Assembly: GCA_913061235.1 (NCBI GenBank)
Contig: CAJXTB010000001.1
Span: 620,001-684,000 of the forward strand
Reading direction: 5' to 3'
Source: an uncultured Pseudomonadota bacterium
GTDB taxonomy: Bacteria; Myxococcota_A; UBA796; GCA-2862545
DNA: 64,000 nucleotides
Position numbers and translations under genes: made by a program. The notes under the pieces were generated by a model. The model saw nothing but the letters and a program-made list of their open reading frames with translations. It was not told where the DNA came from and ran no database searches. This document shows positions 1-64,000 of the stretch, piece after piece. Each line of letters opens with the position of its first letter. Within the stretch, counting starts at the first letter, position 1.

Positions 1-1
1 G

Positions 2-865
2 CGGCGCTGGTTTGACGCTGGAACCATGCCGTCCACCGTCTCTGCAATGGCCGCCGAAAAGGCCCTCGCTCGCGCTGGAATCTCTGCTGGAGACGTTGAC
101 CTGCTGGTCAATACCTCCGTCAGCCGGGACTACTTGGAGCCAGCAACCGCCTGCATGATCGCTGGTCACCTCAAGCTTCCGCACTCCACCTTCACCTATG
201 ACGTGACCAACGCCTGCTTGGGCTTCCTCAACGGCCTCATCGTGGCGGCAAACGCCATTGAGCTGGGACAAGCGGACGTCGCTGTGGTGACCTGTGCAGA
301 GACCGTTCGCGACGGCGTGGAGGCGACCCTGAAGCGCCTGGCCGCACCTGACGCGACCATCGACACCTTTCGCGAGAACTTCGCCGCCATGACCCTTGGC
401 GAAGGTGCCGCCGCCTTTGTGCTGACCCGAAAGGACCGCAGTCGGACCGGTCATGAGCTTCACGGCGGCGTGGCTCGAAGTGCCACCGAGCACAACACTC
501 TGTGTCTGGGCCAGTACATGGAGATGCGCGCAGACGCCCATGGCCTGCTGGTCCACGGCGTGGGCCTCGCTGTTGAGACCTGGCCAGAAGCCGTCAAAGC
601 ATGCGGCTGGGACACAACACCAGTCGACGAGTACGTGTGCCACCAGGTGTCCATGGCACACTTCACACACGCGTTCAGTCAGCTGAACCTGCCGCTCGAA
701 AAGGCCCTGTTGACCTTCCCCTTCCTAGGCAACGTCGGCCCCACTTCCCTGCCCTTGACCCTCGCTCTTGGCGAGACTCAAGGACGCATCGTCGCTGGCA
801 AGGAGCTCGCGCTCTACGCTGTCGGCAGTGGCCTCGGCTGCATCATTCTCGGAGTTCACTGGTGA
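2..865 (+). CDS. oleA: OleA, acyl-CoA head-to-head condensing enzyme (5' truncated by window edge)
   Basis: OleA is a thiolase-fold enzyme that joins two fatty acyl-CoAs head to head into a 2-alkyl-3-ketoacid, the first step of long-chain olefin synthesis. The frame is open from base 2 and reads RRWFDAGTMPS, a segment conserved in the family, so the ATG at 26 is internal and about 50-60 N-terminal residues lie outside the window. The catalytic Cys is in TNACLGF (about residue 72 of the visible part), the His in VCHQVSMAH and the Asn in FLGNVGPTS. It overlaps oleB (GTG at 862) in a GTGA junction, so the two are translationally coupled. FabH is the related alternative, but the oleBCD neighbours decide for OleA. 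Confidence 0.92.
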   Translation, partial: RRWFDAGTMPSTVSAMAAEKALARAGISAGDVDLLVNTSVSRDYLEPATACMIAGHLKLPHSTFTYDVTNACLGFLNGLIVAANAIELGQADVAVVTCAETVRDGVEATLKRLAAPDATIDTFRENFAAMTLGEGAAAFVLTRKDRSRTGHELHGGVARSATEHNTLCLGQYMEMRADAHGLLVHGVGLAVETWPEAVKACGWDTTPVDEYVCHQVSMAHFTHAFSQLNLPLEKALLTFPFLGNVGPTSLPLTLALGETQGRIVAGKELALYAVGSGLGCIILGVHW

Positions 866-1755
866 GCCTTTCCTACAACGCGTTGCCCGAGTCCGTTCGC
901 AAGATCTACCCTTGGCCAGGCGCTGACCACGAAGTCGCTCCAGGCGTCAACCAGCACTACGTAGACGTGGGTGAGGGTGACCCCATCCTGATGGTTCACG
1001 GCAACCCGACCTGGTCATTCTACTACCGCAACCTCATCCACGGCCTGTCAGACAGCTACCGCTGCATTGCTGTGGACCACGTGGGCTGCGGTCTGTCCAG
1101 CAAGCCGGCGGACTACGAATACCGGCTTGAGAACCACGTCAGCAACCTGGTCAAGCTCATTGAGACCCTCGACCTGACCAACATCACGCTTGTCGTTCAC
1201 GACTGGGGCGGAGCGATTGGTCTGGGTGCCGCGTGTCGCGTTCCAGAGCGCATCAAGCAGCTGGTCATCTTCAATACCGGCGTGTTCGACGGCCCCCTTC
1301 CCGCATCCATCAAGGCGTGCCGCTTCCCACTGATTGGCGACGTCGTCATCCGTGGCTTCAACGGCTTCCTCGGCATTGGTCTCATTCGTGCCATCGCGGA
1401 CAAGAAGCGCCTAGCCAACGGCGTCGAAGACGGCTTCCGCGCGCCGTACAAGAGCGTCGCAGACCGCATCACCCACCTGCGCTTTGTGCAAGACATCCCG
1501 CTCGAAGACAGCCATCCGACACGTGAGTTGTTCTTGTCCATCGGCGAAGGCATGAAGCAGTTCGCAGACCGTCCATCCATGATGGTCTGGGGTGAACAAG
1601 ACTTCTGTTTCACCACCTTCTACCGTGATGAATTCCAGAAGCGCCTGCCCAATATTGAGTCCCATGGCTTCGCAGACTGCAACCACTGGGTCATTGAAGA
1701 CGCCCATGAGCGGATTGTGCCACTCATGCGCGACTTCTTGAGTAGGAACGCCTAA
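862..1755 (+). CDS. oleB: OleB, alpha/beta-hydrolase beta-lactone decarboxylase
   Basis: OleB belongs to the haloalkane-dehalogenase-like alpha/beta hydrolases and removes CO2 from the beta-lactone made by OleC to give the cis-olefin. The 297-residue protein starts at GTG 862, overlapping the oleA stop; longer upstream frames only read through oleA. HGNPTWSFYYR (oxyanion loop) and VVHDWGGAIGL, with Asp as the nucleophile where lipases have Ser, are both present, and NHWVIEDAHE near the C-terminus supplies the His. The stop TAA directly abuts the oleC ATG. In some bacteria oleB and oleC are fused; here they are separate but have zero spacing. Confidence 0.92.
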   Translation: MSLSYNALPESVRKIYPWPGADHEVAPGVNQHYVDVGEGDPILMVHGNPTWSFYYRNLIHGLSDSYRCIAVDHVGCGLSSKPADYEYRLENHVSNLVKLIETLDLTNITLVVHDWGGAIGLGAACRVPERIKQLVIFNTGVFDGPLPASIKACRFPLIGDVVIRGFNGFLGIGLIRAIADKKRLANGVEDGFRAPYKSVADRITHLRFVQDIPLEDSHPTRELFLSIGEGMKQFADRPSMMVWGEQDFCFTTFYRDEFQKRLPNIESHGFADCNHWVIEDAHERIVPLMRDFLSRNA

Positions 1756-3408
1756 ATGGCGGACAACTACAACGTCGGGGTCATGCTCAAAGCACGCGCA
1801 GCTGAGCACCCCGACCGTCCCGCTCTCATCTTCGCCGCTGGTCCCCAGGCGAGTTTCGCAGAGCTAGACCGCCTCTCCGACCGGTTTGCAGCTGGCTTTA
1901 CCGCGAAAGGGCTGGCACGTGAAGACCGCGTCTTGTTCCTCTTCAAGCCGTCCATCGACTTCTACGCCGCTCTGTTCGGCGCCATCAAGATGGGCGCTAT
2001 TCCCGTACTTGTAGACCCAGGCATGGGCATCAAGAACGTGCTCAAGTGCATTGAAGAAATCGCACCTAAGGCAATGATTGCGCTGTCCGCAGTCCACGCC
2101 GTAGCGACCTTCGCTCGGGCACCCTTCAAGTCCACAAACCTGCGCATTACTGCTGGGCGTCGATGGTTCTGGGGCGGCCCGACTCTTGAGCAGTGCCTGG
2201 GCCCAGACGAGCCCTACACCATCCCAAACTTCGCAGCGGCTGACGAAGTCGGCATTGTCTTCACGTCTGGCTCTACCGGATTGCCCAAGGGCGTCAGCTA
2301 CACCCACGGCATCTTCCACGGCGTCGCCACACTGGCAGACGCCCGCATCGGACGCGAAGCCGGTCGCACCTACCTTGAGTGCTTCGCCGCATACGTGCTG
2401 TTTGACGTGGCTCAAGGCATGACCAGCGTGGTCCCCGACATTGACCTGAGCAAGCCCGCAAAGGCCGATCCCGTCAAGGTCCTAGACGCCATCCAGCGCT
2501 TCGGATGCACCGGCGGATTCGCATCGCCAGCCATCTTGCGCTCACTGTTCCGTCACTGCGCCACAACGGGCACCGAGCTGCCGAATTTCTCGCACGTACT
2601 CACGGGTGTAGCGCCCATTCCAGCAGACATGCACCGGGGTCTGCGCGCGGCAAACCCAAGTGCCACGCTGCATGTGGTGTACGGGGCGACAGAAGGCATG
2701 ACCGTGGCACACACCAATACCGCCATGGTCCTCGACCATACCTGGGAACGAACCGGAAAGGGAGACGGAAACTGCGTTGGCACACCGTTCCCAACCATCG
2801 ATACCCGCATCATCGCGATTACAGATGACGCCCTGCCCACTCTGGCAGATGTGGTCGAAGTTCCCGACGGCGAGATGGGCGAGCTGCTCATCGGCGGGCC
2901 TGTCGTCAGTCCCGAGTACAAGGACCGGCCCAAAGCCAATGCGCTGTCTAAGGTCGCTGGCGAAGGCCGAATCTGGCACCGTACCGGAGACATCTTCTGG
3001 CGAGATGAAGACGGAAGGCTGTGGTTCTGCGGACGCATGTCACACCGCCTTCGCACGGCAAATGGCATGGTTCCAGCCGTCCCTGTTGAAGGTATCTACA
3101 ACGACATGACCGGTGTCCGACGCACGGCCCTTGTGGGTCTTGGCGAGAGCGGAAACGAACGCCCAGTGCTGCTCGTAGAGCTCGACGGCGGTGTTGATGC
3201 GTGGAATGCGGAGTTCGAAAAGCGACTTCTAGCCCGCGCTACCGGCTCCCTCTGGGAGGGCATTGTCCAGGCTGCCATGCCTCACCCCGGCTTCCCGGTC
3301 GATGCACGGCACAACTCAAAAATCCGTCGGAACGACCTGAAGGTGTGGGCGCAAGCGAACGCGCCTCAGACCCTGCTGACGGACAGCAGCGCGACGCCGG
3401 CTGGCTAG
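1756..3408 (+). CDS. oleC: OleC, AMP-dependent beta-lactone synthetase
   Basis: OleC is an acyl-adenylate-forming enzyme that activates the 2-alkyl-3-hydroxyacid with ATP and closes it to a beta-lactone. The 550-residue length fits the family. The AMP-binding P-loop VFTSGSTGLPKGVSY is at about residue 170, VYGATEG is the A5-type motif and WHRTGDIFWRDEDGRLWFCG is the A7/A8 hinge region (shown in part: RTGDIF, LWFCGR). It starts at the ATG that follows the oleB stop without a gap. As third gene of the oleABC run it should be co-transcribed and its product is expected to assemble with OleB and OleD. Confidence 0.92.
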   Translation: MADNYNVGVMLKARAAEHPDRPALIFAAGPQASFAELDRLSDRFAAGFTAKGLAREDRVLFLFKPSIDFYAALFGAIKMGAIPVLVDPGMGIKNVLKCIEEIAPKAMIALSAVHAVATFARAPFKSTNLRITAGRRWFWGGPTLEQCLGPDEPYTIPNFAAADEVGIVFTSGSTGLPKGVSYTHGIFHGVATLADARIGREAGRTYLECFAAYVLFDVAQGMTSVVPDIDLSKPAKADPVKVLDAIQRFGCTGGFASPAILRSLFRHCATTGTELPNFSHVLTGVAPIPADMHRGLRAANPSATLHVVYGATEGMTVAHTNTAMVLDHTWERTGKGDGNCVGTPFPTIDTRIIAITDDALPTLADVVEVPDGEMGELLIGGPVVSPEYKDRPKANALSKVAGEGRIWHRTGDIFWRDEDGRLWFCGRMSHRLRTANGMVPAVPVEGIYNDMTGVRRTALVGLGESGNERPVLLVELDGGVDAWNAEFEKRLLARATGSLWEGIVQAAMPHPGFPVDARHNSKIRRNDLKVWAQANAPQTLLTDSSATPAG

Positions 3409-3716
3409 CCACTATCGAGCATGGTGGTGAAGCCACTGCCTAGGTCGTTGCCACGCCTTTCTCCGGCTCGCCCAGGACTGGAGCCGCAATCAGCTCAGCA
3501 CCGTAGTCGTCGCCCATCCCGAGGATGAGCTGCGGGTGTTCTTGCCGAAACGACGCCGCTGCCTCCACCGTTCGGTCAAGATAGGACGGTTTCGACCCAA
3601 CTCACGGGTGACGGAGACCACGGCATCGCCGACGTCATCGTCGAAACTCACCGCCACTACACCCTTGTCAAAGGTCTCGGGTCGTACGAGTGTTATGCCG
3701 CGCGCGGAGGCGTCAA
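3409..3716. other. 308-bp gap between oleC and oleD; possible frameshifted small minus-strand gene
   Basis: No intact conserved gene is seen here. On the minus strand, a reading from a GTG at 3657 (beginning VAVSFDDDVGDAVVSV) followed after a one-base slip at the CCC run 3596-3598 by a second frame (ending GEPEKGVATT, stop at 3440-3442) gives a protein-like product of about 73 residues. Parts of the plus strand also read plausibly, so the call is weak. The last bases hold the oleD ribosome-binding site GGAGG at 3706-3710. Confidence 0.3.
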
Positions 3717-4733
3717 ATGCACGCACTTGTGACCGGTGGCGGTGGCTTTCTCGGCCGACGCATTGTCGAACTGCTACGAGACCAAGGCCACTCTGTGCGC
3801 TTTCTGGCACGTGGCACGTACCCTGAAGTCGAAGCGACCGGAGCCACTGGCTTACAGGTTGACCTGCAAGACAAAGAGGCCGTCTCACAGGCCGTCGAAG
3901 GCGTCGACATCGTCTTTCACGTGGCCGCACGCGCCGGATTTTACGGCCCACTGTCCGACTACTGGGGCCCCAACGTCGACGGCACCCGGCACATTCTGGA
4001 CGCCATGGAAGACCACGGCGTTACCCGCCTGATCTACACAAGTACGCCCTCCGTCATTGGCTACGAACACGATGTTGAAGACGGCGGGAACGACATCCCG
4101 TATGCCAAGAGACATCTAAGCCCGTACCCAGAGTCCAAGGCCGCCGCTGAGAAGCTGGTCCTAGAGGCGAACCGTCCGGGACTCGCAACGGTCTCACTGC
4201 GACCGCACCTCATCTACGGTCCGCGCGACACCAACCTCATGCCACGTGTGTTTGACCGCGCACGCAGCGGCCGGCTGCGCATCATCGGTGACGGAACCGC
4301 CAAGGTCGACACGACCTACATCGACAACGCCGCTTGGGCCCATCTTGACGCCGCACGAGCCCTCACCGGCTCTCAGGCTCCGTGCGCAGGCAAGGCCTAC
4401 TTCATCAGCGACGACGAGCCTGTTCTTCTATGGGACTGGGTCAACACCATGCTGACCGAGCTGGAAATCCCACTGATTACGCGCAAAATCCCCTATGGGG
4501 TCGCACGACCTCTGGCGGGTGTGGCCGAGACGGTCTGGCGCATGCTTGGTCTGAAGGGCGAGCCACCGTTGACCCCGTTTGTTGTCGACGGCTTTGCCCG
4601 TAGTCACTGGTTCGATATGGCCCCTGCGAAACGGGATTGTGGCTACTACATCCGCGTACCTGCACAAGACGCACTTCAGCGAACCGTAGAGTGGTTCAAC
4701 AAGCAAGACGCCGGCGATTCCCCAGCCGCCTGA
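3717..4733 (+). CDS. oleD: OleD, NAD(P)H-dependent 2-alkyl-3-ketoacid reductase
   Basis: OleD is a short-chain dehydrogenase/epimerase-fold enzyme that reduces the OleA product to the 2-alkyl-3-hydroxyacid used by OleC. The 338-residue protein opens with the Rossmann motif VTGGGGFLGRRIV, followed by the active-site pattern TSTPSVIGY and YPESKAAAEKL (Tyr and Lys of YxxxK). I chose ATG 3717 because GGAGG ends six bases upstream; the in-frame ATG at 3690 would add a non-conserved Arg-rich stretch. It lies 308 bp after oleC, so it may have its own promoter although it acts between OleA and OleC. Confidence 0.9.
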   Translation: MHALVTGGGGFLGRRIVELLRDQGHSVRFLARGTYPEVEATGATGLQVDLQDKEAVSQAVEGVDIVFHVAARAGFYGPLSDYWGPNVDGTRHILDAMEDHGVTRLIYTSTPSVIGYEHDVEDGGNDIPYAKRHLSPYPESKAAAEKLVLEANRPGLATVSLRPHLIYGPRDTNLMPRVFDRARSGRLRIIGDGTAKVDTTYIDNAAWAHLDAARALTGSQAPCAGKAYFISDDEPVLLWDWVNTMLTELEIPLITRKIPYGVARPLAGVAETVWRMLGLKGEPPLTPFVVDGFARSHWFDMAPAKRDCGYYIRVPAQDALQRTVEWFNKQDAGDSPAA

Positions 4734-4767
4734 CCGGTCTGCGGTACACTGGCCGAATGGAGTGCCC

Positions 4768-5277
4768 GTGAACAAGCGAATCATCATCGTTGCCTGCACC
4801 ATGGCCTGCACCAGCGCTGCAACACCGCCAGATGTTGAGCCGCCTGTGGTTCAAACGCCAACACCCGAAGCGGAGCCGTCGTCGGCCCCCGTCACGCCGC
4901 CGCCCGTCTATCGAAATCCTCCGTCGCCTTCACAATTGATTGCGAGCTTCACTGAACGTCCCTTTCGTGTCTCCGGTGCCACGGCGCTCAATCCCAAGCT
5001 CAACGGCAAGACCATCTACCGCACCGGTGAACGGACCTGTTTCGTCGACGGGGAGTTTCCAGACGACGGCGTCCAGCGCTATCCAGGACAGCGCCCACCG
5101 AGCGAGACGGTGCCCTGCCCACCCGAGATGAACGACGAGGTCTACGACCTGTGCCGTGGCGGAGTCGTCTACCATCACACAGATGGTTGTGGCTGTTTCG
5201 TCATGGGCAACCCACCACCACCGGCACGTTCGCTGTCCCGCTGCCCCGCAATCACACACACCGAAGAGACTGACTAA
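4768..5277 (+). CDS. Cys-rich exported protein, possible lipoprotein
   Basis: I do not recognise the family. The product is 169 residues, with a short basic/hydrophobic start VNKRIIIVACTMAC that could be a lipoprotein signal (the lipobox is weak), a Pro-rich linker of about 30 residues and a C-terminal half with seven or so Cys, including CRGG and GCGCFVMG. I chose GTG 4768 because TGGAG lies just upstream; GTG 4762 is possible. The stop overlaps the next ATG by one base, so it is probably coupled to the lipoprotein that follows. Its function is unknown. Confidence 0.6.
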   Translation: MNKRIIIVACTMACTSAATPPDVEPPVVQTPTPEAEPSSAPVTPPPVYRNPPSPSQLIASFTERPFRVSGATALNPKLNGKTIYRTGERTCFVDGEFPDDGVQRYPGQRPPSETVPCPPEMNDEVYDLCRGGVVYHHTDGCGCFVMGNPPPPARSLSRCPAITHTEETD

Positions 5278-6203
5278 TGCGCGTTTACTGCCTCGTTCCC
5301 CTCGCCTTTGTCGGCTGCGGCCTGTTCGGCTCTGACGCTCCCACCCCCAGCCCAGCTCCAGACGTGGTTCCCCCCGCTCCCACAGCCGACGCCGTCGATG
5401 CCGTAGACACCGCTCTGTTCGCGAGCGCCTGCGATGGCGCTGGCCCGAGCGGGCCTGTGCAACGTGACCCCGTCGCCGGCGGGGCTGAGTTGGTGGAGAT
5501 CTCGTGTGAGTGGTTCGCCTACCAAGGTACCTATGAGCTGTGGCTGCAACCGGCCGAAGGCGAGCCCGTCCACCAGCTGAACCGACTGGGCGTCGGCTCC
5601 TTGGACGAGGCGACAGGACAGTGGACGAACCTCGAAAAGGCACGCGGTCCCGGAGATTGTGGCGTCTTCGAGCGCTTTGCAATCACGGACAGCGCCATCA
5701 CCGTGTTGGAGACGCGTGAGCAGAGCTGCTCAAACGGCGACGAGGCCCCCAACATCGACCCCAACACCTGGCCACTCGTCAATCCATCCGACGGGTGTGA
5801 AGGCGCCAAAGACTACTTCCGCTGTGAAGTGGCAAGCGGCAAGGTCGTCCAGCTGTGCGGTGCCGAAGACGGTAGTTGGATGACCTACCAGTTCGGTCCC
5901 GCAGGAGCGCCGGAGTTGGTGTACCCGCCGGACCGCTCTCCCAGCCAGTTCAACGGTGGACAGCAGATGTGGGCACGTGCACAAGCCGACTTCATCGCCT
6001 TCAACAACGCCGACCACCAGTACATTCTCGTCGACAAGATCGGTGGGGCCCCCATGCACGAAGGCGAGGTGAACAACTTCACTGGCGTTGTGGTGAAGAA
6101 GGACGGTCAAGAGGTCGCGCGCCTTGGATGTAGCAATGACCCACAGACCACCGGCTTCGCGGCCCTTGCTGGGCAGCTGCAGGCCATCGGATACAACGAC
6201 TGA
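5277..6203 (+). CDS. Lipoprotein of unknown function
   Basis: The 308-residue product has a lipoprotein signal (MRVYCLVPLAFVGCGLFGSD, Cys 14) and a Pro/Ala linker typical of outer-membrane-tethered proteins, followed by a Cys-containing soluble domain. Cys pairs such as ISCEW, GDCGVF, QSCSNG and YFRCEV suggest disulfides and an envelope location. It starts one base inside the preceding stop. I see no catalytic motif and no known family. The next gene begins 63 bp downstream behind its own ribosome-binding site. Confidence 0.65.
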   Translation: MRVYCLVPLAFVGCGLFGSDAPTPSPAPDVVPPAPTADAVDAVDTALFASACDGAGPSGPVQRDPVAGGAELVEISCEWFAYQGTYELWLQPAEGEPVHQLNRLGVGSLDEATGQWTNLEKARGPGDCGVFERFAITDSAITVLETREQSCSNGDEAPNIDPNTWPLVNPSDGCEGAKDYFRCEVASGKVVQLCGAEDGSWMTYQFGPAGAPELVYPPDRSPSQFNGGQQMWARAQADFIAFNNADHQYILVDKIGGAPMHEGEVNNFTGVVVKKDGQEVARLGCSNDPQTTGFAALAGQLQAIGYND

Positions 6204-6266
6204 AGGTAACGTCTGCTGACAGCACAGGGACCTGCGGTTGATTAGGCCTCCATACCCGGAGGCTTT

Positions 6267-7931
6267 GTGCTGCTCTTAATGGTGTCCCTGGCTCTGTCCG
6301 CACCCCTCGACGACCTACTGATGAGCGAGCTGACCCGCGCCGAGGACGCCCTGTCCCAGCGCGAACGTACGCCGCACTACATCGCGCTACAGGTCGAAGA
6401 CCGCACCGAGTGGGACCTGCAAGCGCGCTATGGCACCGTGTTTTCCAAGCGCTCTGACCAGGCCCGCTACTTAGACGTAGACCTGCGAGTGGGCACACCT
6501 GAGCTCGACAGCACCCACGAGCTGCGTGGATTCTCCGCACTGGACGGCGACACCCGGCGCGTCACCGACCTGCCGCTCTCCAACGCCCCCGGCGTACTGC
6601 GGCATGCCGTGTGGAAGGCCATTGACCAGCAATACCGAGACGCAGACGAGCGCATTGTGCTGGTCCGGGCCAACCAGCAGGTCAAGGTCGAGGAAGAGCA
6701 AACCGCTCCCGACTTCACCGTAGTGCCACAAGCACGGGTAGACGGCATTGTGGGAGACACTCCGGTCATCGATCTGGACGCCTGGCAGCCTATTCTCGTG
6801 GAAATCAGCCAGATCATGGACGCTAGCGTGCTGGTTCGAGCCTCCTCGGTGGACCTCGGCGTCGAACATGTCATCAAGACCTTCGTGGACTCCGAAGGCA
6901 GTCGCCTAAGCCACGACTGGACCCACGGTCGCTTATCCATGACCGCCAGTACAACCGCGGAAGACGGGGATGTAGTCGGCGTATACGAAGCCATCGACGT
7001 GCATGACCCGTCATCTCTACCCGACCGCGAAGCACTGCTGCGCACCGCCCACGCCGTCGTCGAACGGGTCGAAGCACTGCACGCTGCACCCCGTGGAGAG
7101 CCGTACTCCGGTCCCGTTCTGTTGATGGGACGGGCCACCGGCGTCTTCTTCCACGAAGTGCTCGGCCACCGCGTTGAAGGACACCGGCAAAAGCGGGAAG
7201 ACGAGGGCCACACCTTCGCCGACCACGTCGGTCGCTCCGTGCTGCCTGAGTGGATTGATGTGTACGACGACCCCACCATCCCTGTCCTCGCCGGTATTGA
7301 TCTGAACGGTCACTACACCTACGACGACGAGGGTATGCGCGCGCAACGGGCCTCCATCGTCGAAAATGGCGAGTTCCAAGGTTTCTTAATGGGACGTTCC
7401 CCTATCCAAGGCTTCGAGAGCAGCAATGGCCACGGCCGGCGCAGCGTCGGAAACGCACCGGTCAGCCGCATGGGCAACACCATCATCGAAGCGAGCGAGA
7501 CCGTTCCCTTCGAGGTGCTCAAGCAAGGGCTGCGCGACCAGGCCCGTGAACAAGACTTGGAGTACGGCATCCTGGTTGAATCGATCGACGGCGGCTTCAC
7601 CTTGACCGGACGTCAGATGCCAAATGCCTTCAACGTTCGTGCAAGCGCCTCGTGGCGAGTGTTCGTGGACGGTCGCCCAGACGAGCTGGTCCGCGGCATC
7701 GACCTTGTGGGAACCCCCTTCGGAGCGTTCTCCAGCATTCTTGCTGCGGGTGAAAACCCCGAGGTCTTCAACGGCTTCTGCGGTGCTGAGAGTGGCTGGG
7801 TACCGGTGTCTGCAGTGGCCCCACCCATTCTGTTCGAGCGCCTTGAGTTCCAGCTCAAAGAGAAGGCCCAAGAGCGGCCACCGCTGCTCGCCAAGCCGCA
7901 CCCCACGACCGCCGTGGGAGGTGACTCATGA
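6267..7931 (+). CDS. Exported TldD-like zinc metalloprotease
   Basis: This 554-residue protein is a TldD/PmbA-family metallopeptidase. The zinc motif HEVLGHRVEGH (HExxxH) sits at about residue 296, and the third ligand is probably the Cys of FNGFCGAESGWVP near the C-terminus, as in TldD. Unlike cytoplasmic E. coli TldD it begins with a hydrophobic signal (MLLLMVSLALSAPL), so it should act in the periplasm. The start is GTG 6267 with GGAGG four bases upstream. It overlaps the following paralogue by four bases (ATGA); TldD works with TldE/PmbA as a heterodimer, so this pair likely does too. The substrate is unknown. Confidence 0.82.
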   Translation: MLLLMVSLALSAPLDDLLMSELTRAEDALSQRERTPHYIALQVEDRTEWDLQARYGTVFSKRSDQARYLDVDLRVGTPELDSTHELRGFSALDGDTRRVTDLPLSNAPGVLRHAVWKAIDQQYRDADERIVLVRANQQVKVEEEQTAPDFTVVPQARVDGIVGDTPVIDLDAWQPILVEISQIMDASVLVRASSVDLGVEHVIKTFVDSEGSRLSHDWTHGRLSMTASTTAEDGDVVGVYEAIDVHDPSSLPDREALLRTAHAVVERVEALHAAPRGEPYSGPVLLMGRATGVFFHEVLGHRVEGHRQKREDEGHTFADHVGRSVLPEWIDVYDDPTIPVLAGIDLNGHYTYDDEGMRAQRASIVENGEFQGFLMGRSPIQGFESSNGHGRRSVGNAPVSRMGNTIIEASETVPFEVLKQGLRDQAREQDLEYGILVESIDGGFTLTGRQMPNAFNVRASASWRVFVDGRPDELVRGIDLVGTPFGAFSSILAAGENPEVFNGFCGAESGWVPVSAVAPPILFERLEFQLKEKAQERPPLLAKPHPTTAVGGDS

Positions 7932-9652
7932 TCTGGATGCTCGCCCTGACCGCAATGGCCGCAGACCTCGACCTTCCGGGCATCACAGATGCCTTGAGTG
8001 ACGAGCTACAGCGCAACGCCTCCGAGCTGACCCTCGAAGACGCTCCCCCCATCTACTTTGCCCGGTACCGCGCCCTCTTCATGGAGCAAGTGGACGTCCG
8101 AGCCCGCTTCGGCAGCGTCATCAGCACCAGCACCGCCCCATACCGGACACTCGCTGTAGAAGTGCGGGTTGGAGACGAGAGCTTCGACAACTCAGGCTTC
8201 GGCGGCTGGCAGAACGGCTTCCGGACCGCTGGTCTCCCCGCATACGCAACGCCAGAGTCGGTGGCGACCGTGGCGTGGGGAGCGACCGACCGTGCTTATA
8301 AAGAAGCCATTGAGCAGTACGCACGCAAGGCCGCACAGGTCGAGCGAGACGACGACCATCCCGGCGACTACACGCTGGCCGAGCCGATTGCCGCAATCCT
8401 AGAAGGTCCTGCCATCGGCGCCTCCGAGCCTATGGTCCTCATGGCAGAGCAGATCTCCGCGGCCATGGCCGTAGACCCTGGCAACGCTGTGTTGGAGCTG
8501 GGTGAGGTGTATGTCGGCCACGAGACAGGCTCGGAGGTCTTGGTCGACACCGCAGGTACCCGGCTCATCCAGCCACGCTCTGAGCTCACCGTTCGCGCTG
8601 TCTTTCAGGTCCGCGCTCCAGATGGGCAGTTCCTCACAGACGAGCGTCTATGGACCGTTCAGGGCCCCGAACAGCTACCGCCGCTGGCCGAGATGGTCTC
8701 GTCGGCCTCGCTGATGGCCTCGTCCCTCATCGACATCGCCAACAATGCGGAGACCCTCGACGAAGAGTACGTCGGCCCGGTCCTCTTTGAAGGCGAAGCG
8801 GCGCTCGATCTGCTGCGCTACGTGCTCGTGCCACAGCTCGAAGGCACGCCGGATGACGTTCCCTTCGACAGCTTCTTCGGCGACCTCGGAAGCCGTGCCT
8901 CTGGAGCCGCACGCCTATCCAGACGCGTCCTCCCCTTGGGCTGGACCGTAGACGACGACCCGCTGCGCCTGCCCGATCACCCCGGCAGCTTCCGATACGA
9001 TGCCGAGGGCACACTGGCCCAAGCCGTCACTTTGGTCGACGACGGAATCGTTCAGGACCTTCTGATGAGCCGCACGCCCCGGCCCGACATTCGCGAGACC
9101 AACGGTCACGCTCGCGGTGGTTTCGGAGAACGTGCACGTGGGCGAACGGTGGCCGTCGCGGTCACCCCAGCACGCAACGACTCCGCACGAAAAGTCCGAA
9201 AGAAAGCCCGACGTCTAGCCAATGCATACGACCGCGACTGGATCTTCGTGGTCACTTCGCTGCAGGAACCCTCAGCCATGGCAGTTGGGGACTACTCCCG
9301 CTATCCGAACTTTGACCCAAAACAACCCTCACTACCGCCACCCGTAGCGCTCATCCGCCGCTACCAAGACGGTCGCGAAGAGGTCGTTCGCGGCGCCGTG
9401 TTCACCGGGGTCCAGCGCTTCATCCTGCGCGATATCGCTGCTGCCGGAATGCAACGAAGCACCAGCTACCTCATCGACGGCACGGGAGACCCAGCGGGCT
9501 TCACCCCAACTGGTGGCCTACCCACGTGGATGTCCGGCCCTGACGTGCTCATTGGTGAGATGGAATTGGTCCCCACTTCAGGTGACCCACGCTCGCTGCC
9601 TATCGTTCCGGCCCCTGCCGTTACGGTCAACGACTTGACGACAGCTCCATAA
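7928..9652 (+). CDS. Exported TldE/PmbA-like partner without zinc motif
   Basis: This 574-residue protein is a paralogue of the upstream TldD-like gene, starting inside its stop codon. It has a signal peptide (MIWMLALTAMAADLDL) and the family's C-terminal layout (LLMSRTPRPD, NGHARGGFGERARG), but where the partner has HExxxH it reads DLLRYVLVPQLEG, so it cannot bind zinc the same way. It therefore resembles the non-catalytic TldE/PmbA half of the heterodimer. The region around 450-480 carries KKARRLANAYDRDW, as seen in other long family members. Function is inferred from the pairing. Confidence 0.75.
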   Translation: MIWMLALTAMAADLDLPGITDALSDELQRNASELTLEDAPPIYFARYRALFMEQVDVRARFGSVISTSTAPYRTLAVEVRVGDESFDNSGFGGWQNGFRTAGLPAYATPESVATVAWGATDRAYKEAIEQYARKAAQVERDDDHPGDYTLAEPIAAILEGPAIGASEPMVLMAEQISAAMAVDPGNAVLELGEVYVGHETGSEVLVDTAGTRLIQPRSELTVRAVFQVRAPDGQFLTDERLWTVQGPEQLPPLAEMVSSASLMASSLIDIANNAETLDEEYVGPVLFEGEAALDLLRYVLVPQLEGTPDDVPFDSFFGDLGSRASGAARLSRRVLPLGWTVDDDPLRLPDHPGSFRYDAEGTLAQAVTLVDDGIVQDLLMSRTPRPDIRETNGHARGGFGERARGRTVAVAVTPARNDSARKVRKKARRLANAYDRDWIFVVTSLQEPSAMAVGDYSRYPNFDPKQPSLPPPVALIRRYQDGREEVVRGAVFTGVQRFILRDIAAAGMQRSTSYLIDGTGDPAGFTPTGGLPTWMSGPDVLIGEMELVPTSGDPRSLPIVPAPAVTVNDLTTAP

Positions 9653-9681
9653 ACGGCAATCTGCGGTCACCCGGGAGACCT

Positions 9682-10074
9682 GTGGCGAAAGTTCCACCGT
9701 ATCTGAAGAAGCGAGTACGTCAGCGCGCGCGCGTAGGCAGCCTAGGCAAAGACCTCACCCGTCGCAGCCGTGGTCGCTGCGAGCTGTGTGAGGGCCGCAG
9801 CAGCGTTCGTCCCTTCGAGTTGGTCCCCTTCCCAGAAGAAGCGGAAATGGACCGCTCACTGATGGCCTGCGACCGCTGCCGAGGGTGGCTGGAACGTGGC
9901 AAGGTGGACGCCATTGAGGCAACCTTCCTAAGCTCGGCCGTGTGGTCCACGGAACCGGCTGTCCAGCTTGCAGCAATGCGGCTTCTGCTGCTAGCAGACG
10001 ACCCTGAAAGCCCGTGGCTACGAGACGCCCTAGACGCCGCAGATGTCGACCCAGAGACCGGCGAGTTCCGCTAG
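9682..10074 (+). CDS. Small zinc-ribbon protein (PhnA-like)
   Basis: The 130-residue product begins with a very basic stretch (KKRVRQRARVGSLGKDL) and carries two CxxC pairs, CELC and CDRC, spaced as in a zinc ribbon of the PhnA or HNH-associated type. The C-terminal part is acidic (LADDPESPWLRDALDA). PhnA-domain proteins have no settled biochemical role. GTG 9682 follows a GGGAG sequence. It could be the last gene of the TldD-like unit, 29 bp upstream, or stand alone; a strong hairpin follows. Confidence 0.6.
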   Translation: MAKVPPYLKKRVRQRARVGSLGKDLTRRSRGRCELCEGRSSVRPFELVPFPEEAEMDRSLMACDRCRGWLERGKVDAIEATFLSSAVWSTEPAVQLAAMRLLLLADDPESPWLRDALDAADVDPETGEFR

Positions 10075-10129
10075 GAACTCTACAGCGGTGCCGCTCCAGG
10101 GTGACCCGGCTGCGTTGTGAGGGCGCGTC

Positions 10130-10168
10130 CCAGAATAGCTTCGCCGTTCGTTGGCGAAGCTATTCTGG
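10130..10168. terminator. Perfect 16-bp hairpin between convergent genes
   Basis: Arms 10130-10145 and 10153-10168 are exact reverse complements around a 7-base loop (gttcgtt); the arm core is AGAATAGCTTCGCC. It starts one base after the minus-strand stop at 10169 and 55 bp after the plus-strand stop, so a bidirectional transcript end is likely even though there is no clear T-run. Confidence 0.7.
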
Positions 10169-11020
10169 TCATCGCCCTGGGGCGTCCCAACCATCCGCTT
10201 CGGGAAGCGTGGGGTCACACAACAGAACGTACCAGTCGCGCGTGATGCGCTCGTCCTGGTCAATCCACTTGGCGAACATGGGAAGAACTTCCGTGTTGCG
10301 CTCAGCTTCCTGAAGAGCAGGCATCTCCTGACCCGAACGAATGCAGTGCTCAAACTCGGTACGGAACGACGCCACAAACTCAGTGACCGTCTCACGGCAT
10401 CGGCCCATGCGACGACGACCGCCTTTCTCACAGACTTCAAGCTGTGAAGCGGTAACGAAGGTCTGCCACTTGAACGACAACGCATCTTCACGCGCGACAG
10501 AGGTCTCTACGCGCTGCTCTGCGAGCTGCTCTTCGGTGAAACGGAGCTGAACGAACAGCTCTTCCTTCTCTTCCACAGCTGCAGCCAGCTCACCCTTGAG
10601 GGTCGTCAGCTCAGACCGTGCGGCCTCAAGCTGCTCGCGAAGCTGTATGACCTCAGCCGATAGGGCGCGGCCACGTTCGGCACGACGCGTCATCTCGGCT
10701 TCCATCTCAGCGACTTCACGTTCTTTGCCGAACACGTCGTCCTGCAACGTCGCGACACGTTCCTGGGCAACGGTCAGCTCATCCGCTGCAACTCCAACGG
10801 CTTCGTCGACCTTGACCGCGCACAACGCGTCCAGTTCCTCATTCGTCAGCTCTTGCTGAACGATTTGGGTGGTCGTGTCACCACGGAAGATGATGAAGCC
10901 CAAGATTGCTCCTGCCAACAGGCCAATCACCAAGGCTGTAAGTACCGTAATCATGGGCATGACCCACGCAGCGGCAGTCCTGCCGACACTGGGCGAGTCG
11001 TCTTCGTAATCGTCGCTCAT
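10169..11020 (-). CDS. Membrane-anchored coiled-coil protein
   Basis: The 283-residue product has a short acidic N-terminus, one transmembrane helix at about residues 18-45 (VMPMITVLTALVIGLLAGA), a long heptad-rich coiled coil at about 60-175 (VAEMEAEMTRRAERGRALS and similar) and a C-terminal globular part with three Cys. This layout suits a structural or scaffold protein anchored in the inner membrane with the coil in the periplasm or cytoplasm. No enzyme motif is visible and I do not recognise a family. The TAGGAG sequence lies just upstream of its ATG. Confidence 0.7.
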   Translation of the reverse strand: MSDDYEDDSPSVGRTAAAWVMPMITVLTALVIGLLAGAILGFIIFRGDTTTQIVQQELTNEELDALCAVKVDEAVGVAADELTVAQERVATLQDDVFGKEREVAEMEAEMTRRAERGRALSAEVIQLREQLEAARSELTTLKGELAAAVEEKEELFVQLRFTEEQLAEQRVETSVAREDALSFKWQTFVTASQLEVCEKGGRRRMGRCRETVTEFVASFRTEFEHCIRSGQEMPALQEAERNTEVLPMFAKWIDQDERITRDWYVLLCDPTLPEADGWDAPGR

Positions 11021-11193
11021 AGTGGTCTCCTAGGGGTGAGCGCTGGGACTGCTGGAAGAAACCGGCGCTAGGGTGCGTTCAGGGCGTTCGCCAACTGACC
11101 ACGTTGTAACTGGTTACTACTAGGAAGGTGGCGGCCGACCTGGGCGTGCCAAAGCGTCGGGTTCGAGATCAGCAACAGTGCTCACCCCTATAC

Positions 11194-12663
11194 CTACTCG
11201 AAGTTGCCCATGATGGCGTCTGACGGCTCAACCCATTGAATGGGCAAGTTCATGGCTTCTAGCTGCTCTTCAATGACCGAACGTGGTCCAACGACCGCCC
11301 AAAGCCGGGCGGAATCCTCTCCCAACCACGCCTGTGCCGTTGCTTGGGTATCGGCCGGGGTCAGCCCTTGAAGAGCCTCAATCCGACCGCGGGGTGCGTT
11401 GACATCTTCGCCGTCTAGCAGACGAGACTGGTAGAAGCTCGATGCAGAGTCAGAGGTCTGGAGAACCGAGTTCCACCAGCCAATGTCCTCGAGAGACTTG
11501 GCAGATAGCTCCGAATCCGTCATGCCGTTTGCAGCCAGCTTAGCGAGCTCAGCCTCAATCTCGGTCATGGCAACCTGAACATGTTCGGCAGGAACATCCA
11601 CGCCGATGTCGAAGGTCGCTGTCTTCCAGCCACCCCTGTACCGAGCGCCGGCACCGTAGGTGATGCCCTTGTCTTCGCGCAAGTTGGCGTTGATACGCGA
11701 CATGAAGTGGCCACCGTAGGCCCAAGAGACCGCGCTGAACGCTACGCGGTCATTCGCGTCAAGCAGTGGAGCGGGCATACGAACCAGCACACTGGCCTGT
11801 TCTGCATCCGGCATATCCACAGCGAGGATTCGACGGTCGCCAGCAGGTGAGAACCCAGGACGCTCCGACTCTTCACCGGCCGTTCCGTACTCACCCATGC
11901 GCACGCGAAGCATCTCAACAACTTCTTGTGGGTTGACGTCTCCTACGACGAGCACGCTGATTGGGGCATTGCCCAGGATATCTGCATGGCGGGCCCGAAG
12001 GTCACCGCGCGTGAGACCAGCGACGGCATCCAGGTCTGGCCGTGTGCCGTATGCCGAGTCTGCGGTGTACCAGCCCATGTCACGCAAGCTGCTTGCTATG
12101 GCGCTGGGGCTGTTGACCGCTTCGTCCATGTAGTAGCGGAATCGCTCGTTCTTGAAGACCTTGATCTCACGCCCTGGGTACTTGGGGTCGACCATAATAT
12201 CGGTCAGAAGGTCCAAGCCACGGTCTAGGTCTTCGGCAGGAACGGACACATTGACCGTCTGACGCAGAAGCCCACCCGAAGATGTCCAGACATCCGAGTC
12301 CCAGTAGTCTTCGTACACGGCAATCTCGCCGGCCGAGCGGCTGCCGGTTGCAATGTCTTGCAGCCAGCCGTTTGCCTCGTGAGCAACGCTCACGTAGCCT
12401 TCAAAGTCCACGCCACCACGGTGCAAGTACACCGTCACGTCGACCTTACGAACGCCTTCAACGGGCACGATGTACGCAGTGATGCCCTCGACAACCGGAA
12501 GCTCTTGCATCTGGGGAAGCGGCAGCAATGTGGGGGGAGTCACATCCGGAAGACGCGAACGGTCGGGAGTGGCAACAACCACCTCCGGCTCAGCGTCTAC
12601 GGTAGCTTCTTCCATGGGCGCTTCTTGAGCACTCGCGAGCAATGACAACAACAACCAGCTCAT
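11194..12663 (-). CDS. M16-family peptidase subunit, catalytically inactive
   Basis: This 489-residue protein has the M16 (pitrilysin/insulinase) fold, including the C-terminal pattern of GDVNPQEVVEML and a late substrate-binding half (ITYGAGARYRG). The catalytic HxxEH is replaced by VAHEANGW, so zinc cannot be held. A signal peptide (MSWLLLSLLASAQEA) places it in the periplasm. Its ATG overlaps the stop of the upstream active M16 gene by four bases. Inactive/active M16 pairs forming one protease are well known (for example mitochondrial processing peptidase and bacterial heterodimers), and this pair fits. Confidence 0.85.
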   Translation of the reverse strand: MSWLLLSLLASAQEAPMEEATVDAEPEVVVATPDRSRLPDVTPPTLLPLPQMQELPVVEGITAYIVPVEGVRKVDVTVYLHRGGVDFEGYVSVAHEANGWLQDIATGSRSAGEIAVYEDYWDSDVWTSSGGLLRQTVNVSVPAEDLDRGLDLLTDIMVDPKYPGREIKVFKNERFRYYMDEAVNSPSAIASSLRDMGWYTADSAYGTRPDLDAVAGLTRGDLRARHADILGNAPISVLVVGDVNPQEVVEMLRVRMGEYGTAGEESERPGFSPAGDRRILAVDMPDAEQASVLVRMPAPLLDANDRVAFSAVSWAYGGHFMSRINANLREDKGITYGAGARYRGGWKTATFDIGVDVPAEHVQVAMTEIEAELAKLAANGMTDSELSAKSLEDIGWWNSVLQTSDSASSFYQSRLLDGEDVNAPRGRIEALQGLTPADTQATAQAWLGEDSARLWAVVGPRSVIEEQLEAMNLPIQWVEPSDAIMGNFE

Positions 12664-13991
12664 GGAATCTCCACCAGCTCGGCACCTTCAAGGACGCCGG
12701 CTTCATCGCCTTCTGGGACAATGGAAAGAGTGATGCGGCGCTCTGGCTGCAAGTACTGTTGGGCGACACGCTGGATGTCTGCCGGGGTCACCGCGTCGTA
12801 GCGGGCCCAATCGTCCACCAGACAGTCGGCCTGGCCATAAATTCGGTAGCAGGAAGCCAACCGGCCGGCGCGGTCTTCAGGAGTCTCAAGCGAGTTGAGA
12901 ATCGAGGAACGCATGGCCCGGCGCGCACGGTCTAGCTGGTCCGCCGTAGGGGGCTTCTTAGCGGCCTTCGCAATGATTTTCTCTGCCCGACCCAGCACCT
13001 GGTTCAGGTCGCGGTCCGTCTCGGCGTAGAAGATAAACTGCCCACCAATCTCGCTCATGGTGGAGAACGCTCCGACGTCGTAGGTCCACGACTTCTTGTA
13101 GTACAAGCCGTCTTCAAGGGCCGTTCCACGACCGTTCGACAGGATGTAGCCAAGCAAGTCAATGGCAGGCTCGTCTTCGTGTCCGAGTGGAACCGTGTTC
13201 CAGCCAACCATCATGCTGCGTGCGTCAACGGCGTCCGTGATGTAGCCATTCGCCGTGGACAATGGAAGCTCACTGACACCGGCGCGCTCGTCTGCCGGCC
13301 CAACGTCAGGGACGTCTTGGAACCAGTAGTGGACGCGTTCTTGGGCCGCGGCAGTGTCGAAGTTACCGGTGAGCACCAAGATGGCGTTCTGCGGGCGGTA
13401 GTGACGCTGCCAGAAGTCAATGGTCGGGTCCAGCTCAAAGCCTTCCACATCCGCGACCGTACCGATGACCGGGTGGTGGTAGGGATGCTCGGGGTGCCAG
13501 GACAAGCGAGTGAACGCGTCCCAGTTGCGACCGCCGGGCTCGGCGTGCCCTTCGGCCCGCTCCTGCAGCACAACACCGCGCTGGTTGTCGAGGTTGTCCT
13601 GGGTGAGACCTTCGAGCAAGAAGCCCATGCGGTCCGACTCTAGGAACAAGGCCACGTCCAAGGCGCCCGATGGGAACGTCTCGTGGTACGCGGTCTCATC
13701 TTCGCTGGTGTAGGCGTTGTTTGAGCCACCAGCACCGGTCAACCACTGGTCGAACATGTTCTGCGGAACATTCCGGCTACCTTCGAACATGACGTGCTCG
13801 AACAGGTGGGCCGCACCGTACTCGCCGGGGCGTTCATCACGTCCACCCACGCCGTAGTGAATGTGTAGAGCGACAACATCGGTCCGATGGTCCTCTTCGT
13901 AGATGACGGTCAGGCCGTTGTCGAGGACCTCGACAGTCGCATTGACGTCGAGGGGACTGGCGGACACTAAGGAAAGGGCAAGCAGCAACAT
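12660..13991 (-). CDS. M16-family zinc metallopeptidase, active subunit
   Basis: The 443-residue protein carries the inverted zinc motif HLFEHVMFEGS (HxxEH) at about residue 65 and the downstream Glu region (ESDRMGFLLEGL), followed by the M16 C-terminal domain (RPQNAILVLTGNFD). The signal peptide is MLLLALSLVSASPLDV, so it is periplasmic. I chose ATG 13991, which has GGGAG upstream, over 14018. It is the first gene of a two-gene unit with the inactive partner downstream. The likely role is degradation of peptides or misfolded exported proteins. Confidence 0.87.
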   Translation of the reverse strand: MLLLALSLVSASPLDVNATVEVLDNGLTVIYEEDHRTDVVALHIHYGVGGRDERPGEYGAAHLFEHVMFEGSRNVPQNMFDQWLTGAGGSNNAYTSEDETAYHETFPSGALDVALFLESDRMGFLLEGLTQDNLDNQRGVVLQERAEGHAEPGGRNWDAFTRLSWHPEHPYHHPVIGTVADVEGFELDPTIDFWQRHYRPQNAILVLTGNFDTAAAQERVHYWFQDVPDVGPADERAGVSELPLSTANGYITDAVDARSMMVGWNTVPLGHEDEPAIDLLGYILSNGRGTALEDGLYYKKSWTYDVGAFSTMSEIGGQFIFYAETDRDLNQVLGRAEKIIAKAAKKPPTADQLDRARRAMRSSILNSLETPEDRAGRLASCYRIYGQADCLVDDWARYDAVTPADIQRVAQQYLQPERRITLSIVPEGDEAGVLEGAELVEIP

Positions 13992-14047
13992 GGTGGAACT
14001 CCCGCGTCGAGGTAGCACACTGGCGCGTGTACAACTAGTCCGGTCCC

Positions 14048-14911
14048 ATGCAAGTCCTCGAATGGTTCAGCGGACTCGGTGGGTGTACCGCCGCTCTTCG
14101 CCCTACAGACAGTGTCGTCCAGGCCATCGACCAGGACGAAATGGCTCATCGTACCTACACTCAGTGGTGGTCTCACCCGTGCATTCGCCGCAACGTCGCG
14201 CACATCAAGCCCGCCGCCGTTCCGCAGGCCGACCTGTGGTGGATGAGCCCGCCGTGTCAGCCCTACAGCATTCGAGGCCGCCAGCAGGACCTCGCTGACC
14301 GAAGAAGTGGCGCCTATCTTCGGCTCTTGGAGCTGATGGATGCCCACAAGCCGCAGCACATCGCCCTTGAGAACGTGCCATGGTTTGAGGGGTCGCAGGG
14401 CCACCAACGCCTCGCGACATGGCTCGAAGCGAATGGCTACGCCGTGTGGTCGGGCTGCCTGTCCCCGGCTGACCTTGGCATCCCCATGGTCCGCCGTCGC
14501 TTCTTCTTGGTCGCGTCGCAGACACACACCCCATGCGCACCCGCTCATCAACCGCTGGCCAAGCGTCTGCCGGCGTTCCTGTCAGCCTCTGCTCCACAGG
14601 ACACCGACATTGATCCCGACGTGCTCGCTCGCTTCACCGACGCCTTTCACACCGTAGACGCGGACGACAAAGACGCCATCGCCGCTTGTTTCACCGGCGC
14701 CTACGCACGATCTCCCGTGTACGCAGGAAGCTACCTGCGGCAGAACGGGAAGCTGCGCCTGTTCTCACCGCACGAAATTCTAGCCCTCATGGGCTTCCCA
14801 CCACAGTGCCGCATGCCAAGCGACCTGCCGCGACGAAAGGCCTACAAGCTGGTTGGAAACAGCGTGTCCGTCGACTGTGTCCGCGCCGTTCTCGCACCGC
14901 TTTACCTCTAA
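14048..14911 (+). CDS. Dnmt2-type cytosine-5 methyltransferase (probable tRNA C38 methylase)
   Basis: All C5-cytosine methyltransferase motifs are present in 287 residues: I (WFSGLGG), IV with the catalytic Cys (MSPPCQPYS), VI (LENVPWFEG), VIII (RRRFFLVAS), IX/X (EILALMGFPP, YKLVGNSVS). Several features match Dnmt2/TRDMT1 rather than restriction-type DNA enzymes: the block GRQQDLADRRSGAYL after motif IV, the short target-recognition part, and the hallmark CFT sequence (AACFTGAYARSPVYAGSYL). Dnmt2 enzymes methylate tRNA at C38; a homologue is known in Geobacter. There is no restriction enzyme beside it, which also argues against a restriction role. It is divergent from the M16 pair. Confidence 0.82.
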   Translation: MQVLEWFSGLGGCTAALRPTDSVVQAIDQDEMAHRTYTQWWSHPCIRRNVAHIKPAAVPQADLWWMSPPCQPYSIRGRQQDLADRRSGAYLRLLELMDAHKPQHIALENVPWFEGSQGHQRLATWLEANGYAVWSGCLSPADLGIPMVRRRFFLVASQTHTPCAPAHQPLAKRLPAFLSASAPQDTDIDPDVLARFTDAFHTVDADDKDAIAACFTGAYARSPVYAGSYLRQNGKLRLFSPHEILALMGFPPQCRMPSDLPRRKAYKLVGNSVSVDCVRAVLAPLYL

Positions 14912-14915
14912 AACC

Positions 14916-14943
14916 AAAAACGCCACCCCGGCTGGAGTGGCGT
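14916..14943 (-). terminator. Rho-independent terminator of the sigma-factor gene
   Basis: The arms ACGCCAC (14920-14926) and GTGGCGT (14937-14943) form a hairpin, and on the minus strand it is followed directly by TTTTT (14920-14916). It lies 22 bases past the sigma-gene stop and just after the convergent methyltransferase stop. Confidence 0.72.
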
Positions 14944-14964
14944 CTCTGTGTGTAGACCAGGGCC

Positions 14965-15981
14965 TTAAGAGGCCGTTGGTGCCGCTACTTGCTCACGAAT
15001 ACGTGCATGCTCACGGAGCCGCAACAGCGCTTCTCGTTCGATCTGGCGAACGCGCTCACGCGACAGCTGCATGCCCTTGCCGACCTGAGAGAGCGTGCGG
15101 AACTCGTCGTCTTCCAAACCGAAGCGACGGGAGAGCACGTACCGGTGACGGTCGTTGAGCACGGTCTGGAAAGCATCCCGCATCCGCTCAAGCTCTTGGG
15201 CGTGCATGGCTTCGGAGTCAGGCGTTGTCGCATCATCATCCGACAGGAAGTGCTCCAGCGGACGGGGACGGTCGCCATCATCCATGGGCTGGTCGAGCGA
15301 GACGGTACGGCCCTGCGACAGCAGGAACTCGGCGCGCTTGGTGTCAACACCCACTTCTTCAGCCAGGTCCACGATGGAGTACGCGAGACCTGCGTCATCG
15401 TACTTCTTCATGGCCTTACGCAAGTTGCGAGTCTGCTCAACAGCACAACCAGGCAGACGGACGGGACGACCAGTGTGGTCAATCGCACGCGTCATCTGTG
15501 CGCGGACCCACCAGCGAGCGTAGGTCGAAAAGCGAATGTCACGGTCCGGGTCGAACCGCTTAGCGGCACGAAGCAGGCCAATGTAGCCTTCTTGTACCAG
15601 GTCCGATTCGCCCATGAAGACGCCAGCGAGCTTGCGGGCTTCGCCATGCGCGATGTGTCGGCCACTCATAGCGAGCTTCCAACGTAGGCCGTCTGCCTCT
15701 CCCCAAGCTTGTTTGGCTCGGCGGGCAAGTGGCTTGAGTTCTGCATCTTCCTTCGCATGGGTCCAAACGGTCTCAACAGCTTCTTCAAGCCGGTCAACCC
15801 AGCCGGCGCGGGTGCGCTCGACTCGCTTGGGGACACGCTTCAGGATCTCATCCGCCATAGGTAGGCCGCGCACTTCGTCCATCGCGTCTTCTTCAAAAGC
15901 GCGAATCTGACGGGCGACGTCCTTCTCCTGTTGAGCGGTGAAGCGTTCGGACTTTCGGGGCTTGCCGAGAAGAGAGTCGAT
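14965..15981 (-). CDS. RNA polymerase sigma-70 family factor; apparent ATC start
   Basis: Region 2 (DLVQEGYIGLLRAAKRFDP, FSTYARWWVRAQMTRAI), region 3 (YSIVDLAEEVGVD) and region 4 (LSQVGKGMQLSRERVRQIE) make this a primary-type sigma factor. The first canonical start is ATG 15882, giving 305 residues, but the frame upstream is open to a TGA and reads KSERFTAQQEKDVARQIRAF, which looks like sigma region 1.2. That segment has no ATG, GTG or TTG. An ATC at 15981 lies six bases after a perfect GGAGG (15992-15988), giving 338 residues. I take this as the probable start; the ATG at 15882 has no good ribosome-binding site. It is not clear whether this is the housekeeping factor or an alternative one. 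Confidence 0.82.
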   Translation of the reverse strand: MDSLLGKPRKSERFTAQQEKDVARQIRAFEEDAMDEVRGLPMADEILKRVPKRVERTRAGWVDRLEEAVETVWTHAKEDAELKPLARRAKQAWGEADGLRWKLAMSGRHIAHGEARKLAGVFMGESDLVQEGYIGLLRAAKRFDPDRDIRFSTYARWWVRAQMTRAIDHTGRPVRLPGCAVEQTRNLRKAMKKYDDAGLAYSIVDLAEEVGVDTKRAEFLLSQGRTVSLDQPMDDGDRPRPLEHFLSDDDATTPDSEAMHAQELERMRDAFQTVLNDRHRYVLSRRFGLEDDEFRTLSQVGKGMQLSRERVRQIEREALLRLREHARIREQVAAPTAS

Positions 15982-16120
15982 GCTGCACCTCCAGAGTGGG
16001 AGTCAATTGTTGAACCCGGGCTTCTACTACCAACGTGGCACAACGTCCAGACCCAATTTCCCCACGGACAGGTTGTGGACATATTCACGTTTTCTGGAGC
16101 CTCTAAAGCCCCGCAGAATC

Positions 16121-16150
16121 GACGTCTACAGGCGATCAACTACAGACGTC
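16121..16150. promoter_or_regulatory. Dyad upstream of the sigma gene, operator-like
   Basis: GACGTCT (16121-16127) and AGACGTC (16144-16150) are exact inverted repeats 16 bases apart, with the flanking ACAG and CTAC also nearly symmetric. It lies about 140 bp upstream of the proposed sigma start, in the only sizeable gap before the convergent LysR gene, and so could bind a regulator of the sigma gene. Confidence 0.4.
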
Positions 16151-16243
16151 AATGCGTGTCGCAAACCTTCAGTGCTCACACTGGTAGCGATTCCAACCGC
16201 GCATTTGGGGACCAGTTTTTGCGCAGTGAACAAGGATGAGACA

Positions 16244-17083
16244 TCAACGGAGTCGCTCGGCCGCCAGCAACCGAATGCGGAGAGCAGCAGCAGCCGGGGA
16301 CAACCGCTGTATGCCTCGATGGCAAATCACAAGACGCCGCTGAACCGGAAACCCCTCTCGCTTTACGACGACCAGACGTCCCGATCGGACATCTTCACCG
16401 ATACTGGCCAGCGACAACAACCCCACGCCAATTCCTTGCAGTACGTGCGCACGGACCGCAGAGACGCTGCCCAATTCCATGGCGATGACCGCATCCGGCA
16501 TGGTCGCCAACAACAGCTCGCGAATGGCTGAGCCTTGCCAAAACGTCACGACTTCGTTGGACATCGCGGTGGGGGATTGGACCAGCGTGAGCACGTCATC
16601 CATCCAAGATTCAACCACGACGGATGAGTCAGAGACACCTCGGTCTGTCAGTACAGCGAGGTCCACCTTGCCTTGCTTGAGCTGCTCACGAAGCGTGTGG
16701 TCATGTCCCTCGCGTAGCCGCACAGTCACGTCAGGGAACTCACGATGGAACGCCGATAGAAAGGGCGGGAGGTACTCAGCGCAGGCCGTCGCTCCAGCGC
16801 CGATTCGGACCTCGCCAGCGGTCAAGCCCACCACTTCGTGAACCGCACGAACGCCATCTGCCACGGCTGCGACCACGGCACGCGCATGCGGAATCAATGC
16901 AAGACCGGCGGCCGTGGGCCGACTTCCACGCGCCTCACGCACCAACAAAGAGGCTCCTAGTTCCTTTTCCAGCCGCAACATCGCTGCACTAATGGCCGGC
17001 TGGGTGCGAAAGACAATCCGGGCGGCAGCGGTGAACGAGCCACTGTCAACGACCGCAAGAAACGTCTTCAAGTCGTCATACAT
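16244..17083 (-). CDS. LysR-family transcriptional regulator
   Basis: The 279-residue protein has the N-terminal winged helix-turn-helix (FLAVVDSGSFTAAARIV, QPAISAAMLRLEKELG) and a periplasmic-binding-like effector domain starting at GEVRIGAGATA. It is divergently transcribed from a TauE/SafE-type exporter 100 bp away, the usual arrangement for a LysR gene that controls its neighbour. A T-N11-A dyad (17091-17109) lies directly upstream of its own start, so autoregulation is likely. The effector is unknown; a sulfur or organic anion exported by the neighbour is a guess. Confidence 0.88.
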   Translation of the reverse strand: MYDDLKTFLAVVDSGSFTAAARIVFRTQPAISAAMLRLEKELGASLLVREARGSRPTAAGLALIPHARAVVAAVADGVRAVHEVVGLTAGEVRIGAGATACAEYLPPFLSAFHREFPDVTVRLREGHDHTLREQLKQGKVDLAVLTDRGVSDSSVVVESWMDDVLTLVQSPTAMSNEVVTFWQGSAIRELLLATMPDAVIAMELGSVSAVRAHVLQGIGVGLLSLASIGEDVRSGRLVVVKREGFPVQRRLVICHRGIQRLSPAAAALRIRLLAAERLR

Positions 17084-17090
17084 GCCCTAT

Positions 17091-17109
17091 CCATTAGAAT
17101 AATTTATGG
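17091..17109. promoter_or_regulatory. LysR-type binding site, CCAT-N11-ATGG
   Basis: The dyad CCAT(N11)ATGG contains the T-N11-A core typical of LysR operators and sits between the lysR start (17083) and the exporter start (17183). A second, imperfect CCAT-N12-ATGG copy lies at 17126-17145, which would suit a two-site LysR promoter. Confidence 0.55.
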
Positions 17110-17182
17110 CTCACAGCATAACTATCCATTGGTTGAATGTCATGGTTCTTGTGATGAAGCTGGCACCCAAATTGGAGTTCCA

Positions 17183-17887
17183 ATGGCTATCTTCGTTGCC
17201 GTCTTGGCAGGCATCCTGACCACTGTTGCTGGCATGGGCGGCGGTACACTCCTGGTCCTATTCCTGGTTCTGACCTCGCACTCACCGGTCGAAGCACTGG
17301 CTGCGACCTCAGTCGGGCTGCTCGTTGGCAATACCCACCGATTGTGGCTGTTCCGTGAGCACTTGAACCGCGAGGTTGCGGGTCCCTTCACACTCGGAGC
17401 CCTACCCGCAGCAGCGGTGATGTCGCTGGTCGCCGTGAGCCTTCCAGACACGGTTCTTCGTCTAGGAATCGCTGCAGTTGCCTTGGTGGGCGTTGCGAGT
17501 GCCGCGTTCGGGCTGCGCTTGAAACGACGGGCTGGCACAGCCATCACTACCGGAGCGCTCGTAGGAAGCGTGAGCGCGACTACAGGGGGCGGTGGCATCA
17601 TCGCCGGCCCGTTCTTCCTGACCAGCGGCTTGACCGGTCCCGCCTACATTGCGACGGGTGCTTCTGGCGCCATTGCCGTACACATCGGACGACTGGCAGG
17701 GTACGGAAGTGGCGGAATCCTAGACCGCGATGTCTGGCTGTGGGGCGTCGCCTTCGCTGTCGCCATTCCGCTCGGAAACCTGGTTGGTAAGTGGCTGCGC
17801 GAGCGCATTCCCAAACGAGCAAATCGCCCCATTGAGCTAGGCACAGCCGCAGGTCTCGCCGCCTTGGCTATCGCGAGTGCGCTGTAA
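17183..17887 (+). CDS. TauE/SafE-family membrane transporter
   Basis: The 234-residue product is nearly all hydrophobic, with about seven or eight helices and the family's duplicated Gly-rich turns: AGMGGGTLLVLFLVLTS in the first half and SATTGGGGIIAGPF in the second. TauE/SafE proteins export sulfite, sulfoacetate or other organosulfur anions. I chose ATG 17183, five bases after GGAG; a TTG at 17129 would add a hydrophilic stretch that does not fit. It overlaps the convergent gene's end by 20 bp. Control by the divergent LysR gene is likely. Confidence 0.82.
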   Translation: MAIFVAVLAGILTTVAGMGGGTLLVLFLVLTSHSPVEALAATSVGLLVGNTHRLWLFREHLNREVAGPFTLGALPAAAVMSLVAVSLPDTVLRLGIAAVALVGVASAAFGLRLKRRAGTAITTGALVGSVSATTGGGGIIAGPFFLTSGLTGPAYIATGASGAIAVHIGRLAGYGSGGILDRDVWLWGVAFAVAIPLGNLVGKWLRERIPKRANRPIELGTAAGLAALAIASAL

Positions 17888-19508
17888 ACTCCCACGCAGC
17901 GGGAGAACACAAGCCAAGCTCGGCGAGGCCCAGTCCTGCGTCAGACGACAGTGCCACGCCGGCCTCAATGTCGCTGGCCGTCGCCAGATCAATCTCCGCC
18001 ATGACCCACTCGTCCCCCGCTCGTCCCATGACCAGGGCATGGGGCTCCGCCGCAGGAACCGGCTGGCCGCTCAACAAGGCATCGCGCAGCTCGGTGGGCT
18101 CCCACTCGAACCGCAACAGGCGAGCCCCCTCGGCCAAGGTGTACGGCCCAGTTCCCACTCCCAACACCCGATTGCGGGCCACATCACTCGGTGGTGGGTA
18201 CGCCATCGCCGCTTCGAACCGGGCAACATCGGACGCGACTCGGGGCCCGTGCTCGGTCAGCCAGACAGCGAACCGCTCACCAATCCCACTGCGTGAGTTC
18301 ACGTCGGCGATAGCGAACTCAGCGACCATGCCAGTCAGGTTCTCTCCAGCCCAAGCCGCAGTCGCCGGAAGAGCGGACCGGACGCCAGCCTCCAGCTGAT
18401 GGAGATCAGAGCCAAGGCCCTCAACTAGCGGGTACCCGACTGCAAACATCTCACCCGCAGCCGGCACGTAGTAGGCCTCTTCCAGCTCGCGGTAGCCGTC
18501 TACAATCGCCTGAATGTCTTCGCCATCAGCCAGCCGATTCACAAGTGCCAACAGGCTGTCTGCGCACTCCCCATCTGTTTCCGAGTGCACCAGAAGCAAC
18601 CGTGCGCCAAGGTCCTGCCGCACCCATCGGTCCCGGCCAGCATCTGCCGACGGTGCCAGAGGCCGCACGCTCTCACCAACCAACAGGCCGTTTAAGACCT
18701 CAACAACGCGCGCTTCAAGCTCGTCCAGGTCCGTCGACCACCCGCCTGCCTTCACAGCAAACCGGTCGTTCCACAGTTGAAAACTCGCGCTCTGCAGTCG
18801 CGCGCCGTGCGCCCGCGCGTATGCGAGTCCGTCCGAGCACAAGTCGAGCGTGCCGTGGACATTCGGAACGGGTCGCCCCTCACTGCGAGACCTGCGAATG
18901 GCGTCCAGCTCACGTTCGACAAACTCCAGCCCCGCCTGAATACGGGAAAGCCCACGCGGATCCTGGTTCAATGGGCGAGCAATTCGTTCGCACGGCCCAC
19001 ACAGTGTCCGAAACAGCGCTCCTCCCCCCTGGTGGTCCGGGCATCGTTCCAGGAACGCTTCATCGAAGAAGTACCAGAGGGCTACCGGCAGCAATTCAGC
19101 GAGGCGTGCAGCCGTCGCATGAAACAACGGAGTCGCGTCGGGCTGCCACGCAAAGCCAACCAAGGCATGACACAGCTCATGCGTTCCCCACTTTGCTCTG
19201 TGTGATGGATGAAAGCTCGCAATCGCCAACTCGTGTTGAAAGGACTGGTACTTGCGTTCCGGGAGCACGCCGCCACGCCACGCCACTGGGTCGTCATCTG
19301 ACCACTCTTCTGGAAGCTCCAAGTGGTGTCGATGCTCAAAGTGAAACGCAAAAAGCCCATCACGAGCCGCAAGTGTTGCCACCCCCATCGCGGCAGGAGA
19401 TCGGGTGTACTCGCCAAGCGGAGCACCATCCGGCAGTGGCACTTTCGGCGGATGCGCCCCGACAGAAAGTAGCCATTCAACACAACGATTGGGATCAGGA
19501 AAGTTCAT
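17868..19508 (-). CDS. Unrecognised protein with HELCH zinc-protease-like motif
   Basis: I do not recognise this 546-residue protein. It has a possible metallopeptidase motif, GTHELCHALVGF at about residue 109 (HExxH), followed by LFHATAARLAELLP and FDEAFLERC; a CGPC pair lies at about residue 170. No signal peptide is visible, so it is likely cytosolic. The second half is acidic and Ala-rich with no clear motif. HExxH alone is not proof of a protease. It stands alone, convergent with the transporter and divergent from the repeat lipoprotein. Confidence 0.72.
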   Translation of the reverse strand: MNFPDPNRCVEWLLSVGAHPPKVPLPDGAPLGEYTRSPAAMGVATLAARDGLFAFHFEHRHHLELPEEWSDDDPVAWRGGVLPERKYQSFQHELAIASFHPSHRAKWGTHELCHALVGFAWQPDATPLFHATAARLAELLPVALWYFFDEAFLERCPDHQGGGALFRTLCGPCERIARPLNQDPRGLSRIQAGLEFVERELDAIRRSRSEGRPVPNVHGTLDLCSDGLAYARAHGARLQSASFQLWNDRFAVKAGGWSTDLDELEARVVEVLNGLLVGESVRPLAPSADAGRDRWVRQDLGARLLLVHSETDGECADSLLALVNRLADGEDIQAIVDGYRELEEAYYVPAAGEMFAVGYPLVEGLGSDLHQLEAGVRSALPATAAWAGENLTGMVAEFAIADVNSRSGIGERFAVWLTEHGPRVASDVARFEAAMAYPPPSDVARNRVLGVGTGPYTLAEGARLLRFEWEPTELRDALLSGQPVPAAEPHALVMGRAGDEWVMAEIDLATASDIEAGVALSSDAGLGLAELGLCSPAAWEFTAHSR

Positions 19509-19997
19509 GCCGTGTAGCTATTCCAACCCTGTGTGCTTGGCCCACGCCGGGGTGTCTGTCCCGTCACCTGCCAGTGAGTACACCCACCACAGTCAACCAC
19601 CACACAGCGTGCAATGACTGTACCAAAGCGCCGAACAACCACAATAAACCATATTAAAAAGCCGACAGTTCGAACATTCACCATTTCATCGCCCTCCGTC
19701 TCGGTCGATGGAAGGACGCGCCCCTAAACCCCTACCCGCAAGACGTTTCACGACAAATGCTGCGCCTATCCTTTGACGGACGCGCAATGCGCCGCGAACG
19801 CACAGAACAACCGGTGCAAACTCATAGAACTCGCTCACCCGAAGCGCCGCATTCCAATCCGTCCGCAGGGGCCGTTCAAGGGGGTGTCACAGATTCCGAC
19901 ACGTCGAACCTGCAAGAGTAACGACAGAATTCTGTTGGAATCGTGGCACATCAAGCACCAACCCTTGTAAGGTGAGCCCGCTTAGGAGGATATGGGG
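19509..19997. other. 489-bp intergenic region before the repeat lipoprotein
   Basis: I see no gene or RNA here. A short AT-rich patch at about 19636-19660 (aataaaccatattaaaaag) is the best place for a promoter but I cannot assign -35/-10 boxes with confidence. The region ends with the strong ribosome-binding site AGGAGG (19984-19989) of the next gene. Confidence 0.4.
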
Positions 19998-22900
19998 ATG
20001 CGTACAGGACTGCTCTTTGGAGCTATGCTTCTTATGATGTCAGGTTGCAAGCGGGAAATCTGCGGCAACGGCGTCGATGATGACAACAACGGTGACTTAG
20101 ATTGCGCCGACATCGCGTGCAACTGTCTCGAAGACTGTTTCAACGGCGAAGATGACGATGCCGACGGCTTCGTTGACTGCGACGACAACAGCTGCGAGGC
20201 CGAGTGCGTCGAAGTCTGTGACGATGATGCAGACAACGATGGCGACGGTCTTGCCGACTGTTCGGACCCGGACTGCTTCGGAGATTCGTGCGACGAAATT
20301 TGCGACGATGACGAAGACAACGACGGTGACGGCGATGCCGACTGCGATGACGCAGACTGCCTCGGCGTTCCAGACGCCGGCTGTGGTGAGACCTGCGGCA
20401 ACGGCGTCGATGACGACGGCGACGGTCTTGCCGACTGTGCAGACGAAGAGTGCTTCGGCGACGCTGACAACTGCGCCACCGAAGAGCCTGCCCTGTGCGC
20501 CGACGGTGAAGACAATGACGCCGACGGCCTCACTGACTGCCTCGACGAAGACTGCTTCGGCGTTGAAGGAGCCTGTGACTCCGAAACCGTCGATACCTGC
20601 TTCGACGGCCAAGACAACGACGCAGACGGCCTCGAAGGCTGCCTCGACGACGATTGCTTCGGACTTGCCGATCCAACGGGTGACACGGACGGTTGTACAA
20701 CCGAAACCGTCGATACCTGCTTCGACGGCCAAGACAACGACGATGACGGCCTTGAAGGCTGCCTCGACTCCGACTGCTTCGGACTTGCCGATCCATCGGG
20801 TGACACGGACGGTTGTACAATCGAGACCGTCGACACCTGCTTCGACGGCCAAGACAACGACGGCGACAACCTCGAAGGTTGCTTGGACCCAGACTGCTTC
20901 GGTCTTGACGATCCAAGCACTGTCGATCCAGACGGCTGTACCAGCGAAAACGCCCAAGACGGCGCGTGTTCAGACGGTCAGAACAACGACAACGACGACT
21001 TCGACGACTGTGACGACCCCGATTGTTTCGGCGCTGAAGGCGAATGCGACACAGCCGAGCTGAACTGCGCCGACGGTGGCGACAACGATGGTGACGGACC
21101 GGCTGACTGTGCAGACAGCGACTGTGCCCCTCCCATCGGTGACGACACTCACCCGTGTGCTGGTGCCGAGACCATCTGTGATGACGGCCTCGACAACAAC
21201 TCCAACGGTCTCACCGACTGTGCCGACCCTGCATGTTCGGGAGCCGCTGGCGCCTGTGACACCTCGCAAGCCGAAGCCGACAACTGCTTCGACGGCATCG
21301 ACAACGACGCCAACACCTTCGTCGACTGCCTCGACAGCATCTGCTTCGGTCAGGCCAACCCTGATACCGACGGCGCTGTCTCTTGTGACGCAGAGAACAC
21401 TGTTGACCAGTGTACTGACGGACAAGACAACGACGACGACGGAAGCGTTGACTGTGCTGACCCCGACTGCTTCGGCCTGATCGGCGCGTGTAGCTCGGAA
21501 GACCTCTGCGACGACGACCAAGACAACGACGACGACGGTCTGGTCGACTGCCTCGATGACGAGTGCTTTGGCGACGGTTCCGGAACCGGTGACTGTGCCA
21601 CGGAAGGCGCTGGCCTCTGCGGCGACGGCTTCGACAACGACGGCGACGGCGACCTCGACTGCGCCGACGCCGACTGCTTCGGCATCGCCCCATGTGATGG
21701 CAGCGAGTCCATCTGTGACGACGGCGAAGACAACGACAACAACGGTGTTGCCGACTGTGCCGACTCCGCTTGCTTCGGCCCCGACAATGGTTGTGGCGAT
21801 GAGCTCGACGGAAGCTGCACCGATGGTCTAGACAACGACCTTGACGGTAACGACGACTGCGCCGACTCCGATTGCTTCGGTGAAGTTGGTTGTGAGACCG
21901 AGGCCATCTGTGGCGACGGTCAAGACAACGACGACGACGGCCTCTTCGACTGCTTCGACGACGACTGCTTCGGCACCGCCGACTGTGACGCAGAAGTCGG
22001 TGAGCTCTGCGCCGATGGCCTGGACAACGACGACGACGGCAACGCGGACTGCGATGACGACGAATGTACCGAGTCTGGCTACTGTGGCGAGTTCAGCTGC
22101 ACCGATGGTGAGAGCAACGAAGCTGACGACGCTATCGACTTCGACGACGCTATCGACTGCTCGGATGACGACTGTGACGGTGTGCTCGATGACAGTGGCG
22201 TTGCCATCTGCTTCGAGTCCTGTGACGACGACCGCGACAATGACGGCAACGGCCTCACCGACTGTGAAGACCCCGAGTGTGCCGACAACCAAGTCTGCGT
22301 TGAGTCCGACTGTGCCGACAACATCGACAGCGACGGCGACGGCCTGACCGACTGTGAAGACGACGACTGCTGGGGCCTCGGCTGCCACAACGCTACCGCG
22401 ACCGGTATCGTGTCGACCCTCACTGACGGCACCGCAGCCCTGACCCAGAAGTACGAAGTGTTCGACTGGAAGTTCGACGAAGATGCGTCCTACTTCACGG
22501 GCACCAGCGTTGGCGGCGGCTCAAGCTTCTCCGACTGCTTCAACGTCAACAACCCCACCGTCGACAACAACCCGTTTGACCGCGCCAACCCGTTCACGAC
22601 GTCCACCACGTTCGTCAGCACAAGCGCCTTCACCGAAACGGGCGAAGCTCCAAACGGAACTCCGCAGTCGCTGTTCACGGTTCAACGAATCGACAGCTTC
22701 TCGAGCGTCCGCCTAGATGCAGTCGCCGGTACCGTACAAGTTGACGCCGAGATTGCCGACGGCAGTCGTGTCAGCCGTACCTGTGACTGGAACTTCGACA
22801 GCGCAGTGTTCCGCGGTCCTCGTGACGGACGCCTGGAGCTTGTTGGAACCCGTGCCGGATTTACCCTCGGCGGCGCCGAGATCGGCGCAGACGGCCCGGT

Positions 22901-23228
22901 CACACCGGACGAAGCCTGTCAGCTGGAAGGCTCAAGCTTCCTGCCGACCGTGCTCTTCCACGCCGACGAAGACGGCGGCGCTCCAAGCCAGACCCGCTTC
23001 CGCGGTGACGGCGTGCTACGTGTAGACAACTTCACGGGTGCGGAACGTTACGGTCTGTCTGCTAACGACCCGGCCTTCAACACGTACGGCGCCTTCGAGC
23101 AAGTTGCCCAAGGCCGCCCAGGAAGCGTCGAGACATGCCTCAAGTACTACACACACTACACAAGCACCTACGGCTGGAATGCCAATGGTCTGTACGGCAA
23201 CTCGCTGCAGGTGTACGGAGCGCCTTAG
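19998..23228 (+). CDS. Giant lipoprotein with 23 Cys/Asp metal-binding-type repeats
   Basis: The product has about 1,076 residues: a lipoprotein signal ([20 protein letters not shown]), 23 tandem repeats of about 30-40 residues that follow C-x-D-G-x-D-N-D-x-D-G-x-x-D-C-x-D-x-D-C-F-G, and a C-terminal domain of about 280 residues (from [10 protein letters not shown]) without repeats. The Asp-rich loops resemble EF-hand or thrombospondin-type calcium sites and the MopE-like motif seen in Myxococcota; each repeat holds three or four Cys. It is probably a stiff, calcium-stabilised surface stalk carrying the C-terminal domain. I chose ATG 19998 (eight bases after AGGAGG) over 19992. A small secreted protein follows 21 bp later. 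Confidence 0.82.
20581..20940 (+). repeat. Three near-identical 120-bp tandem copies inside the repeat lipoprotein
   Basis: Bases 20581-20700, 20701-20820 and 20821-20940 align with a 120-bp period; copies one and two differ at only a few positions. Each encodes one 40-residue [13 protein letters not shown] repeat, so this is a recent in-frame duplication within an older, more diverged array. Confidence 0.9.
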
Positions 23229-23249
23229 GCTCCACGACAGGGAGCAGCA

Positions 23250-23795
23250 ATGCTGCTCGCTAGTCTCTTAATGGTCGTCGGCACTGCAAGTGCCGACGAC
23301 CTTGTCGTTTCAGTTCCCACTTCTGCGGACCGTGTGATTCTGCAGTGTGGTGAGCAACGGTACGAGCGGACCGTTCCCCGGTCCCCCTCCCCCACTGTGG
23401 ACATGACCTTCCCCATTCGCCCTGGGCGCGAGTGCAGTGTGTCGTTCGTCCGCAACGCCGGCAGCCTGACTCAGTTCGGCAAGTGGGCCTGTACGGAGAC
23501 CGGCTGCACGGAGGTGGAGCAAGACATTGGTGAGGTGGTCGCGCTACCGCCGGGCCACGTCAAGCTTGTCCTGTCCGAAGAGCTCGCCCACCCCATGGTC
23601 GAGATGTCTTGCCCAAGTGGCTACCGACAGCGCGCTCCAGTCGTCGACCACATCGTTCTGTTCACAGACGTGTCGCCAGACGACTGCACCCTGAACTTCA
23701 AGGGTGGGCAGCCATACCGGTACCGTCCGGTCGGCTGGGGCACCTGGGCGTGCTCTGTGATCAGCGCCACACTCGTGTGCGAGCAACGCGGCTAG
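23250..23795 (+). CDS. Small secreted Cys-containing protein
   Basis: The 181-residue product begins with a signal peptide (MLLASLLMVVGTASADD). The mature part seems to contain two related halves: ILQCGEQRYERT...ECSVSFV...GKWACTETGC and VEMSCPSGYRQRA...DCTLNF...GTWACSVIS, each with the C-x-G start and WAC end, suggesting an internal duplication with disulfides. It starts 22 bp after the repeat lipoprotein with GGGAG upstream, so it may be co-transcribed and act with it on the surface. The family is not recognised. Confidence 0.65.
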   Translation: MLLASLLMVVGTASADDLVVSVPTSADRVILQCGEQRYERTVPRSPSPTVDMTFPIRPGRECSVSFVRNAGSLTQFGKWACTETGCTEVEQDIGEVVALPPGHVKLVLSEELAHPMVEMSCPSGYRQRAPVVDHIVLFTDVSPDDCTLNFKGGQPYRYRPVGWGTWACSVISATLVCEQRG

Positions 23796-24712
23796 CTGAC
23801 TGGCACGTCGAAGGCGCGCCATGGCGGGTCGTCGGCGAACCGGTCGACCAGCGAGTCGATGAACGCCCGGACCTTTGCGGACAGGTGCCGACGATGTGGG
23901 TACAGCGCATGCACCACTCGCTTGGGTTCCGTCCAATCGGGTAGCAAGTGAATCAGCCGTCCCGCTTGCAGATGCTCTTGCACCAAGAAATCAGGTGCCC
24001 ACGCGACGCCAATGCCCGCGACCGCCGATGCGATGAGCGCATCACCATCGTTCGCCTGGAAGCGCGACACAGGCTGTGCGTGGACCTCTTGACCATCGGG
24101 GCCCTGGACGATGAGCGGGCGCTTGAGAAACAGCGCGTGGCCGACACCAGGCATGGCCAAGACGTCATCGAGGGTCTTGGGCAAGCCGAACCGTTCTATG
24201 AGCGACGGTGCGCCAACAAAGCCGCTCCGACACACACCCAAGCGCCGAGCCACCAGTGAGGAGTCCTCTAGACGCGACACACGAATCGCAACATCGATGC
24301 CATCATCGACAACGTCTACGAACCGGTCGTCCAACACCAGGTTCACTTCCACATCCGGGTAGGCGTTCAGGAACTCGTGGATCGGAGCCATGAGGTACCG
24401 AGCGGCAAACTGAGGCGGCGCTGCAATCGTCAAGCGTCCAGACGGCATGGGCAGGCGTGAGGTGAGCACGCGGTCGGCTTCATCCGCGTCTGCGACGACC
24501 TGCACGCATCGCTCGTAGTAGGCAAGCCCTAGCTCAGTCGGCCGAACAGCGCGGGTCGTGCGTTGTAAGAGCCGAACTCCGAGTCGCTCCTCAAGTTCTG
24601 CCACGTGACGACTCACCGTAGACTTTGCAAGACCGAGCGCGCGAGCCGCAGCTGAGAAGCCGCCCGCATCCACCACGGCCGTAAACACAGTCATCTGGAC
24701 AAGACGTCCCAT
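23792..24712 (-). CDS. LysR-family transcriptional regulator
   Basis: This 306-residue regulator has the LysR helix-turn-helix (FTAVVDAGGFSAAARALG, KSTVSRHVAELEERLGVRL) and a long substrate-binding domain (GRLTIAAPPQFAARYLM onward), closest in style to the AaeR/PA4203 subgroup. Its start overlaps the stop of the upstream membrane-protein gene (TAATG), so it is translated from the same message as the OPT transporter and probably senses something linked to it. It overlaps the convergent secreted-protein gene by four bases. Confidence 0.86.
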   Translation of the reverse strand: MGRLVQMTVFTAVVDAGGFSAAARALGLAKSTVSRHVAELEERLGVRLLQRTTRAVRPTELGLAYYERCVQVVADADEADRVLTSRLPMPSGRLTIAAPPQFAARYLMAPIHEFLNAYPDVEVNLVLDDRFVDVVDDGIDVAIRVSRLEDSSLVARRLGVCRSGFVGAPSLIERFGLPKTLDDVLAMPGVGHALFLKRPLIVQGPDGQEVHAQPVSRFQANDGDALIASAVAGIGVAWAPDFLVQEHLQAGRLIHLLPDWTEPKRVVHALYPHRRHLSAKVRAFIDSLVDRFADDPPWRAFDVPVS

Positions 24713-25599
24713 TAAACGGTCCGCTTAGCGTACGCGGCAGCGGCCTGTTCAAAGGCCGCTTTAGCGGCGACCAGGGCATCAGCGGCGACGTGTGGGTAGC
24801 CGTCGGTGAGGGAGGACCATGCGCGGGCAAGGTTGCGCTCACCCGCCGAGAACGGGCCAAAATACTCAGCGAAGACCGCGACACCATCACGCGCTTGGTA
24901 GCGCCGACGGTCGTCTACGACGGGGGCCAGAACGGCTGTCTCAAGGTGCTCAATAATGGCCCGAGCTTCTGCACAGTCATCCCCGTCCTTGGTCGCAGCC
25001 ACCAGAGGCTGCATCCGCACGGTTGCCTCTAGAAGCGTGACAACAGCGTCGTCAAAGTTCGGCGTTGCAGAAGAGCCCTTTGTGGGGGCTGTGGCTCGGG
25101 CGTAGGCAGCCTGACGTCCTAAGACGGCGCCCACTACGACCAAGACCAGACCGGCAAGCCAGCCAATCCCACCCTTGCCAAACCACTCCATAAAGCGAGG
25201 TCCGGGGGCGAGCACGGCCAGTCCTTCAAGGGTCTCTGACGCAGCGGTGTTCATGCGCTGGACATCCGCTTCCGCTGTCGCAAGCGCTGCGGCGTGCGAA
25301 GAAACCAGGTCCGCGTCGCTCAGGTCACTGTCGGCAAGCTCAGCATCCCAGCCACGAATCGCTCCCGCACGACACTCAAGCCGAGTCTGCTCCACGACCG
25401 CAGCCTCTGCGTCAGGCTCCCCTTCTGGCTGCTCGGCGGCTTCGTCGCACGACGACAGGGCACCCAAGAATGAACCGGTGACCGCCTGTTGGGCCTTGAG
25501 CTCCGCGCGCTGTTCCTCAGCGCCACCGAGCAAGGACCCAGAGGTTGCTGAGACACACACACCAGCGACTAGCAATGCCATTGCGATGACGGCCTTCAT
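24712..25599 (-). CDS. Membrane protein of unknown function in the OPT operon
   Basis: The 295-residue product has an N-terminal hydrophobic signal/anchor (MKAVIAMALLVAGVCVSATS), an acidic Cys-containing external stretch, a second transmembrane helix at about residues 140-165 (GWLAGLVLVVVGAVLG) and an Ala-rich cytoplasmic helical domain. It overlaps the OPT transporter stop by four bases and the LysR start by one. This tight coupling suggests an accessory subunit of the transporter or its signalling, but no known family is apparent. Confidence 0.65.
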   Translation of the reverse strand: MKAVIAMALLVAGVCVSATSGSLLGGAEEQRAELKAQQAVTGSFLGALSSCDEAAEQPEGEPDAEAAVVEQTRLECRAGAIRGWDAELADSDLSDADLVSSHAAALATAEADVQRMNTAASETLEGLAVLAPGPRFMEWFGKGGIGWLAGLVLVVVGAVLGRQAAYARATAPTKGSSATPNFDDAVVTLLEATVRMQPLVAATKDGDDCAEARAIIEHLETAVLAPVVDDRRRYQARDGVAVFAEYFGPFSAGERNLARAWSSLTDGYPHVAADALVAAKAAFEQAAAAYAKRTV

Positions 25600-27365
25600 G
25601 ACCCACCCCCAAGCTTCACTAAGGTCCAGATGATCTGTGTCAGCGCCTCTCCAATGATGAGACCCGCAGCAAGCGGCACCAGCTTGCGGCCAATGAACGC
25701 CTTTCCGAAGCCGCGCTCAAGGCCCATGGAGGTGACACAGCCAATGCCGTAGCCCAGCGTGATACTGAACGGAAGGTACATGGCCAGTCCAAGCAAAACG
25801 CCCAGGCCTCCAATCGGGAAGACCGAGACCGCCGCGCCAATGGCCGCACCGGCCGCGTACTTATCGATCGGTGCATCGCCGGTCGCCAGAGCCTGAATCG
25901 TTGAGGCAAGAGCCTCGGCCTGTGGAGCCGGCAAGCAGCCAGGAGCGCCTTCAATACACGCCAAGGACGCACTACCGAAGCCCGGTGTTCCGCCAGCGCC
26001 CGAGTTCCACAACATGTAGACCACACCCACAGCAACCAGAGGACCAATCCAGCACATCATCAGCTGCGCCAGCTGTTGTTTGCGAGGAATGGAGCCAACC
26101 AAATGCCCAGACTTCAGGTCGCTCATCATGTCGGCACACTGGTTGATAGCCACACAGACAGCCACACCAATGACGATGGCAGCGGTGACGTTGCCTCCAC
26201 TCAAAAAGAACATCAAGGTCACTGCTATGAGCGACAGGCCCGAGAGCGGCGAGATGTCGGTCGCACCGGTCGCTTGCGCAACGATGACGCCGGCAAGTGC
26301 CAGCCACAGAGCGCCGACAACAGCAATGCCAAACGCTCGGAGCATCCCGAGCTCGGGTGCCGCGAAATAGCTAGCGAGGACCAACAAGACGAAGCCAATA
26401 GCGGCTCCTCCGTACAGCGCCCAAGGCGGCAACTCTTCGGGCGCAGCACCCGTCTCTTTCGCCGCAGCAGCCGCAGCAGCGAGGCTCTTCAACGCACCAC
26501 GAATCGCCGGCAATGCCGCGATGACTCCTGCGAGTGCGCCACCAATGAGCAGCCCAATTCCCAGAGGACGAAGCATCATTCCGTGTACTGCACCTGACTG
26601 CCATGCGGTAGCGAGTTCAGTCGGCAGGGCATCGGGCACTGGCAACCAACCGGCGAGCACAGCCACCGGCGCAATCACCCACCACGCGAGCATTCCACCG
26701 AGGGCGAATGGAAGTCCACCGCGGCCCGAGAGCAAACCCGCACCAAAGTTGGCAGCGCTGATGTAGATAGCGAACGGGATAAATACGGGCAGACCTGCCA
26801 AGTGACCGAAGTCGACTTCTTCTGCGATGCCACCCAGATTCACAGCGACGGTCAACGCCGTAGCAACGACCGCGCCAGAGACCAGCCACTTGGCCTGGGC
26901 CATGCCTTCGCCGGGAGAGCGAAGTAACGTTGCAACCGCCACTCCAGACGGGAAGCGCAGTCGCTCGAACTCGACCATCTGCTTGCGCAACGGGATGATG
27001 AGCACGATGCCCATCACACTTCCGGCGACCGCCGCGAACAGAATCGGACCGATCGGAAACGGAGCGAGATCCGGCTGTCCGACCGACAACAAGAACAGCG
27101 CAGGCAACGTAAACACCACACCAGCGCTGGCGGTGTTGATGCCAGATGCGACCGTCTGATTGATGTTGTTCTCAACAATGCTCCGGCGGCGCATGCCTCC
27201 ACGAAGCACGGCAAAGCCCAGAATTGCGGCGACCGTTGAGCCTGCAAGACCAAAGCCAAGCTTCAGCGCAATGTAGGTAAATGCCGCCGTCATGGTGACG
27301 CCGATGACGGTCCCTAGTGCCATCGCGGGGATGGACAACTCGGGATAGGTGCGGGCTGTGGCCAC
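25596..27365 (-). CDS. OPT-family oligopeptide transporter
   Basis: The 589-residue polytopic protein matches the oligopeptide transporter (OPT) family, with the N-terminal ELSIPAMALGTVIGVTMTA and YIALKLGFGLAGSTVAAIL segments, NNINQTVASGINTASAG and LRFPSGVAVATLL. About 14-16 helices can be counted. Bacterial OPT proteins import peptides or metal-chelate complexes by proton coupling. It is the first gene of a three-gene unit with a membrane protein and a LysR regulator. A cytoplasmic Ala/Lys-rich loop (SLAAAAAAAKETGAAPEE) lies at about residue 290. Confidence 0.85.
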   Translation of the reverse strand: MATARTYPELSIPAMALGTVIGVTMTAAFTYIALKLGFGLAGSTVAAILGFAVLRGGMRRRSIVENNINQTVASGINTASAGVVFTLPALFLLSVGQPDLAPFPIGPILFAAVAGSVMGIVLIIPLRKQMVEFERLRFPSGVAVATLLRSPGEGMAQAKWLVSGAVVATALTVAVNLGGIAEEVDFGHLAGLPVFIPFAIYISAANFGAGLLSGRGGLPFALGGMLAWWVIAPVAVLAGWLPVPDALPTELATAWQSGAVHGMMLRPLGIGLLIGGALAGVIAALPAIRGALKSLAAAAAAAKETGAAPEELPPWALYGGAAIGFVLLVLASYFAAPELGMLRAFGIAVVGALWLALAGVIVAQATGATDISPLSGLSLIAVTLMFFLSGGNVTAAIVIGVAVCVAINQCADMMSDLKSGHLVGSIPRKQQLAQLMMCWIGPLVAVGVVYMLWNSGAGGTPGFGSASLACIEGAPGCLPAPQAEALASTIQALATGDAPIDKYAAGAAIGAAVSVFPIGGLGVLLGLAMYLPFSITLGYGIGCVTSMGLERGFGKAFIGRKLVPLAAGLIIGEALTQIIWTLVKLGGGS

Positions 27366-27489
27366 AGATCCTCCAACGCCGAAAACGCATCACGGACAAC
27401 ATGACGGGTAGGCTGGGGCGGCGTTGTACCGCACGCTCCGCTCGTCTCCAAGGTCGCATCTGTCCGGGTTGTGTGTGAGGCTGATCCCT

Positions 27490-28134
27490 ATGCTCACATT
27501 AATGGTCATCCTCACTACACTGTTCGTCGCCGTGGTCCTGTGGGCCGACGCGACAGACCGTCAAGCCGTTCGCGGTGTCGCAAAGACCGCGGCATCTGCA
27601 GCGTTCATCGCCGTCGGCATCAACGCTGGCATGTTCTCAAGCGGCTGGCTCGGTGTGTGGTTGGCAGCCGCTCTCTTCTTGTCGTTAGTGGGCGACGTCG
27701 CACTCATCGGCAAGGGCAAAAAGGCACTGGCTGGCGGTATCGGCGCCTTCCTGCTCGCTCATGTCGCCTACATTGGCGCGTTCTGGGTTCGAGGGCTCAG
27801 CGGGTTCGAAGTCGGGATTGCGGTCATTGTGCTGTTGCCCGTGACCCTGTCCGTCTGGCGCTGGCTCATGCCCCACACCGGACGACTCAAGCCCGCTGTA
27901 GTGGCCTACATCCTAGTCATCTCCGCCATGGTCATCTTCGCCATGGCCTCCGCCGGCCATGTTCCGGGCCGCACGTCCAAGTACCTCTTCCTGGCAACTA
28001 TGGTCTTTTTCGTCTCCGACATCTGTGTGGCGCGCCAACGATTCGTCACCCCATCCGCATGGAATCGTCGTATTGGACTGCCTCTCTACTACGCCGCCCA
28101 GCTCGGCCTCGCCCACTGGATGCTCCTGCCATGA
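27490..28134 (+). CDS. YhhN/TMEM86-family membrane protein
   Basis: The 214-residue product has about seven to eight helices with the YhhN-family layout, including SLVGDVALIGKGK, LAHVAYIGAFW and a late FFVSDICVARQRF with conserved Asp residues; animal TMEM86 members are lysoplasmalogenases, which hydrolyse the vinyl-ether bond of lysoplasmalogens. That activity fits myxobacteria, which make ether lipids, but is not proven here. I chose ATG 27490 (GAGG upstream) over an alternative start at 27424. Its stop overlaps the next ATG (ATGA). Confidence 0.75.
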   Translation: MLTLMVILTTLFVAVVLWADATDRQAVRGVAKTAASAAFIAVGINAGMFSSGWLGVWLAAALFLSLVGDVALIGKGKKALAGGIGAFLLAHVAYIGAFWVRGLSGFEVGIAVIVLLPVTLSVWRWLMPHTGRLKPAVVAYILVISAMVIFAMASAGHVPGRTSKYLFLATMVFFVSDICVARQRFVTPSAWNRRIGLPLYYAAQLGLAHWMLLP

Positions 28135-28988
28135 AGCTCTTTGCTCTGTCCGATCTACACGTTGGGCACACCGCCAATCGAGCCGCACTCGAGACCCTAG
28201 AGCCCAGGCCGAATGACTGGATTGCCGTGGTGGGAGACGTCGGCGAGACCGAAGAACACTTGGTCTATACCTGGCGCGTCTTGAACAACCGGTTCAAGAA
28301 GGTGCTCTGGACACCCGGCAATCACGAGTTGTGGAGCCTGCCTAGCGACGCAAGCGGACTGCGCGGCGTGGCGAAGTACGAACGCTTGGTCGAGGTGTGT
28401 CGGGAGCATGGCGTGCTCACCCCCGAAGACCCTTGGGTCACCTGGCCTGACGACCCAACACTACACCTGGCCCCCATGCTGTTGCTGTACGACTACACTT
28501 TCGCCCCAGACGATGTTGGCCCCGAAGGTGCCGTCGCATGGGCTCGCGAGGAACGCCTGCGGTGCCGAGATGAAGACCTCCTGCACGCCGACCCCTACCC
28601 GTCCATTGTCGAGTGGTGTCATGCCCGTGTAGACGCTGCTGAGAAGGCGCTATCAGCGCTGCCTGAAGGGCATCGTGCGCTCGTCATGAGCCACTTCCCA
28701 CTACGCCGGGACCTGACGCGACTACCGCGAATCCCTCGCTTCAATGTGTGGTGCGGCACACGTCGCACCGAAGACTGGCACACCCGCTTCCCAATCGACA
28801 CCGTGCTGAGCGGTCATCTGCACATGCGCGCCACAGACTGGCGAGACGGCGTACGGTTCGAGGAAGTGTCTCTCGGCAGCCCGAAGCACTACAGCCACAG
28901 CCTTGGCGCCGAAGGCTACCTGCGCACCATTCTTCCCGCTCCGAACATGCCGCCCTCGGGACAAGGTGGACCCTTGTGGCACCGCTAG
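28131..28988 (+). CDS. Calcineurin-like metallophosphoesterase
   Basis: All five metallophosphoesterase motifs are visible in 285 residues: DLHVGH, VVGDVGE, TPGNHELW, MSHFPL and SGHLHMR, which bind two metal ions. The substrate cannot be told from sequence; the family covers nucleotides, nucleic acids and phospholipids. It starts in the YhhN stop codon (ATGA), so a lipid-related role alongside that protein is possible but only inferred. No signal peptide is present, so it is cytosolic. Confidence 0.85.
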   Translation: MKLFALSDLHVGHTANRAALETLEPRPNDWIAVVGDVGETEEHLVYTWRVLNNRFKKVLWTPGNHELWSLPSDASGLRGVAKYERLVEVCREHGVLTPEDPWVTWPDDPTLHLAPMLLLYDYTFAPDDVGPEGAVAWAREERLRCRDEDLLHADPYPSIVEWCHARVDAAEKALSALPEGHRALVMSHFPLRRDLTRLPRIPRFNVWCGTRRTEDWHTRFPIDTVLSGHLHMRATDWRDGVRFEEVSLGSPKHYSHSLGAEGYLRTILPAPNMPPSGQGGPLWHR

Positions 28989-29048
28989 AGGCCCAATCAG
29001 GCGCTCTGGTGCTCGCAAACGGATAGGCCCGGCCGCCTGGAGGTGCCC

Positions 29049-29495
29049 ATGTCAATCGAAGACCGTGTCATGACCGATATGAAGGCCGCAATGCGCGCCA
29101 AGAACGCCGACGCTCTGCGTGCCCTACGCAACATCCGCGCAGCGTTCATCTCCAAGAAGAAGGAAGACGGCGCTGAGACGCTGTCAGACGACGACGCAGT
29201 CGCCATTCTTCGCAAGCTGTCAAAGCAGCTGAACGAGAGCATCGAAGCATACGACGCTGGCGGGCGCGACGACTTGGCTGCGGCTGAGCGTGCCGAGTTT
29301 GTTGTGGTCGACGCCTTCCTGCCAAAGCTCGCCGACGAAGCGACCACCGCCCAGTGGGTAGATGACGCCATTGCCAAGACCGGTGCCAAAGCCGCGTCGG
29401 ACATGGGCAAGGTCATGGGTGCACTGATGAAAGCGCACAAGGGTGAGATGGACGGAGGCTTGGCGAACAAGCTGGTCCGCGCCAAGCTCTCGTAG
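29049..29495 (+). CDS. YqeY/GatB-C-terminal-like protein
   Basis: The 148-residue protein matches the YqeY family, which resembles the tRNA-binding tail of the GatB amidotransferase subunit: MTDMKAAMRAKNADALRALR at the start, LSDDDAVAILRKLSKQLNES in the middle and VMGALMKAHKGEMDGGLANK near the end. The family is linked to tRNA-dependent amidation but its own reaction is uncertain. ATG 29049 follows GGAGG by five bases. In many genomes the gene is near rpsU or dnaG; here it is beside an arginase. Confidence 0.88.
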   Translation: MSIEDRVMTDMKAAMRAKNADALRALRNIRAAFISKKKEDGAETLSDDDAVAILRKLSKQLNESIEAYDAGGRDDLAAAERAEFVVVDAFLPKLADEATTAQWVDDAIAKTGAKAASDMGKVMGALMKAHKGEMDGGLANKLVRAKLS

Positions 29496-29533
29496 GCGGT
29501 CCCGGTGGCGAGCGTGCTCCGGCAGCTCTCTCG

Positions 29534-30439
29534 CTACAGAATGGTCTTGCCGAGCGCCGTTAGGACGAGCCAAACAGCGAGGTCCCCGGTCTTGTTCTCC
29601 ATGTCCAAGGTCGGGTTCAGCTCAACCACTTCCATGCCCAGCAAGCGGCGTGTGCGGTTGACGAGCTCGCAGATCAGCAGCGATTCCCGCAACGACAGCC
29701 CACCTGGCACCGGGGTTCCGACTCCAGGCGCGTCCTTCGGGTCCACGCCGTCGAGGTCGAAGGACAGGTGGATACCCGCGGTGTGTCGCGAGACATGGTC
29801 AATCGCTTCGCGTGTGCAGGCCGCAATGCCGCGTTCGTCGACTTCACTCATGGTGTAGACGCGGATGCCGAGCTTGCGAACGAGCTCTGCCTCTCCCGCG
29901 TCAACATCGCGAGCTCCAATGACCGCAACATCCTCCGGTCGGATGGCCGGGCCACCAGGGACCAAGTGGATGAGCGATGCCGGCCCCATTCCAAGCGCAC
30001 ACGCAAGTGGCATGCCGTGCACGTTGCCGGTGGGCGATGACTCTGGCGTGTTCATGTCCGTGTGGGCGTCGACCCAGATGACGCCCAGACGTTCTTGCCT
30101 CTTGCGCAGGTGCCTGGACAGACCCGCAATCGTTCCGATGGCTTGGCTGTGGTCCCCACCCAAGATGAGCGGGAATTGCTTGGCATCACAAATGCCTTCA
30201 ACCCGGTCGGCTAGCTGGGTGACTGCACTCTCGATCTCTTCGAGAAAGCGGGCATTATCGCTACCGTGACCAATGGACTCATAAGACTGAACGTCTATAG
30301 TGGCCACGTTCTTGACCGGGTGACCAATCGCATGAAGTCTGGGCACAAGCCCCGCAACGTGAATGGCCGAGGCCCCCATGTCGGTGCCTCGGCGGCCAGC
30401 CCCTAGGTCGAGATGTACATTGGTGATCGAAACGTCCAC
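29534..30439 (-). CDS. rocF: Arginase-family ureohydrolase
   Basis: The dinuclear manganese motifs of the family are intact: LGGDHSQAIG, WVDAHTDMNTP and SFDLDGVDPKDAPGVGTP, with the conserved Glu in GMEVVELNPTLD. The SSPTGNVHGMPLA loop is typical of true arginases (it binds the amino-acid end of arginine), so the reaction is most likely arginine to ornithine plus urea rather than agmatine hydrolysis. The length (301 residues) is normal. It is convergent with yqeY and divergent from the next gene. Confidence 0.87.
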   Translation of the reverse strand: MDVSITNVHLDLGAGRRGTDMGASAIHVAGLVPRLHAIGHPVKNVATIDVQSYESIGHGSDNARFLEEIESAVTQLADRVEGICDAKQFPLILGGDHSQAIGTIAGLSRHLRKRQERLGVIWVDAHTDMNTPESSPTGNVHGMPLACALGMGPASLIHLVPGGPAIRPEDVAVIGARDVDAGEAELVRKLGIRVYTMSEVDERGIAACTREAIDHVSRHTAGIHLSFDLDGVDPKDAPGVGTPVPGGLSLRESLLICELVNRTRRLLGMEVVELNPTLDMENKTGDLAVWLVLTALGKTIL

Positions 30440-30566
30440 GCTGCCCCCTTCTACGGACGGGGGCCGTAACCGCCGAAGCTACCGGGGGTTGGCGCTTGCA
30501 CGTCACGCGGGAGAGAGAGACGTTTTCAGTCAATCAGGTACTGTTACTGCTCTGCCCGGATCCCCT

Positions 30567-31181
30567 ATGCGCGTCAACAGTCCTCGCCTCATGTCCGTCC
30601 TGTCTGCACCAGACAATGGCTTGCAACGTGTCATTGTTCCAGGGCACCTCGCCGTGCATTTGTTCGACCGCTCCACCAACGAACGCCTGACCCAGACCGG
30701 GCTGAACGATCTACACGTCTCACCGCTCTCGGCGTTCATTGGCGGGCGGCGCGAACGTCAACGGTCCTCGAACGGCGTCTACTCGGTCACCCACCCACAG
30801 GTTCCAGCGATCCGCATGATCACGGACACCTCCGGGGATGCGGCCAGTCACCTGTTGTGCCTTCGCGACCTCATTCAACCGTTCCCAGCTTCCGGCGCGC
30901 TCGTTGTCGTGCCGTCGCGTTCCCAGATGATGGTCCTGCCGTTGACGGACGTCTCCAGTGTGGGTTGGTTGGACGTTCTCGCGCGCGCGGGTCGAGAAAA
31001 CTACCTAAGCGCGAGCGACCCAATCAGTCCCGATCTGTATTGGGTTGACGGTGCCCAATACGTGCGGTTTGAGCAGACCAATAGGAACGGCGAGATGGTG
31101 CTTCATCCCCCCCAAGCCTTCCGGTTGGTCGTACAGCGGCTGGCTCAACGCGCACTGCGCCGGGTAGACGCCGTAGCCTAG
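30567..31181 (+). CDS. Uncharacterised 204-residue protein
   Basis: I do not recognise this protein. It has no signal peptide or membrane helix and shows alternating hydrophobic strands (LVVVPSRSQMMVLPL) and a C-terminal helix rich in Arg. I chose ATG 30567; an upstream in-frame start at 30363 would run antisense through the arginase N-terminus. It is 19 bp upstream of the next gene and may share its transcript. Confidence 0.6.
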   Translation: MRVNSPRLMSVLSAPDNGLQRVIVPGHLAVHLFDRSTNERLTQTGLNDLHVSPLSAFIGGRRERQRSSNGVYSVTHPQVPAIRMITDTSGDAASHLLCLRDLIQPFPASGALVVVPSRSQMMVLPLTDVSSVGWLDVLARAGRENYLSASDPISPDLYWVDGAQYVRFEQTNRNGEMVLHPPQAFRLVVQRLAQRALRRVDAVA

Positions 31182-31200
31182 CTGCGGATAGTAGCCCGAC

Positions 31201-31752
31201 ATGATGCGCGTCGTCCCAGAGCTAATCGCAGGCCTAAGTGCCCTACTGCCACCGTGGGCGTTGGCTGTGTTGGCTGCTATTGCTGCACCATTCGTTGTTA
31301 TGGCATGGACACGGTACGTCCGGGCCAAGCAGATTCGCGGCGCCCTGCGGACCGCGTTTCGGACGACGGACCCCGTTCTTCGAGCGGCTGCTGTGGAGAA
31401 GGCCTTCGAGCTCGCCGGGCTACGAGAACGCGCTGTGATTGCGCTCGCAGACACTGCACACACGACCGGCTTGGTGGACGTCACAACACGAGCCCTCGCC
31501 TTGATGGAAGCCCACGGATGGGGGCGCGAAGACGTCCGACGCATCCGCGCGGCCACTGCCAAGCCAAAGAAGAAGGGCGGACACCCTGTTGAAGAAGTGG
31601 TGGTGATCGAGCGGATGATCGAGCAAGAGATGCTCGCAGCGGCGCGAATTCGCCTAGAGGAAGCGCTGGCCAGATTCCCGTCCGACCCCGACCTCATCGG
31701 GCTTCAAGAGGCATTGGCCCGCCAAGACTCGACAGAACCCAGACCGGCGTAG
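31201..31752 (+). CDS. Membrane-anchored helical-repeat protein
   Basis: The 183-residue protein has one N-terminal transmembrane helix (PPWALAVLAAIAAPFVVMAW), then helix pairs such as DPVLRAAAVEKAFELAGLR and a TPR-like C-terminus (ARIRLEEALARFPSDPDLIGL). This looks like a small inner-membrane scaffold with cytoplasmic helical repeats. The family is unknown. Confidence 0.62.
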   Translation: MMRVVPELIAGLSALLPPWALAVLAAIAAPFVVMAWTRYVRAKQIRGALRTAFRTTDPVLRAAAVEKAFELAGLRERAVIALADTAHTTGLVDVTTRALALMEAHGWGREDVRRIRAATAKPKKKGGHPVEEVVVIERMIEQEMLAAARIRLEEALARFPSDPDLIGLQEALARQDSTEPRPA

Positions 31753-31823
31753 CGGCACACACGGGATAGTGGCCCCCGCTCGCGAATCCGTCGTTCGCGA
31801 ATCGACTGCCCGGAGTCTGCCCC

Positions 31824-33924
<2,101 letters not shown>

Positions 33925-33932
<8 letters not shown>

Positions 33933-34107
33933 CAGTTCAGCCGCAAGCCGGCTGGATGACTTGGTCTTAGAGCTCGACCTCATCGTCTACGCGTTGGAAC
34001 GTCCAGCTCCAGCAGACGACGACGACGCTACCCGAGAGCGCGCCAGGAACCGACACGAGCTGGAGCGGGTTCGCGATGCCCTACGAGACGTGGTTCGCGC
34101 GCTCTAA
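33925..34107 (+). CDS. Small acidic helical protein
   Basis: The 60-residue product (MADSSAASRLDDLVLELDLI at its start) is highly charged and probably forms two helices joined by a PAPADDDDA linker. It overlaps the transporter stop by eight bases, which suggests translational coupling, and a good terminator follows 20 bp after its stop. Short length makes the call moderate; no family is recognised. Confidence 0.55.
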
Positions 34108-34126
34108 GCAGACAAGCAAGCCCCCA

Positions 34127-34163
34127 AACGCCCCTGGTCGGAACACATCCGACTGGGGGCGTT
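34127..34163. terminator. Hairpin terminator between convergent genes
   Basis: The arms 34127-34141 and 34149-34163 (AACGCCCCTGGTCGG against CCGACTGGGGGCGTT) pair over 15 positions with two G-T wobbles around the loop aacacat. It closes the transporter unit and lies 54 bp before the end of the convergent gene. Confidence 0.7.
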
Positions 34164-34216
34164 GCTCGTTTCAGCGTGCACGCGGTACCGCCACACTCAC
34201 ATCGGGTGACGGTCCA

Positions 34217-34975
34217 CTAGCGAGACGCCCTGCGAAAGCTCGATAGGCTACGTCTCTTGATGGTTTTGCTGGTGCCAATGGCGTAGCCACTAAGAGTCAG
34301 CGGAGCCATCATGAAGGCAGCCGAACCACGGGCCCAGTCGGGATTGGTCTGAAGGTAGTGTAGTCGCGCGCTTTGGGAACTAGCCCCCAATGGAGTACGG
34401 CCTTCTTCCGGCATTCTAGGCCGAGTTGGCAGCTCCACCAGTCCCGTGTCCTCATCAAAGGCGTCTCCAAACAACTCACCAGCGATGCTGTGCATCAATC
34501 CTTGCTCGAACAGCGGGATGTTCGGGTCCCCAGCCAGCCAAACAGTCGGGAGAGCTCGGCACGTAGACAGATAGCTGGGCAGGTAGGCCGGCCCGGCAAC
34601 GTACCCGGAGCGCCGCGGGCTAGGTCCCGCCAGACGTAGGAACATCCGCGCGCAGACAATGCCCGTCCATCCAGTGCTTCGAAACGCAGGGTCTACAAAC
34701 CCATACTCGGGAGCCACGATTCGGACCGAGCGTCCTTCGTACACGCGACAGAGAACTCGAAAGTGCACCATGCCGACCAAGGTGCCATCGGACTGTCGCA
34801 GCACGGCCAGCGTTCCGCCTGGCGACCGTACATGAGACGAGAACCGGGCGAAGTCGTCTGTGGGGTCAACATGCTCTTGGAGGTCAGCGTGACGCAAACG
34901 GAACGTCCATGCCTCGGTAACTAGCGCGTCGCCCACTTGGCTCGGAGGATTCAGAGTGGTGGTTAAACCATTCAT
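34217..34975 (-). CDS. GNAT-fold acyltransferase-like protein
   Basis: The 252-residue protein looks like an N-acyltransferase of the GNAT or autoinducer-synthase/FeeM type: strands GGTLAVLRQSDGTLVGMVHF, then a conserved-looking EYGFVDPAFRSTGWTGIVCA helix region. The acyl-CoA loop is not the classical Q/RxxGxG/A, so the assignment is tentative. It is a lone gene facing the POT unit and divergent from the ribonucleotide reductase. A small palindrome TTCCATTGGAA (34984-34994) lies just upstream of its start. Confidence 0.5.
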   Translation of the reverse strand: MNGLTTTLNPPSQVGDALVTEAWTFRLRHADLQEHVDPTDDFARFSSHVRSPGGTLAVLRQSDGTLVGMVHFRVLCRVYEGRSVRIVAPEYGFVDPAFRSTGWTGIVCARMFLRLAGPSPRRSGYVAGPAYLPSYLSTCRALPTVWLAGDPNIPLFEQGLMHSIAGELFGDAFDEDTGLVELPTRPRMPEEGRTPLGASSQSARLHYLQTNPDWARGSAAFMMAPLTLSGYAIGTSKTIKRRSLSSFRRASR

Positions 34976-35255
34976 ATCGCGATTTCCATTGGAATGTATG
35001 GGGTGCGTTCAGCAGTCACCCATGCTCAGCCCCGACTTATCGCAAGGGCCGTCAATAGGCGTCCCACCTGGTGTCGGTGATGCACAATTCCTACTCAACG
35101 GTTCGGTGGAGGCAGACGGTCCCTGAACGAATGACAGGCCGAGTCGGGGCCAAGGTGGTCTCCGTTCCCCCAACCGTAGATGCGCGCAACCGCCGCGCAC
35201 GATTCCGAGTCCGCCAAAGCCGTACAAAACCCAGCACAAATTGAAAGAACTTTGT

Positions 35256-35435
35256 GGTGGACAAAAGGCGATCGAAACGTAGGGCAGTAGCCGATCAACG
35301 CTGGATCCACGCACCCTCTGTGGACAGCCTGGGTACAACTTCGTTGACTAAGCACTGAACATGTGTTCACATGCTGCCTGCATGCGCTTTATCGAGCTGG
35401 GGACGTTGGGGATGAGCCGCCTAGAGTTGTCCACA
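35256..35435. promoter_or_regulatory. Three DnaA-box-like sites
   Basis: TTGTCCACC (minus strand, 35264-35256), CTGTCCACA (minus strand, 35327-35319) and TTGTCCACA (plus strand, 35427-35435) share the core TGTCCAC and match the high-GC form of the DnaA box (consensus TTATCCACA, TTGTCCACA in Streptomyces). DnaA regulates the reductase promoter in E. coli, so replication-linked control is plausible. Confidence 0.4.
35355..35371. promoter_or_regulatory. LexA-like SOS box
   Basis: CTGAACATGTGTTCACA contains the near-perfect palindrome GAACATGTGTTC and fits 15 of 17 positions of the LexA motif I recall for Myxococcus xanthus (CTRHAMRYBYGTTCAGS). It lies about 250 bp upstream of the nrdJ start, before the NrdR boxes. 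DNA-damage induction of a reductase is biologically reasonable. Confidence 0.5.
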
Positions 35436-35442
35436 ATCAAAA

Positions 35443-35490
35443 ACACTACATCTAGACCTTGTACAACACCCCTCCCCCTAGATATTGTGT
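35443..35490. promoter_or_regulatory. Pair of NrdR boxes
   Basis: Box 1 is ACACTACATCTAGACC (35443-35458) and box 2 is CCCCTAGATATTGTGT (35475-35490), matching the NrdR consensus ACACWATATATWGTGT at about 11 and 13 of 16 positions. Their centres are 32 bp apart, three helical turns, which is the spacing NrdR pairs normally show. They sit about 130 bp upstream of nrdJ. Confidence 0.7.
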
Positions 35491-35618
35491 TTGGGTTGGG
35501 CGCTACTCCCGACCGCCCCTGAACGCTTCGCTCACTCCCCGGCTCACCGCCACGAGCAAATCGCAGGCATTCCCTCCGCTTCCCCCCCGTTTCGAAATTC
35601 TGCCCAAAGAGGTCCTGA

Positions 35619-38600
35619 ATGCGCGTTGAACGTCGCTTCACTGCTGGTCTGTCGTCTCCCTATGATGGACTGAACTTTGTCCCCCGCCGCTCGGAGATTC
35701 GTAATCCCGATGGCTCACTCGTCTTTGAAGCCACTGACGTCCAGGTTCCGGAAGGCTGGAGTCAGGTTGCAACGGACATTCTGGCGCAGAAGTACTTCCG
35801 CAAGGCCGGCATTCCTGCCGCGACCAAGCCGGTCAAGGAAAAGGCGGTCCCAACGTGGCTGCAGCGTCGCATCGCAGACGACAAGGCCATTGAGGGCATG
35901 ACCGCAGATCGCCGCTTTGGGGGAGAGCGCGACTCACGTCAGGTCTTTGACCGTCTGTGTGGATGCTGGACATACTGGGGATGGAAGGAAGGTCTGTTCG
36001 CATCCGAAGACGACGCCAAGGCGTTCTTCGACGAGCTCCGCTACATGATGGCTCGCCAGATGTGCGCGCCCAACAGCCCGCAGTGGTTCAACACCGGCCT
36101 GCACTGGGCCTACGGCATCGACGGTCCTGCACAGGGACACAAGTACGTTGACCCGAAGACCGACGAAGTGCTCGACAGCACCTCGGCCTACGAGCGTCCG
36201 CAGCCCCACGCCTGCTTCATCCAGTCCGTCAGCGACGACCTGGTCAAAGAGGGCGGCATCATGGACTTGTGGAACCGTGAAGCCCTTCTGTTCAAGTACG
36301 GCTCTGGCACCGGAACCAACTTCAGCAACATCCGCGGCGAAGGCGAGCCCCTCTCCGGCGGCGGTCGCAGCAGTGGCCTGATGAGCTTCCTCAAGATTGG
36401 CGACAAGGCCGCTGGCGCCATCAAGTCGGGCGGCACTACTCGCCGCGCTGCCAAGATGGTCAGCCTGAACATCGACCATCCAGATGTCGAAGAGTTCATC
36501 AACTGGAAGGTTGTTGAAGAGCAGAAGGTCGCAGCCCTCGTCACCGGTAGCAAGCGCAACTCGCACTGCCTGAACGCTGTGCTGAACGCCTGCAACTCGG
36601 ACGAGTTCGCCGGCGAAGACCGCTTTGACCCGCGCATCAACAAGGCCCTCGCCCGCGCCGTCGTGGAAGCCCGCAAGTCGGCTATCCCTGACAACTACGT
36701 GTTCCGCGCCGTGCAGTACGCACGTCAGGGCTACACCGAGATTGAGTTCCCGGTCTTCGACCTGGACTGGCAGAGCGAGGCGTACAACACTGTCAGCGGC
36801 CAGAACTCGAACAACTCGGTTCGCTTGACCAACGCATTCATGAACGCCGCCCTTCGCGACGAGCCTTGGCACCTGCTTCGCCGGACAGACGGTGGCATCG
36901 CCAAGACCCTCCGCGCATCCGGCTTGTGGGAAGACATCTGCTACGCCGCATGGGCCTGTGCGGACCCCGGCCTGCAGTTCGACACGACCATCAACGAGTG
37001 GCACACCTGCCCCAATGACGGTCGCATCAACGGCTCGAACCCGTGCTCCGAGTACATGTTCTTGGACGACACAGCCTGCAACCTGGCGTCGTTGAACCTC
37101 AAGACCTTCTTGGACGAAGACGGCGGCTTCAAGCTCGACGACTACATCTACGGCATTCGCATCTGGACCATGGTCCTTGAGATCAGCGTGGCCATGGCGC
37201 AGTTCCCGTCCCATGCCATTGCCCGTCGCTCCTATGACTACCGCACCTTGGGCCTCGGCTACGCCAACCTCGGCGCGCTGCTCATGGTCATGGGCGTTCC
37301 CTACGACAGTGAGTTCGGTCGCTCCGTCGCCGGTTCGTTGACCGCTATTCTCACCGGTGAAGCGTACGCCCAGAGCGCACGCATGGCCGCAGAGAAGGGT
37401 CCGTTCCCACGCTACGAAGCCAACAAGGACTCCATGTTGCGCGTCATTCGCAACCACCGTGCCGCGGCCTACAACGGCATGATGTCCGACTACGACAACC
37501 TCACCATTCGCCCGGTCGCAATCGACCCGAACTTGGCACCTGAGGACATGCTCACCGCAGCACGCAGCGCATGGGACAGCGCGCTGGCCCTCGGTGAAAA
37601 GCACGGATTCCGCAACGCCCAGACCACCGTCTTGGCGCCAACCGGAACCATCGGCTTGGTCATGGACTGCGACACCACCGGTGTTGAGCCAGACTTCGCG
37701 CTGGTCAAATTCAAGAAGCTCGCCGGCGGCGGGTACTTCAAGATCATCAACCAGTCTGTGCCACCTGCCCTGATCAAGCTCGGCTACACACAGGACCAAG
37801 TCGACGGCATGATTGCCTTCGCCACAGGCTCTGGCACGCTCAAGGGCGCTCCCGGCGTCAACCACGAGATGCTTCGCGGCAAGGGCTTCGACCAAGTCAC
37901 CTTGGACAAGGTCGAAGCAGGCTTGGCCATGGCCTTCGACATCAAGTTCGCGTTCAACCGGTACACCCTCGGTGACGACTTCTGCCGCGACGTGTTGGGA
38001 CTCACCGATTCCCAGCTCAACGACGTCACCCTAGACGTGCTGCAAGCCATTGGCTTCACCCGCGCCCAGATCGACGCCGCCAACGCGTTCACCACCGGCA
38101 CCATGACTCTCGAAGGCGCACCCGCGCTGAAGGACGAGCACTTGCCAGTGTTCGACTGCGCCAACCGCTGCGGTCGTAATGGCGTTCGCTACATTGCCTA
38201 CGACGCCCACATCCGCATGATGGCCGCTGCACAGCCGTTCATCTCTGGCGCCATCAGCAAGACCATCAACATGCCAAACGAAGCCACCATCGACGACGTC
38301 AAGGACGCCTACCTGCTGTCCTGGCGCCTAGGCATCAAGGCAAACGCCCTGTACCGGGACGGCTCCAAGCTCTCCCAGCCACTGTCGAGTGTTGCGGCAA
38401 GCAGCCTGTTCGACGCTGTTGAGGAAGCCGAGCTTGGCGAAGGTCTGGATGCCCCAAGCCCACGCGCCCCAGCCAACAACCCTACGGAAATCGCCGAGCG
38501 CGTTGTGGTTCGCTACCTCGCCAAGCGTCGCCGTCTGCCGGACCGTCGTCGCGGCTACACCCAAAAGGCCAACGTGGGCGGACACAAGGTGTTCTTGCGC

Positions 38601-39254
38601 ACGGGTGAGTACAAGGATGGCACGCTCGGCGAAATCTTCGTCGACATGCACAAGGAAGGAGCCGCCTTCCGTTCACTGATGAACTGCTTCGCCATCGCCA
38701 TCTCGATTGGCTTGCAGCACGGTGTTCCGCTGGAGCGCTTCGTCGACCAGTTCGTCTTCAGCCGCTTTGAGCCGAACGGAATGGTCAGTGGCAACGGCCG
38801 CATCAAGATGGCCACAAGTGTCATCGACTACATGTTCCGCGAGTTGGCCATTACCTACATGGACCGCAACGACCTGGCCCACGTCGAAGAAGAAGACCTA
38901 CGTCACGACGCTATGAGCAGCAACGACGGTGACATCGAGTGGACTGAAGAAGAGGAAATCGCTGTCAATCACTACGTGATGAGCGGCGCCCCCATCGAAG
39001 TCGATGCGCCTCCCCCCGTCTCCCCAGCAGTCTTCCAGACCAGTGCCGCAACCATGTCCTCCCACGTGGGCGGCAGCAACGGTAGCGGCGGTGCCAAGGG
39101 CATCTACAAGAAGGCCAACATCCAGGCCATCTTGGACGCCAAGGCGCAGGGCTACGAAGGCGAGGCCTGCACCGAGTGTGGCGCCATGACCATGGTCCGC
39201 AACGGCTCCTGCCTGAAGTGTGTCTCTTGCGGCGGCACGTCGGGCTGCAGCTAA
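35619..39254 (+). CDS. nrdJ: Class II (adenosylcobalamin-dependent) ribonucleotide reductase
   Basis: This 1,211-residue enzyme reduces ribonucleotides to deoxyribonucleotides using a B12-generated thiyl radical. It contains [15 protein letters not shown] (first redox Cys), [19 protein letters not shown] (radical Cys and catalytic Glu, NxCxE), [19 protein letters not shown] and a C-terminal Cys-rich tail ([19 protein letters not shown], then SCGGTSGCS) that passes electrons from thioredoxin. The large insertion with repeated KGAP/EGAP units at about 740-840 is typical of long NrdJ. No radical-carrying NrdB-type gene is nearby, as expected. Upstream sites suggest NrdR, LexA and DnaA control. 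Confidence 0.95.
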
Positions 39255-39391
39255 ATCCGAAGGGGGCAGCACGCCAGATTCGGCGTCGCTGCCTCGCCCG
39301 CGTACAGGAGTACGCTTTGGCTCGTTGCTCCTTGCCTCTGACGCACCGTCCCCATCGGATTGGGTAAGTTGATGCGACTGGATTGAATCTG

Positions 39392-39425
39392 AAAAAGGGC
39401 GTGGTCTTCGGACTGCGCCCTTTTT
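39392..39425. terminator. Bidirectional terminator with UUCG loop
   Basis: AAAAAGGGCGTGGTC and GACTGCGCCCTTTTT pair along their whole length (two wobbles) around a TTCG tetraloop, with T-runs on both strands. It ends nrdJ (stop 137 bp upstream) and the small convergent gene whose stop is at 39428. Confidence 0.88.
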
Positions 39426-39427
39426 GT

Positions 39428-39667
39428 TTAGGCCTCGGCGATTGGCTGCCCGACCATCAACACGCGTCCCGCAATCGCTTGCTCGACACGGTTGACGAAC
39501 TCATGGTCACCATTCTCGTCCGCCGTCATCAGCAGGCGCATCATCCACTGTTCAGAGGTCTCGCCGGGCCGCATGGCCGTCGACTCTTCCGTGCACCACG
39601 CTTGTGGGTTGTACAGGTCTGGAAGCGGGTCGAGCGGCTCATCAGGCATGTCATCGTCGTGGTTCAT
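39428..39667 (-). CDS. Small acidic protein, 79 residues
   Basis: The product starts MNHDDDMPDEPLDPLPDLYN and continues with a helical second half (ETSEQWMMRLLMTADENGD, FVNRVEQAIAGRV). It is acidic and soluble with no known family. Its stop abuts the shared terminator with nrdJ and it is divergent from a lipoprotein gene; both support a real gene. Confidence 0.55.
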   Translation of the reverse strand: MNHDDDMPDEPLDPLPDLYNPQAWCTEESTAMRPGETSEQWMMRLLMTADENGDHEFVNRVEQAIAGRVLMVGQPIAEA

Positions 39668-39699
39668 CGCACTAGGTTCCGGTGGGAAGTGAAGCAGGT

Positions 39700-39717
39700 G
39701 TACCCCCTATCGGGTAC
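39700..39717. promoter_or_regulatory. Palindrome in divergent promoter
   Basis: GTACCC and GGGTAC are perfect inverted repeats six bases apart, midway in the 60-bp gap between the divergent genes starting at 39667 (minus) and 39728 (plus). Its position fits an operator shared by both. Confidence 0.3.
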
Positions 39718-39727
39718 GTTCGCTGGC

Positions 39728-40522
39728 ATGCATCGCCCAATCATTCGTCTGTTCGTTCTGGCCACCGCAGCTTGTGGACCTTCGCCCGCGGATTCCGACA
39801 GTCCGTGTACTTTCGACCCAGATCTGGGCTGTTCCTGCCCCGCGCCTGATTCCCCGGAAAACGACTGGGACCCTCGCTTCCTGGACATTGTCGAGGTGGG
39901 AAGGTGCGACCTAATCTACGAGTGGCAAGACCTCGACCGACCGCATTTTTTCGTAGCGGACCAAGACCAGTTCGAGAGCGGGTACGGTCGGTTTTTCGCA
40001 ACAGACGGTGCCCACATCGGGACGTACTCATGGACCGACGAAGCGGACCCCGACCCGCCGCCCCCCAGCTGCGCAACATCCGACACCGTGTGGCTCGGTG
40101 AACCGCCGGCCGAGTCCCCTCCATGGAACAGTAGAACCGAGTTTACGTGGCCCGAATGTGGGGTCTTTGACCCGCTGACAGACGTAGGCCCTGTGCCCGA
40201 GGTGGGCCTGCTGACGGGTTCGTCTACGCTTGCTGCCGCTGTTGTGGATGGTGAAGCACGGTGCCTAGCGCGCACGGCCTGCAGCACGCCTGACAGGTCG
40301 CTCATCGGATTCATTCGTGTCAGCTACGGTCGGTCATTGGAGATGGACCGCGACCGCCCGGTCAGTGGTTCTGCGGATGTCTTCTGGGAGGACACCGGCG
40401 AGCTCGCGGGAACAGCCGACCTGGTGGAGAAGACAGCCAATGGCACCTTCCCCATCGAATGCCTGGAGGCTTTCACACCAACCTCCGCCTGTCTGGCCCA
40501 GCCTCCGGGCGACACAGAGTAG
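39728..40522 (+). CDS. Lipoprotein of unknown function
   Basis: The 264-residue product has a clear lipoprotein signal (MHRPIIRLFVLATAACGPSP, Cys 16) followed by an Asp/Pro/Cys-rich segment (DSPCTFDPDLGCSCPAPDSP) and a Trp- and Asp-rich domain with further Cys. I chose ATG 39728 because it opens the signal peptide; a start at 39383 would run through the nrdJ terminator. It begins the lipoprotein-rich region. The family is unknown. Confidence 0.62.
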   Translation: MHRPIIRLFVLATAACGPSPADSDSPCTFDPDLGCSCPAPDSPENDWDPRFLDIVEVGRCDLIYEWQDLDRPHFFVADQDQFESGYGRFFATDGAHIGTYSWTDEADPDPPPPSCATSDTVWLGEPPAESPPWNSRTEFTWPECGVFDPLTDVGPVPEVGLLTGSSTLAAAVVDGEARCLARTACSTPDRSLIGFIRVSYGRSLEMDRDRPVSGSADVFWEDTGELAGTADLVEKTANGTFPIECLEAFTPTSACLAQPPGDTE

Positions 40523-40579
40523 CCATCACCATGGCGCCTTGCGAGGGCAGTCCGCCTCGTCTCACGCTACCATGCAGTC

Positions 40580-41377
40580 ATGATGATGCTCTCCCTCTTA
40601 CTCTCAATGGCCCATGCAAGCTGCGAGGAGTGGCCGCAGGACGTCACCGTGTGGCCACTGGACCAGGTGGTCACCACCGATGTACTCCTCACGGTGTCAG
40701 GAGACGTTGTGCCGCTGCCGGACGTGGTCTTGGTCGCACAGGACACTGAACAGGTCATCCCCACGCGCGTCACACGACACGTCGACTGCCTGGACCGGCC
40801 CTACAACTGCGCTGCACAGTACGCCCCGCTGGCCGAGCTTGCCCCAAATACGGTCTGGGACGTGGTTGTCGACGACTGGGAACAGGGGGCGTTCACTACG
40901 CGGAAAGGCGTGTCCTCAGTCGACATCCCCGAGGCACCCCCGCTGTCTAGAGGCGCCATAGATATTAGCCGAGACCCCAACTACAGCGGCTATAGTGCCA
41001 GCTGGCAGATCGGTGACCTCATGGCGGGCGAGTGGGTTGAGTTTGAGGTCCGCGGCGACGGTGTGACAGCGCCCGATGGCATGACGTCAACATCCCGTGT
41101 TGTGCTCGGAAACCCCGTCTGCGGCAGCTACTCGGGAGACCCTGGAGAGCTCTCAAACGCGGAAGTTCGCGCACGCCGGGTGACGCCCACCGGCATTGTT
41201 GGCGAGTGGTCAGAGTGGACAGACGTCGACCCGGCGTTGACCACCATCACCGAAGACCCCGAGGACTGGCTAGAACAGTCCGCTTGCTACAGCGTGCCGG
41301 CGAGAGCGTCGTGGCTGGCGCTGCCGCTGGTCCTGCTGGGCCTCAGACGTCGCACTCGGGCACCTCGGAGCCCATAG
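40580..41377 (+). CDS. Exported protein with MYXO-CTERM-like C-terminal anchor
   Basis: The 265-residue protein has a signal peptide (MMMLSLLLSMAHASC), Ig-like beta strands (VTVWPLDQVVTTDVLLTVSG; SASWQIGDLMAGEWVEFEV; a fibronectin-like RRVTPTGIVGEWSEWTDV) and a C-terminal tail of Cys, short hydrophobic helix (SWLALPLVLLGL) and RRR. That tripartite tail resembles the MYXO-CTERM sorting signal of Myxococcota surface proteins, although the usual Gly-Cys pair is not exact. It is probably displayed on the cell surface. Confidence 0.68.
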   Translation: MMMLSLLLSMAHASCEEWPQDVTVWPLDQVVTTDVLLTVSGDVVPLPDVVLVAQDTEQVIPTRVTRHVDCLDRPYNCAAQYAPLAELAPNTVWDVVVDDWEQGAFTTRKGVSSVDIPEAPPLSRGAIDISRDPNYSGYSASWQIGDLMAGEWVEFEVRGDGVTAPDGMTSTSRVVLGNPVCGSYSGDPGELSNAEVRARRVTPTGIVGEWSEWTDVDPALTTITEDPEDWLEQSACYSVPARASWLALPLVLLGLRRRTRAPRSP

Positions 41378-41406
41378 CGATGGGCACGCCACGCCGAAGC
41401 CGCCGC

Positions 41407-44073
41407 TCACTCATTCGGGTCGAGCGGGTCCGTTCCGGCAAGGTGCTCATTGAAGTCGCTGACCCCGTCGCTGTCCGTGTCTGCGAGGCCGGGATTGGTG
41501 CCGCGCAGATGTTCGTCGTAGTCGTCGACTAAGTCCAAGTCTGAGTCCGTGGAATCCGGTTCGTATCCCCATGAAAACCGTTCAAACAGGTCTGAGAGTC
41601 CGTCACCGTCGGTATCGATGCACTGCGGGTTGCTGCCACCGCCAGTTTCCTGCCGGTTTGACAGACCATCCCCGTCATCATCATCCAGTGGGTCACCCAC
41701 GACTGTAGGCTCCGGGTTGCATGGGGAGGTCAAGACCCGCAGAGCGAAGCGGTTGACGTAAGAAAACTGCTGAAAGCGGTAGAACCAATGCGTAGCGGGC
41801 CGCGCCACAACGACCTGTGTGCTCTGGGTTGACCACACAACTGTCACGGTCAGACCGTCGGGGTCTGCGCTGTCGACACAGTCGAGAATGTGGCCATCAA
41901 CCGAACACGTCAGCGGTAAGGCGCGCCAGTAGCTTCTACCGCTCAACCAGGCATGCACACCACTGTTGTCTTGCACGACATGCACGCCGGTCGCTTGGCC
42001 GAACCAGTTCTCGGCGCCGTAGATCTCCAGCTCAAACAATCGGTGCTGTGCAATGCCGTCGCTCGCCTGAATATGCAGGTGTAGCGGTTCATCCGAAAAC
42101 ACAGGCATCGTTCCAGCAGCCAGCGTATCAATGAAGTCGCCTCGCCCGCCCGGCTCCGTCACACGCAGGGTCGGGTCCGTTCCAAGAGCGACCTCAACAT
42201 GGTCTGCTAGACCGTCGGCATCTGAGTCCCCGAGCATCGGATGGGTGCCCGCTGCCCACTCTTCAGCGATGGCCATGGAGTCATCATCCCCTCGCAGGCG
42301 TGGAGCCTGTGTACTCGAGTGGCTGAATGCCTCGTAAAGGTCGGGCAGGCCGTCGCCGTCTGTGTCGGACCAAAGCGGAGACAGGCCAAGGCGGTCTTCC
42401 CATCCGTCGCTGATTCCGTCTCCATCCGTGTCTGGGCACATTGGGTCGATCCCGAGTGACAACTCGTCGCTGTCCGCGAGCCCATCGGAGTCGCGGTCGC
42501 CTCCGTTGGCGGGCGCATTCGCCGAGACACAATGCCTAGGTCGAAAGTGCTGCACCGGGAGGCTATGCCAGGCGCCATTCCACTGATAGATGGCGCCGAT
42601 CCATCCGCCGCTCGGAGAGTTGACCAAGTAGTACACTGCCGATGCGTAGCCAGTGCGAAACTCGCCGCACCACCACGTCTGGGCAACAAGGTAGCAGTAG
42701 ATGGGCGTCACGGAATTGCCCTTGAATACGTGACCAACAACTTCTTCGTCGGTCCGATACAGCACAATAGCTTCGACGTCCGTACCTGCTCGCGCGAGTA
42801 GACCTACGTCAATCAGAGACAGTCCGTAGGGAATATCAAGTAGGCTTGTCTCTTCACCGGTCTCAAAGCCGTCCAGTAGGCCGTTTCCGTCGGTGTCGGG
42901 CTGGGTTGGGTCGAGTCCTTGGGCAACCTCGTCACCATCGTACAGCCAGTCACCATCGGTATCGGCTAGCTGAGCGTCGGTACCCAATGCAAGCTCTTCC
43001 CGCTCTGACAGGCCATCACCATCCGCGTCTGGTGTACCAGCCACAGCACCAATCAGTAGCTCTCCCAAGTCTGCAATCCCGTCGTCGTCGGTATCCCAAA
43101 GCACAGGATCAAATCCAAGTTGTACTTCGGCAAAGTCCGGCACTCCATCGCGGTCGGTGTCCATTCGCAGCGGGTCGGTTCCGTCTCGCTGCTCGTCCGC
43201 AGTCGACAGGCCATCAAAGTCCGGGTCGGGTCCCCAGCCCGCCCGTCCCGCAGCGTTGCGCGGAAGCCAGACACCTACGCCCTCAAGATTGGTCTCCACA
43301 AGGTACGACGGAGTGCTGATACCACCGCCATAATACTCGCGATCCCTCCAATGCAACCGCAGTACGCCGTCTTCAACATCGAACCGAACGACATCTCGGA
43401 CGTCCGCCAATGAGCTCGCGGTGAGCTGAGGACCACACCGCACAGCACAGTCCCACCGAAGATTGTCCCCGGCAGCCACAAGCAGCTCAACGCTGTGCGT
43501 GAGGGGAGCGTGACGAAACGCTGCTCCAATCCACGGCTCTTCCCACCACTGGCCTGGAATTTGCGCAAGTGCAGGGTCAATCCAGACAACGGTGGGTTGG
43601 GCTGAAGGACTCAGGGACGACGCTGCTACATGCTCAGCCCCAATCAGGTCCCACCCATCGCGAATACCGTCACCATCGGAGTCCTGGACGAGTGGGTTGT
43701 AGCCATAGCGCTCTTCAATGTGGTCCCACAGACCGTCGCCGTCCGAGTCGATGAGGTCGCCATTCCAAGGGTCAGTGTCGAACTCGAGGTCGGTGTCTGG
43801 GTCGGTGTCTGGGTCGGTGTCTGGGTCGGTGTCCAGGTCGGTGTCTGGGTCGGTGTCTGGGTCGGTATCTGGGTCGGTATCTGGGTCGGTATCTGGGTCG
43901 GTGTCCAGGTCGGTGTCCAGGTCGGTGTTCAGGTCGGTGTCCGAGTCCGAGTCCGAGCCAATCTCAATGTCAGGCTCAACCTGCGTACCCAGCCCAGTAT
44001 CGCTGTCAGACGGACCTGGGACACCACACGCACTGCCCAACGCAACTACCCAGATCCAAGAACGACAGCCCAT
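41407..44073 (-). CDS. TSP3-repeat lipoprotein, largest member (888 residues)
   Basis: The product starts with a lipoprotein signal (MGCRSWIWVVALGSACG), then a stalk of 13 DTDP/DTDL units, then blocks of thrombospondin-type-3 calcium repeats (DSDGDGLWDHIEERYGYNP type) alternating with beta-rich domains. Domain A lies at about residues 160-275 and ends in WGPDPDFDGLS. A Cys-containing domain B lies at about 665-785, with LTCSVDGHILDC. ATG 44073 follows GGAGG; an upstream frame to 44187 adds no signal. It is divergent from the rest of the family. The expected role is a calcium-stiffened surface protein; ligand unknown. Confidence 0.8.
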   Translation of the reverse strand: MGCRSWIWVVALGSACGVPGPSDSDTGLGTQVEPDIEIGSDSDSDTDLNTDLDTDLDTDPDTDPDTDPDTDPDTDPDTDLDTDPDTDPDTDPDTDLEFDTDPWNGDLIDSDGDGLWDHIEERYGYNPLVQDSDGDGIRDGWDLIGAEHVAASSLSPSAQPTVVWIDPALAQIPGQWWEEPWIGAAFRHAPLTHSVELLVAAGDNLRWDCAVRCGPQLTASSLADVRDVVRFDVEDGVLRLHWRDREYYGGGISTPSYLVETNLEGVGVWLPRNAAGRAGWGPDPDFDGLSTADEQRDGTDPLRMDTDRDGVPDFAEVQLGFDPVLWDTDDDGIADLGELLIGAVAGTPDADGDGLSEREELALGTDAQLADTDGDWLYDGDEVAQGLDPTQPDTDGNGLLDGFETGEETSLLDIPYGLSLIDVGLLARAGTDVEAIVLYRTDEEVVGHVFKGNSVTPIYCYLVAQTWWCGEFRTGYASAVYYLVNSPSGGWIGAIYQWNGAWHSLPVQHFRPRHCVSANAPANGGDRDSDGLADSDELSLGIDPMCPDTDGDGISDGWEDRLGLSPLWSDTDGDGLPDLYEAFSHSSTQAPRLRGDDDSMAIAEEWAAGTHPMLGDSDADGLADHVEVALGTDPTLRVTEPGGRGDFIDTLAAGTMPVFSDEPLHLHIQASDGIAQHRLFELEIYGAENWFGQATGVHVVQDNSGVHAWLSGRSYWRALPLTCSVDGHILDCVDSADPDGLTVTVVWSTQSTQVVVARPATHWFYRFQQFSYVNRFALRVLTSPCNPEPTVVGDPLDDDDGDGLSNRQETGGGSNPQCIDTDGDGLSDLFERFSWGYEPDSTDSDLDLVDDYDEHLRGTNPGLADTDSDGVSDFNEHLAGTDPLDPNE
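43788..43941 (-). repeat. 12-bp tandem repeat encoding the DTDP stalk
   Basis: About 13 copies of a 12-bp unit (GGTCGGTGTCTG and one- or two-base variants, plus-strand reading) encode the DTDP/DTDL stalk. The unit is a multiple of three, so copy-number change alters stalk length without breaking the frame. Confidence 0.9.
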
Positions 44074-44222
44074 CTCATCCTCCACTACCCTTGAGTGTCT
44101 CACCCCAGGAACTCCATCAAGTCGATAGTACATCCGGCGGACCGTATGTCCGATGTATAGACCTACTGAAGGACTAGGCCGACCCAAACACCTAGTGAGT
44201 CCGCGCCCTCAAAGGAGCTTCC

Positions 44223-45203
44223 ATGCTGCGTACAGGACTGACGGTCGGTCTCCTGCTGATCACAGCATGCGAGACCGATTCTGCGCAGGATTTTGGCGAT
44301 ACTGGGGACACCGGCAATACCGAAGCCGTCAAGGCGTATTGGCTCGACCGCACGAGCACCATCGACTCCACGGCCCCCACAATGGACCCGCAAGAAGCCT
44401 ACGAGCTCGGCCTCTTGGACAACGAGCGCATCCCGTACAGCACCGTCTTTCCTGGCGAAGACACCGACGGTGACGGCCTGTACGACGCCTTCGAGCTGGA
44501 ACAAGGACTCGACCCGTTCAACCCCGACACAGACGGCGACGGCATTCACGACCACTGGGACCTGCTCGGTTCTGAGCACATCGACCCGCGACTGGACGGC
44601 GGTGGCTTCGCCTGGTTCGACCCTTCCGCGGGCGAGGTTCTCGAACCCATTCCTAGACCCAGTCGTTCCAGACAGCTGTTCGGCCTGTACGTCGTTCCAG
44701 ACGCCCTGACAGATGTCATTGTATTCGGCTCCAACCGGTCGACACCCGTGGGCTTTCGCTTCGGTCGCCGCGTTGATGACGCCTTCTACGGCTACGCCGA
44801 GGGCTGGCGGACAGCACCTTCGCTGCTACAGGTCTTGTTCGAGCAGCACGGTCTAGAGACTACGCTGTACTGGGACGCCATGCATTTCTCCTGCTCCGGG
44901 GGTCGAGAGGGGTACTGCCAGGTCAGCTCTCAGGACCGGCAACGCGTGACCCTACAGACCGCACCCGTTCACGGCCAGCCGCTTCCGCACTGGGGACCCG
45001 ACCCTGATGCCGACGGCCTCTCTGTTGCGGCGGAGCTTGAGCTGGGCAGCAATCCACTGCGTTGGGACACGGACTACGACGGCATTCCAGACGGCGCAGA
45101 GGTCAACCAAGACACAAGCCCAACGAGCATCGACACGGACAACAACGGCGTGCGGGACCTCGCACAGACCCTGCGTTCGACACCCATAAGTACAGGGCAG
45201 TGA
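44223..45203 (+). CDS. TSP3-repeat lipoprotein, single-domain member (326 residues)
   Basis: Signal MLRTGLTVGLLLITACETD gives a lipoprotein. A short linker leads to the family's opening block EDTDGDGLYDAFELEQGLDP and DTDGDGIHDHWDLLGSEH, then domain A of about 120 residues starting GFAWFDPS, then the closing TSP3 block WGPDPDADGLSVAAELELGS to DTDNNGVRD. It has no domain B. It is the smallest full unit and so shows the basic architecture. AAAGGAG lies upstream of ATG 44223. Confidence 0.8.
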   Translation: MLRTGLTVGLLLITACETDSAQDFGDTGDTGNTEAVKAYWLDRTSTIDSTAPTMDPQEAYELGLLDNERIPYSTVFPGEDTDGDGLYDAFELEQGLDPFNPDTDGDGIHDHWDLLGSEHIDPRLDGGGFAWFDPSAGEVLEPIPRPSRSRQLFGLYVVPDALTDVIVFGSNRSTPVGFRFGRRVDDAFYGYAEGWRTAPSLLQVLFEQHGLETTLYWDAMHFSCSGGREGYCQVSSQDRQRVTLQTAPVHGQPLPHWGPDPDADGLSVAAELELGSNPLRWDTDYDGIPDGAEVNQDTSPTSIDTDNNGVRDLAQTLRSTPISTGQ

Positions 45204-45305
45204 CCGTCCTCGGCCCACGCCACTAGCGTCCCACGAAGCCCCACATCCGGTTGAAGGTGTGCAGCGACTCACGACACACAGCAGCTCCAACCCTAGGACT
45301 CTCAA

Positions 45306-47120
45306 ATGAGACCCGCACTGCTCAGCTCGCTCGTCCTCATCCTCGCTGCATGCGACGACTCCGGGCTGCACGCCCTCGACGCCCCAGCAGGCGGCCAGCG
45401 AGCGGCGGGCGACCCCACAGTGACCATCGACCGAAGCGCCCCTACCCGCGAAGATGCCGAAGAACTCGGTCTCGTTGCAACGGTAGACGCGGACACCGAG
45501 CCGGACTCTGACGCGGACACCGAAGCAGACACTGACCTCGATACCAGCCAACACGCCCCTGTCGACACCGACGGTGACGGACTGTGGGACGCCTTCGAGG
45601 TTCAGCAAGGCCTCAACCCAAACCTGCCCGACACAGATGGCGACGGCATTCACGACCTGTGGGACCTGTTGGGCTCCGAGTTCACCCTTCACAACAATGA
45701 CGACGACGGCTTCGCCTGGTTCGACCCCTCGCAAGCCACGTACCACTTCCTCCAATCGAACCTGGACATCTACAACATCCAGCAGCTCTTCGGCATCCAC
45801 CACAGAGCAACGGTCCCCGCACATGTGGTGGTGTTCGGCACCGACACCTGGGGTCCCTTGAAGATCGACTGCTACCCAAACCCCGGGAACAGCCCGTACT
45901 GTGCCACTCCCGTCGGGCCGCCCCCCTACGGTCTGCACTCATCCGTCTCGGCGTTTGCGAGTCTCAACACCACACGCGACACGCCCCAATTCCATTGGAG
46001 TGTGACCCGCATGGACTTCAGCCCTACGGGCCAGCCGACGACCTACACGTTGGACCATCAGACCTACCCTACCCAAACCGCTCCGCTAGGCGGGTCCCCT
46101 CAGCTGAACTGGGGTCCTGACCCAGACGCCGACGGCCTGACGAGCGCACAAGAAGACACCCTCGGTACCGACCCACTCGTCTGGGACACCGACCAAGACG
46201 GAGCTCCCGACGGCCTGGAAGTGTTGTACGGACAAGACCCATTGAACGCAGACTCCGACGGAGACGGTGTGGACGACATGACCGCCTACCTCACCCTGGG
46301 CCCGCAAGAACCAGACGTGGACACGGACACGGACACGGACACGGACTCGGACACAGACACAGACACAGACATAGACTCGGACACAGACACACCGTTCATT
46401 GCCCTTCCCGGCGTAGACACAGATGGAGACGGTCTGTGGGACGATGTTGAGGTCGCCCTTGGTTTCGACCCACAGCTGTACGACACCGACAACAACCACC
46501 TCAACGACGCGCTGCAGCACCTCGGGGCCACACGGTCACCCGCCGCCTACCCACTGGGTGAGTGGATGTGGGTGGACCACGATGGCTATCAAGAAGGCCG
46601 TCCCCAAGGCTGGACTAGGCCCGACATCTACGGCGCAAGAGGCCCCACAGACGACTCCGCTTTCGGCCTTTGGCTCCCCTCCTCCACCCACTGGCACGCG
46701 TGGGCTCCGATACCATACGGACTGACGAGTGAGGTTGATTCTGGCGCCGGTCACACCGGTGGCGGTCGGTACACTTCCTACAACTTCGTAGACAGTAGCA
46801 TCGGCCCGTACATCCGCATCGTCGCCGCCGACCGCGGATTCAGCAGCCCCGGAACCATCGTAGACAGCTCGGAGTCTTTTCTAGGGCATCTGTACTCCCT
46901 CGACAACGACCTCGTCGCCAACCCCGCCCTCGGCCCAGATGCCGATGGTGACGGCCTCTCAGCAACACGTGAAGCCACCCTCGGAACAGACCCGGCGCTG
47001 TGGGACACAGACGGAGACGGCCTACCCGACGGTATCGAGCTGCATCTCCAGCTCAACCCACTGCTCATCGACTCAGACAACGACGGCATGGACGACTACA
47101 CCCAGCTTGGAGACCGCTGA
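45306..47120 (+). CDS. TSP3-repeat lipoprotein with two stalk segments (604 residues)
   Basis: After the signal (MRPALLSSLVLILAACDDSG) it has a short DADTEPDSDAD stalk, an opening TSP3 pair, a domain A (GFAWFDPSQATYHFLQ...), and a closing TSP3 block (WGPDPDADGLTSAQEDTLGT). A second DTDTDTDSDTD stalk follows at about residues 338-363, then another TSP3 block and a different beta-rich domain with GEWMWVDHDGY, ending in TSP3 repeats. It appears to be two units joined. A small Cys lipoprotein gene converges on its 3' end 12 bp away. Confidence 0.78.
   Translation: MRPALLSSLVLILAACDDSGLHALDAPAGGQRAAGDPTVTIDRSAPTREDAEELGLVATVDADTEPDSDADTEADTDLDTSQHAPVDTDGDGLWDAFEVQQGLNPNLPDTDGDGIHDLWDLLGSEFTLHNNDDDGFAWFDPSQATYHFLQSNLDIYNIQQLFGIHHRATVPAHVVVFGTDTWGPLKIDCYPNPGNSPYCATPVGPPPYGLHSSVSAFASLNTTRDTPQFHWSVTRMDFSPTGQPTTYTLDHQTYPTQTAPLGGSPQLNWGPDPDADGLTSAQEDTLGTDPLVWDTDQDGAPDGLEVLYGQDPLNADSDGDGVDDMTAYLTLGPQEPDVDTDTDTDTDSDTDTDTDIDSDTDTPFIALPGVDTDGDGLWDDVEVALGFDPQLYDTDNNHLNDALQHLGATRSPAAYPLGEWMWVDHDGYQEGRPQGWTRPDIYGARGPTDDSAFGLWLPSSTHWHAWAPIPYGLTSEVDSGAGHTGGGRYTSYNFVDSSIGPYIRIVAADRGFSSPGTIVDSSESFLGHLYSLDNDLVANPALGPDADGDGLSATREATLGTDPALWDTDGDGLPDGIELHLQLNPLLIDSDNDGMDDYTQLGDR
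46314..46391 (+). repeat. Six-base GACACG/GACACA array encoding a second stalk
   Basis: About 13 hexamers of GACACG, GACTCG or GACACA type encode alternating Asp-Thr/Asp-Ser residues in the middle of the lipoprotein. The array is in frame, so slippage would only change linker length. Confidence 0.85.
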
Positions 47121-47132
47121 CCAGCAGCCCCG

Positions 47133-47462
47133 TCACCGCGCCTCTTCCTCTTCCGGCACGGTCCAGGTGACCGCACATGTCTGTGCTTCACAGGTTGGGA
47201 ACGGCGAGATGCCCATATCGAAACACCCCGGCAAGATGACCGCGCCACAGCTGTGGGCTCGCGTGTAGCGAGCTTGGTCATCAAAGAACTCGGCAGCAGC
47301 ATCCACGGTCAGCGCCGCCCACCCAGAACAGCGGCCACAGTAGCCCTGGTCAATCACGACCTCGCAGTCCTCTGCAACCTCGCAGTCCGCTGCGTAGTCG
47401 GCAACGAGTGGCTCCGTCGCACACCCGGTCAACACCGCCAACATCAACACAATTCGCCGCAT
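47133..47462 (-). CDS. Small Cys lipoprotein, copy 1
   Basis: The 109-residue product has a lipoprotein signal (MRRIVLMLAVLTGCATEP) and eight further Cys in a compact pattern (DCEVAEDCEVVIDQGYCGRC, then HSCG, GCFD, TCEAQTCAV). I chose the ATG at 47462, seven bases after GGAGG. It is a paralogue of the gene at 52855-53154, and both converge on the end of a TSP3-repeat lipoprotein gene. A disulfide-rich partner or capping protein for the neighbour is a guess. Confidence 0.68.
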   Translation of the reverse strand: MRRIVLMLAVLTGCATEPLVADYAADCEVAEDCEVVIDQGYCGRCSGWAALTVDAAAEFFDDQARYTRAHSCGAVILPGCFDMGISPFPTCEAQTCAVTWTVPEEEEAR

Positions 47463-47573
47463 GGACATGCCTCCGTGACGTCCATTGTAGCGCCATCCTA
47501 GGCTACACGCCGCTCAAGTTGAAGCATTCAACTCGGTGACGACACTACACCCTCCCCACGGTATGGATTCGTC

Positions 47574-50078
47574 ATGAGATTCAGTCGCATCACCCCCATT
47601 CTCCTCCTGCTCGCAGCGTGCGATGACAATGGCGAGGGCCCGAGCGACACCAACGTCGACCCACTGCCCCCCATCATCAACCGTCCCCTTCCCGAGTTCG
47701 GCACACTGACCATTGGCAGCGATGTACGCATTCTACCGCCCGATGCCCGTCCGTTCCCCGGCATAGACACCGACGGCGACGGCCTGTACGACGCCTTCGA
47801 GCTTGAACAAGGCCTTGACCCGCTCAACCCCGACACAGACGGCGACGGCATCCACGACCACTGGGACCTGCTGGGCTCCGAGCACGCACTGCAGACCCAG
47901 ACGGATGACGGCTTTGCCTGGTTCGACCCCTCCGCAACCGAGCTACTCCCTCCTGATATTGCCGCCTCAACCGTCTACAATCCGCCAATCTCGGGCATCC
48001 ACATTCAGCGAACCGAGCCGAGCCACGTCGTCCTGTTTGGCATCAGCCAGTACCGTCCCCTTCACGCCCCATGCATTGCACCGCCCAACGCACCTGCGTC
48101 ATGCAGTGCACGCTACACAGGCAATGAAATGTCCAACCCGACCAGCGTCCGCTTGGATGTTGAGGCCAGCCCTTACGGCCAGCAGTTGATGTGGGAGATG
48201 ACCACCAATGTGCGCATAGGCAGTATGTCTCCCGACTGGATCTACGAAGACGACCGCGTGTTCCAGCCGCAGACAGCCCCCATCCTAGGCGTTCCCGCGC
48301 GCAATTGGGGCCCCGACCCAGACGGAGACGGTCTCAATGCGTTCGGCGAGTTCTTCTACGGGACCGACCCCCTGCTGTGGGACACCGACGGAGACGGCGT
48401 TCCAGACCGCACTGAGATCTGGCAGCGAAAGAACCCACTGCTCGCAGACACAGACGAAGACGGCATCTTGGACATGGACGAGCACCTAGCGGACACCAAC
48501 GCATCCGACGGCGACCCCGACTACGACACGCTGTTGCTCGCCGAAGAGCAGCGCCTCGGCACCAACCCCGACCGCGCGGACACCGACAACGACCGCTTGC
48601 CCGACAACCTCGAGGCACTGCACAACACAGATCCCCTCGACTACGACAGCAACGACGATGGCGTAAGAGACGGCCAGTGGCTTCTGCAAGCGCCGCTGCC
48701 CCTCGACCTAGACCCTGAGTGGCAGTCGTTCAGCCTCGTCGCGTCTCCGGCTGAGCAGTACCGATTCCTAAATGTGGTTGTGGCCGATACCCCCGCTGGC
48801 ATTCGCGCATTCCTGTACGGCATCGACTACTTCGGTAACAATGGGTCCCAACTGCACCATACCCAGCTCGAGTGCGTCGCACACAACAACATCTTGCTGT
48901 GCCAGGACTTCAATGCGCACAGCAACAACTCGCGGGTCTCACAGAGCATCCGAATCATCCGAACCGCGACCGGTTTCGACGTTCTCGACAACTCCGGCAT
49001 CGGCAATGTTGCCTTCGCTCCTGACCTGTGTCCCACGAGCGGCATGGCGCCCAATGACGCAGACGGCGACCGACTGACAGACGCCGAAGAAGCCATGCTT
49101 GGAACCAGCCCGACCTGTGCGGACACAGACGGCGACGGCCTCACCGACTTTGTCGAGTCGCATCACTTCACCGACCCACTCGTCGCGGACACCGACCAAG
49201 ACGGCCTGTCCGACTTCATCGAAGACATCGTCATCTACGGCTACCCTGGCGCAACCACCAACGACGCTGATGGGGACGGCATCTTAGACGGTCAAGACGA
49301 CGCCGACGACGATGGACTCTCCAACCTCGAAGAGCTCGCCCTCGGCACGCGTATCGACCGCCCCGACACCGACCGAGACGGCTTGCTCGACGGAGCCGAG
49401 ATGGCGCTTGGACTCAGCCCCTTCCTTGTAGATACAGACGGCGACGGCTTCGCAGACTCCGTCGACAGTTGGCAGGCCCCGCTCCCACTGCCCGCACCGG
49501 GCATCTACCCATTCCTCGCTCACCAATACGCCGCCCGTTCCTCCGTCAACGTGTCCGTCCTAGAGGTCTTCCAGCCCGTCCATACCGAAGGTTTCGGCTA
49601 CCTCTTCCAAGTCACCAACAACGGCGTGACCGCCTTCCCACTCACCGAAGACAGCACCCCGTGGCCCTGCGAACCGGTCGACTCGGACTGGCTGTGCTCG
49701 GCAAACAACCCCGAAAACGTTGACCTACGCCTGCGCTTCACCGCGTCCGGCCTGGTCCTAGGACAGCGCTACACCCAGCCTGTCTTCGACATGCGCAGTC
49801 GAACGACCAACGTCCAAGCACACTCGTTTCCCGTCCCACTCTTCGGCGGCTGTCCCAACCCCAACAGTCCGTATGAAGACTACGACGGCGTAGACCGAGC
49901 CGCCGAGCAAGATGCAGGCACCCGCAGAGACTGCGCAGACACAGACGGCGACGGACTGCCAGACGGATTCGAGCTGGCCGACTGGAGCCCGTTCGACCCC
50001 CTACAAGCCGACACAAGCGGCAACGGGACGTCGGACGCCGAAGCCTTCATCCTCGCCGCAGAGAGTCGCCAAGAATGA
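47574..50078 (+). CDS. TSP3-repeat lipoprotein, two-domain member (834 residues)
   Basis: Signal MRFSRITPILLLLAACDDNG is followed by a Pro-rich linker, the opening TSP3 pair, domain A (GFAWFDPSATELLPPD..., with ISGIHIQRTEPSHVVLFG), a long run of TSP3 repeats, domain B with its Cys pair (LECVAHNNILLC) and a second domain-B-like segment at about 640-760 (WPCEPVDSDWLC), ending in more TSP3 repeats. It is the fullest example of the A/B architecture on this strand and lacks a DT stalk. Confidence 0.8.
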   Translation: MRFSRITPILLLLAACDDNGEGPSDTNVDPLPPIINRPLPEFGTLTIGSDVRILPPDARPFPGIDTDGDGLYDAFELEQGLDPLNPDTDGDGIHDHWDLLGSEHALQTQTDDGFAWFDPSATELLPPDIAASTVYNPPISGIHIQRTEPSHVVLFGISQYRPLHAPCIAPPNAPASCSARYTGNEMSNPTSVRLDVEASPYGQQLMWEMTTNVRIGSMSPDWIYEDDRVFQPQTAPILGVPARNWGPDPDGDGLNAFGEFFYGTDPLLWDTDGDGVPDRTEIWQRKNPLLADTDEDGILDMDEHLADTNASDGDPDYDTLLLAEEQRLGTNPDRADTDNDRLPDNLEALHNTDPLDYDSNDDGVRDGQWLLQAPLPLDLDPEWQSFSLVASPAEQYRFLNVVVADTPAGIRAFLYGIDYFGNNGSQLHHTQLECVAHNNILLCQDFNAHSNNSRVSQSIRIIRTATGFDVLDNSGIGNVAFAPDLCPTSGMAPNDADGDRLTDAEEAMLGTSPTCADTDGDGLTDFVESHHFTDPLVADTDQDGLSDFIEDIVIYGYPGATTNDADGDGILDGQDDADDDGLSNLEELALGTRIDRPDTDRDGLLDGAEMALGLSPFLVDTDGDGFADSVDSWQAPLPLPAPGIYPFLAHQYAARSSVNVSVLEVFQPVHTEGFGYLFQVTNNGVTAFPLTEDSTPWPCEPVDSDWLCSANNPENVDLRLRFTASGLVLGQRYTQPVFDMRSRTTNVQAHSFPVPLFGGCPNPNSPYEDYDGVDRAAEQDAGTRRDCADTDGDGLPDGFELADWSPFDPLQADTSGNGTSDAEAFILAAESRQE

Positions 50079-50150
50079 CTCTGCTTCTCCCAGAAAGAGT
50101 TGGCGACGGAACAGAGACCAGAGAACAACTGTGAGCCGGAGTCATCCCCC

Positions 50151-51311
50151 ATGAAACTGTTCAACCTGCCCTTCTCAGTGTTGTGCAGCCTCGTGCTCAC
50201 CTGCGCCTGCACGTCGGACACAGACACGTCCGACACAGAGACGGACACAGCACAACCATCCGACACAGCGGACCCGGACTCGGACACGGACACGGACACG
50301 GACACGGACACGGACACAGAGTTCGACTCGGACACAGAGTTCGACTCGGACACAGCGTTCGACTCGGACACAGAGTTCGACTCGGACACAGAGTTCGACT
50401 CGGACACAGAGTTCGACACAGACATCTACGATGGTCCATTCATCGACAGCGACTACGACGGCCTGTGGGACCATATTGAGACGCGACTAGGCCTCAATAC
50501 TGGCTTGAGGGACACCGATGGCGACGGGATCACCGACCTGTGGGACCTACTCGGCGCATCTCTTGCGATTCAGAGCACGACGGCAACCGGTTTCGGATGG
50601 TTCGACCTGTTCCATCCAGGCTTCAACTGGCCAACCCCACCGCTATCGTCGCCGCTCAGAGCCCCCCTGTTCGGCGTCCATATGAACGCTTCGCCACGTG
50701 GCAGCCTAGTGGCATTCGGGACTGACACCGGCGCGCCGATGCTCGTCGAAGGGCCGGTCACGGTCGAGCCTGCTTTGTGGCAAAACACCTTGACCATGGA
50801 CGTCACCGGCGTGTGGGGAGACACCCGCGAACTGGAACTGCGGGTCAGTAGGCGACGCGATCAACCCGGCTTTGTTGTGGAGTGGGAACTCTTTGTGATT
50901 CGCCCAACATCAGACAGCGGCCAGACCTACTCTCGTCTCAATCGCCAAGTTCACGTCCCCTACACTCCACCGACCGGCAATCCCCCCTCCGAGACTCTCG
51001 GCCCCGACTCAGACGCCGACTACCTATTGGACGTTGACGAAGCCCTACACGGCACCGACCCCTTCGTCTGGGACACCGACTCCGACGGCCTTCCGGACGG
51101 ACTCGAGGTCTTCTACGGACACGACCCGCTCAGCAACGACACCGATGGTGACGGCATCTTAGACATGGACGAGTACCTAGCCGGCACCTCCGACATCATG
51201 GAAGGCGGTCGGTGCCCCACCAACATCTGCTCCTGCCCCTCGTCCTACTCGTCGCCTGCGACCCCTCCCTGTCGCAAGACCCGTCATCCAACAGCACCTT
51301 ACGCGTTGTAA
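50151..51311 (+). CDS. TSP3-repeat lipoprotein with aberrant C-terminus (386 residues)
   Basis: Signal MKLFNLPFSVLCSLVLTCAC leads into a long Asp/Ser/Thr stalk, an opening TSP3 pair (DSDYDGLWDHIETRLGLN), a diverged domain A and a closing TSP3 block to DGILDMDEYLAGTSD. The last 40 or so residues (EGGRCPTNICSCPSSYSSP...) do not fit the family and are read out of frame through the signal peptide of the next gene, with a 100-bp overlap. The original end was probably near 51200, so the 3' end seems to have been lost by deletion or recombination. Confidence 0.7.
   Translation: MKLFNLPFSVLCSLVLTCACTSDTDTSDTETDTAQPSDTADPDSDTDTDTDTDTDTEFDSDTEFDSDTAFDSDTEFDSDTEFDSDTEFDTDIYDGPFIDSDYDGLWDHIETRLGLNTGLRDTDGDGITDLWDLLGASLAIQSTTATGFGWFDLFHPGFNWPTPPLSSPLRAPLFGVHMNASPRGSLVAFGTDTGAPMLVEGPVTVEPALWQNTLTMDVTGVWGDTRELELRVSRRRDQPGFVVEWELFVIRPTSDSGQTYSRLNRQVHVPYTPPTGNPPSETLGPDSDADYLLDVDEALHGTDPFVWDTDSDGLPDGLEVFYGHDPLSNDTDGDGILDMDEYLAGTSDIMEGGRCPTNICSCPSSYSSPATPPCRKTRHPTAPYAL
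50275..50420 (+). repeat. Hexamer and 18-bp tandem repeats encoding the stalk
   Basis: A GACACG hexamer run (to about 50320) passes into five copies of the 18-bp unit GAGTTCGACTCGGACACA (about 50319-50420), encoding EFDSDT units. Near identity of the copies points to recent expansion; every unit keeps the frame. Confidence 0.9.
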
Positions 51312-52858
51312 GCGACCCCGAAACGCCAACCACCATCGACCGAACCGCTCCCTCCGTTGACTCATTCGGCCCAGGCCTCATCCGCCCCTCCGGCATCCTC
51401 CCAGAGTCCGCCCGCACCGTTCCTGGCACCGACACAGACGGCGACGGCCTGTACGACGCTTTTGAGCTCGACCACGGTCTAGACCCGCTCAACCCGGACA
51501 CAGACGGCGACGGCATCCACGACCACTGGGATCTGCTCGGCTCAGAACACACCTTGCAAGACCCTACAAATACCGGTGGATTCGCTTGGTTCGACCCGTC
51601 CGTCACCACCTTCGAAGCCCCTGACCGACCCGATGCCGAACAATCCAACGCGCCCCTCACCGGCCTGCACCTTCAGACGGTTGGCGAGCGCAGCCTCGTG
51701 GTGTTCGGACCGACGACCCGTCGCCCGGTCCACTCCACCTGCACGCCACTGGCCTACGGACCACCGCTGTGCGGGCACCTCGACAGCCGGCTAGAATGGG
51801 GCATCCTTGCCCACGCAGAACTTCGCTTTGAACAGGGCCCGTTCGGCTTTGAGACCGTGTGGGAGCTACAGCTGCACGACGGCACGTACATCCGTCAAGA
51901 CCACCAACGGCACCAACCGCAGACCGCCCCAACAGGCACCGTGCCCCGACCTCACTGGGGCCCCGACCCAGACGCCGACGGCCTGTCCGCCGAAGAAGAG
52001 TTTCTGCTCGGCACAGACCCGTTGCTGTGGGACTCCGACAATGACGGCATTCCCGACGGCATTGAGCACTTCTACGGACAAGACCCACTCGACGAAGACA
52101 CAGACAATGACGGCCTCTTAGACACACTGGAGTACCTGGCCAACACCGACCCCGCAGACAACGACCGCGACCGCGACACCTTGTCAGATACCGAAGAAGA
52201 GCGCCTTGGAACATCGCCCAACGCCTCTGACACCGACCGAGACGGCCTCGACGACAACTTGGAGCTCATTCACGGCACCAACCCGCTGGACTGGGACACC
52301 AACAACGACAGTATTCCAGACGGGCAGTGGTTGTTCCGTCGGCCCCAAACGTGGGTGCTCACCGAAGCCTGGAGCACCTTCAGCCACTATGCACCGGTCG
52401 TCGGCCACGAACATGGCTGGCACGTACTGATTCGCGACACCCCGGCGGGCCCTCAAGGCGCATTTATCGATGACCGCTATGCGAGCCTCACCCCCCTTGT
52501 CTGCACCACCCGCAACAAGGTCATCACGTGCCAGCCAGACGTACCGGGCTCGCCTAGTGCTGGCTCAATCATGCGACTGGTTCGGACGCCGACCGGAGTA
52601 GACCTTCTGTTCGGGTACTGGTCGTGGCCACTCTCCCTCCCTGAAAACGTCTGCCCACAAGTGAACGGCCCCATTGATGACACTGACAACGACGGCCTCA
52701 GCAACACCGAAGAGTCGCTCCTAGGCACCGACCCAAGGTGTGCAGACTCAGATGACGACGGGCTGAACGACTCGACCGAGCTTGTCTTCCAGACCGACCC
52801 GCTCAATGCCGACACAAACAACGACGGCACCACCGACCTCGACGCACTCCTTCCCTAG
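51212..52858 (+). CDS. TSP3-repeat lipoprotein, two-domain member (548 residues)
   Basis: From GTG 51212 the product has a lipoprotein signal (MPHQHLLLPLVLLVACDPS), linker, opening TSP3 pair (TDTDGDGLYDAFELDHGLDP), domain A (GFAWFDPSVTTFEAPD...), a TSP3 run and domain B with the Cys pair LVCTTRNKVITC, then TSP3 repeats to the end. The start lies inside the previous gene's frame, 100 bp before its stop. A small Cys lipoprotein gene converges on its end with a four-base overlap. Confidence 0.78.
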   Translation: MPHQHLLLPLVLLVACDPSLSQDPSSNSTLRVVSDPETPTTIDRTAPSVDSFGPGLIRPSGILPESARTVPGTDTDGDGLYDAFELDHGLDPLNPDTDGDGIHDHWDLLGSEHTLQDPTNTGGFAWFDPSVTTFEAPDRPDAEQSNAPLTGLHLQTVGERSLVVFGPTTRRPVHSTCTPLAYGPPLCGHLDSRLEWGILAHAELRFEQGPFGFETVWELQLHDGTYIRQDHQRHQPQTAPTGTVPRPHWGPDPDADGLSAEEEFLLGTDPLLWDSDNDGIPDGIEHFYGQDPLDEDTDNDGLLDTLEYLANTDPADNDRDRDTLSDTEEERLGTSPNASDTDRDGLDDNLELIHGTNPLDWDTNNDSIPDGQWLFRRPQTWVLTEAWSTFSHYAPVVGHEHGWHVLIRDTPAGPQGAFIDDRYASLTPLVCTTRNKVITCQPDVPGSPSAGSIMRLVRTPTGVDLLFGYWSWPLSLPENVCPQVNGPIDDTDNDGLSNTEESLLGTDPRCADSDDDGLNDSTELVFQTDPLNADTNNDGTTDLDALLP

Positions 52859-53154
52859 AGAACAACACACACACCCGCATCACAACTCACATCTGGCGGT
52901 GTCTCAGGGAGTGGGCAGTACAGCAAGATAGTCAGCCGGCACTCATGATTTTCGAAGTACCGTTCCTGGTCGTCAACGAACGCCTCCGCACCGTCCTCGG
53001 ACAGCGCCGACCACCATGAACACTGGCCGCAAGCGCCTTCGTCAACCACCGCCACACAGTCCCCGGCGACCTCGCACGTCCCCTCGTAGTCCACGACCTC
53101 GGGTTCTCTGGCACATGCCGCCAGCAACATCAGACTCGGGAAACCTAGTCGCAT
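52855..53154 (-). CDS. Small Cys lipoprotein, copy 2
   Basis: The 99-residue product has a lipoprotein signal (MRLGFPSLMLLAACAREP) and the same Cys layout as the gene at 47133-47462: TCEVAGDCVAVVDEGACGQC, HECRLT, CDAGVCVVL. Shared words such as VDYEGTCEVAGDC/VADYAADCEVAEDC and FVDDQERY/FFDDQARY show that the two are paralogues. I chose ATG 53154 after GGAGAG. Its position opposite the end of a TSP3-repeat gene repeats the arrangement of copy 1. Confidence 0.68.
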   Translation of the reverse strand: MRLGFPSLMLLAACAREPEVVDYEGTCEVAGDCVAVVDEGACGQCSWWSALSEDGAEAFVDDQERYFENHECRLTILLYCPLPETPPDVSCDAGVCVVL

Positions 53155-53203
53155 GGCACTCTCCTCTCCAGTCATAGTGCCACGGCTTCAGGGCTTCAAC
53201 GCC

Positions 53204-53253
53204 AAAAAAACATGTCAGGTTGATGCCTCCCTGAGGACCTCAACCTGACACGT
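53204..53253 (-). terminator. Rho-independent terminator of the SPFH gene
   Basis: Arms ACATGTCAGGTTGA (53210-53223) and TCAACCTGACACGT (53240-53253) pair at 13 of 14 positions with a small inner hairpin, and on the minus strand the stem is followed by seven Ts (53210-53204). It lies 16 bp after the SPFH stop. Confidence 0.85.
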
Positions 53254-53268
53254 GAAAAGACAGAGATG

Positions 53269-54039
53269 TCACTCAGTCAGCGGGTCAATCAAGAACGGCA
53301 GCTGACCATCCGTAATGATGACCTTCGCGTTCGGGCTCTCGGACAGCTGCTGAAACGCTTCGATGCTTCGCAGCGCTAGAATCTCGTCCGACAGGCCCTC
53401 GGCCAAGATGCGCTGAGAGTCGCGAACACCCGCCGCTTCAATACGGCGACGCTCCGCTTCCAGCTCCTCACGCTGCAGCACAAACTCCATACGCTGCGCC
53501 TGCTGTTCCGCTTCCAGCTTGTCCTCAACCGCCATGTACAAGCCTGGAGGCAGTGAAATGGACTTGAGCAGCACGCTCTCCACAATGATGCCGCGCCCTT
53601 CCAGCTGCTCGGTCATGCGGTCGAGAATGGCCTGTTCAATGGCCGAGCGCTCACCAGAGTGCATGTCCTTTGCCACATACCGGGCGCTCATGTCGGCAGC
53701 AGCCGAGCGAAACACTGGAATCACTATCGACCGCTCATATTCAACCCCCACGGTCTCAATCAGGTTGGGCACCTGGCTCGGCTCAAGCCGGTACAGAATA
53801 CTCACGTCAGCGCGAACATTCAGGCCCTCGCGCGATGGTAGGTCCAACGTAATCTCCACATTCCGCGTGCGAACCGGGACCCGAATGTAGCGAGTACCGA
53901 ACGGGCTGTACACCGCGAGCCCTGGACCTCGACTGTTCTCGGTCATCTTTCCGAACTGTGTCCGCACACCCACTTCGCCCGGGCGAATGGTGGTTGCACA
54001 GGCGGTCGTTAGCAGTGTCAGCAGTAGAAACAGTCGCAT
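53269..54039 (-). CDS. SPFH/prohibitin-family lipoprotein
   Basis: The 256-residue protein has the prohibitin/SPFH domain (GEVGVRTQFGKMTENSRGPG, IRVPVRTRNVEITLDLPSRE, LNVRADVSILYRLEP) and then the usual Glu/Arg coiled coil (KLEAEQQAQRMEFVLQREEL). Most family members use an N-terminal membrane helix; here the N-terminus is a lipoprotein signal (MRLFLLLTLLTTACATTI), so it would be lipid-anchored facing the periplasm. SPFH proteins form rings that organise membranes or control proteases. A strong terminator follows. Confidence 0.82.
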   Translation of the reverse strand: MRLFLLLTLLTTACATTIRPGEVGVRTQFGKMTENSRGPGLAVYSPFGTRYIRVPVRTRNVEITLDLPSREGLNVRADVSILYRLEPSQVPNLIETVGVEYERSIVIPVFRSAAADMSARYVAKDMHSGERSAIEQAILDRMTEQLEGRGIIVESVLLKSISLPPGLYMAVEDKLEAEQQAQRMEFVLQREELEAERRRIEAAGVRDSQRILAEGLSDEILALRSIEAFQQLSESPNAKVIITDGQLPFLIDPLTE

Positions 54040-54086
54040 GCTACCTCCAGCGAGCCGGTCAGCTCATAAACTACCGCTATCTTTAT

Positions 54087-54104
54087 CACGACAATTCTGT
54101 CGTG
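54087..54104. promoter_or_regulatory. Palindromic operator-like site CACGACA-N4-TGTCGTG
   Basis: A perfect 7-bp inverted repeat (54087-54093 and 54098-54104) lies in the 190-bp divergent promoter region, 48 bp upstream of the SPFH start and 126 bp upstream of the other gene, in an AT-richer patch. It could bind a dimeric regulator or fold as a short leader hairpin. Confidence 0.42.
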
Positions 54105-54229
54105 TAATGATCCGTCTTCTGTCGCTGCAGGGGCCATGAGCTCAGCCAGTGCAAGAAAAACAAGGAGGGGTGTGTAAGGCCCCTCATGCCTCTGCGTTGT
54201 CCCGGCACCTTCCCACCGGAGACTCACCA

Positions 54230-55351
54230 ATGCGCGCCACTCTCGTCTGCCTACTCGCCTTCTCGGCCGCCGCCCCAGCCCTTGCCAATGCGCCCATGGA
54301 CGACGCGAGCCTAGGCATCGTCGCCACCGAGGACTACTCCGCACAGTGGCGTGAGGTTCTGGCGACTGAACGAGCCACGTCCATTGAGCGTCTCACCGCC
54401 TACGCCGAGGCCCGCAACTTCCCAGTCAACACCACCGACTTGGGAGCGCTTAGCCAGCTGCGCGACGCCAATGGCACTCCCTGCGCCATGGCCTACCTCG
54501 TAGAACAGTCGGGCCATACAGCCATCATCGACGAGCTGTCCGTCACCGCAAACGGCACCAAGTTCGGCACGCTCACCGAAGGCGCTCTGTACGACTGGAC
54601 CCTCACGAGCGGCCTGACGCTCGACGAGACCGCCATGGTGCAAGAGCCCGGCTTCTTTGCCGGCGACGAGCTCGGAATGCAGTACGAGCCCATCGTTCAG
54701 CTCGAAGAAGACCGCCTGTACAGCCACTTCTCCGTGACCACCCAGATGCTGCAAGCACGAACCGAGATGAGTCTGGACCTCGCCGTTGAGGCACTCGGTG
54801 ACGCCGTCTTCTCGGCACCGCCAATGGCCGACTACACCGATGAGTGGCGCACGTACTTCACGACCCAGCGCGCGGCTCATATTGACAACCTACGAGAGTA
54901 CAGCAACGCCGGTGTCTTTCCACAGAACGACTTCCAGCGAGGACTGGCCAGCATGCTGCGCGACGCAAGCGGACGCCCCTGCGCCATGGCCTACGTCATC
55001 GAGACCTCTGGTCACAGCGACCTCATCGATACCCTGGTTGCCAGCAACAATACCGTTCGATTCGACGGACTGACAGACGGCGCGCTGTACGACTGGACCC
55101 TCACTAGCGGCCTATTGCTCGAAGAAGCAGCGATGGTTCAGGTCCCGGACATGGGCTGGGACATGGGCATGGACCCCGCCTTCCAAGAGCAGCTTCAGCT
55201 CGTTGAAGTGGCCCGCATCCAGGCACACCTCACGGCAACCGCACTCGCTCTCGAGGCAGCCGACAGCACCGTCATCGCCACCGCCATCGAACGACTTGAC
55301 GACCGCGTCAACACGCTTCCCCCCGCAGACGTGACCCTCGCGTCCTTGTAA
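54230..55351 (+). CDS. Exported protein with a duplicated unknown domain
   Basis: The 373-residue product has a signal peptide (MRATLVCLLAFSAAAPALAN) and two copies of a domain of about 165 residues. Matching blocks include YSAQWREVLATERATSIERL and YTDEWRTYFTTQRAAHIDNL, LRDANGTPCAMAYLVE and LRDASGRPCAMAYVIE, and LYDWTLTSGLTL and LYDWTLTSGLLL. Each copy has one conserved Cys. I chose ATG 54230 (GGAG upstream). I do not recognise the domain. Its place opposite the SPFH lipoprotein suggests envelope function. Confidence 0.7.
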   Translation: MRATLVCLLAFSAAAPALANAPMDDASLGIVATEDYSAQWREVLATERATSIERLTAYAEARNFPVNTTDLGALSQLRDANGTPCAMAYLVEQSGHTAIIDELSVTANGTKFGTLTEGALYDWTLTSGLTLDETAMVQEPGFFAGDELGMQYEPIVQLEEDRLYSHFSVTTQMLQARTEMSLDLAVEALGDAVFSAPPMADYTDEWRTYFTTQRAAHIDNLREYSNAGVFPQNDFQRGLASMLRDASGRPCAMAYVIETSGHSDLIDTLVASNNTVRFDGLTDGALYDWTLTSGLLLEEAAMVQVPDMGWDMGMDPAFQEQLQLVEVARIQAHLTATALALEAADSTVIATAIERLDDRVNTLPPADVTLASL

Positions 55352-55490
55352 AACCCCCTCCACCGGAGCCGCCTCGTTGAGCATGCAACGCGGCGGTTCT
55401 TCGTCTTTGTGACCTACAGTGAACAGATGCCACGCCAGGTAGCGTGGCGACGGCCTACAGATGCGCTACAAAACTGCATCTGGAGGTCTC

Positions 55491-56384
55491 ATGGCATTCT
55501 CGACCGCTCTGTCTCGCAAGCTCGGGCTCACCTACCCGCTAGTATCCGCGCCCATGTTCCTCATCAGCAATCGCGAGATGATTGTTGCGTGCGCGGAAGC
55601 CGGCATTCTAGGCAGTATGCCCAGTCTGAACCAGCGTACGTCTGAGGCGTTCGAGGCGGACCTGAAGTGGATTCGAAGCAAGACTGACAAGCCCTTCGCC
55701 ATCAACCTCACCATCGGCCTGACCGACCCCGAGCGGCTTGAGCAAGACGTACAGCTGTGCTTTGAGTACGAGGTGCCGGTACTGATCACGTCCTACGGAA
55801 ACCCGACTGACATCGCCCGACGCGCTCACGAACGCGGAACGATTGTCTTTCATGACGTCATTCATAAAAAGCACGCTATCAAGGCACAAGATGCCGGAGT
55901 TGACGCGGTCATCGCAGTGAGCCAGGGTGCGGGTGGACACGCCGGGACCATCAATCCGTATGTGTTGATTCCCTACCTCAAACGGGAACTCAACGTGCCT
56001 ATCATTGCCGCTGGCTGCATCTCCGGTGGAGCCCAGGTCGCCGCCGCCTTGTCGCTCGGTGCCCAGCTCGCCTACATGGGAACTCGGTTCATCGCGAGCA
56101 CCGAGTGTGGCGCGCAAGACCGCTACAAAGAGATGGTCGTACAGAGCACCCACGACGACGTGGTGTACACCGACCAAGTCAGCGGGATTCACGCCAACTT
56201 CCTCAAGCAGACCATTCCCGACGCCACCGCCCCAACCCGCGGCCCAGACGCTGCCAAGCGCTGGAAAGACATCTGGAGTGCTGGGCAAGGCGTCTCGCTC
56301 ATTACCGAAATCAAGCCCATCCAAGCCATCGTTGATGATGTCGTTCGCGAGTTCCACGACGCCATAAATAGCTTCGCACGGTGA
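55491..56384 (+). CDS. Nitronate monooxygenase-family flavoprotein
   Basis: The 297-residue TIM-barrel protein matches FMN-dependent nitronate monooxygenase/FabK-type reductases: LVSAPMFLISNREM at the start, INLTIGLTDPERL, the flavin-phosphate loop SQGAGGHAGTINP and IIAAGCISGGAQVAAALSLG. The His in AGGHAG is the usual catalytic residue. These enzymes oxidise toxic nitronates such as propionate-3-nitronate or reduce enoyl groups; which one is open. ATG 55491 follows GGAGG by four bases. Confidence 0.8.
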   Translation: MAFSTALSRKLGLTYPLVSAPMFLISNREMIVACAEAGILGSMPSLNQRTSEAFEADLKWIRSKTDKPFAINLTIGLTDPERLEQDVQLCFEYEVPVLITSYGNPTDIARRAHERGTIVFHDVIHKKHAIKAQDAGVDAVIAVSQGAGGHAGTINPYVLIPYLKRELNVPIIAAGCISGGAQVAAALSLGAQLAYMGTRFIASTECGAQDRYKEMVVQSTHDDVVYTDQVSGIHANFLKQTIPDATAPTRGPDAAKRWKDIWSAGQGVSLITEIKPIQAIVDDVVREFHDAINSFAR

Positions 56385-56514
56385 CTGCTCGCCACACACA
56401 CACAGCGCGGCCGGGACAAGACCCAATGTTCAGTCGTCCACAATGCACCCCGTCTGGTAAGCTACAGCCGAGTTCTAGGGCACTCGTGCGCGACAACTCA
56501 TCCCCCAAACGCAC

Positions 56515-56543
56515 AGAACGCCGTCCTCTTTGGGCGGCGTTCT
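56515..56543. terminator. Hairpin between the flavoprotein and PhoX-like genes
   Basis: AGAACGCCG (56515-56523) and CGGCGTTCT (56535-56543) are exact inverted repeats with an 11-base loop. It lies 131 bp after the flavoprotein stop and only 22 bp before the next start, so it may be a terminator or an attenuator covering the start of the next gene. Confidence 0.5.
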
Positions 56544-56565
56544 CTGTGGGACTGCAGGCGGCATC

Positions 56566-57969
56566 ATGCTGACGCGTCGCTCGGTCTTCACCAGTGCCTT
56601 TGCCACCGCCACCGTCGGGTGGGCCGGCTGCAAACACACGCCGCCGGCCAATGCCTTTGTCCATGGACTGACGGCGCAAGAGCCACCCGAGCCCGAGCTG
56701 CTGCGACTGCCGGACGGGTTCCACTACGTTGTCGTTCAGCGCGGTGGTGACCCGATGAGCGACGGCATTGAGGTTCCCCTTCAGCCAGACGGAATGACCT
56801 GTCATGTGGACTCATCGGGGAACTACATCCTTCTGCGGAACCATGAGATGTCGACCGCTGAGTGGCTGGTCCGGGCAGACATTGATCCGGTCCCCGTCCA
56901 AACGGGCCGACCCGACTTGGGACCAGATGATGTACATGGCGGGGTAGCCCGGGTGGTCATCAATCCCCGCATTCTACGTCGGGAGCTGCGAAAAGACCGC
57001 CGTAAGCCCAGCAGGGCCGTGACGTGGAGCGGCCTCATCCTCAACAAGACCGAGCTGAACTGTTCAGGTGGACACACCGAGCGTGGCTGGGTCACCTGTG
57101 AAGAGTCCTCTCGCGACGGCCACGGCTACGCCTACCACCTGTACGCCGACGACACCGAGCTTGTGGACCCTGACGAACGGCGCCTAGCGTCATGGGGACG
57201 TTTCAAGCGCGAAGGCATTGTGCTCGACGCCGACACCGGCATTGCCTACCAGACCGAAGACCACAACGTCGGCTGTCTATACCGCCATGTACCCGATGAT
57301 CCTGCTCTTCCCTTCGGTTCTGGCCGACTGCAAGCGCTCCGGATCAACGGCGTCACCCACACCGACCGCTACGCCGACTGGGCGCAACAAGTGGACCCAA
57401 ACCCCGTCCCGCTCGTTCAAGGGGAGTCCTTCGACGTCCAGTGGGTCGACATCCCAGACGCCCAAGCAGCCGGGACTCCCACGCGTGAGCAAGGGGCCCA
57501 AAGGGGTGCCACGCTGTTCACCCGAAACGAAGGAATCTGTCGAGAGCCCGACGGAAAGATCTGGTTCGCCGCAACCAGCGCCGGCCCCACTCGATCTGGG
57601 CAGCTGTGGCAGCTCGACCCAACGGCCCAGACCCTCACCCTGGTCTACGAAGTGCAAGACCCTTCCGAGTGCTCGCTACCGGACAACCTACTCGTTGCAC
57701 CGTGGGGCGACCTGATTGTCGCGGAAGACAACTATTTCGCAACAGAGTTCGTCAAACACAACCACTTGCGCGGACTCACCCCGGACGGCGTCCTGTACGA
57801 CATCGCCCGCAACGAACACAACTTCGCCGGCACCGATGACGCCCCTGGTGCCGAGTTCGCCGGCCCCTGCTTCTCACCAGATGGACGCGTGCTGTTCGTA
57901 AATATGCAGCACCCAGAAGCGGTGACCGTGGCCATCACCGGACCGTGGCCTCATCTACAGGATTCATAG
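56566..57969 (+). CDS. PhoX-like (DUF839) exported phosphatase
   Basis: The 467-residue protein resembles PhoX-type alkaline phosphatases, calcium/iron enzymes that release phosphate from organic esters. Typical blocks are LRLPDGFHYVVV, NYILLRNHEM, NCSGGHTERGWVTCEES (family GGxTPWGTWLTCEE) and FKREGIVLDADTGIAYQTED. The N-terminus (MLTRRSVFTSAFATATVGWAGC) has a twin-arginine and a lipobox, suggesting Tat export and lipid anchoring. The ribosome-binding site is weak and a hairpin sits just upstream. Substrate specificity is inferred from the family. Confidence 0.8.
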   Translation: MLTRRSVFTSAFATATVGWAGCKHTPPANAFVHGLTAQEPPEPELLRLPDGFHYVVVQRGGDPMSDGIEVPLQPDGMTCHVDSSGNYILLRNHEMSTAEWLVRADIDPVPVQTGRPDLGPDDVHGGVARVVINPRILRRELRKDRRKPSRAVTWSGLILNKTELNCSGGHTERGWVTCEESSRDGHGYAYHLYADDTELVDPDERRLASWGRFKREGIVLDADTGIAYQTEDHNVGCLYRHVPDDPALPFGSGRLQALRINGVTHTDRYADWAQQVDPNPVPLVQGESFDVQWVDIPDAQAAGTPTREQGAQRGATLFTRNEGICREPDGKIWFAATSAGPTRSGQLWQLDPTAQTLTLVYEVQDPSECSLPDNLLVAPWGDLIVAEDNYFATEFVKHNHLRGLTPDGVLYDIARNEHNFAGTDDAPGAEFAGPCFSPDGRVLFVNMQHPEAVTVAITGPWPHLQDS

Positions 57970-58031
57970 CACACGATCTGTGAATCCGTTGGCGACTAGG
58001 GCAGAGCGATGCAACAACCGTCGTCGTGCGG

Positions 58032-58199
58032 ATGTCAGAGGTCAGATTTGAGATGTCAGAGCAAACCGCTCGCGCTGCCTGCAAGTCGGAAGCAAAACTG
58101 TGGCAAATGGCAGGTTCCAGGTGAATCGACAGTCTTCCGATTCCTGCCGGCCAGCTTGCTGGCCTGTTCTGACATCTGACCTCTGACCTCTGACCTCTG
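58032..58199. repeat. 168-bp structured element with nested inverted repeats
   Basis: The outer arms are built from TCTGACC-type heptamers: left CAGAGGTCAGA (58036-58046) and AGATGTCAGA (58051-58060) pair with right TCTGACATCT (58168-58177) and TCTGACCTCTG copies (58175-58199, three in tandem). Inside are TCGGAAG/CTTCCGA (58086-58092 with 58134-58140), GGCAGG/CCTGCC (58109-58114 with 58143-58148) and the hairpin GGCCAGC-TT-GCTGGCC (58149-58164). It could be a small non-autonomous mobile repeat or a folded RNA. Confidence 0.6.
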
Positions 58200-58205
58200 G
58201 GCGCG

Positions 58206-58267
58206 CCGCACTCTTGAAACGCCAAAGACGTCGCATTGGCACGGACCTCGCAAAGAGAAGAGTGCGG
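58206..58267. repeat. Second inverted repeat, CCGCACTCTT ... AAGAGTGCGG
   Basis: Perfect 10-bp arms at 58206-58215 and 58258-58267 enclose 42 bases that contain a further GCCAA/TTGGC pair. It starts six bases after the preceding structured element and ends 27 bp before the start of the next small gene. Confidence 0.6.
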
Positions 58268-58293
58268 TCACGTCCGCCCCTTCGGAGTCCCCC

Positions 58294-58557
58294 ATGCGCC
58301 CCACTGCCTTTTCGCTCTTCGCGACCCCGCTCGTTCTCATCCCCTACCTGCTGCTCGTCCCACCCATTCTTGTGGCTCGAACCTGGATGCACAATCAGCC
58401 CCCTACGCAAGCGCAGGAGGCTGATTGGTGTGAAATTCTCCAGCAAAGCCAGAGTTCCAAAGCGACTGTTGAACTACGGAAGAAAGCGGACGTGGCCCAC
58501 CCTCTTCACAAGAACAACGGTCAGTCGCGCTTCACGTATGGAATCAGCGCGATCTGA
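58294..58557 (+). CDS. Small membrane protein, 87 residues
   Basis: The product has a hydrophobic N-terminal segment ([20 protein letters not shown]) that would span the membrane once, then a polar tail ([16 protein letters not shown]...). GGAG lies seven bases before ATG 58294. The 3' end overlaps the convergent rpsR gene by 37 bp, which is unusual and lowers confidence. No family is recognised. Confidence 0.45.
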
Positions 58558-58724
58558 CGAGCACGCTTGATGGCGCGGGAGATCTGACGCTGTTGCTTGG
58601 CGGTGAGGCCAGTTGCACGACGGGGAAGAATCTTGCCGCGTTCGGTGAGGAAGCGTTGGAGACGACGAACGTCTTTGTAGTCGACGTTGTCACCCTGATT
58701 CAGGGGAGATGATTTACGGGCCAT
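58521..58724 (-). CDS. rpsR: 30S ribosomal protein S18
   Basis: The 67-residue protein is clearly S18, which binds 16S rRNA in the platform with S6: [40 protein letters not shown] and [14 protein letters not shown]. It lacks the N-terminal Cys cluster, so it is a zinc-independent form. ATG 58724 opens [10 protein letters not shown]; an upstream start at 58757 is not conserved. It is not next to rpsF or rplI as in many genomes, so it may be a relocated or second copy. Confidence 0.93.
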
Positions 58725-58806
58725 GGTTGCCTCTTGCTCGTGGATGTGATGCCCCAAGTTGCCTGGGACAGAGCGGCGCGCGGCTTAACGTGCCCTCATC
58801 CACCTG

Positions 58807-59637
58807 TCACCCCTGGCAGTCTGGACACCAGAAAGAGGATCTGCCGGAATGAACCGCTCGCGAAATCGGGGCCGTGCAACGAGGGCAAGGCTCCCCCTCT
58901 TGTCCGTACACAGCAAACGGATTGCGAGACCCCCACTCGGAGACGTAGACGACCTCTCCGTCCTTCTCAACATCCAGGGTCCACCGTAACTGTTCGGGAA
59001 TCGCCGCTGCGAGTGCAGCCCACTCAAACTCCGTCAGGCTACTCGCCGCTCTGCCCGGACGCACACCCGCACGCCACAGGGCCTCGGCAGCCTGAATGTT
59101 GCCCACTCCCGCGAGGCGTTTCTGGTCGAGCAGCACGGTCTTGATGGCTCCCCGGCTGTTGCAGGCCCGAGACAGGGATGGGCCATCCATGGGGTGCTCG
59201 AGAGCGTCTGGTCCTAGCCCCCGGTTCAACCACTCCCCCAGAGCGGCCGTCGGCACAGGAACCAAGCAGCCGAACCTGCGCGGGTCGATGAACGAGAGGG
59301 TGGACGTCCCAACCTGAACACGCACGCGCACATGCGACAGCTCCGAAGTGTCCCGGCTGACCCACTTTCCGCTCATGCCCAGGTGAACCAGCAGCGAGAC
59401 GGGTCCGTCGAACTGCCAGCCTAGGCGCTTTCCCGCGCGTAGAACGTTCACAGCTCGGCAGCCATTGACGTCTTCAGACAGGCGAGACACCCCGTCAATC
59501 AGGGCATCCTTGGGGTTGGTCGACAGCTTGCCGCGCACCGTCTTCGCATCCACCGTCGTGAACGATAAGCTCTCCCCCGTCACCGTCCACCGGTACAGGT
59601 CTCGACGCGCCAACTCGACTTCTGGCAACTCAGGCAC
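58807..59637 (-). CDS. mutM: Formamidopyrimidine-DNA glycosylase
   Basis: MutM/Fpg removes oxidised purines such as 8-oxoguanine and cuts the abasic site. Starting at GTG 59637 the protein reads MPELPEVEL, giving the catalytic Pro2 and Glu3; longer frames would bury Pro2. GGAGG lies four bases upstream. The catalytic Lys is in RAGKRLGWQF, the helix-two-turn-helix in RLAGVGNIQAAEALWRAGV and the C-terminal zinc finger in CPRC...FWCPDCQG with its Arg. The length (276 residues) is normal. It is divergent from the PEBP gene. Confidence 0.93.
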   Translation of the reverse strand: MPELPEVELARRDLYRWTVTGESLSFTTVDAKTVRGKLSTNPKDALIDGVSRLSEDVNGCRAVNVLRAGKRLGWQFDGPVSLLVHLGMSGKWVSRDTSELSHVRVRVQVGTSTLSFIDPRRFGCLVPVPTAALGEWLNRGLGPDALEHPMDGPSLSRACNSRGAIKTVLLDQKRLAGVGNIQAAEALWRAGVRPGRAASSLTEFEWAALAAAIPEQLRWTLDVEKDGEVVYVSEWGSRNPFAVYGQEGEPCPRCTAPISRAVHSGRSSFWCPDCQG

Positions 59638-59676
59638 ATGCCCTCCAGGTGGACCTGTCACATCACGGAGCGCCCC

Positions 59677-60294
59677 ATGCAGCTAACCAGCCAATCCTTG
59701 ACGCCGAACGCGGCCATCCCCACCACCTTCGCCTTCGGAAAGCCGGACGGCAACGGACAGATCGGCCTATCGGACAACAACAACCCACACCTGAAGTGGG
59801 TCGACGTCCCAGAAGGCACGCAGTCGTTCGCCATTGTCTGCGTAGACCCAGACGCCCCTACGGACAAGAGCCAAGCCAACCGCCAAGACAAGGCGATCGA
59901 CGTCGACTTCCCCCGCGGGTCCTTCTACCACTGGACCGTCGCCAACCTTCCCGCCTCAGTGACCGAGATTGCTGCCGGCGCACACAGCAACAGCATCACT
60001 CCAGGTGGAAAGTCGCCGGGAGAGACCCCCAGTGGCGGCGTGCAAGGCCAGAACAGCTACACCCAGTGGTTCGACGGAGACGCCGACATGGGGGGAACCT
60101 ACTGCGGCTACGACGGCCCCTGTCCACCGTTCAACGACGAGCGGATTCACGGCTACCACTTCATCGTCTACGCCGTTGATGTGCCAACGCTGGAGCTGCC
60201 CGAGTCGTTCACTGCCGGCGACCTGCACGGAGCACTCGCTGGACACGTGCTCGCCCAAGCGACGTTGATTGGAACGTACAGCACCCGAGGCTGA
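59677..60294 (+). CDS. PEBP/YbhB-family Raf-kinase-inhibitor-like protein
   Basis: The 205-residue protein carries the phosphatidylethanolamine-binding-protein signatures: VCVDPDAPTD, FYHWTVANLPASV and GYDGPCPPFND...HGYHFIVYAVD. Bacterial YbhB/YbcL proteins bind small anions or phospholipid heads; their role is poorly known. CGGAG precedes ATG 59677. Compared with E. coli YbhB it has an insertion (KSQANRQDKAIDVDFPRG) after the first motif. Confidence 0.87.
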   Translation: MQLTSQSLTPNAAIPTTFAFGKPDGNGQIGLSDNNNPHLKWVDVPEGTQSFAIVCVDPDAPTDKSQANRQDKAIDVDFPRGSFYHWTVANLPASVTEIAAGAHSNSITPGGKSPGETPSGGVQGQNSYTQWFDGDADMGGTYCGYDGPCPPFNDERIHGYHFIVYAVDVPTLELPESFTAGDLHGALAGHVLAQATLIGTYSTRG

Positions 60295-60363
60295 ATCGAG
60301 CCCCTACAGCATCGAGCCTCATCCGACTCGGGGGCCGCCGCGCTCACCTGGCGTCCGGGTCGA

Positions 60364-61032
60364 CTAGAATCGACCTGCGACCATCATGCCCTGCCCTGTT
60401 GGCATGACGCGAACACTGCGCAGTCCAGCCCTACGCAGTCCGCGCACGGCGCCATCGTACTCCAGTATCGGTGTGACATAGGCGGTGACCAACAACACTC
60501 CCATGACCACAACTCCCGCCTCTTGTGAGCGGAACTGCAACGTAGCCACGGCAGTCATCGCAAGGCCGCCGAGTGCTAAGTACGCCCCATGGGATGCGTT
60601 GCGAAACGGGCTGTGTCCCGCACGTGCAAGTGTGTCCGCGGATGCCCGTTGGGCCCCGATCGCCATCACTCCAATGGACACCGGAACCAGCGCCATGCCC
60701 ACCAAGCCGAAGGTGACGCCGCCAACAATGGGTGCCAGTGTTCGACGGCCGTTGTCCCAGCTTTGTACAGCGACCAAGCCAAGCCCAACTCCGGTCGCAA
60801 TCGACAGCCCACTCACCAGTGCAATTCGCTGGCCTCGCCAAAAGACCCTCCGTCCCGGCAAGGCTCCACGGGAATCGCGGTAGACCGAATCATCCGCCAA
60901 CTCTGGCGCGCGAACCAACTGAGGCCGTTGGACACCGCTCAAAGCGGGCAACGCCGTCACGTCCGGCGACTGGGCACTCGCCAGACCCAAGGGTGCCAAG
61001 GCCATCCACAACCCGAAGAACCAGCGATTCAC
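60364..61032 (-). CDS. Membrane protein, paralogue of the next gene
   Basis: The 222-residue product has a signal peptide ending near ASAQS, a hydrophilic stretch and about four membrane helices (LVSGLSIATGVGLGLVAV, VGGVTFGLVGMALVPVSIGV and others), ending RGLRRAGLRSVRVMPTGQG and then MMVAGRF. The end matches the upstream neighbour (RALRGAGFTDVRVSPSLNG, LALSGRF), so the two arose by duplication. GTG 61032 follows GGAGG. The GRF end resembles that of outer-membrane strands but function is unknown. Confidence 0.65.
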   Translation of the reverse strand: MNRWFFGLWMALAPLGLASAQSPDVTALPALSGVQRPQLVRAPELADDSVYRDSRGALPGRRVFWRGQRIALVSGLSIATGVGLGLVAVQSWDNGRRTLAPIVGGVTFGLVGMALVPVSIGVMAIGAQRASADTLARAGHSPFRNASHGAYLALGGLAMTAVATLQFRSQEAGVVVMGVLLVTAYVTPILEYDGAVRGLRRAGLRSVRVMPTGQGMMVAGRF

Positions 61033-61091
61033 CCATCCCTCCGCACAATCCAATGGCGTGGGTATACACCCCGCATGGGCTTAACGAAACC

Positions 61092-61733
61092 CTAGAAGCG
61101 CCCGCTCAATGCCAGCCCGTTTAGACTCGGGGACACGCGTACGTCCGTAAAGCCAGCCCCGCGCAGGGCACGCCCAGACGCTGACTGTTCAATGACGGGC
61201 AACGCAATCGCTGTGGCCAGAAGCACGCCGGCACCAAAGATCTTGTAGCCCTCACCACCGGGATTGAATGCCCAGACAGCGAGTCCAACGCTGCTGGCCA
61301 GCAGAACGGGGGACGCCACGGACAGACCGCGCAGCGGTGCACGTCCCAGCGTCTCACGTGTGTAGGCGGAGCTGCGAAGCGTGCCGGCCGTCATTAGGCT
61401 GACACCGGTCACCGCTGCGGCTGCTCCACCAAAGAACAGGGTTGAGGTTGCCACCCACATAAGGGGGCTGTCCACTCCGCCGAACGCAGAGCCAATCGTC
61501 AGAATGCCCACAGGGATGCTCAGGGCAACGGCGCCAAAGCCGCCAATGCCGAGACCCGCTCCAACTCGATGCAGACGCCGCCCCGGAGCATCTCGCAGGG
61601 CAACGGCGTCGCTTAGCTGAAACGGACGGACAACCTCCGAGGGTGCGTCCATGAACGCGACGGGTGCTTCGGCATCTGCCGCTTGAACGACCGACAGCAG
61701 CGCAACCCACAACACCACCATCCGAATCCACAT
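61092..61733 (-). CDS. Membrane protein, paralogue of the previous gene
   Basis: The 213-residue product has a signal peptide (MWIRMVVLWVALLSVVQAAD), then four or so helices (GAGLGIGGFGAVALSIPVG, WVATSTLFFGGAAAAVTGVS) and the same C-terminal motif as its neighbour 60 bp downstream. The two are probably co-transcribed. No family is recognised. Confidence 0.65.
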   Translation of the reverse strand: MWIRMVVLWVALLSVVQAADAEAPVAFMDAPSEVVRPFQLSDAVALRDAPGRRLHRVGAGLGIGGFGAVALSIPVGILTIGSAFGGVDSPLMWVATSTLFFGGAAAAVTGVSLMTAGTLRSSAYTRETLGRAPLRGLSVASPVLLASSVGLAVWAFNPGGEGYKIFGAGVLLATAIALPVIEQSASGRALRGAGFTDVRVSPSLNGLALSGRF

Positions 61734-61829
61734 TTCAACTCCCTAATTGCTAAGGAGTGGGTCTTCGCATGTGGTGCTTTCCGATGCCCTTACGGCCAGT
61801 GACCGGGGCAGGCATTCAAGCCACGCAAA

Positions 61830-62456
61830 TCAACCTAGGGCGGTCTGGATCCGCGCAGTGACGTCATCAGGCTTGCCAACGCCGTCTACGCGCTTGAGTA
61901 GTCCCAAGCCTTCGTAGAAAGGCACCAGTGGAGATGTCTGGCGATGGTAGCTCTCCAGACGTGCCCGGCAGGCCTCTTCCGTGTCGTCTTTGCGCTGAGT
62001 GACGCGGCCCGCAACGTCCGCTGGAGGCGGGTTGAAGGTCATGTGGTAGATGGCGCCGGTCTCAGGATCCGTGCGGCGACCGGTGATGCGGTCGACAATC
62101 AGGTCGTCCTGCACTTCAAGAACCAACACGGCGTCGAGTGCGACGTTGTGACTCGCCAGAGCGGTCTGAAGCGCATCCGCTTGCGGAACTGTGCGCGGGA
62201 AACCGTCCAAGAGGAAGCCCTTCTTGGCGTCATCTTGCCCGATTCGTTCTTGCACCAGACCAATCATCAGATCGTCTGTGACGAGCTGACCCGCCTTCAT
62301 GGCGATGTCCGCAAGCTTGCCTAGTGGCGTGCCCGCCTTCACTGCAGCGCGAAGCATGTCACCAGTGGAGATGTGCGGAATCTCAAAACGCTCGACAATG
62401 CGAGCGGCCTGCGTACCTTTCCCGGCTCCGGGCGGACCAATGAAAATCAAACGCAT
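61830..62456 (-). CDS. adk: Adenylate kinase
   Basis: Adk interconverts ATP plus AMP with two ADP. The 208-residue protein shows the P-loop [15 protein letters not shown], the AMP-site [26 protein letters not shown] and the LID with [20 protein letters not shown] and [15 protein letters not shown]. The LID has no Cys tetrad, so it is the non-zinc form. ATG 62456 starts the conserved [14 protein letters not shown] lies nine bases upstream. Confidence 0.94.
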
Positions 62457-62525
62457 CGGGGGCATCCTCCAGTAAGGGCGCGCCACTATCAAGCCCGGCG
62501 AACTGGCGCCCGTTAGACGCCCCCC

Positions 62526-62996
62526 ATGCCTGTGCCTCCTCCATCCACCTGTGCCTCATGCGCTTGGCTGTCGACGTCCGACGGCACGCTCACCTGTCAG
62601 GGTCGCGCCATTGGCGATGCCCCAGGCCCCGAGCGTTTACGAACAGACCCGGCATGCGAGCTGTACGAATCACAGCGCTCGGTTGGCTGCGATGACTGCG
62701 GCGCGTGCTGCCGAGAAGCCTACGACTCTGTTCCGGTCGAGCCCGCAGATGCCGAGCGCCTCGGTCCTACCTACCAAGACCGAATCCGCGTTCACGACGA
62801 TGGCTGGACCGACCTGCACCGAGTGCCGACCGCCTGCGGCACACGATGTATTGCCCTGCACAATCGCGACAACGGCTACTTTTACTGCGACATGTATGAC
62901 CAACGACCGCAGACCTGTCGCGACGTCGCCATAGGCTCGGCCGGCTGTCTGTTCGCTCGGAGACGGGTGGGATTGTCTGTGAACATCACGACTTGA
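62526..62996 (+). CDS. YkgJ-family Cys-cluster protein
   Basis: The 156-residue protein contains the YkgJ-type cluster [21 protein letters not shown] and a later CGTRC...[15 protein letters not shown], which likely bind zinc or an iron-sulfur cluster. An additional N-terminal group (CASCAW, LTCQGRA, ACELYE) is less usual and may be a second metal site. The role of the family is not established. It is divergent from adk. Confidence 0.78.
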
Positions 62997-63078
62997 CGGA
63001 TTCCCGCAGGGCCCAACAATGTGCGGCGGGCAACATTCCACCGTCGCGTTACCTGCGCCTCCTCTTGGAGACGCCCCT

Positions 63079-63723
63079 GTGGCCGATAGCCCGCCCGGAC
63101 TCGTCATTGACGACCTTGCACGCCGATATGGTCGGCGTTGGGCAGTGGCGCGAATCTCATTCCAAGTCGCCCCAGGTGTGGCCTGCCAAGTGACCGGCCC
63201 CAACGGGTCTGGGAAGTCCACGTTGCTCCGCTGCATTGCGACGGCACTACGTCCCCACCACGGTGCGGCTCGCCTAGACGGCAAGGACATCTGGGCATGG
63301 CGCCGGACAATGCGTCGAGACATCGCCTTCTTGTCCCATGACTCCAGGCTGTACGAAGACTTGTCCGCCAAGGACAACCTTCAGAGCTGGGCCCGTCTGG
63401 GAGGCTACTCAGCGAACGTTGATGCGCTCATTGAACGCGTTGGACTAGACCCAAAGCGAGACGACCCCGTTCGAATGTTCTCCGCGGGCATGCGCCGGCG
63501 TCTCGCACTGTCCATTGCCTTGATGAAGCAGCCCAAGCTGCTGCTACTGGACGAGCCCTTCGCCGCCCTCGATCCCCAGGGTCGGGCTCTCGTCATCGAC
63601 GTCATTCGTGAAATCTGCGCGACCAACGCTGTCGTGCTTATGGCTACGCATCACCCTGAAGAAGCGGCCGCGGCATGTGATCAGCATGTACGCCTCGAGT
63701 CCGGACGTCAGGTGGTTGCCTAA
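63079..63723 (+). CDS. ccmA: Heme ABC exporter ATP-binding protein CcmA
   Basis: The 214-residue ATPase has Walker A GPNGSGKST, signature FSAGMRRRLALS, Walker B LLLLDEPFAALD and the switch His in MATHHPEE. The short length and the ccmB-like gene that starts in its stop codon (TAATG) identify it as CcmA of the cytochrome c maturation ABC system, which powers loading or release of the heme chaperone CcmE. GTG 63079 lies nine bases after GGAG; a start at 63019 would add a non-conserved tail. Confidence 0.85.
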   Translation: MADSPPGLVIDDLARRYGRRWAVARISFQVAPGVACQVTGPNGSGKSTLLRCIATALRPHHGAARLDGKDIWAWRRTMRRDIAFLSHDSRLYEDLSAKDNLQSWARLGGYSANVDALIERVGLDPKRDDPVRMFSAGMRRRLALSIALMKQPKLLLLDEPFAALDPQGRALVIDVIREICATNAVVLMATHHPEEAAAACDQHVRLESGRQVVA

Positions 63724-64000
63724 TGGACGGGCTCTTCACACTCATCGTGAGCTATCTGCGGCAGCTGGCGCGGCAGTCGGTACACGTCTACCGCAAGGAC
63801 ATGTTGGTGGAGTGGCGGTCTCCGAGCCGGTTCCTCGGCGTGCTCTTCTTCGCCTTTGCGCTGATCTTCATGGTCGCTTTCGCCAGCAACACCACCGACG
63901 TCATGCGCCGCCAGGCCGGTGGCTCCATCTGGATTGGTCTGCTGCTGGCGTCCACACGTTCCCTCGACCAGAGCTTCGCCGCAGAGATGGAACACGGTGC
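63723..64000 (+). CDS. ccmB: Heme exporter protein CcmB (3' cut by window edge)
   Basis: The frame from ATG 63723 is open to the window end (92 residues visible). It shows the CcmB start: an amphipathic N-terminus, HVYRKDMLVEWRSPSRFLGV, a first helix (LFFAFALIFMVAFASN) and GGSIWIGLLLASTRSLDQSF with AAEMEHG following, matching the CcmB pattern of LW...LGLNRSF...E. It is the membrane subunit for CcmA. Roughly 130 residues should lie beyond the window. Confidence 0.82.
   Translation, partial: MDGLFTLIVSYLRQLARQSVHVYRKDMLVEWRSPSRFLGVLFFAFALIFMVAFASNTTDVMRRQAGGSIWIGLLLASTRSLDQSFAAEMEHG

Follow-up and report, generated by a model that had tools for sequence, protein, structure and literature searches.

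Within the window, the 64,000-nucleotide stretch of DNA that was analysed as a whole (G000:C1:620001-684000, from a genome of 7.18 Mb that is 99% complete), we identified a gene encoding a true bacterial Dnmt2, one more member of an established family. Dnmt2 is best known from eukaryotes, where it methylates one tRNA cytosine. The gene (14048..14911, + strand) is assigned to the Dnmt2-family tRNA (cytosine-38-C5)-methyltransferases by search, tree and structure. It begins with ATG and runs for 287 codons without an internal stop. Most genomes of its taxonomic family, and some from elsewhere in the order, encode full-length orthologues (~280-300 aa, 39-52% identity), and because those of its family keep the catalytic residues invariant, the open reading frame is a real gene. 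We consider it highly probable that the product is a stand-alone, SAM-dependent enzyme that methylates C5 of cytosine 38 in the tRNA anticodon loop. Its family membership, its intact catalytic apparatus, the Dnmt2 fold of its model and its solitary context are direct results, as is the occurrence in the genome of tRNAs that have the features needed.

The catalytic set (PCQ Cys, ENV Glu and RxR) is complete. Motif IV (SPPCQP, residues 67-72; 14246..14263, +) includes Cys70, which aligns with the catalytic Cys of human DNMT2; a Cys occupies this position in 68/68 Dnmt2-clade proteins of the motif alignment. The same alignment places motif VI (ENV, with E108; 14369..14377, +), motif VIII (RxR, with R149 and R151; 14492..14500, +) and motif X (GNS; 14855..14863, +). 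C70, E108, R149 and R151 are invariant in relatives. The original prediction had inferred a Dnmt2-type enzyme from a CFT hallmark and a block following motif IV, and both are present. The block, GRQQDLADRRSG, lies at residues 77-88 (D81, D84, R86; 14276..14311, +), just where it had been placed; D84 and R86 are each found in 68/68 Dnmt2-clade proteins (motif alignment), and eukaryotic Dnmt2s have an equivalent block at the same site, the human version being GRQGDMTDSRTN. The hallmark C214-F215-T216 (CFT, residues 214-216; 14687-14695, +) opens an extended Dnmt2 block, CFT-x2-Y-x7-GS (C214, F215, T216, Y219, G227, S228; 14687..14731, +), so that Y219 and G227-S228 accompany it.

F215, Y219 and G227 occur in 68/68 Dnmt2-clade proteins (a motif alignment separate from the others), as against F in 0/30 and Y in 3/30 DNA methylases at the same columns. 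The CFT triplet itself is somewhat degenerate among bacterial Dnmt2s (C214 in 55/64 and T216 in 52/64 bacterial members of the clade, each in 4/4 eukaryotic ones), but F215, Y219 and G227 are not. CFI replaces CFT in Holophagaceae/Geothrix (seven loci), and one Myxococcota family (f41; three loci) has FGSSYG at the CFT block. A search for CFT only would overlook the bacterial Dnmt2s of the Holophagaceae and f41.

Pfam PF00145, NCBIfam TIGR00675 and PADLOC MTase_II all match the window protein, and its fold is common to HhaI. These matches would suit an orphan DNA cytosine-C5 methylase, one acting alone to mark the chromosome or to guard against restriction, a reading that we judge improbable: the three models are superfamily-wide and cannot tell Dnmt2 from DNA methylases, and Dnmt2 entries score higher in every specific comparison. 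In a phmmer search of PDB sequences, the top matches were all Dnmt2 (112.7, 112.2, 95.0, 94.3 and 82.9 bits, with human DNMT2 at 112.7, EhMeth at 95.0, Spodoptera DNMT2 at 94.3 and Pmt1 at 82.9), and the DNA methylases HhaI (61.4 bits) and HaeIII (35.9 bits) fell below them. A profile of the relatives run against solved structures gave 225-194 for Dnmt2, 119 for HhaI and about 50 or less for Dnmt1. Scores against the family profile leave a clean gap between the Dnmt2-like minimum (272 bits) and the DNA methylase maximum (145 bits), which counts as supporting evidence only, the profile having been trained on family members. At 287 aa the protein is also closer to the Dnmt2-like median (297 aa) than to that of the sampled DNA methylases (363 aa), whose greater length is a further point against the orphan DNA methylase. 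Residual DNA activity has been reported for some Dnmt2s, a point against the preferred reading.

Phylogenetic analysis, the check that the original prediction had proposed, placed the window protein in the Dnmt2 clade and not among the DNA C5-methylases. The tree (IQ-TREE, 98 proteins) comprises the window protein and 63 other bacterial Dnmt2-like proteins, four eukaryotic Dnmt2s and 30 DNA methylases, namely HhaI and 29 from genomes or contigs examined here, several of which also carry Dnmt2; Dnmt1, Dnmt3 and DNMT6 are absent from it. The 64 bacterial Dnmt2-like proteins and the four eukaryotic Dnmt2s are split from the 30 DNA C5-methylases with support of 100/100, which again argues against an orphan DNA methylase. 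Like M.HhaI and other bacterial DNA C5-methylases, the window protein has the fold and the conserved catalytic core motifs; those enzymes differ in the CFT column, in their greater length and in their position across this split.

The predicted fold of the window protein is likewise that of a Dnmt2. The AlphaFold model (pLDDT 93.9, pTM 0.92) was compared with solved structures, and Foldseek ranked every Dnmt2 structure above all DNA methylases (E 6e-28 to 6e-24, versus 3e-21 for HhaI). VIA-align gave Z 35.0-31.4 for Dnmt2 structures and Z 30.1 for HhaI, so Foldseek sets the Dnmt2 structures clearly apart from HhaI, but by Z the lowest-ranked of them leads it by only ~1.3. The best structural match is 3qv2 (Z 35.0, 1.8 A over 284 residues). 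The top matches are eukaryotic Dnmt2/TRDMT1 enzymes (human 1g55 and 9hgm, S. pombe Pmt1 6fdf, Spodoptera 4h0n and Entamoeba EhMeth 3qv2), with which the window protein shares the CFT block and every catalytic residue. It differs from them in sequence (about 27-32% identity over the structural alignment) and is shorter (287 aa against chains of 327-348 aa). Sequence, structure and motif tests thus agree with the tree in supporting the Dnmt2-type identity originally proposed, and the tree, motif and structure comparisons reject the reading as a DNA methylase.

The gene stands alone in its neighborhood. Upstream and divergent from it are two M16-peptidase genes; downstream and convergent are a sigma-70-type factor gene and then a LysR regulator. 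Neighbor annotation and PADLOC found no restriction or defence partner near the methyltransferase gene, so the earlier statement that no restriction gene lies nearby was correct, and the lack of such a partner speaks against the orphan DNA methylase. A PADLOC match to MzaA on the sigma factor covers one end of the model only, a part that a sigma factor would match. A type II restriction-modification methylase is disfavoured by the placement in the tree and by the fact that no linked endonuclease or defence genes were found. Across 77 related loci no neighbor gene is conserved family-wide; the largest recurring neighbors represent local synteny within the Holophagaceae, besides which there are a few small lineage-level groups. 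We therefore dropped conserved neighbors as a clue to function. Such a solitary setting would be expected of a housekeeping-type modification gene.

Between the convergent methyltransferase and sigma-factor genes lies a GC-rich hairpin (14920..14943, no strand assigned; z -1.6), which is weak evidence for what is possibly a shared transcription end; a promoter and terminator scan found nothing, including no terminator at 14920..14943. Elsewhere the window encodes a tandem pair of TldD/PmbA-type metallopeptidase genes (6267-9652, +), two long open reading frames of 546 and 1078 aa without a Pfam match (17868-19508, -, and 19992-23228, +) and two large proteins with bacterial TSP3 repeats (41407-44187, -, and 47574-50078, +).

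From its family membership and the suitable tRNAs of its genome, we infer that the window protein methylates tRNA at C38. In the predicted reaction, a DNA-methylase-type core would use Cys70 as the nucleophile, assisted by Glu108 and the motif VIII arginines, and the methyl group would pass from SAM to C5 of the anticodon-loop cytosine 38 of the chosen tRNA. The modification may serve decoding or tRNA stability, either as housekeeping or under stress.

We examined 44 distinct tRNA genes of the genome for C38 and for recognition determinants. C38 is carried by tRNA-Ala(CGC), tRNA-Asp(GUC), tRNA-Glu(CUC), two of the four tRNA-Met and three tRNA-Val. Human DNMT2 follows the rule C32 U33 (G/I)34 N35 (C/U)36 A37 C38 (PMC12780215, citing Huang 2021 and Shanmugam 2014), and it also requires U11-A24 and a variable loop of the right size (PMC12780215). 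Among the tRNAs of this genome only tRNA-Asp(GUC) satisfies the whole rule (C32 U33 G34 U35 C36 A37 C38, U11-A24 and a variable loop of 5 nt). tRNA-Glu(CUC) has C38 and U11-A24 and so resembles the Geobacter substrate, and tRNA-Glu(UUC) has U38, so that only the CUC isoacceptor of tRNA-Glu would be methylatable. The most likely substrates are tRNA-Asp(GUC) and/or tRNA-Glu(CUC). In all genomes of the order that were read (31 loci), the tRNA-Glu(UUC) loop is UUUUCAU (U32, U38) and the tRNA-Glu(CUC) loop is kept as CUCUCAC; the loop of Geobacter tRNA-Glu(UUC) is CUUUCAC.

According to two papers, the Geobacter Dnmt2 methylates tRNA-Glu (PMC4860778, PMC6850298). In one Geobacter genome tRNA-Glu(UUC) has C38 and U11-A24 and tRNA-Asp has C11-G24, so the known substrate is the one that the 11-24 determinant would pick out. 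A close known system is GsDnmt2 of Geobacter sulfurreducens (tRNA-Glu C38; Shanmugam et al. 2014, by way of PMC6850298 and PMC4860778): it is bacterial and of the same family with the same motifs, and both genomes have a C38 tRNA-Glu with U11-A24. The two differ in that C38 is here found on tRNA-Glu(CUC) only, not on tRNA-Glu(UUC), and in that the tRNA-Asp of the window's genome has the U11-A24 pair that is missing from tRNA-Asp of the one Geobacter genome read. Among relatives with and without the gene, C38, U11-A24 and the variable loops of tRNA-Asp and tRNA-Glu(CUC) show no difference, and since these features are the same where the gene is absent, the tRNA sequences permit an Asp or Glu substrate and neither support nor refute it. 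Co-variation of the tRNAs is for the same reason uninformative about the substrate.

Dnmt2 specificity varies by organism among Asp, Glu, Gly and Val (PMC4860778, PMC5372726), and bacterial and eukaryotic members differ between motif VIII and the CFT block, so a Dnmt2-family RNA methyltransferase with a target other than C38 of tRNA-Asp or tRNA-Glu has also to be weighed. tRNA-Val(GAC), whose loop is CUGACAC in this genome, would be one such target and another RNA a second. We think this unlikely, because tRNA-Val(GAC) is without U11-A24 and two gene-carrying genomes have A38 in tRNA-Val(UAC); tRNA-Val was rejected as a substrate on this variation of position 38 among carriers and on the missing U11-A24. 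For the preferred Asp substrate, queuosine is a further consideration. The genome encodes two Tgt-family (queuosine) proteins, both above the curated cut-off (G000:C2:313628-314689 and G000:C12:65645-66718); one of the two may have another role, and given two Tgt-type genes, queuosine at position 34 of tRNA-Asp is possible. Queuosine 34 of tRNA-Asp stimulates several Dnmt2s (PMC5372726, PMC6850298).

The original prediction had called bacterial Dnmt2 homologues rare, a view that is out of date. One peptide pattern, run against 84,980 species genomes, matched 195 stretches, 183 of which are relatives; this is a lower bound on carriers, with 80 retained and the other 103 confirmed by tblastn only. 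The retained 80 include Acidobacteriota (Holophagaceae/Geothrix and Thermoanaerobaculia), Pirellulaceae and other Planctomycetota, Myxococcota, Sulfurospirillum, Geobacter, Desulfuromonas and Syntrophales, with Desulfobacterota among the phyla represented, and more. Within the window's phylum, the distribution is patchy (an orthologue in 45/379 genomes). The Syntrophales MAG SKW28 (L114:6001-6885 and downstream) encodes a Dnmt2 with a C-terminal fusion to cpYpsA (circularly permuted YpsA, SLOG) in one 468-aa frame (Pfam E 4.6e-52). A mobile or viral origin of the window gene was rejected, as the best full-length phage or plasmid matches are just 25-27% identical and the single viral contig found groups with DNA methylases in the tree.

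In 2011 bacterial Dnmt2 homologues were stated to occur only in Geobacter and to be perhaps derived from eukaryotes (PMC3227630). A recent acquisition from a eukaryote, as then proposed for Geobacter (PMC3227630), would concern the origin of the window gene and not its activity, and would fit the kinship to eukaryotic Dnmt2 and the patchy occurrence in the phylum. We regard it as extremely improbable, because the window protein sits within a Myxococcota group (99/91), well away from the compact eukaryotic clade, because the bacterial family is much more diverse than that clade, and because its closest relatives come from genomes of the same family (about 52% identity). Geobacteraceae Dnmt2s share a clade with the window protein, on a separate sub-branch. 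The eukaryotic Dnmt2s group tightly in one clade (100/99) next to bacterial lineages that branch early. Constraining all bacterial sequences to one group is only 3.6 log units worse (AU test, p-AU 0.40), so that eukaryotic Dnmt2 as sister to all bacterial members stays compatible with the tree. On balance we lean towards Dnmt2 being an old and diverse bacterial tRNA-methyltransferase family from which eukaryotes obtained their single Dnmt2, a transfer in the opposite direction to that proposed for Geobacter.

The accessible text of a 2025 survey of eukaryotic DNMT origins refers to bacterial donors in general and names no bacterial Dnmt2 clade (PMC12344493). In the literature searched, outside which subscription papers lie, we found no description of the wider bacterial Dnmt2 family, and the bacterial branch of the window gene has apparently not been described there for Dnmt2. 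That literature pictures bacterial Dnmt2 through Geobacter alone, and general family models label members only as DNA cytosine methyltransferase; a broad bacterial family would change this picture. It bears on the source of eukaryotic Dnmt2 and implies tRNA m5C38 in numerous bacteria in which, apparently, nobody has looked for it. The cultured carriers Geothrix, Lujinxingia and Geobacter offer material for asking what m5C38 does.
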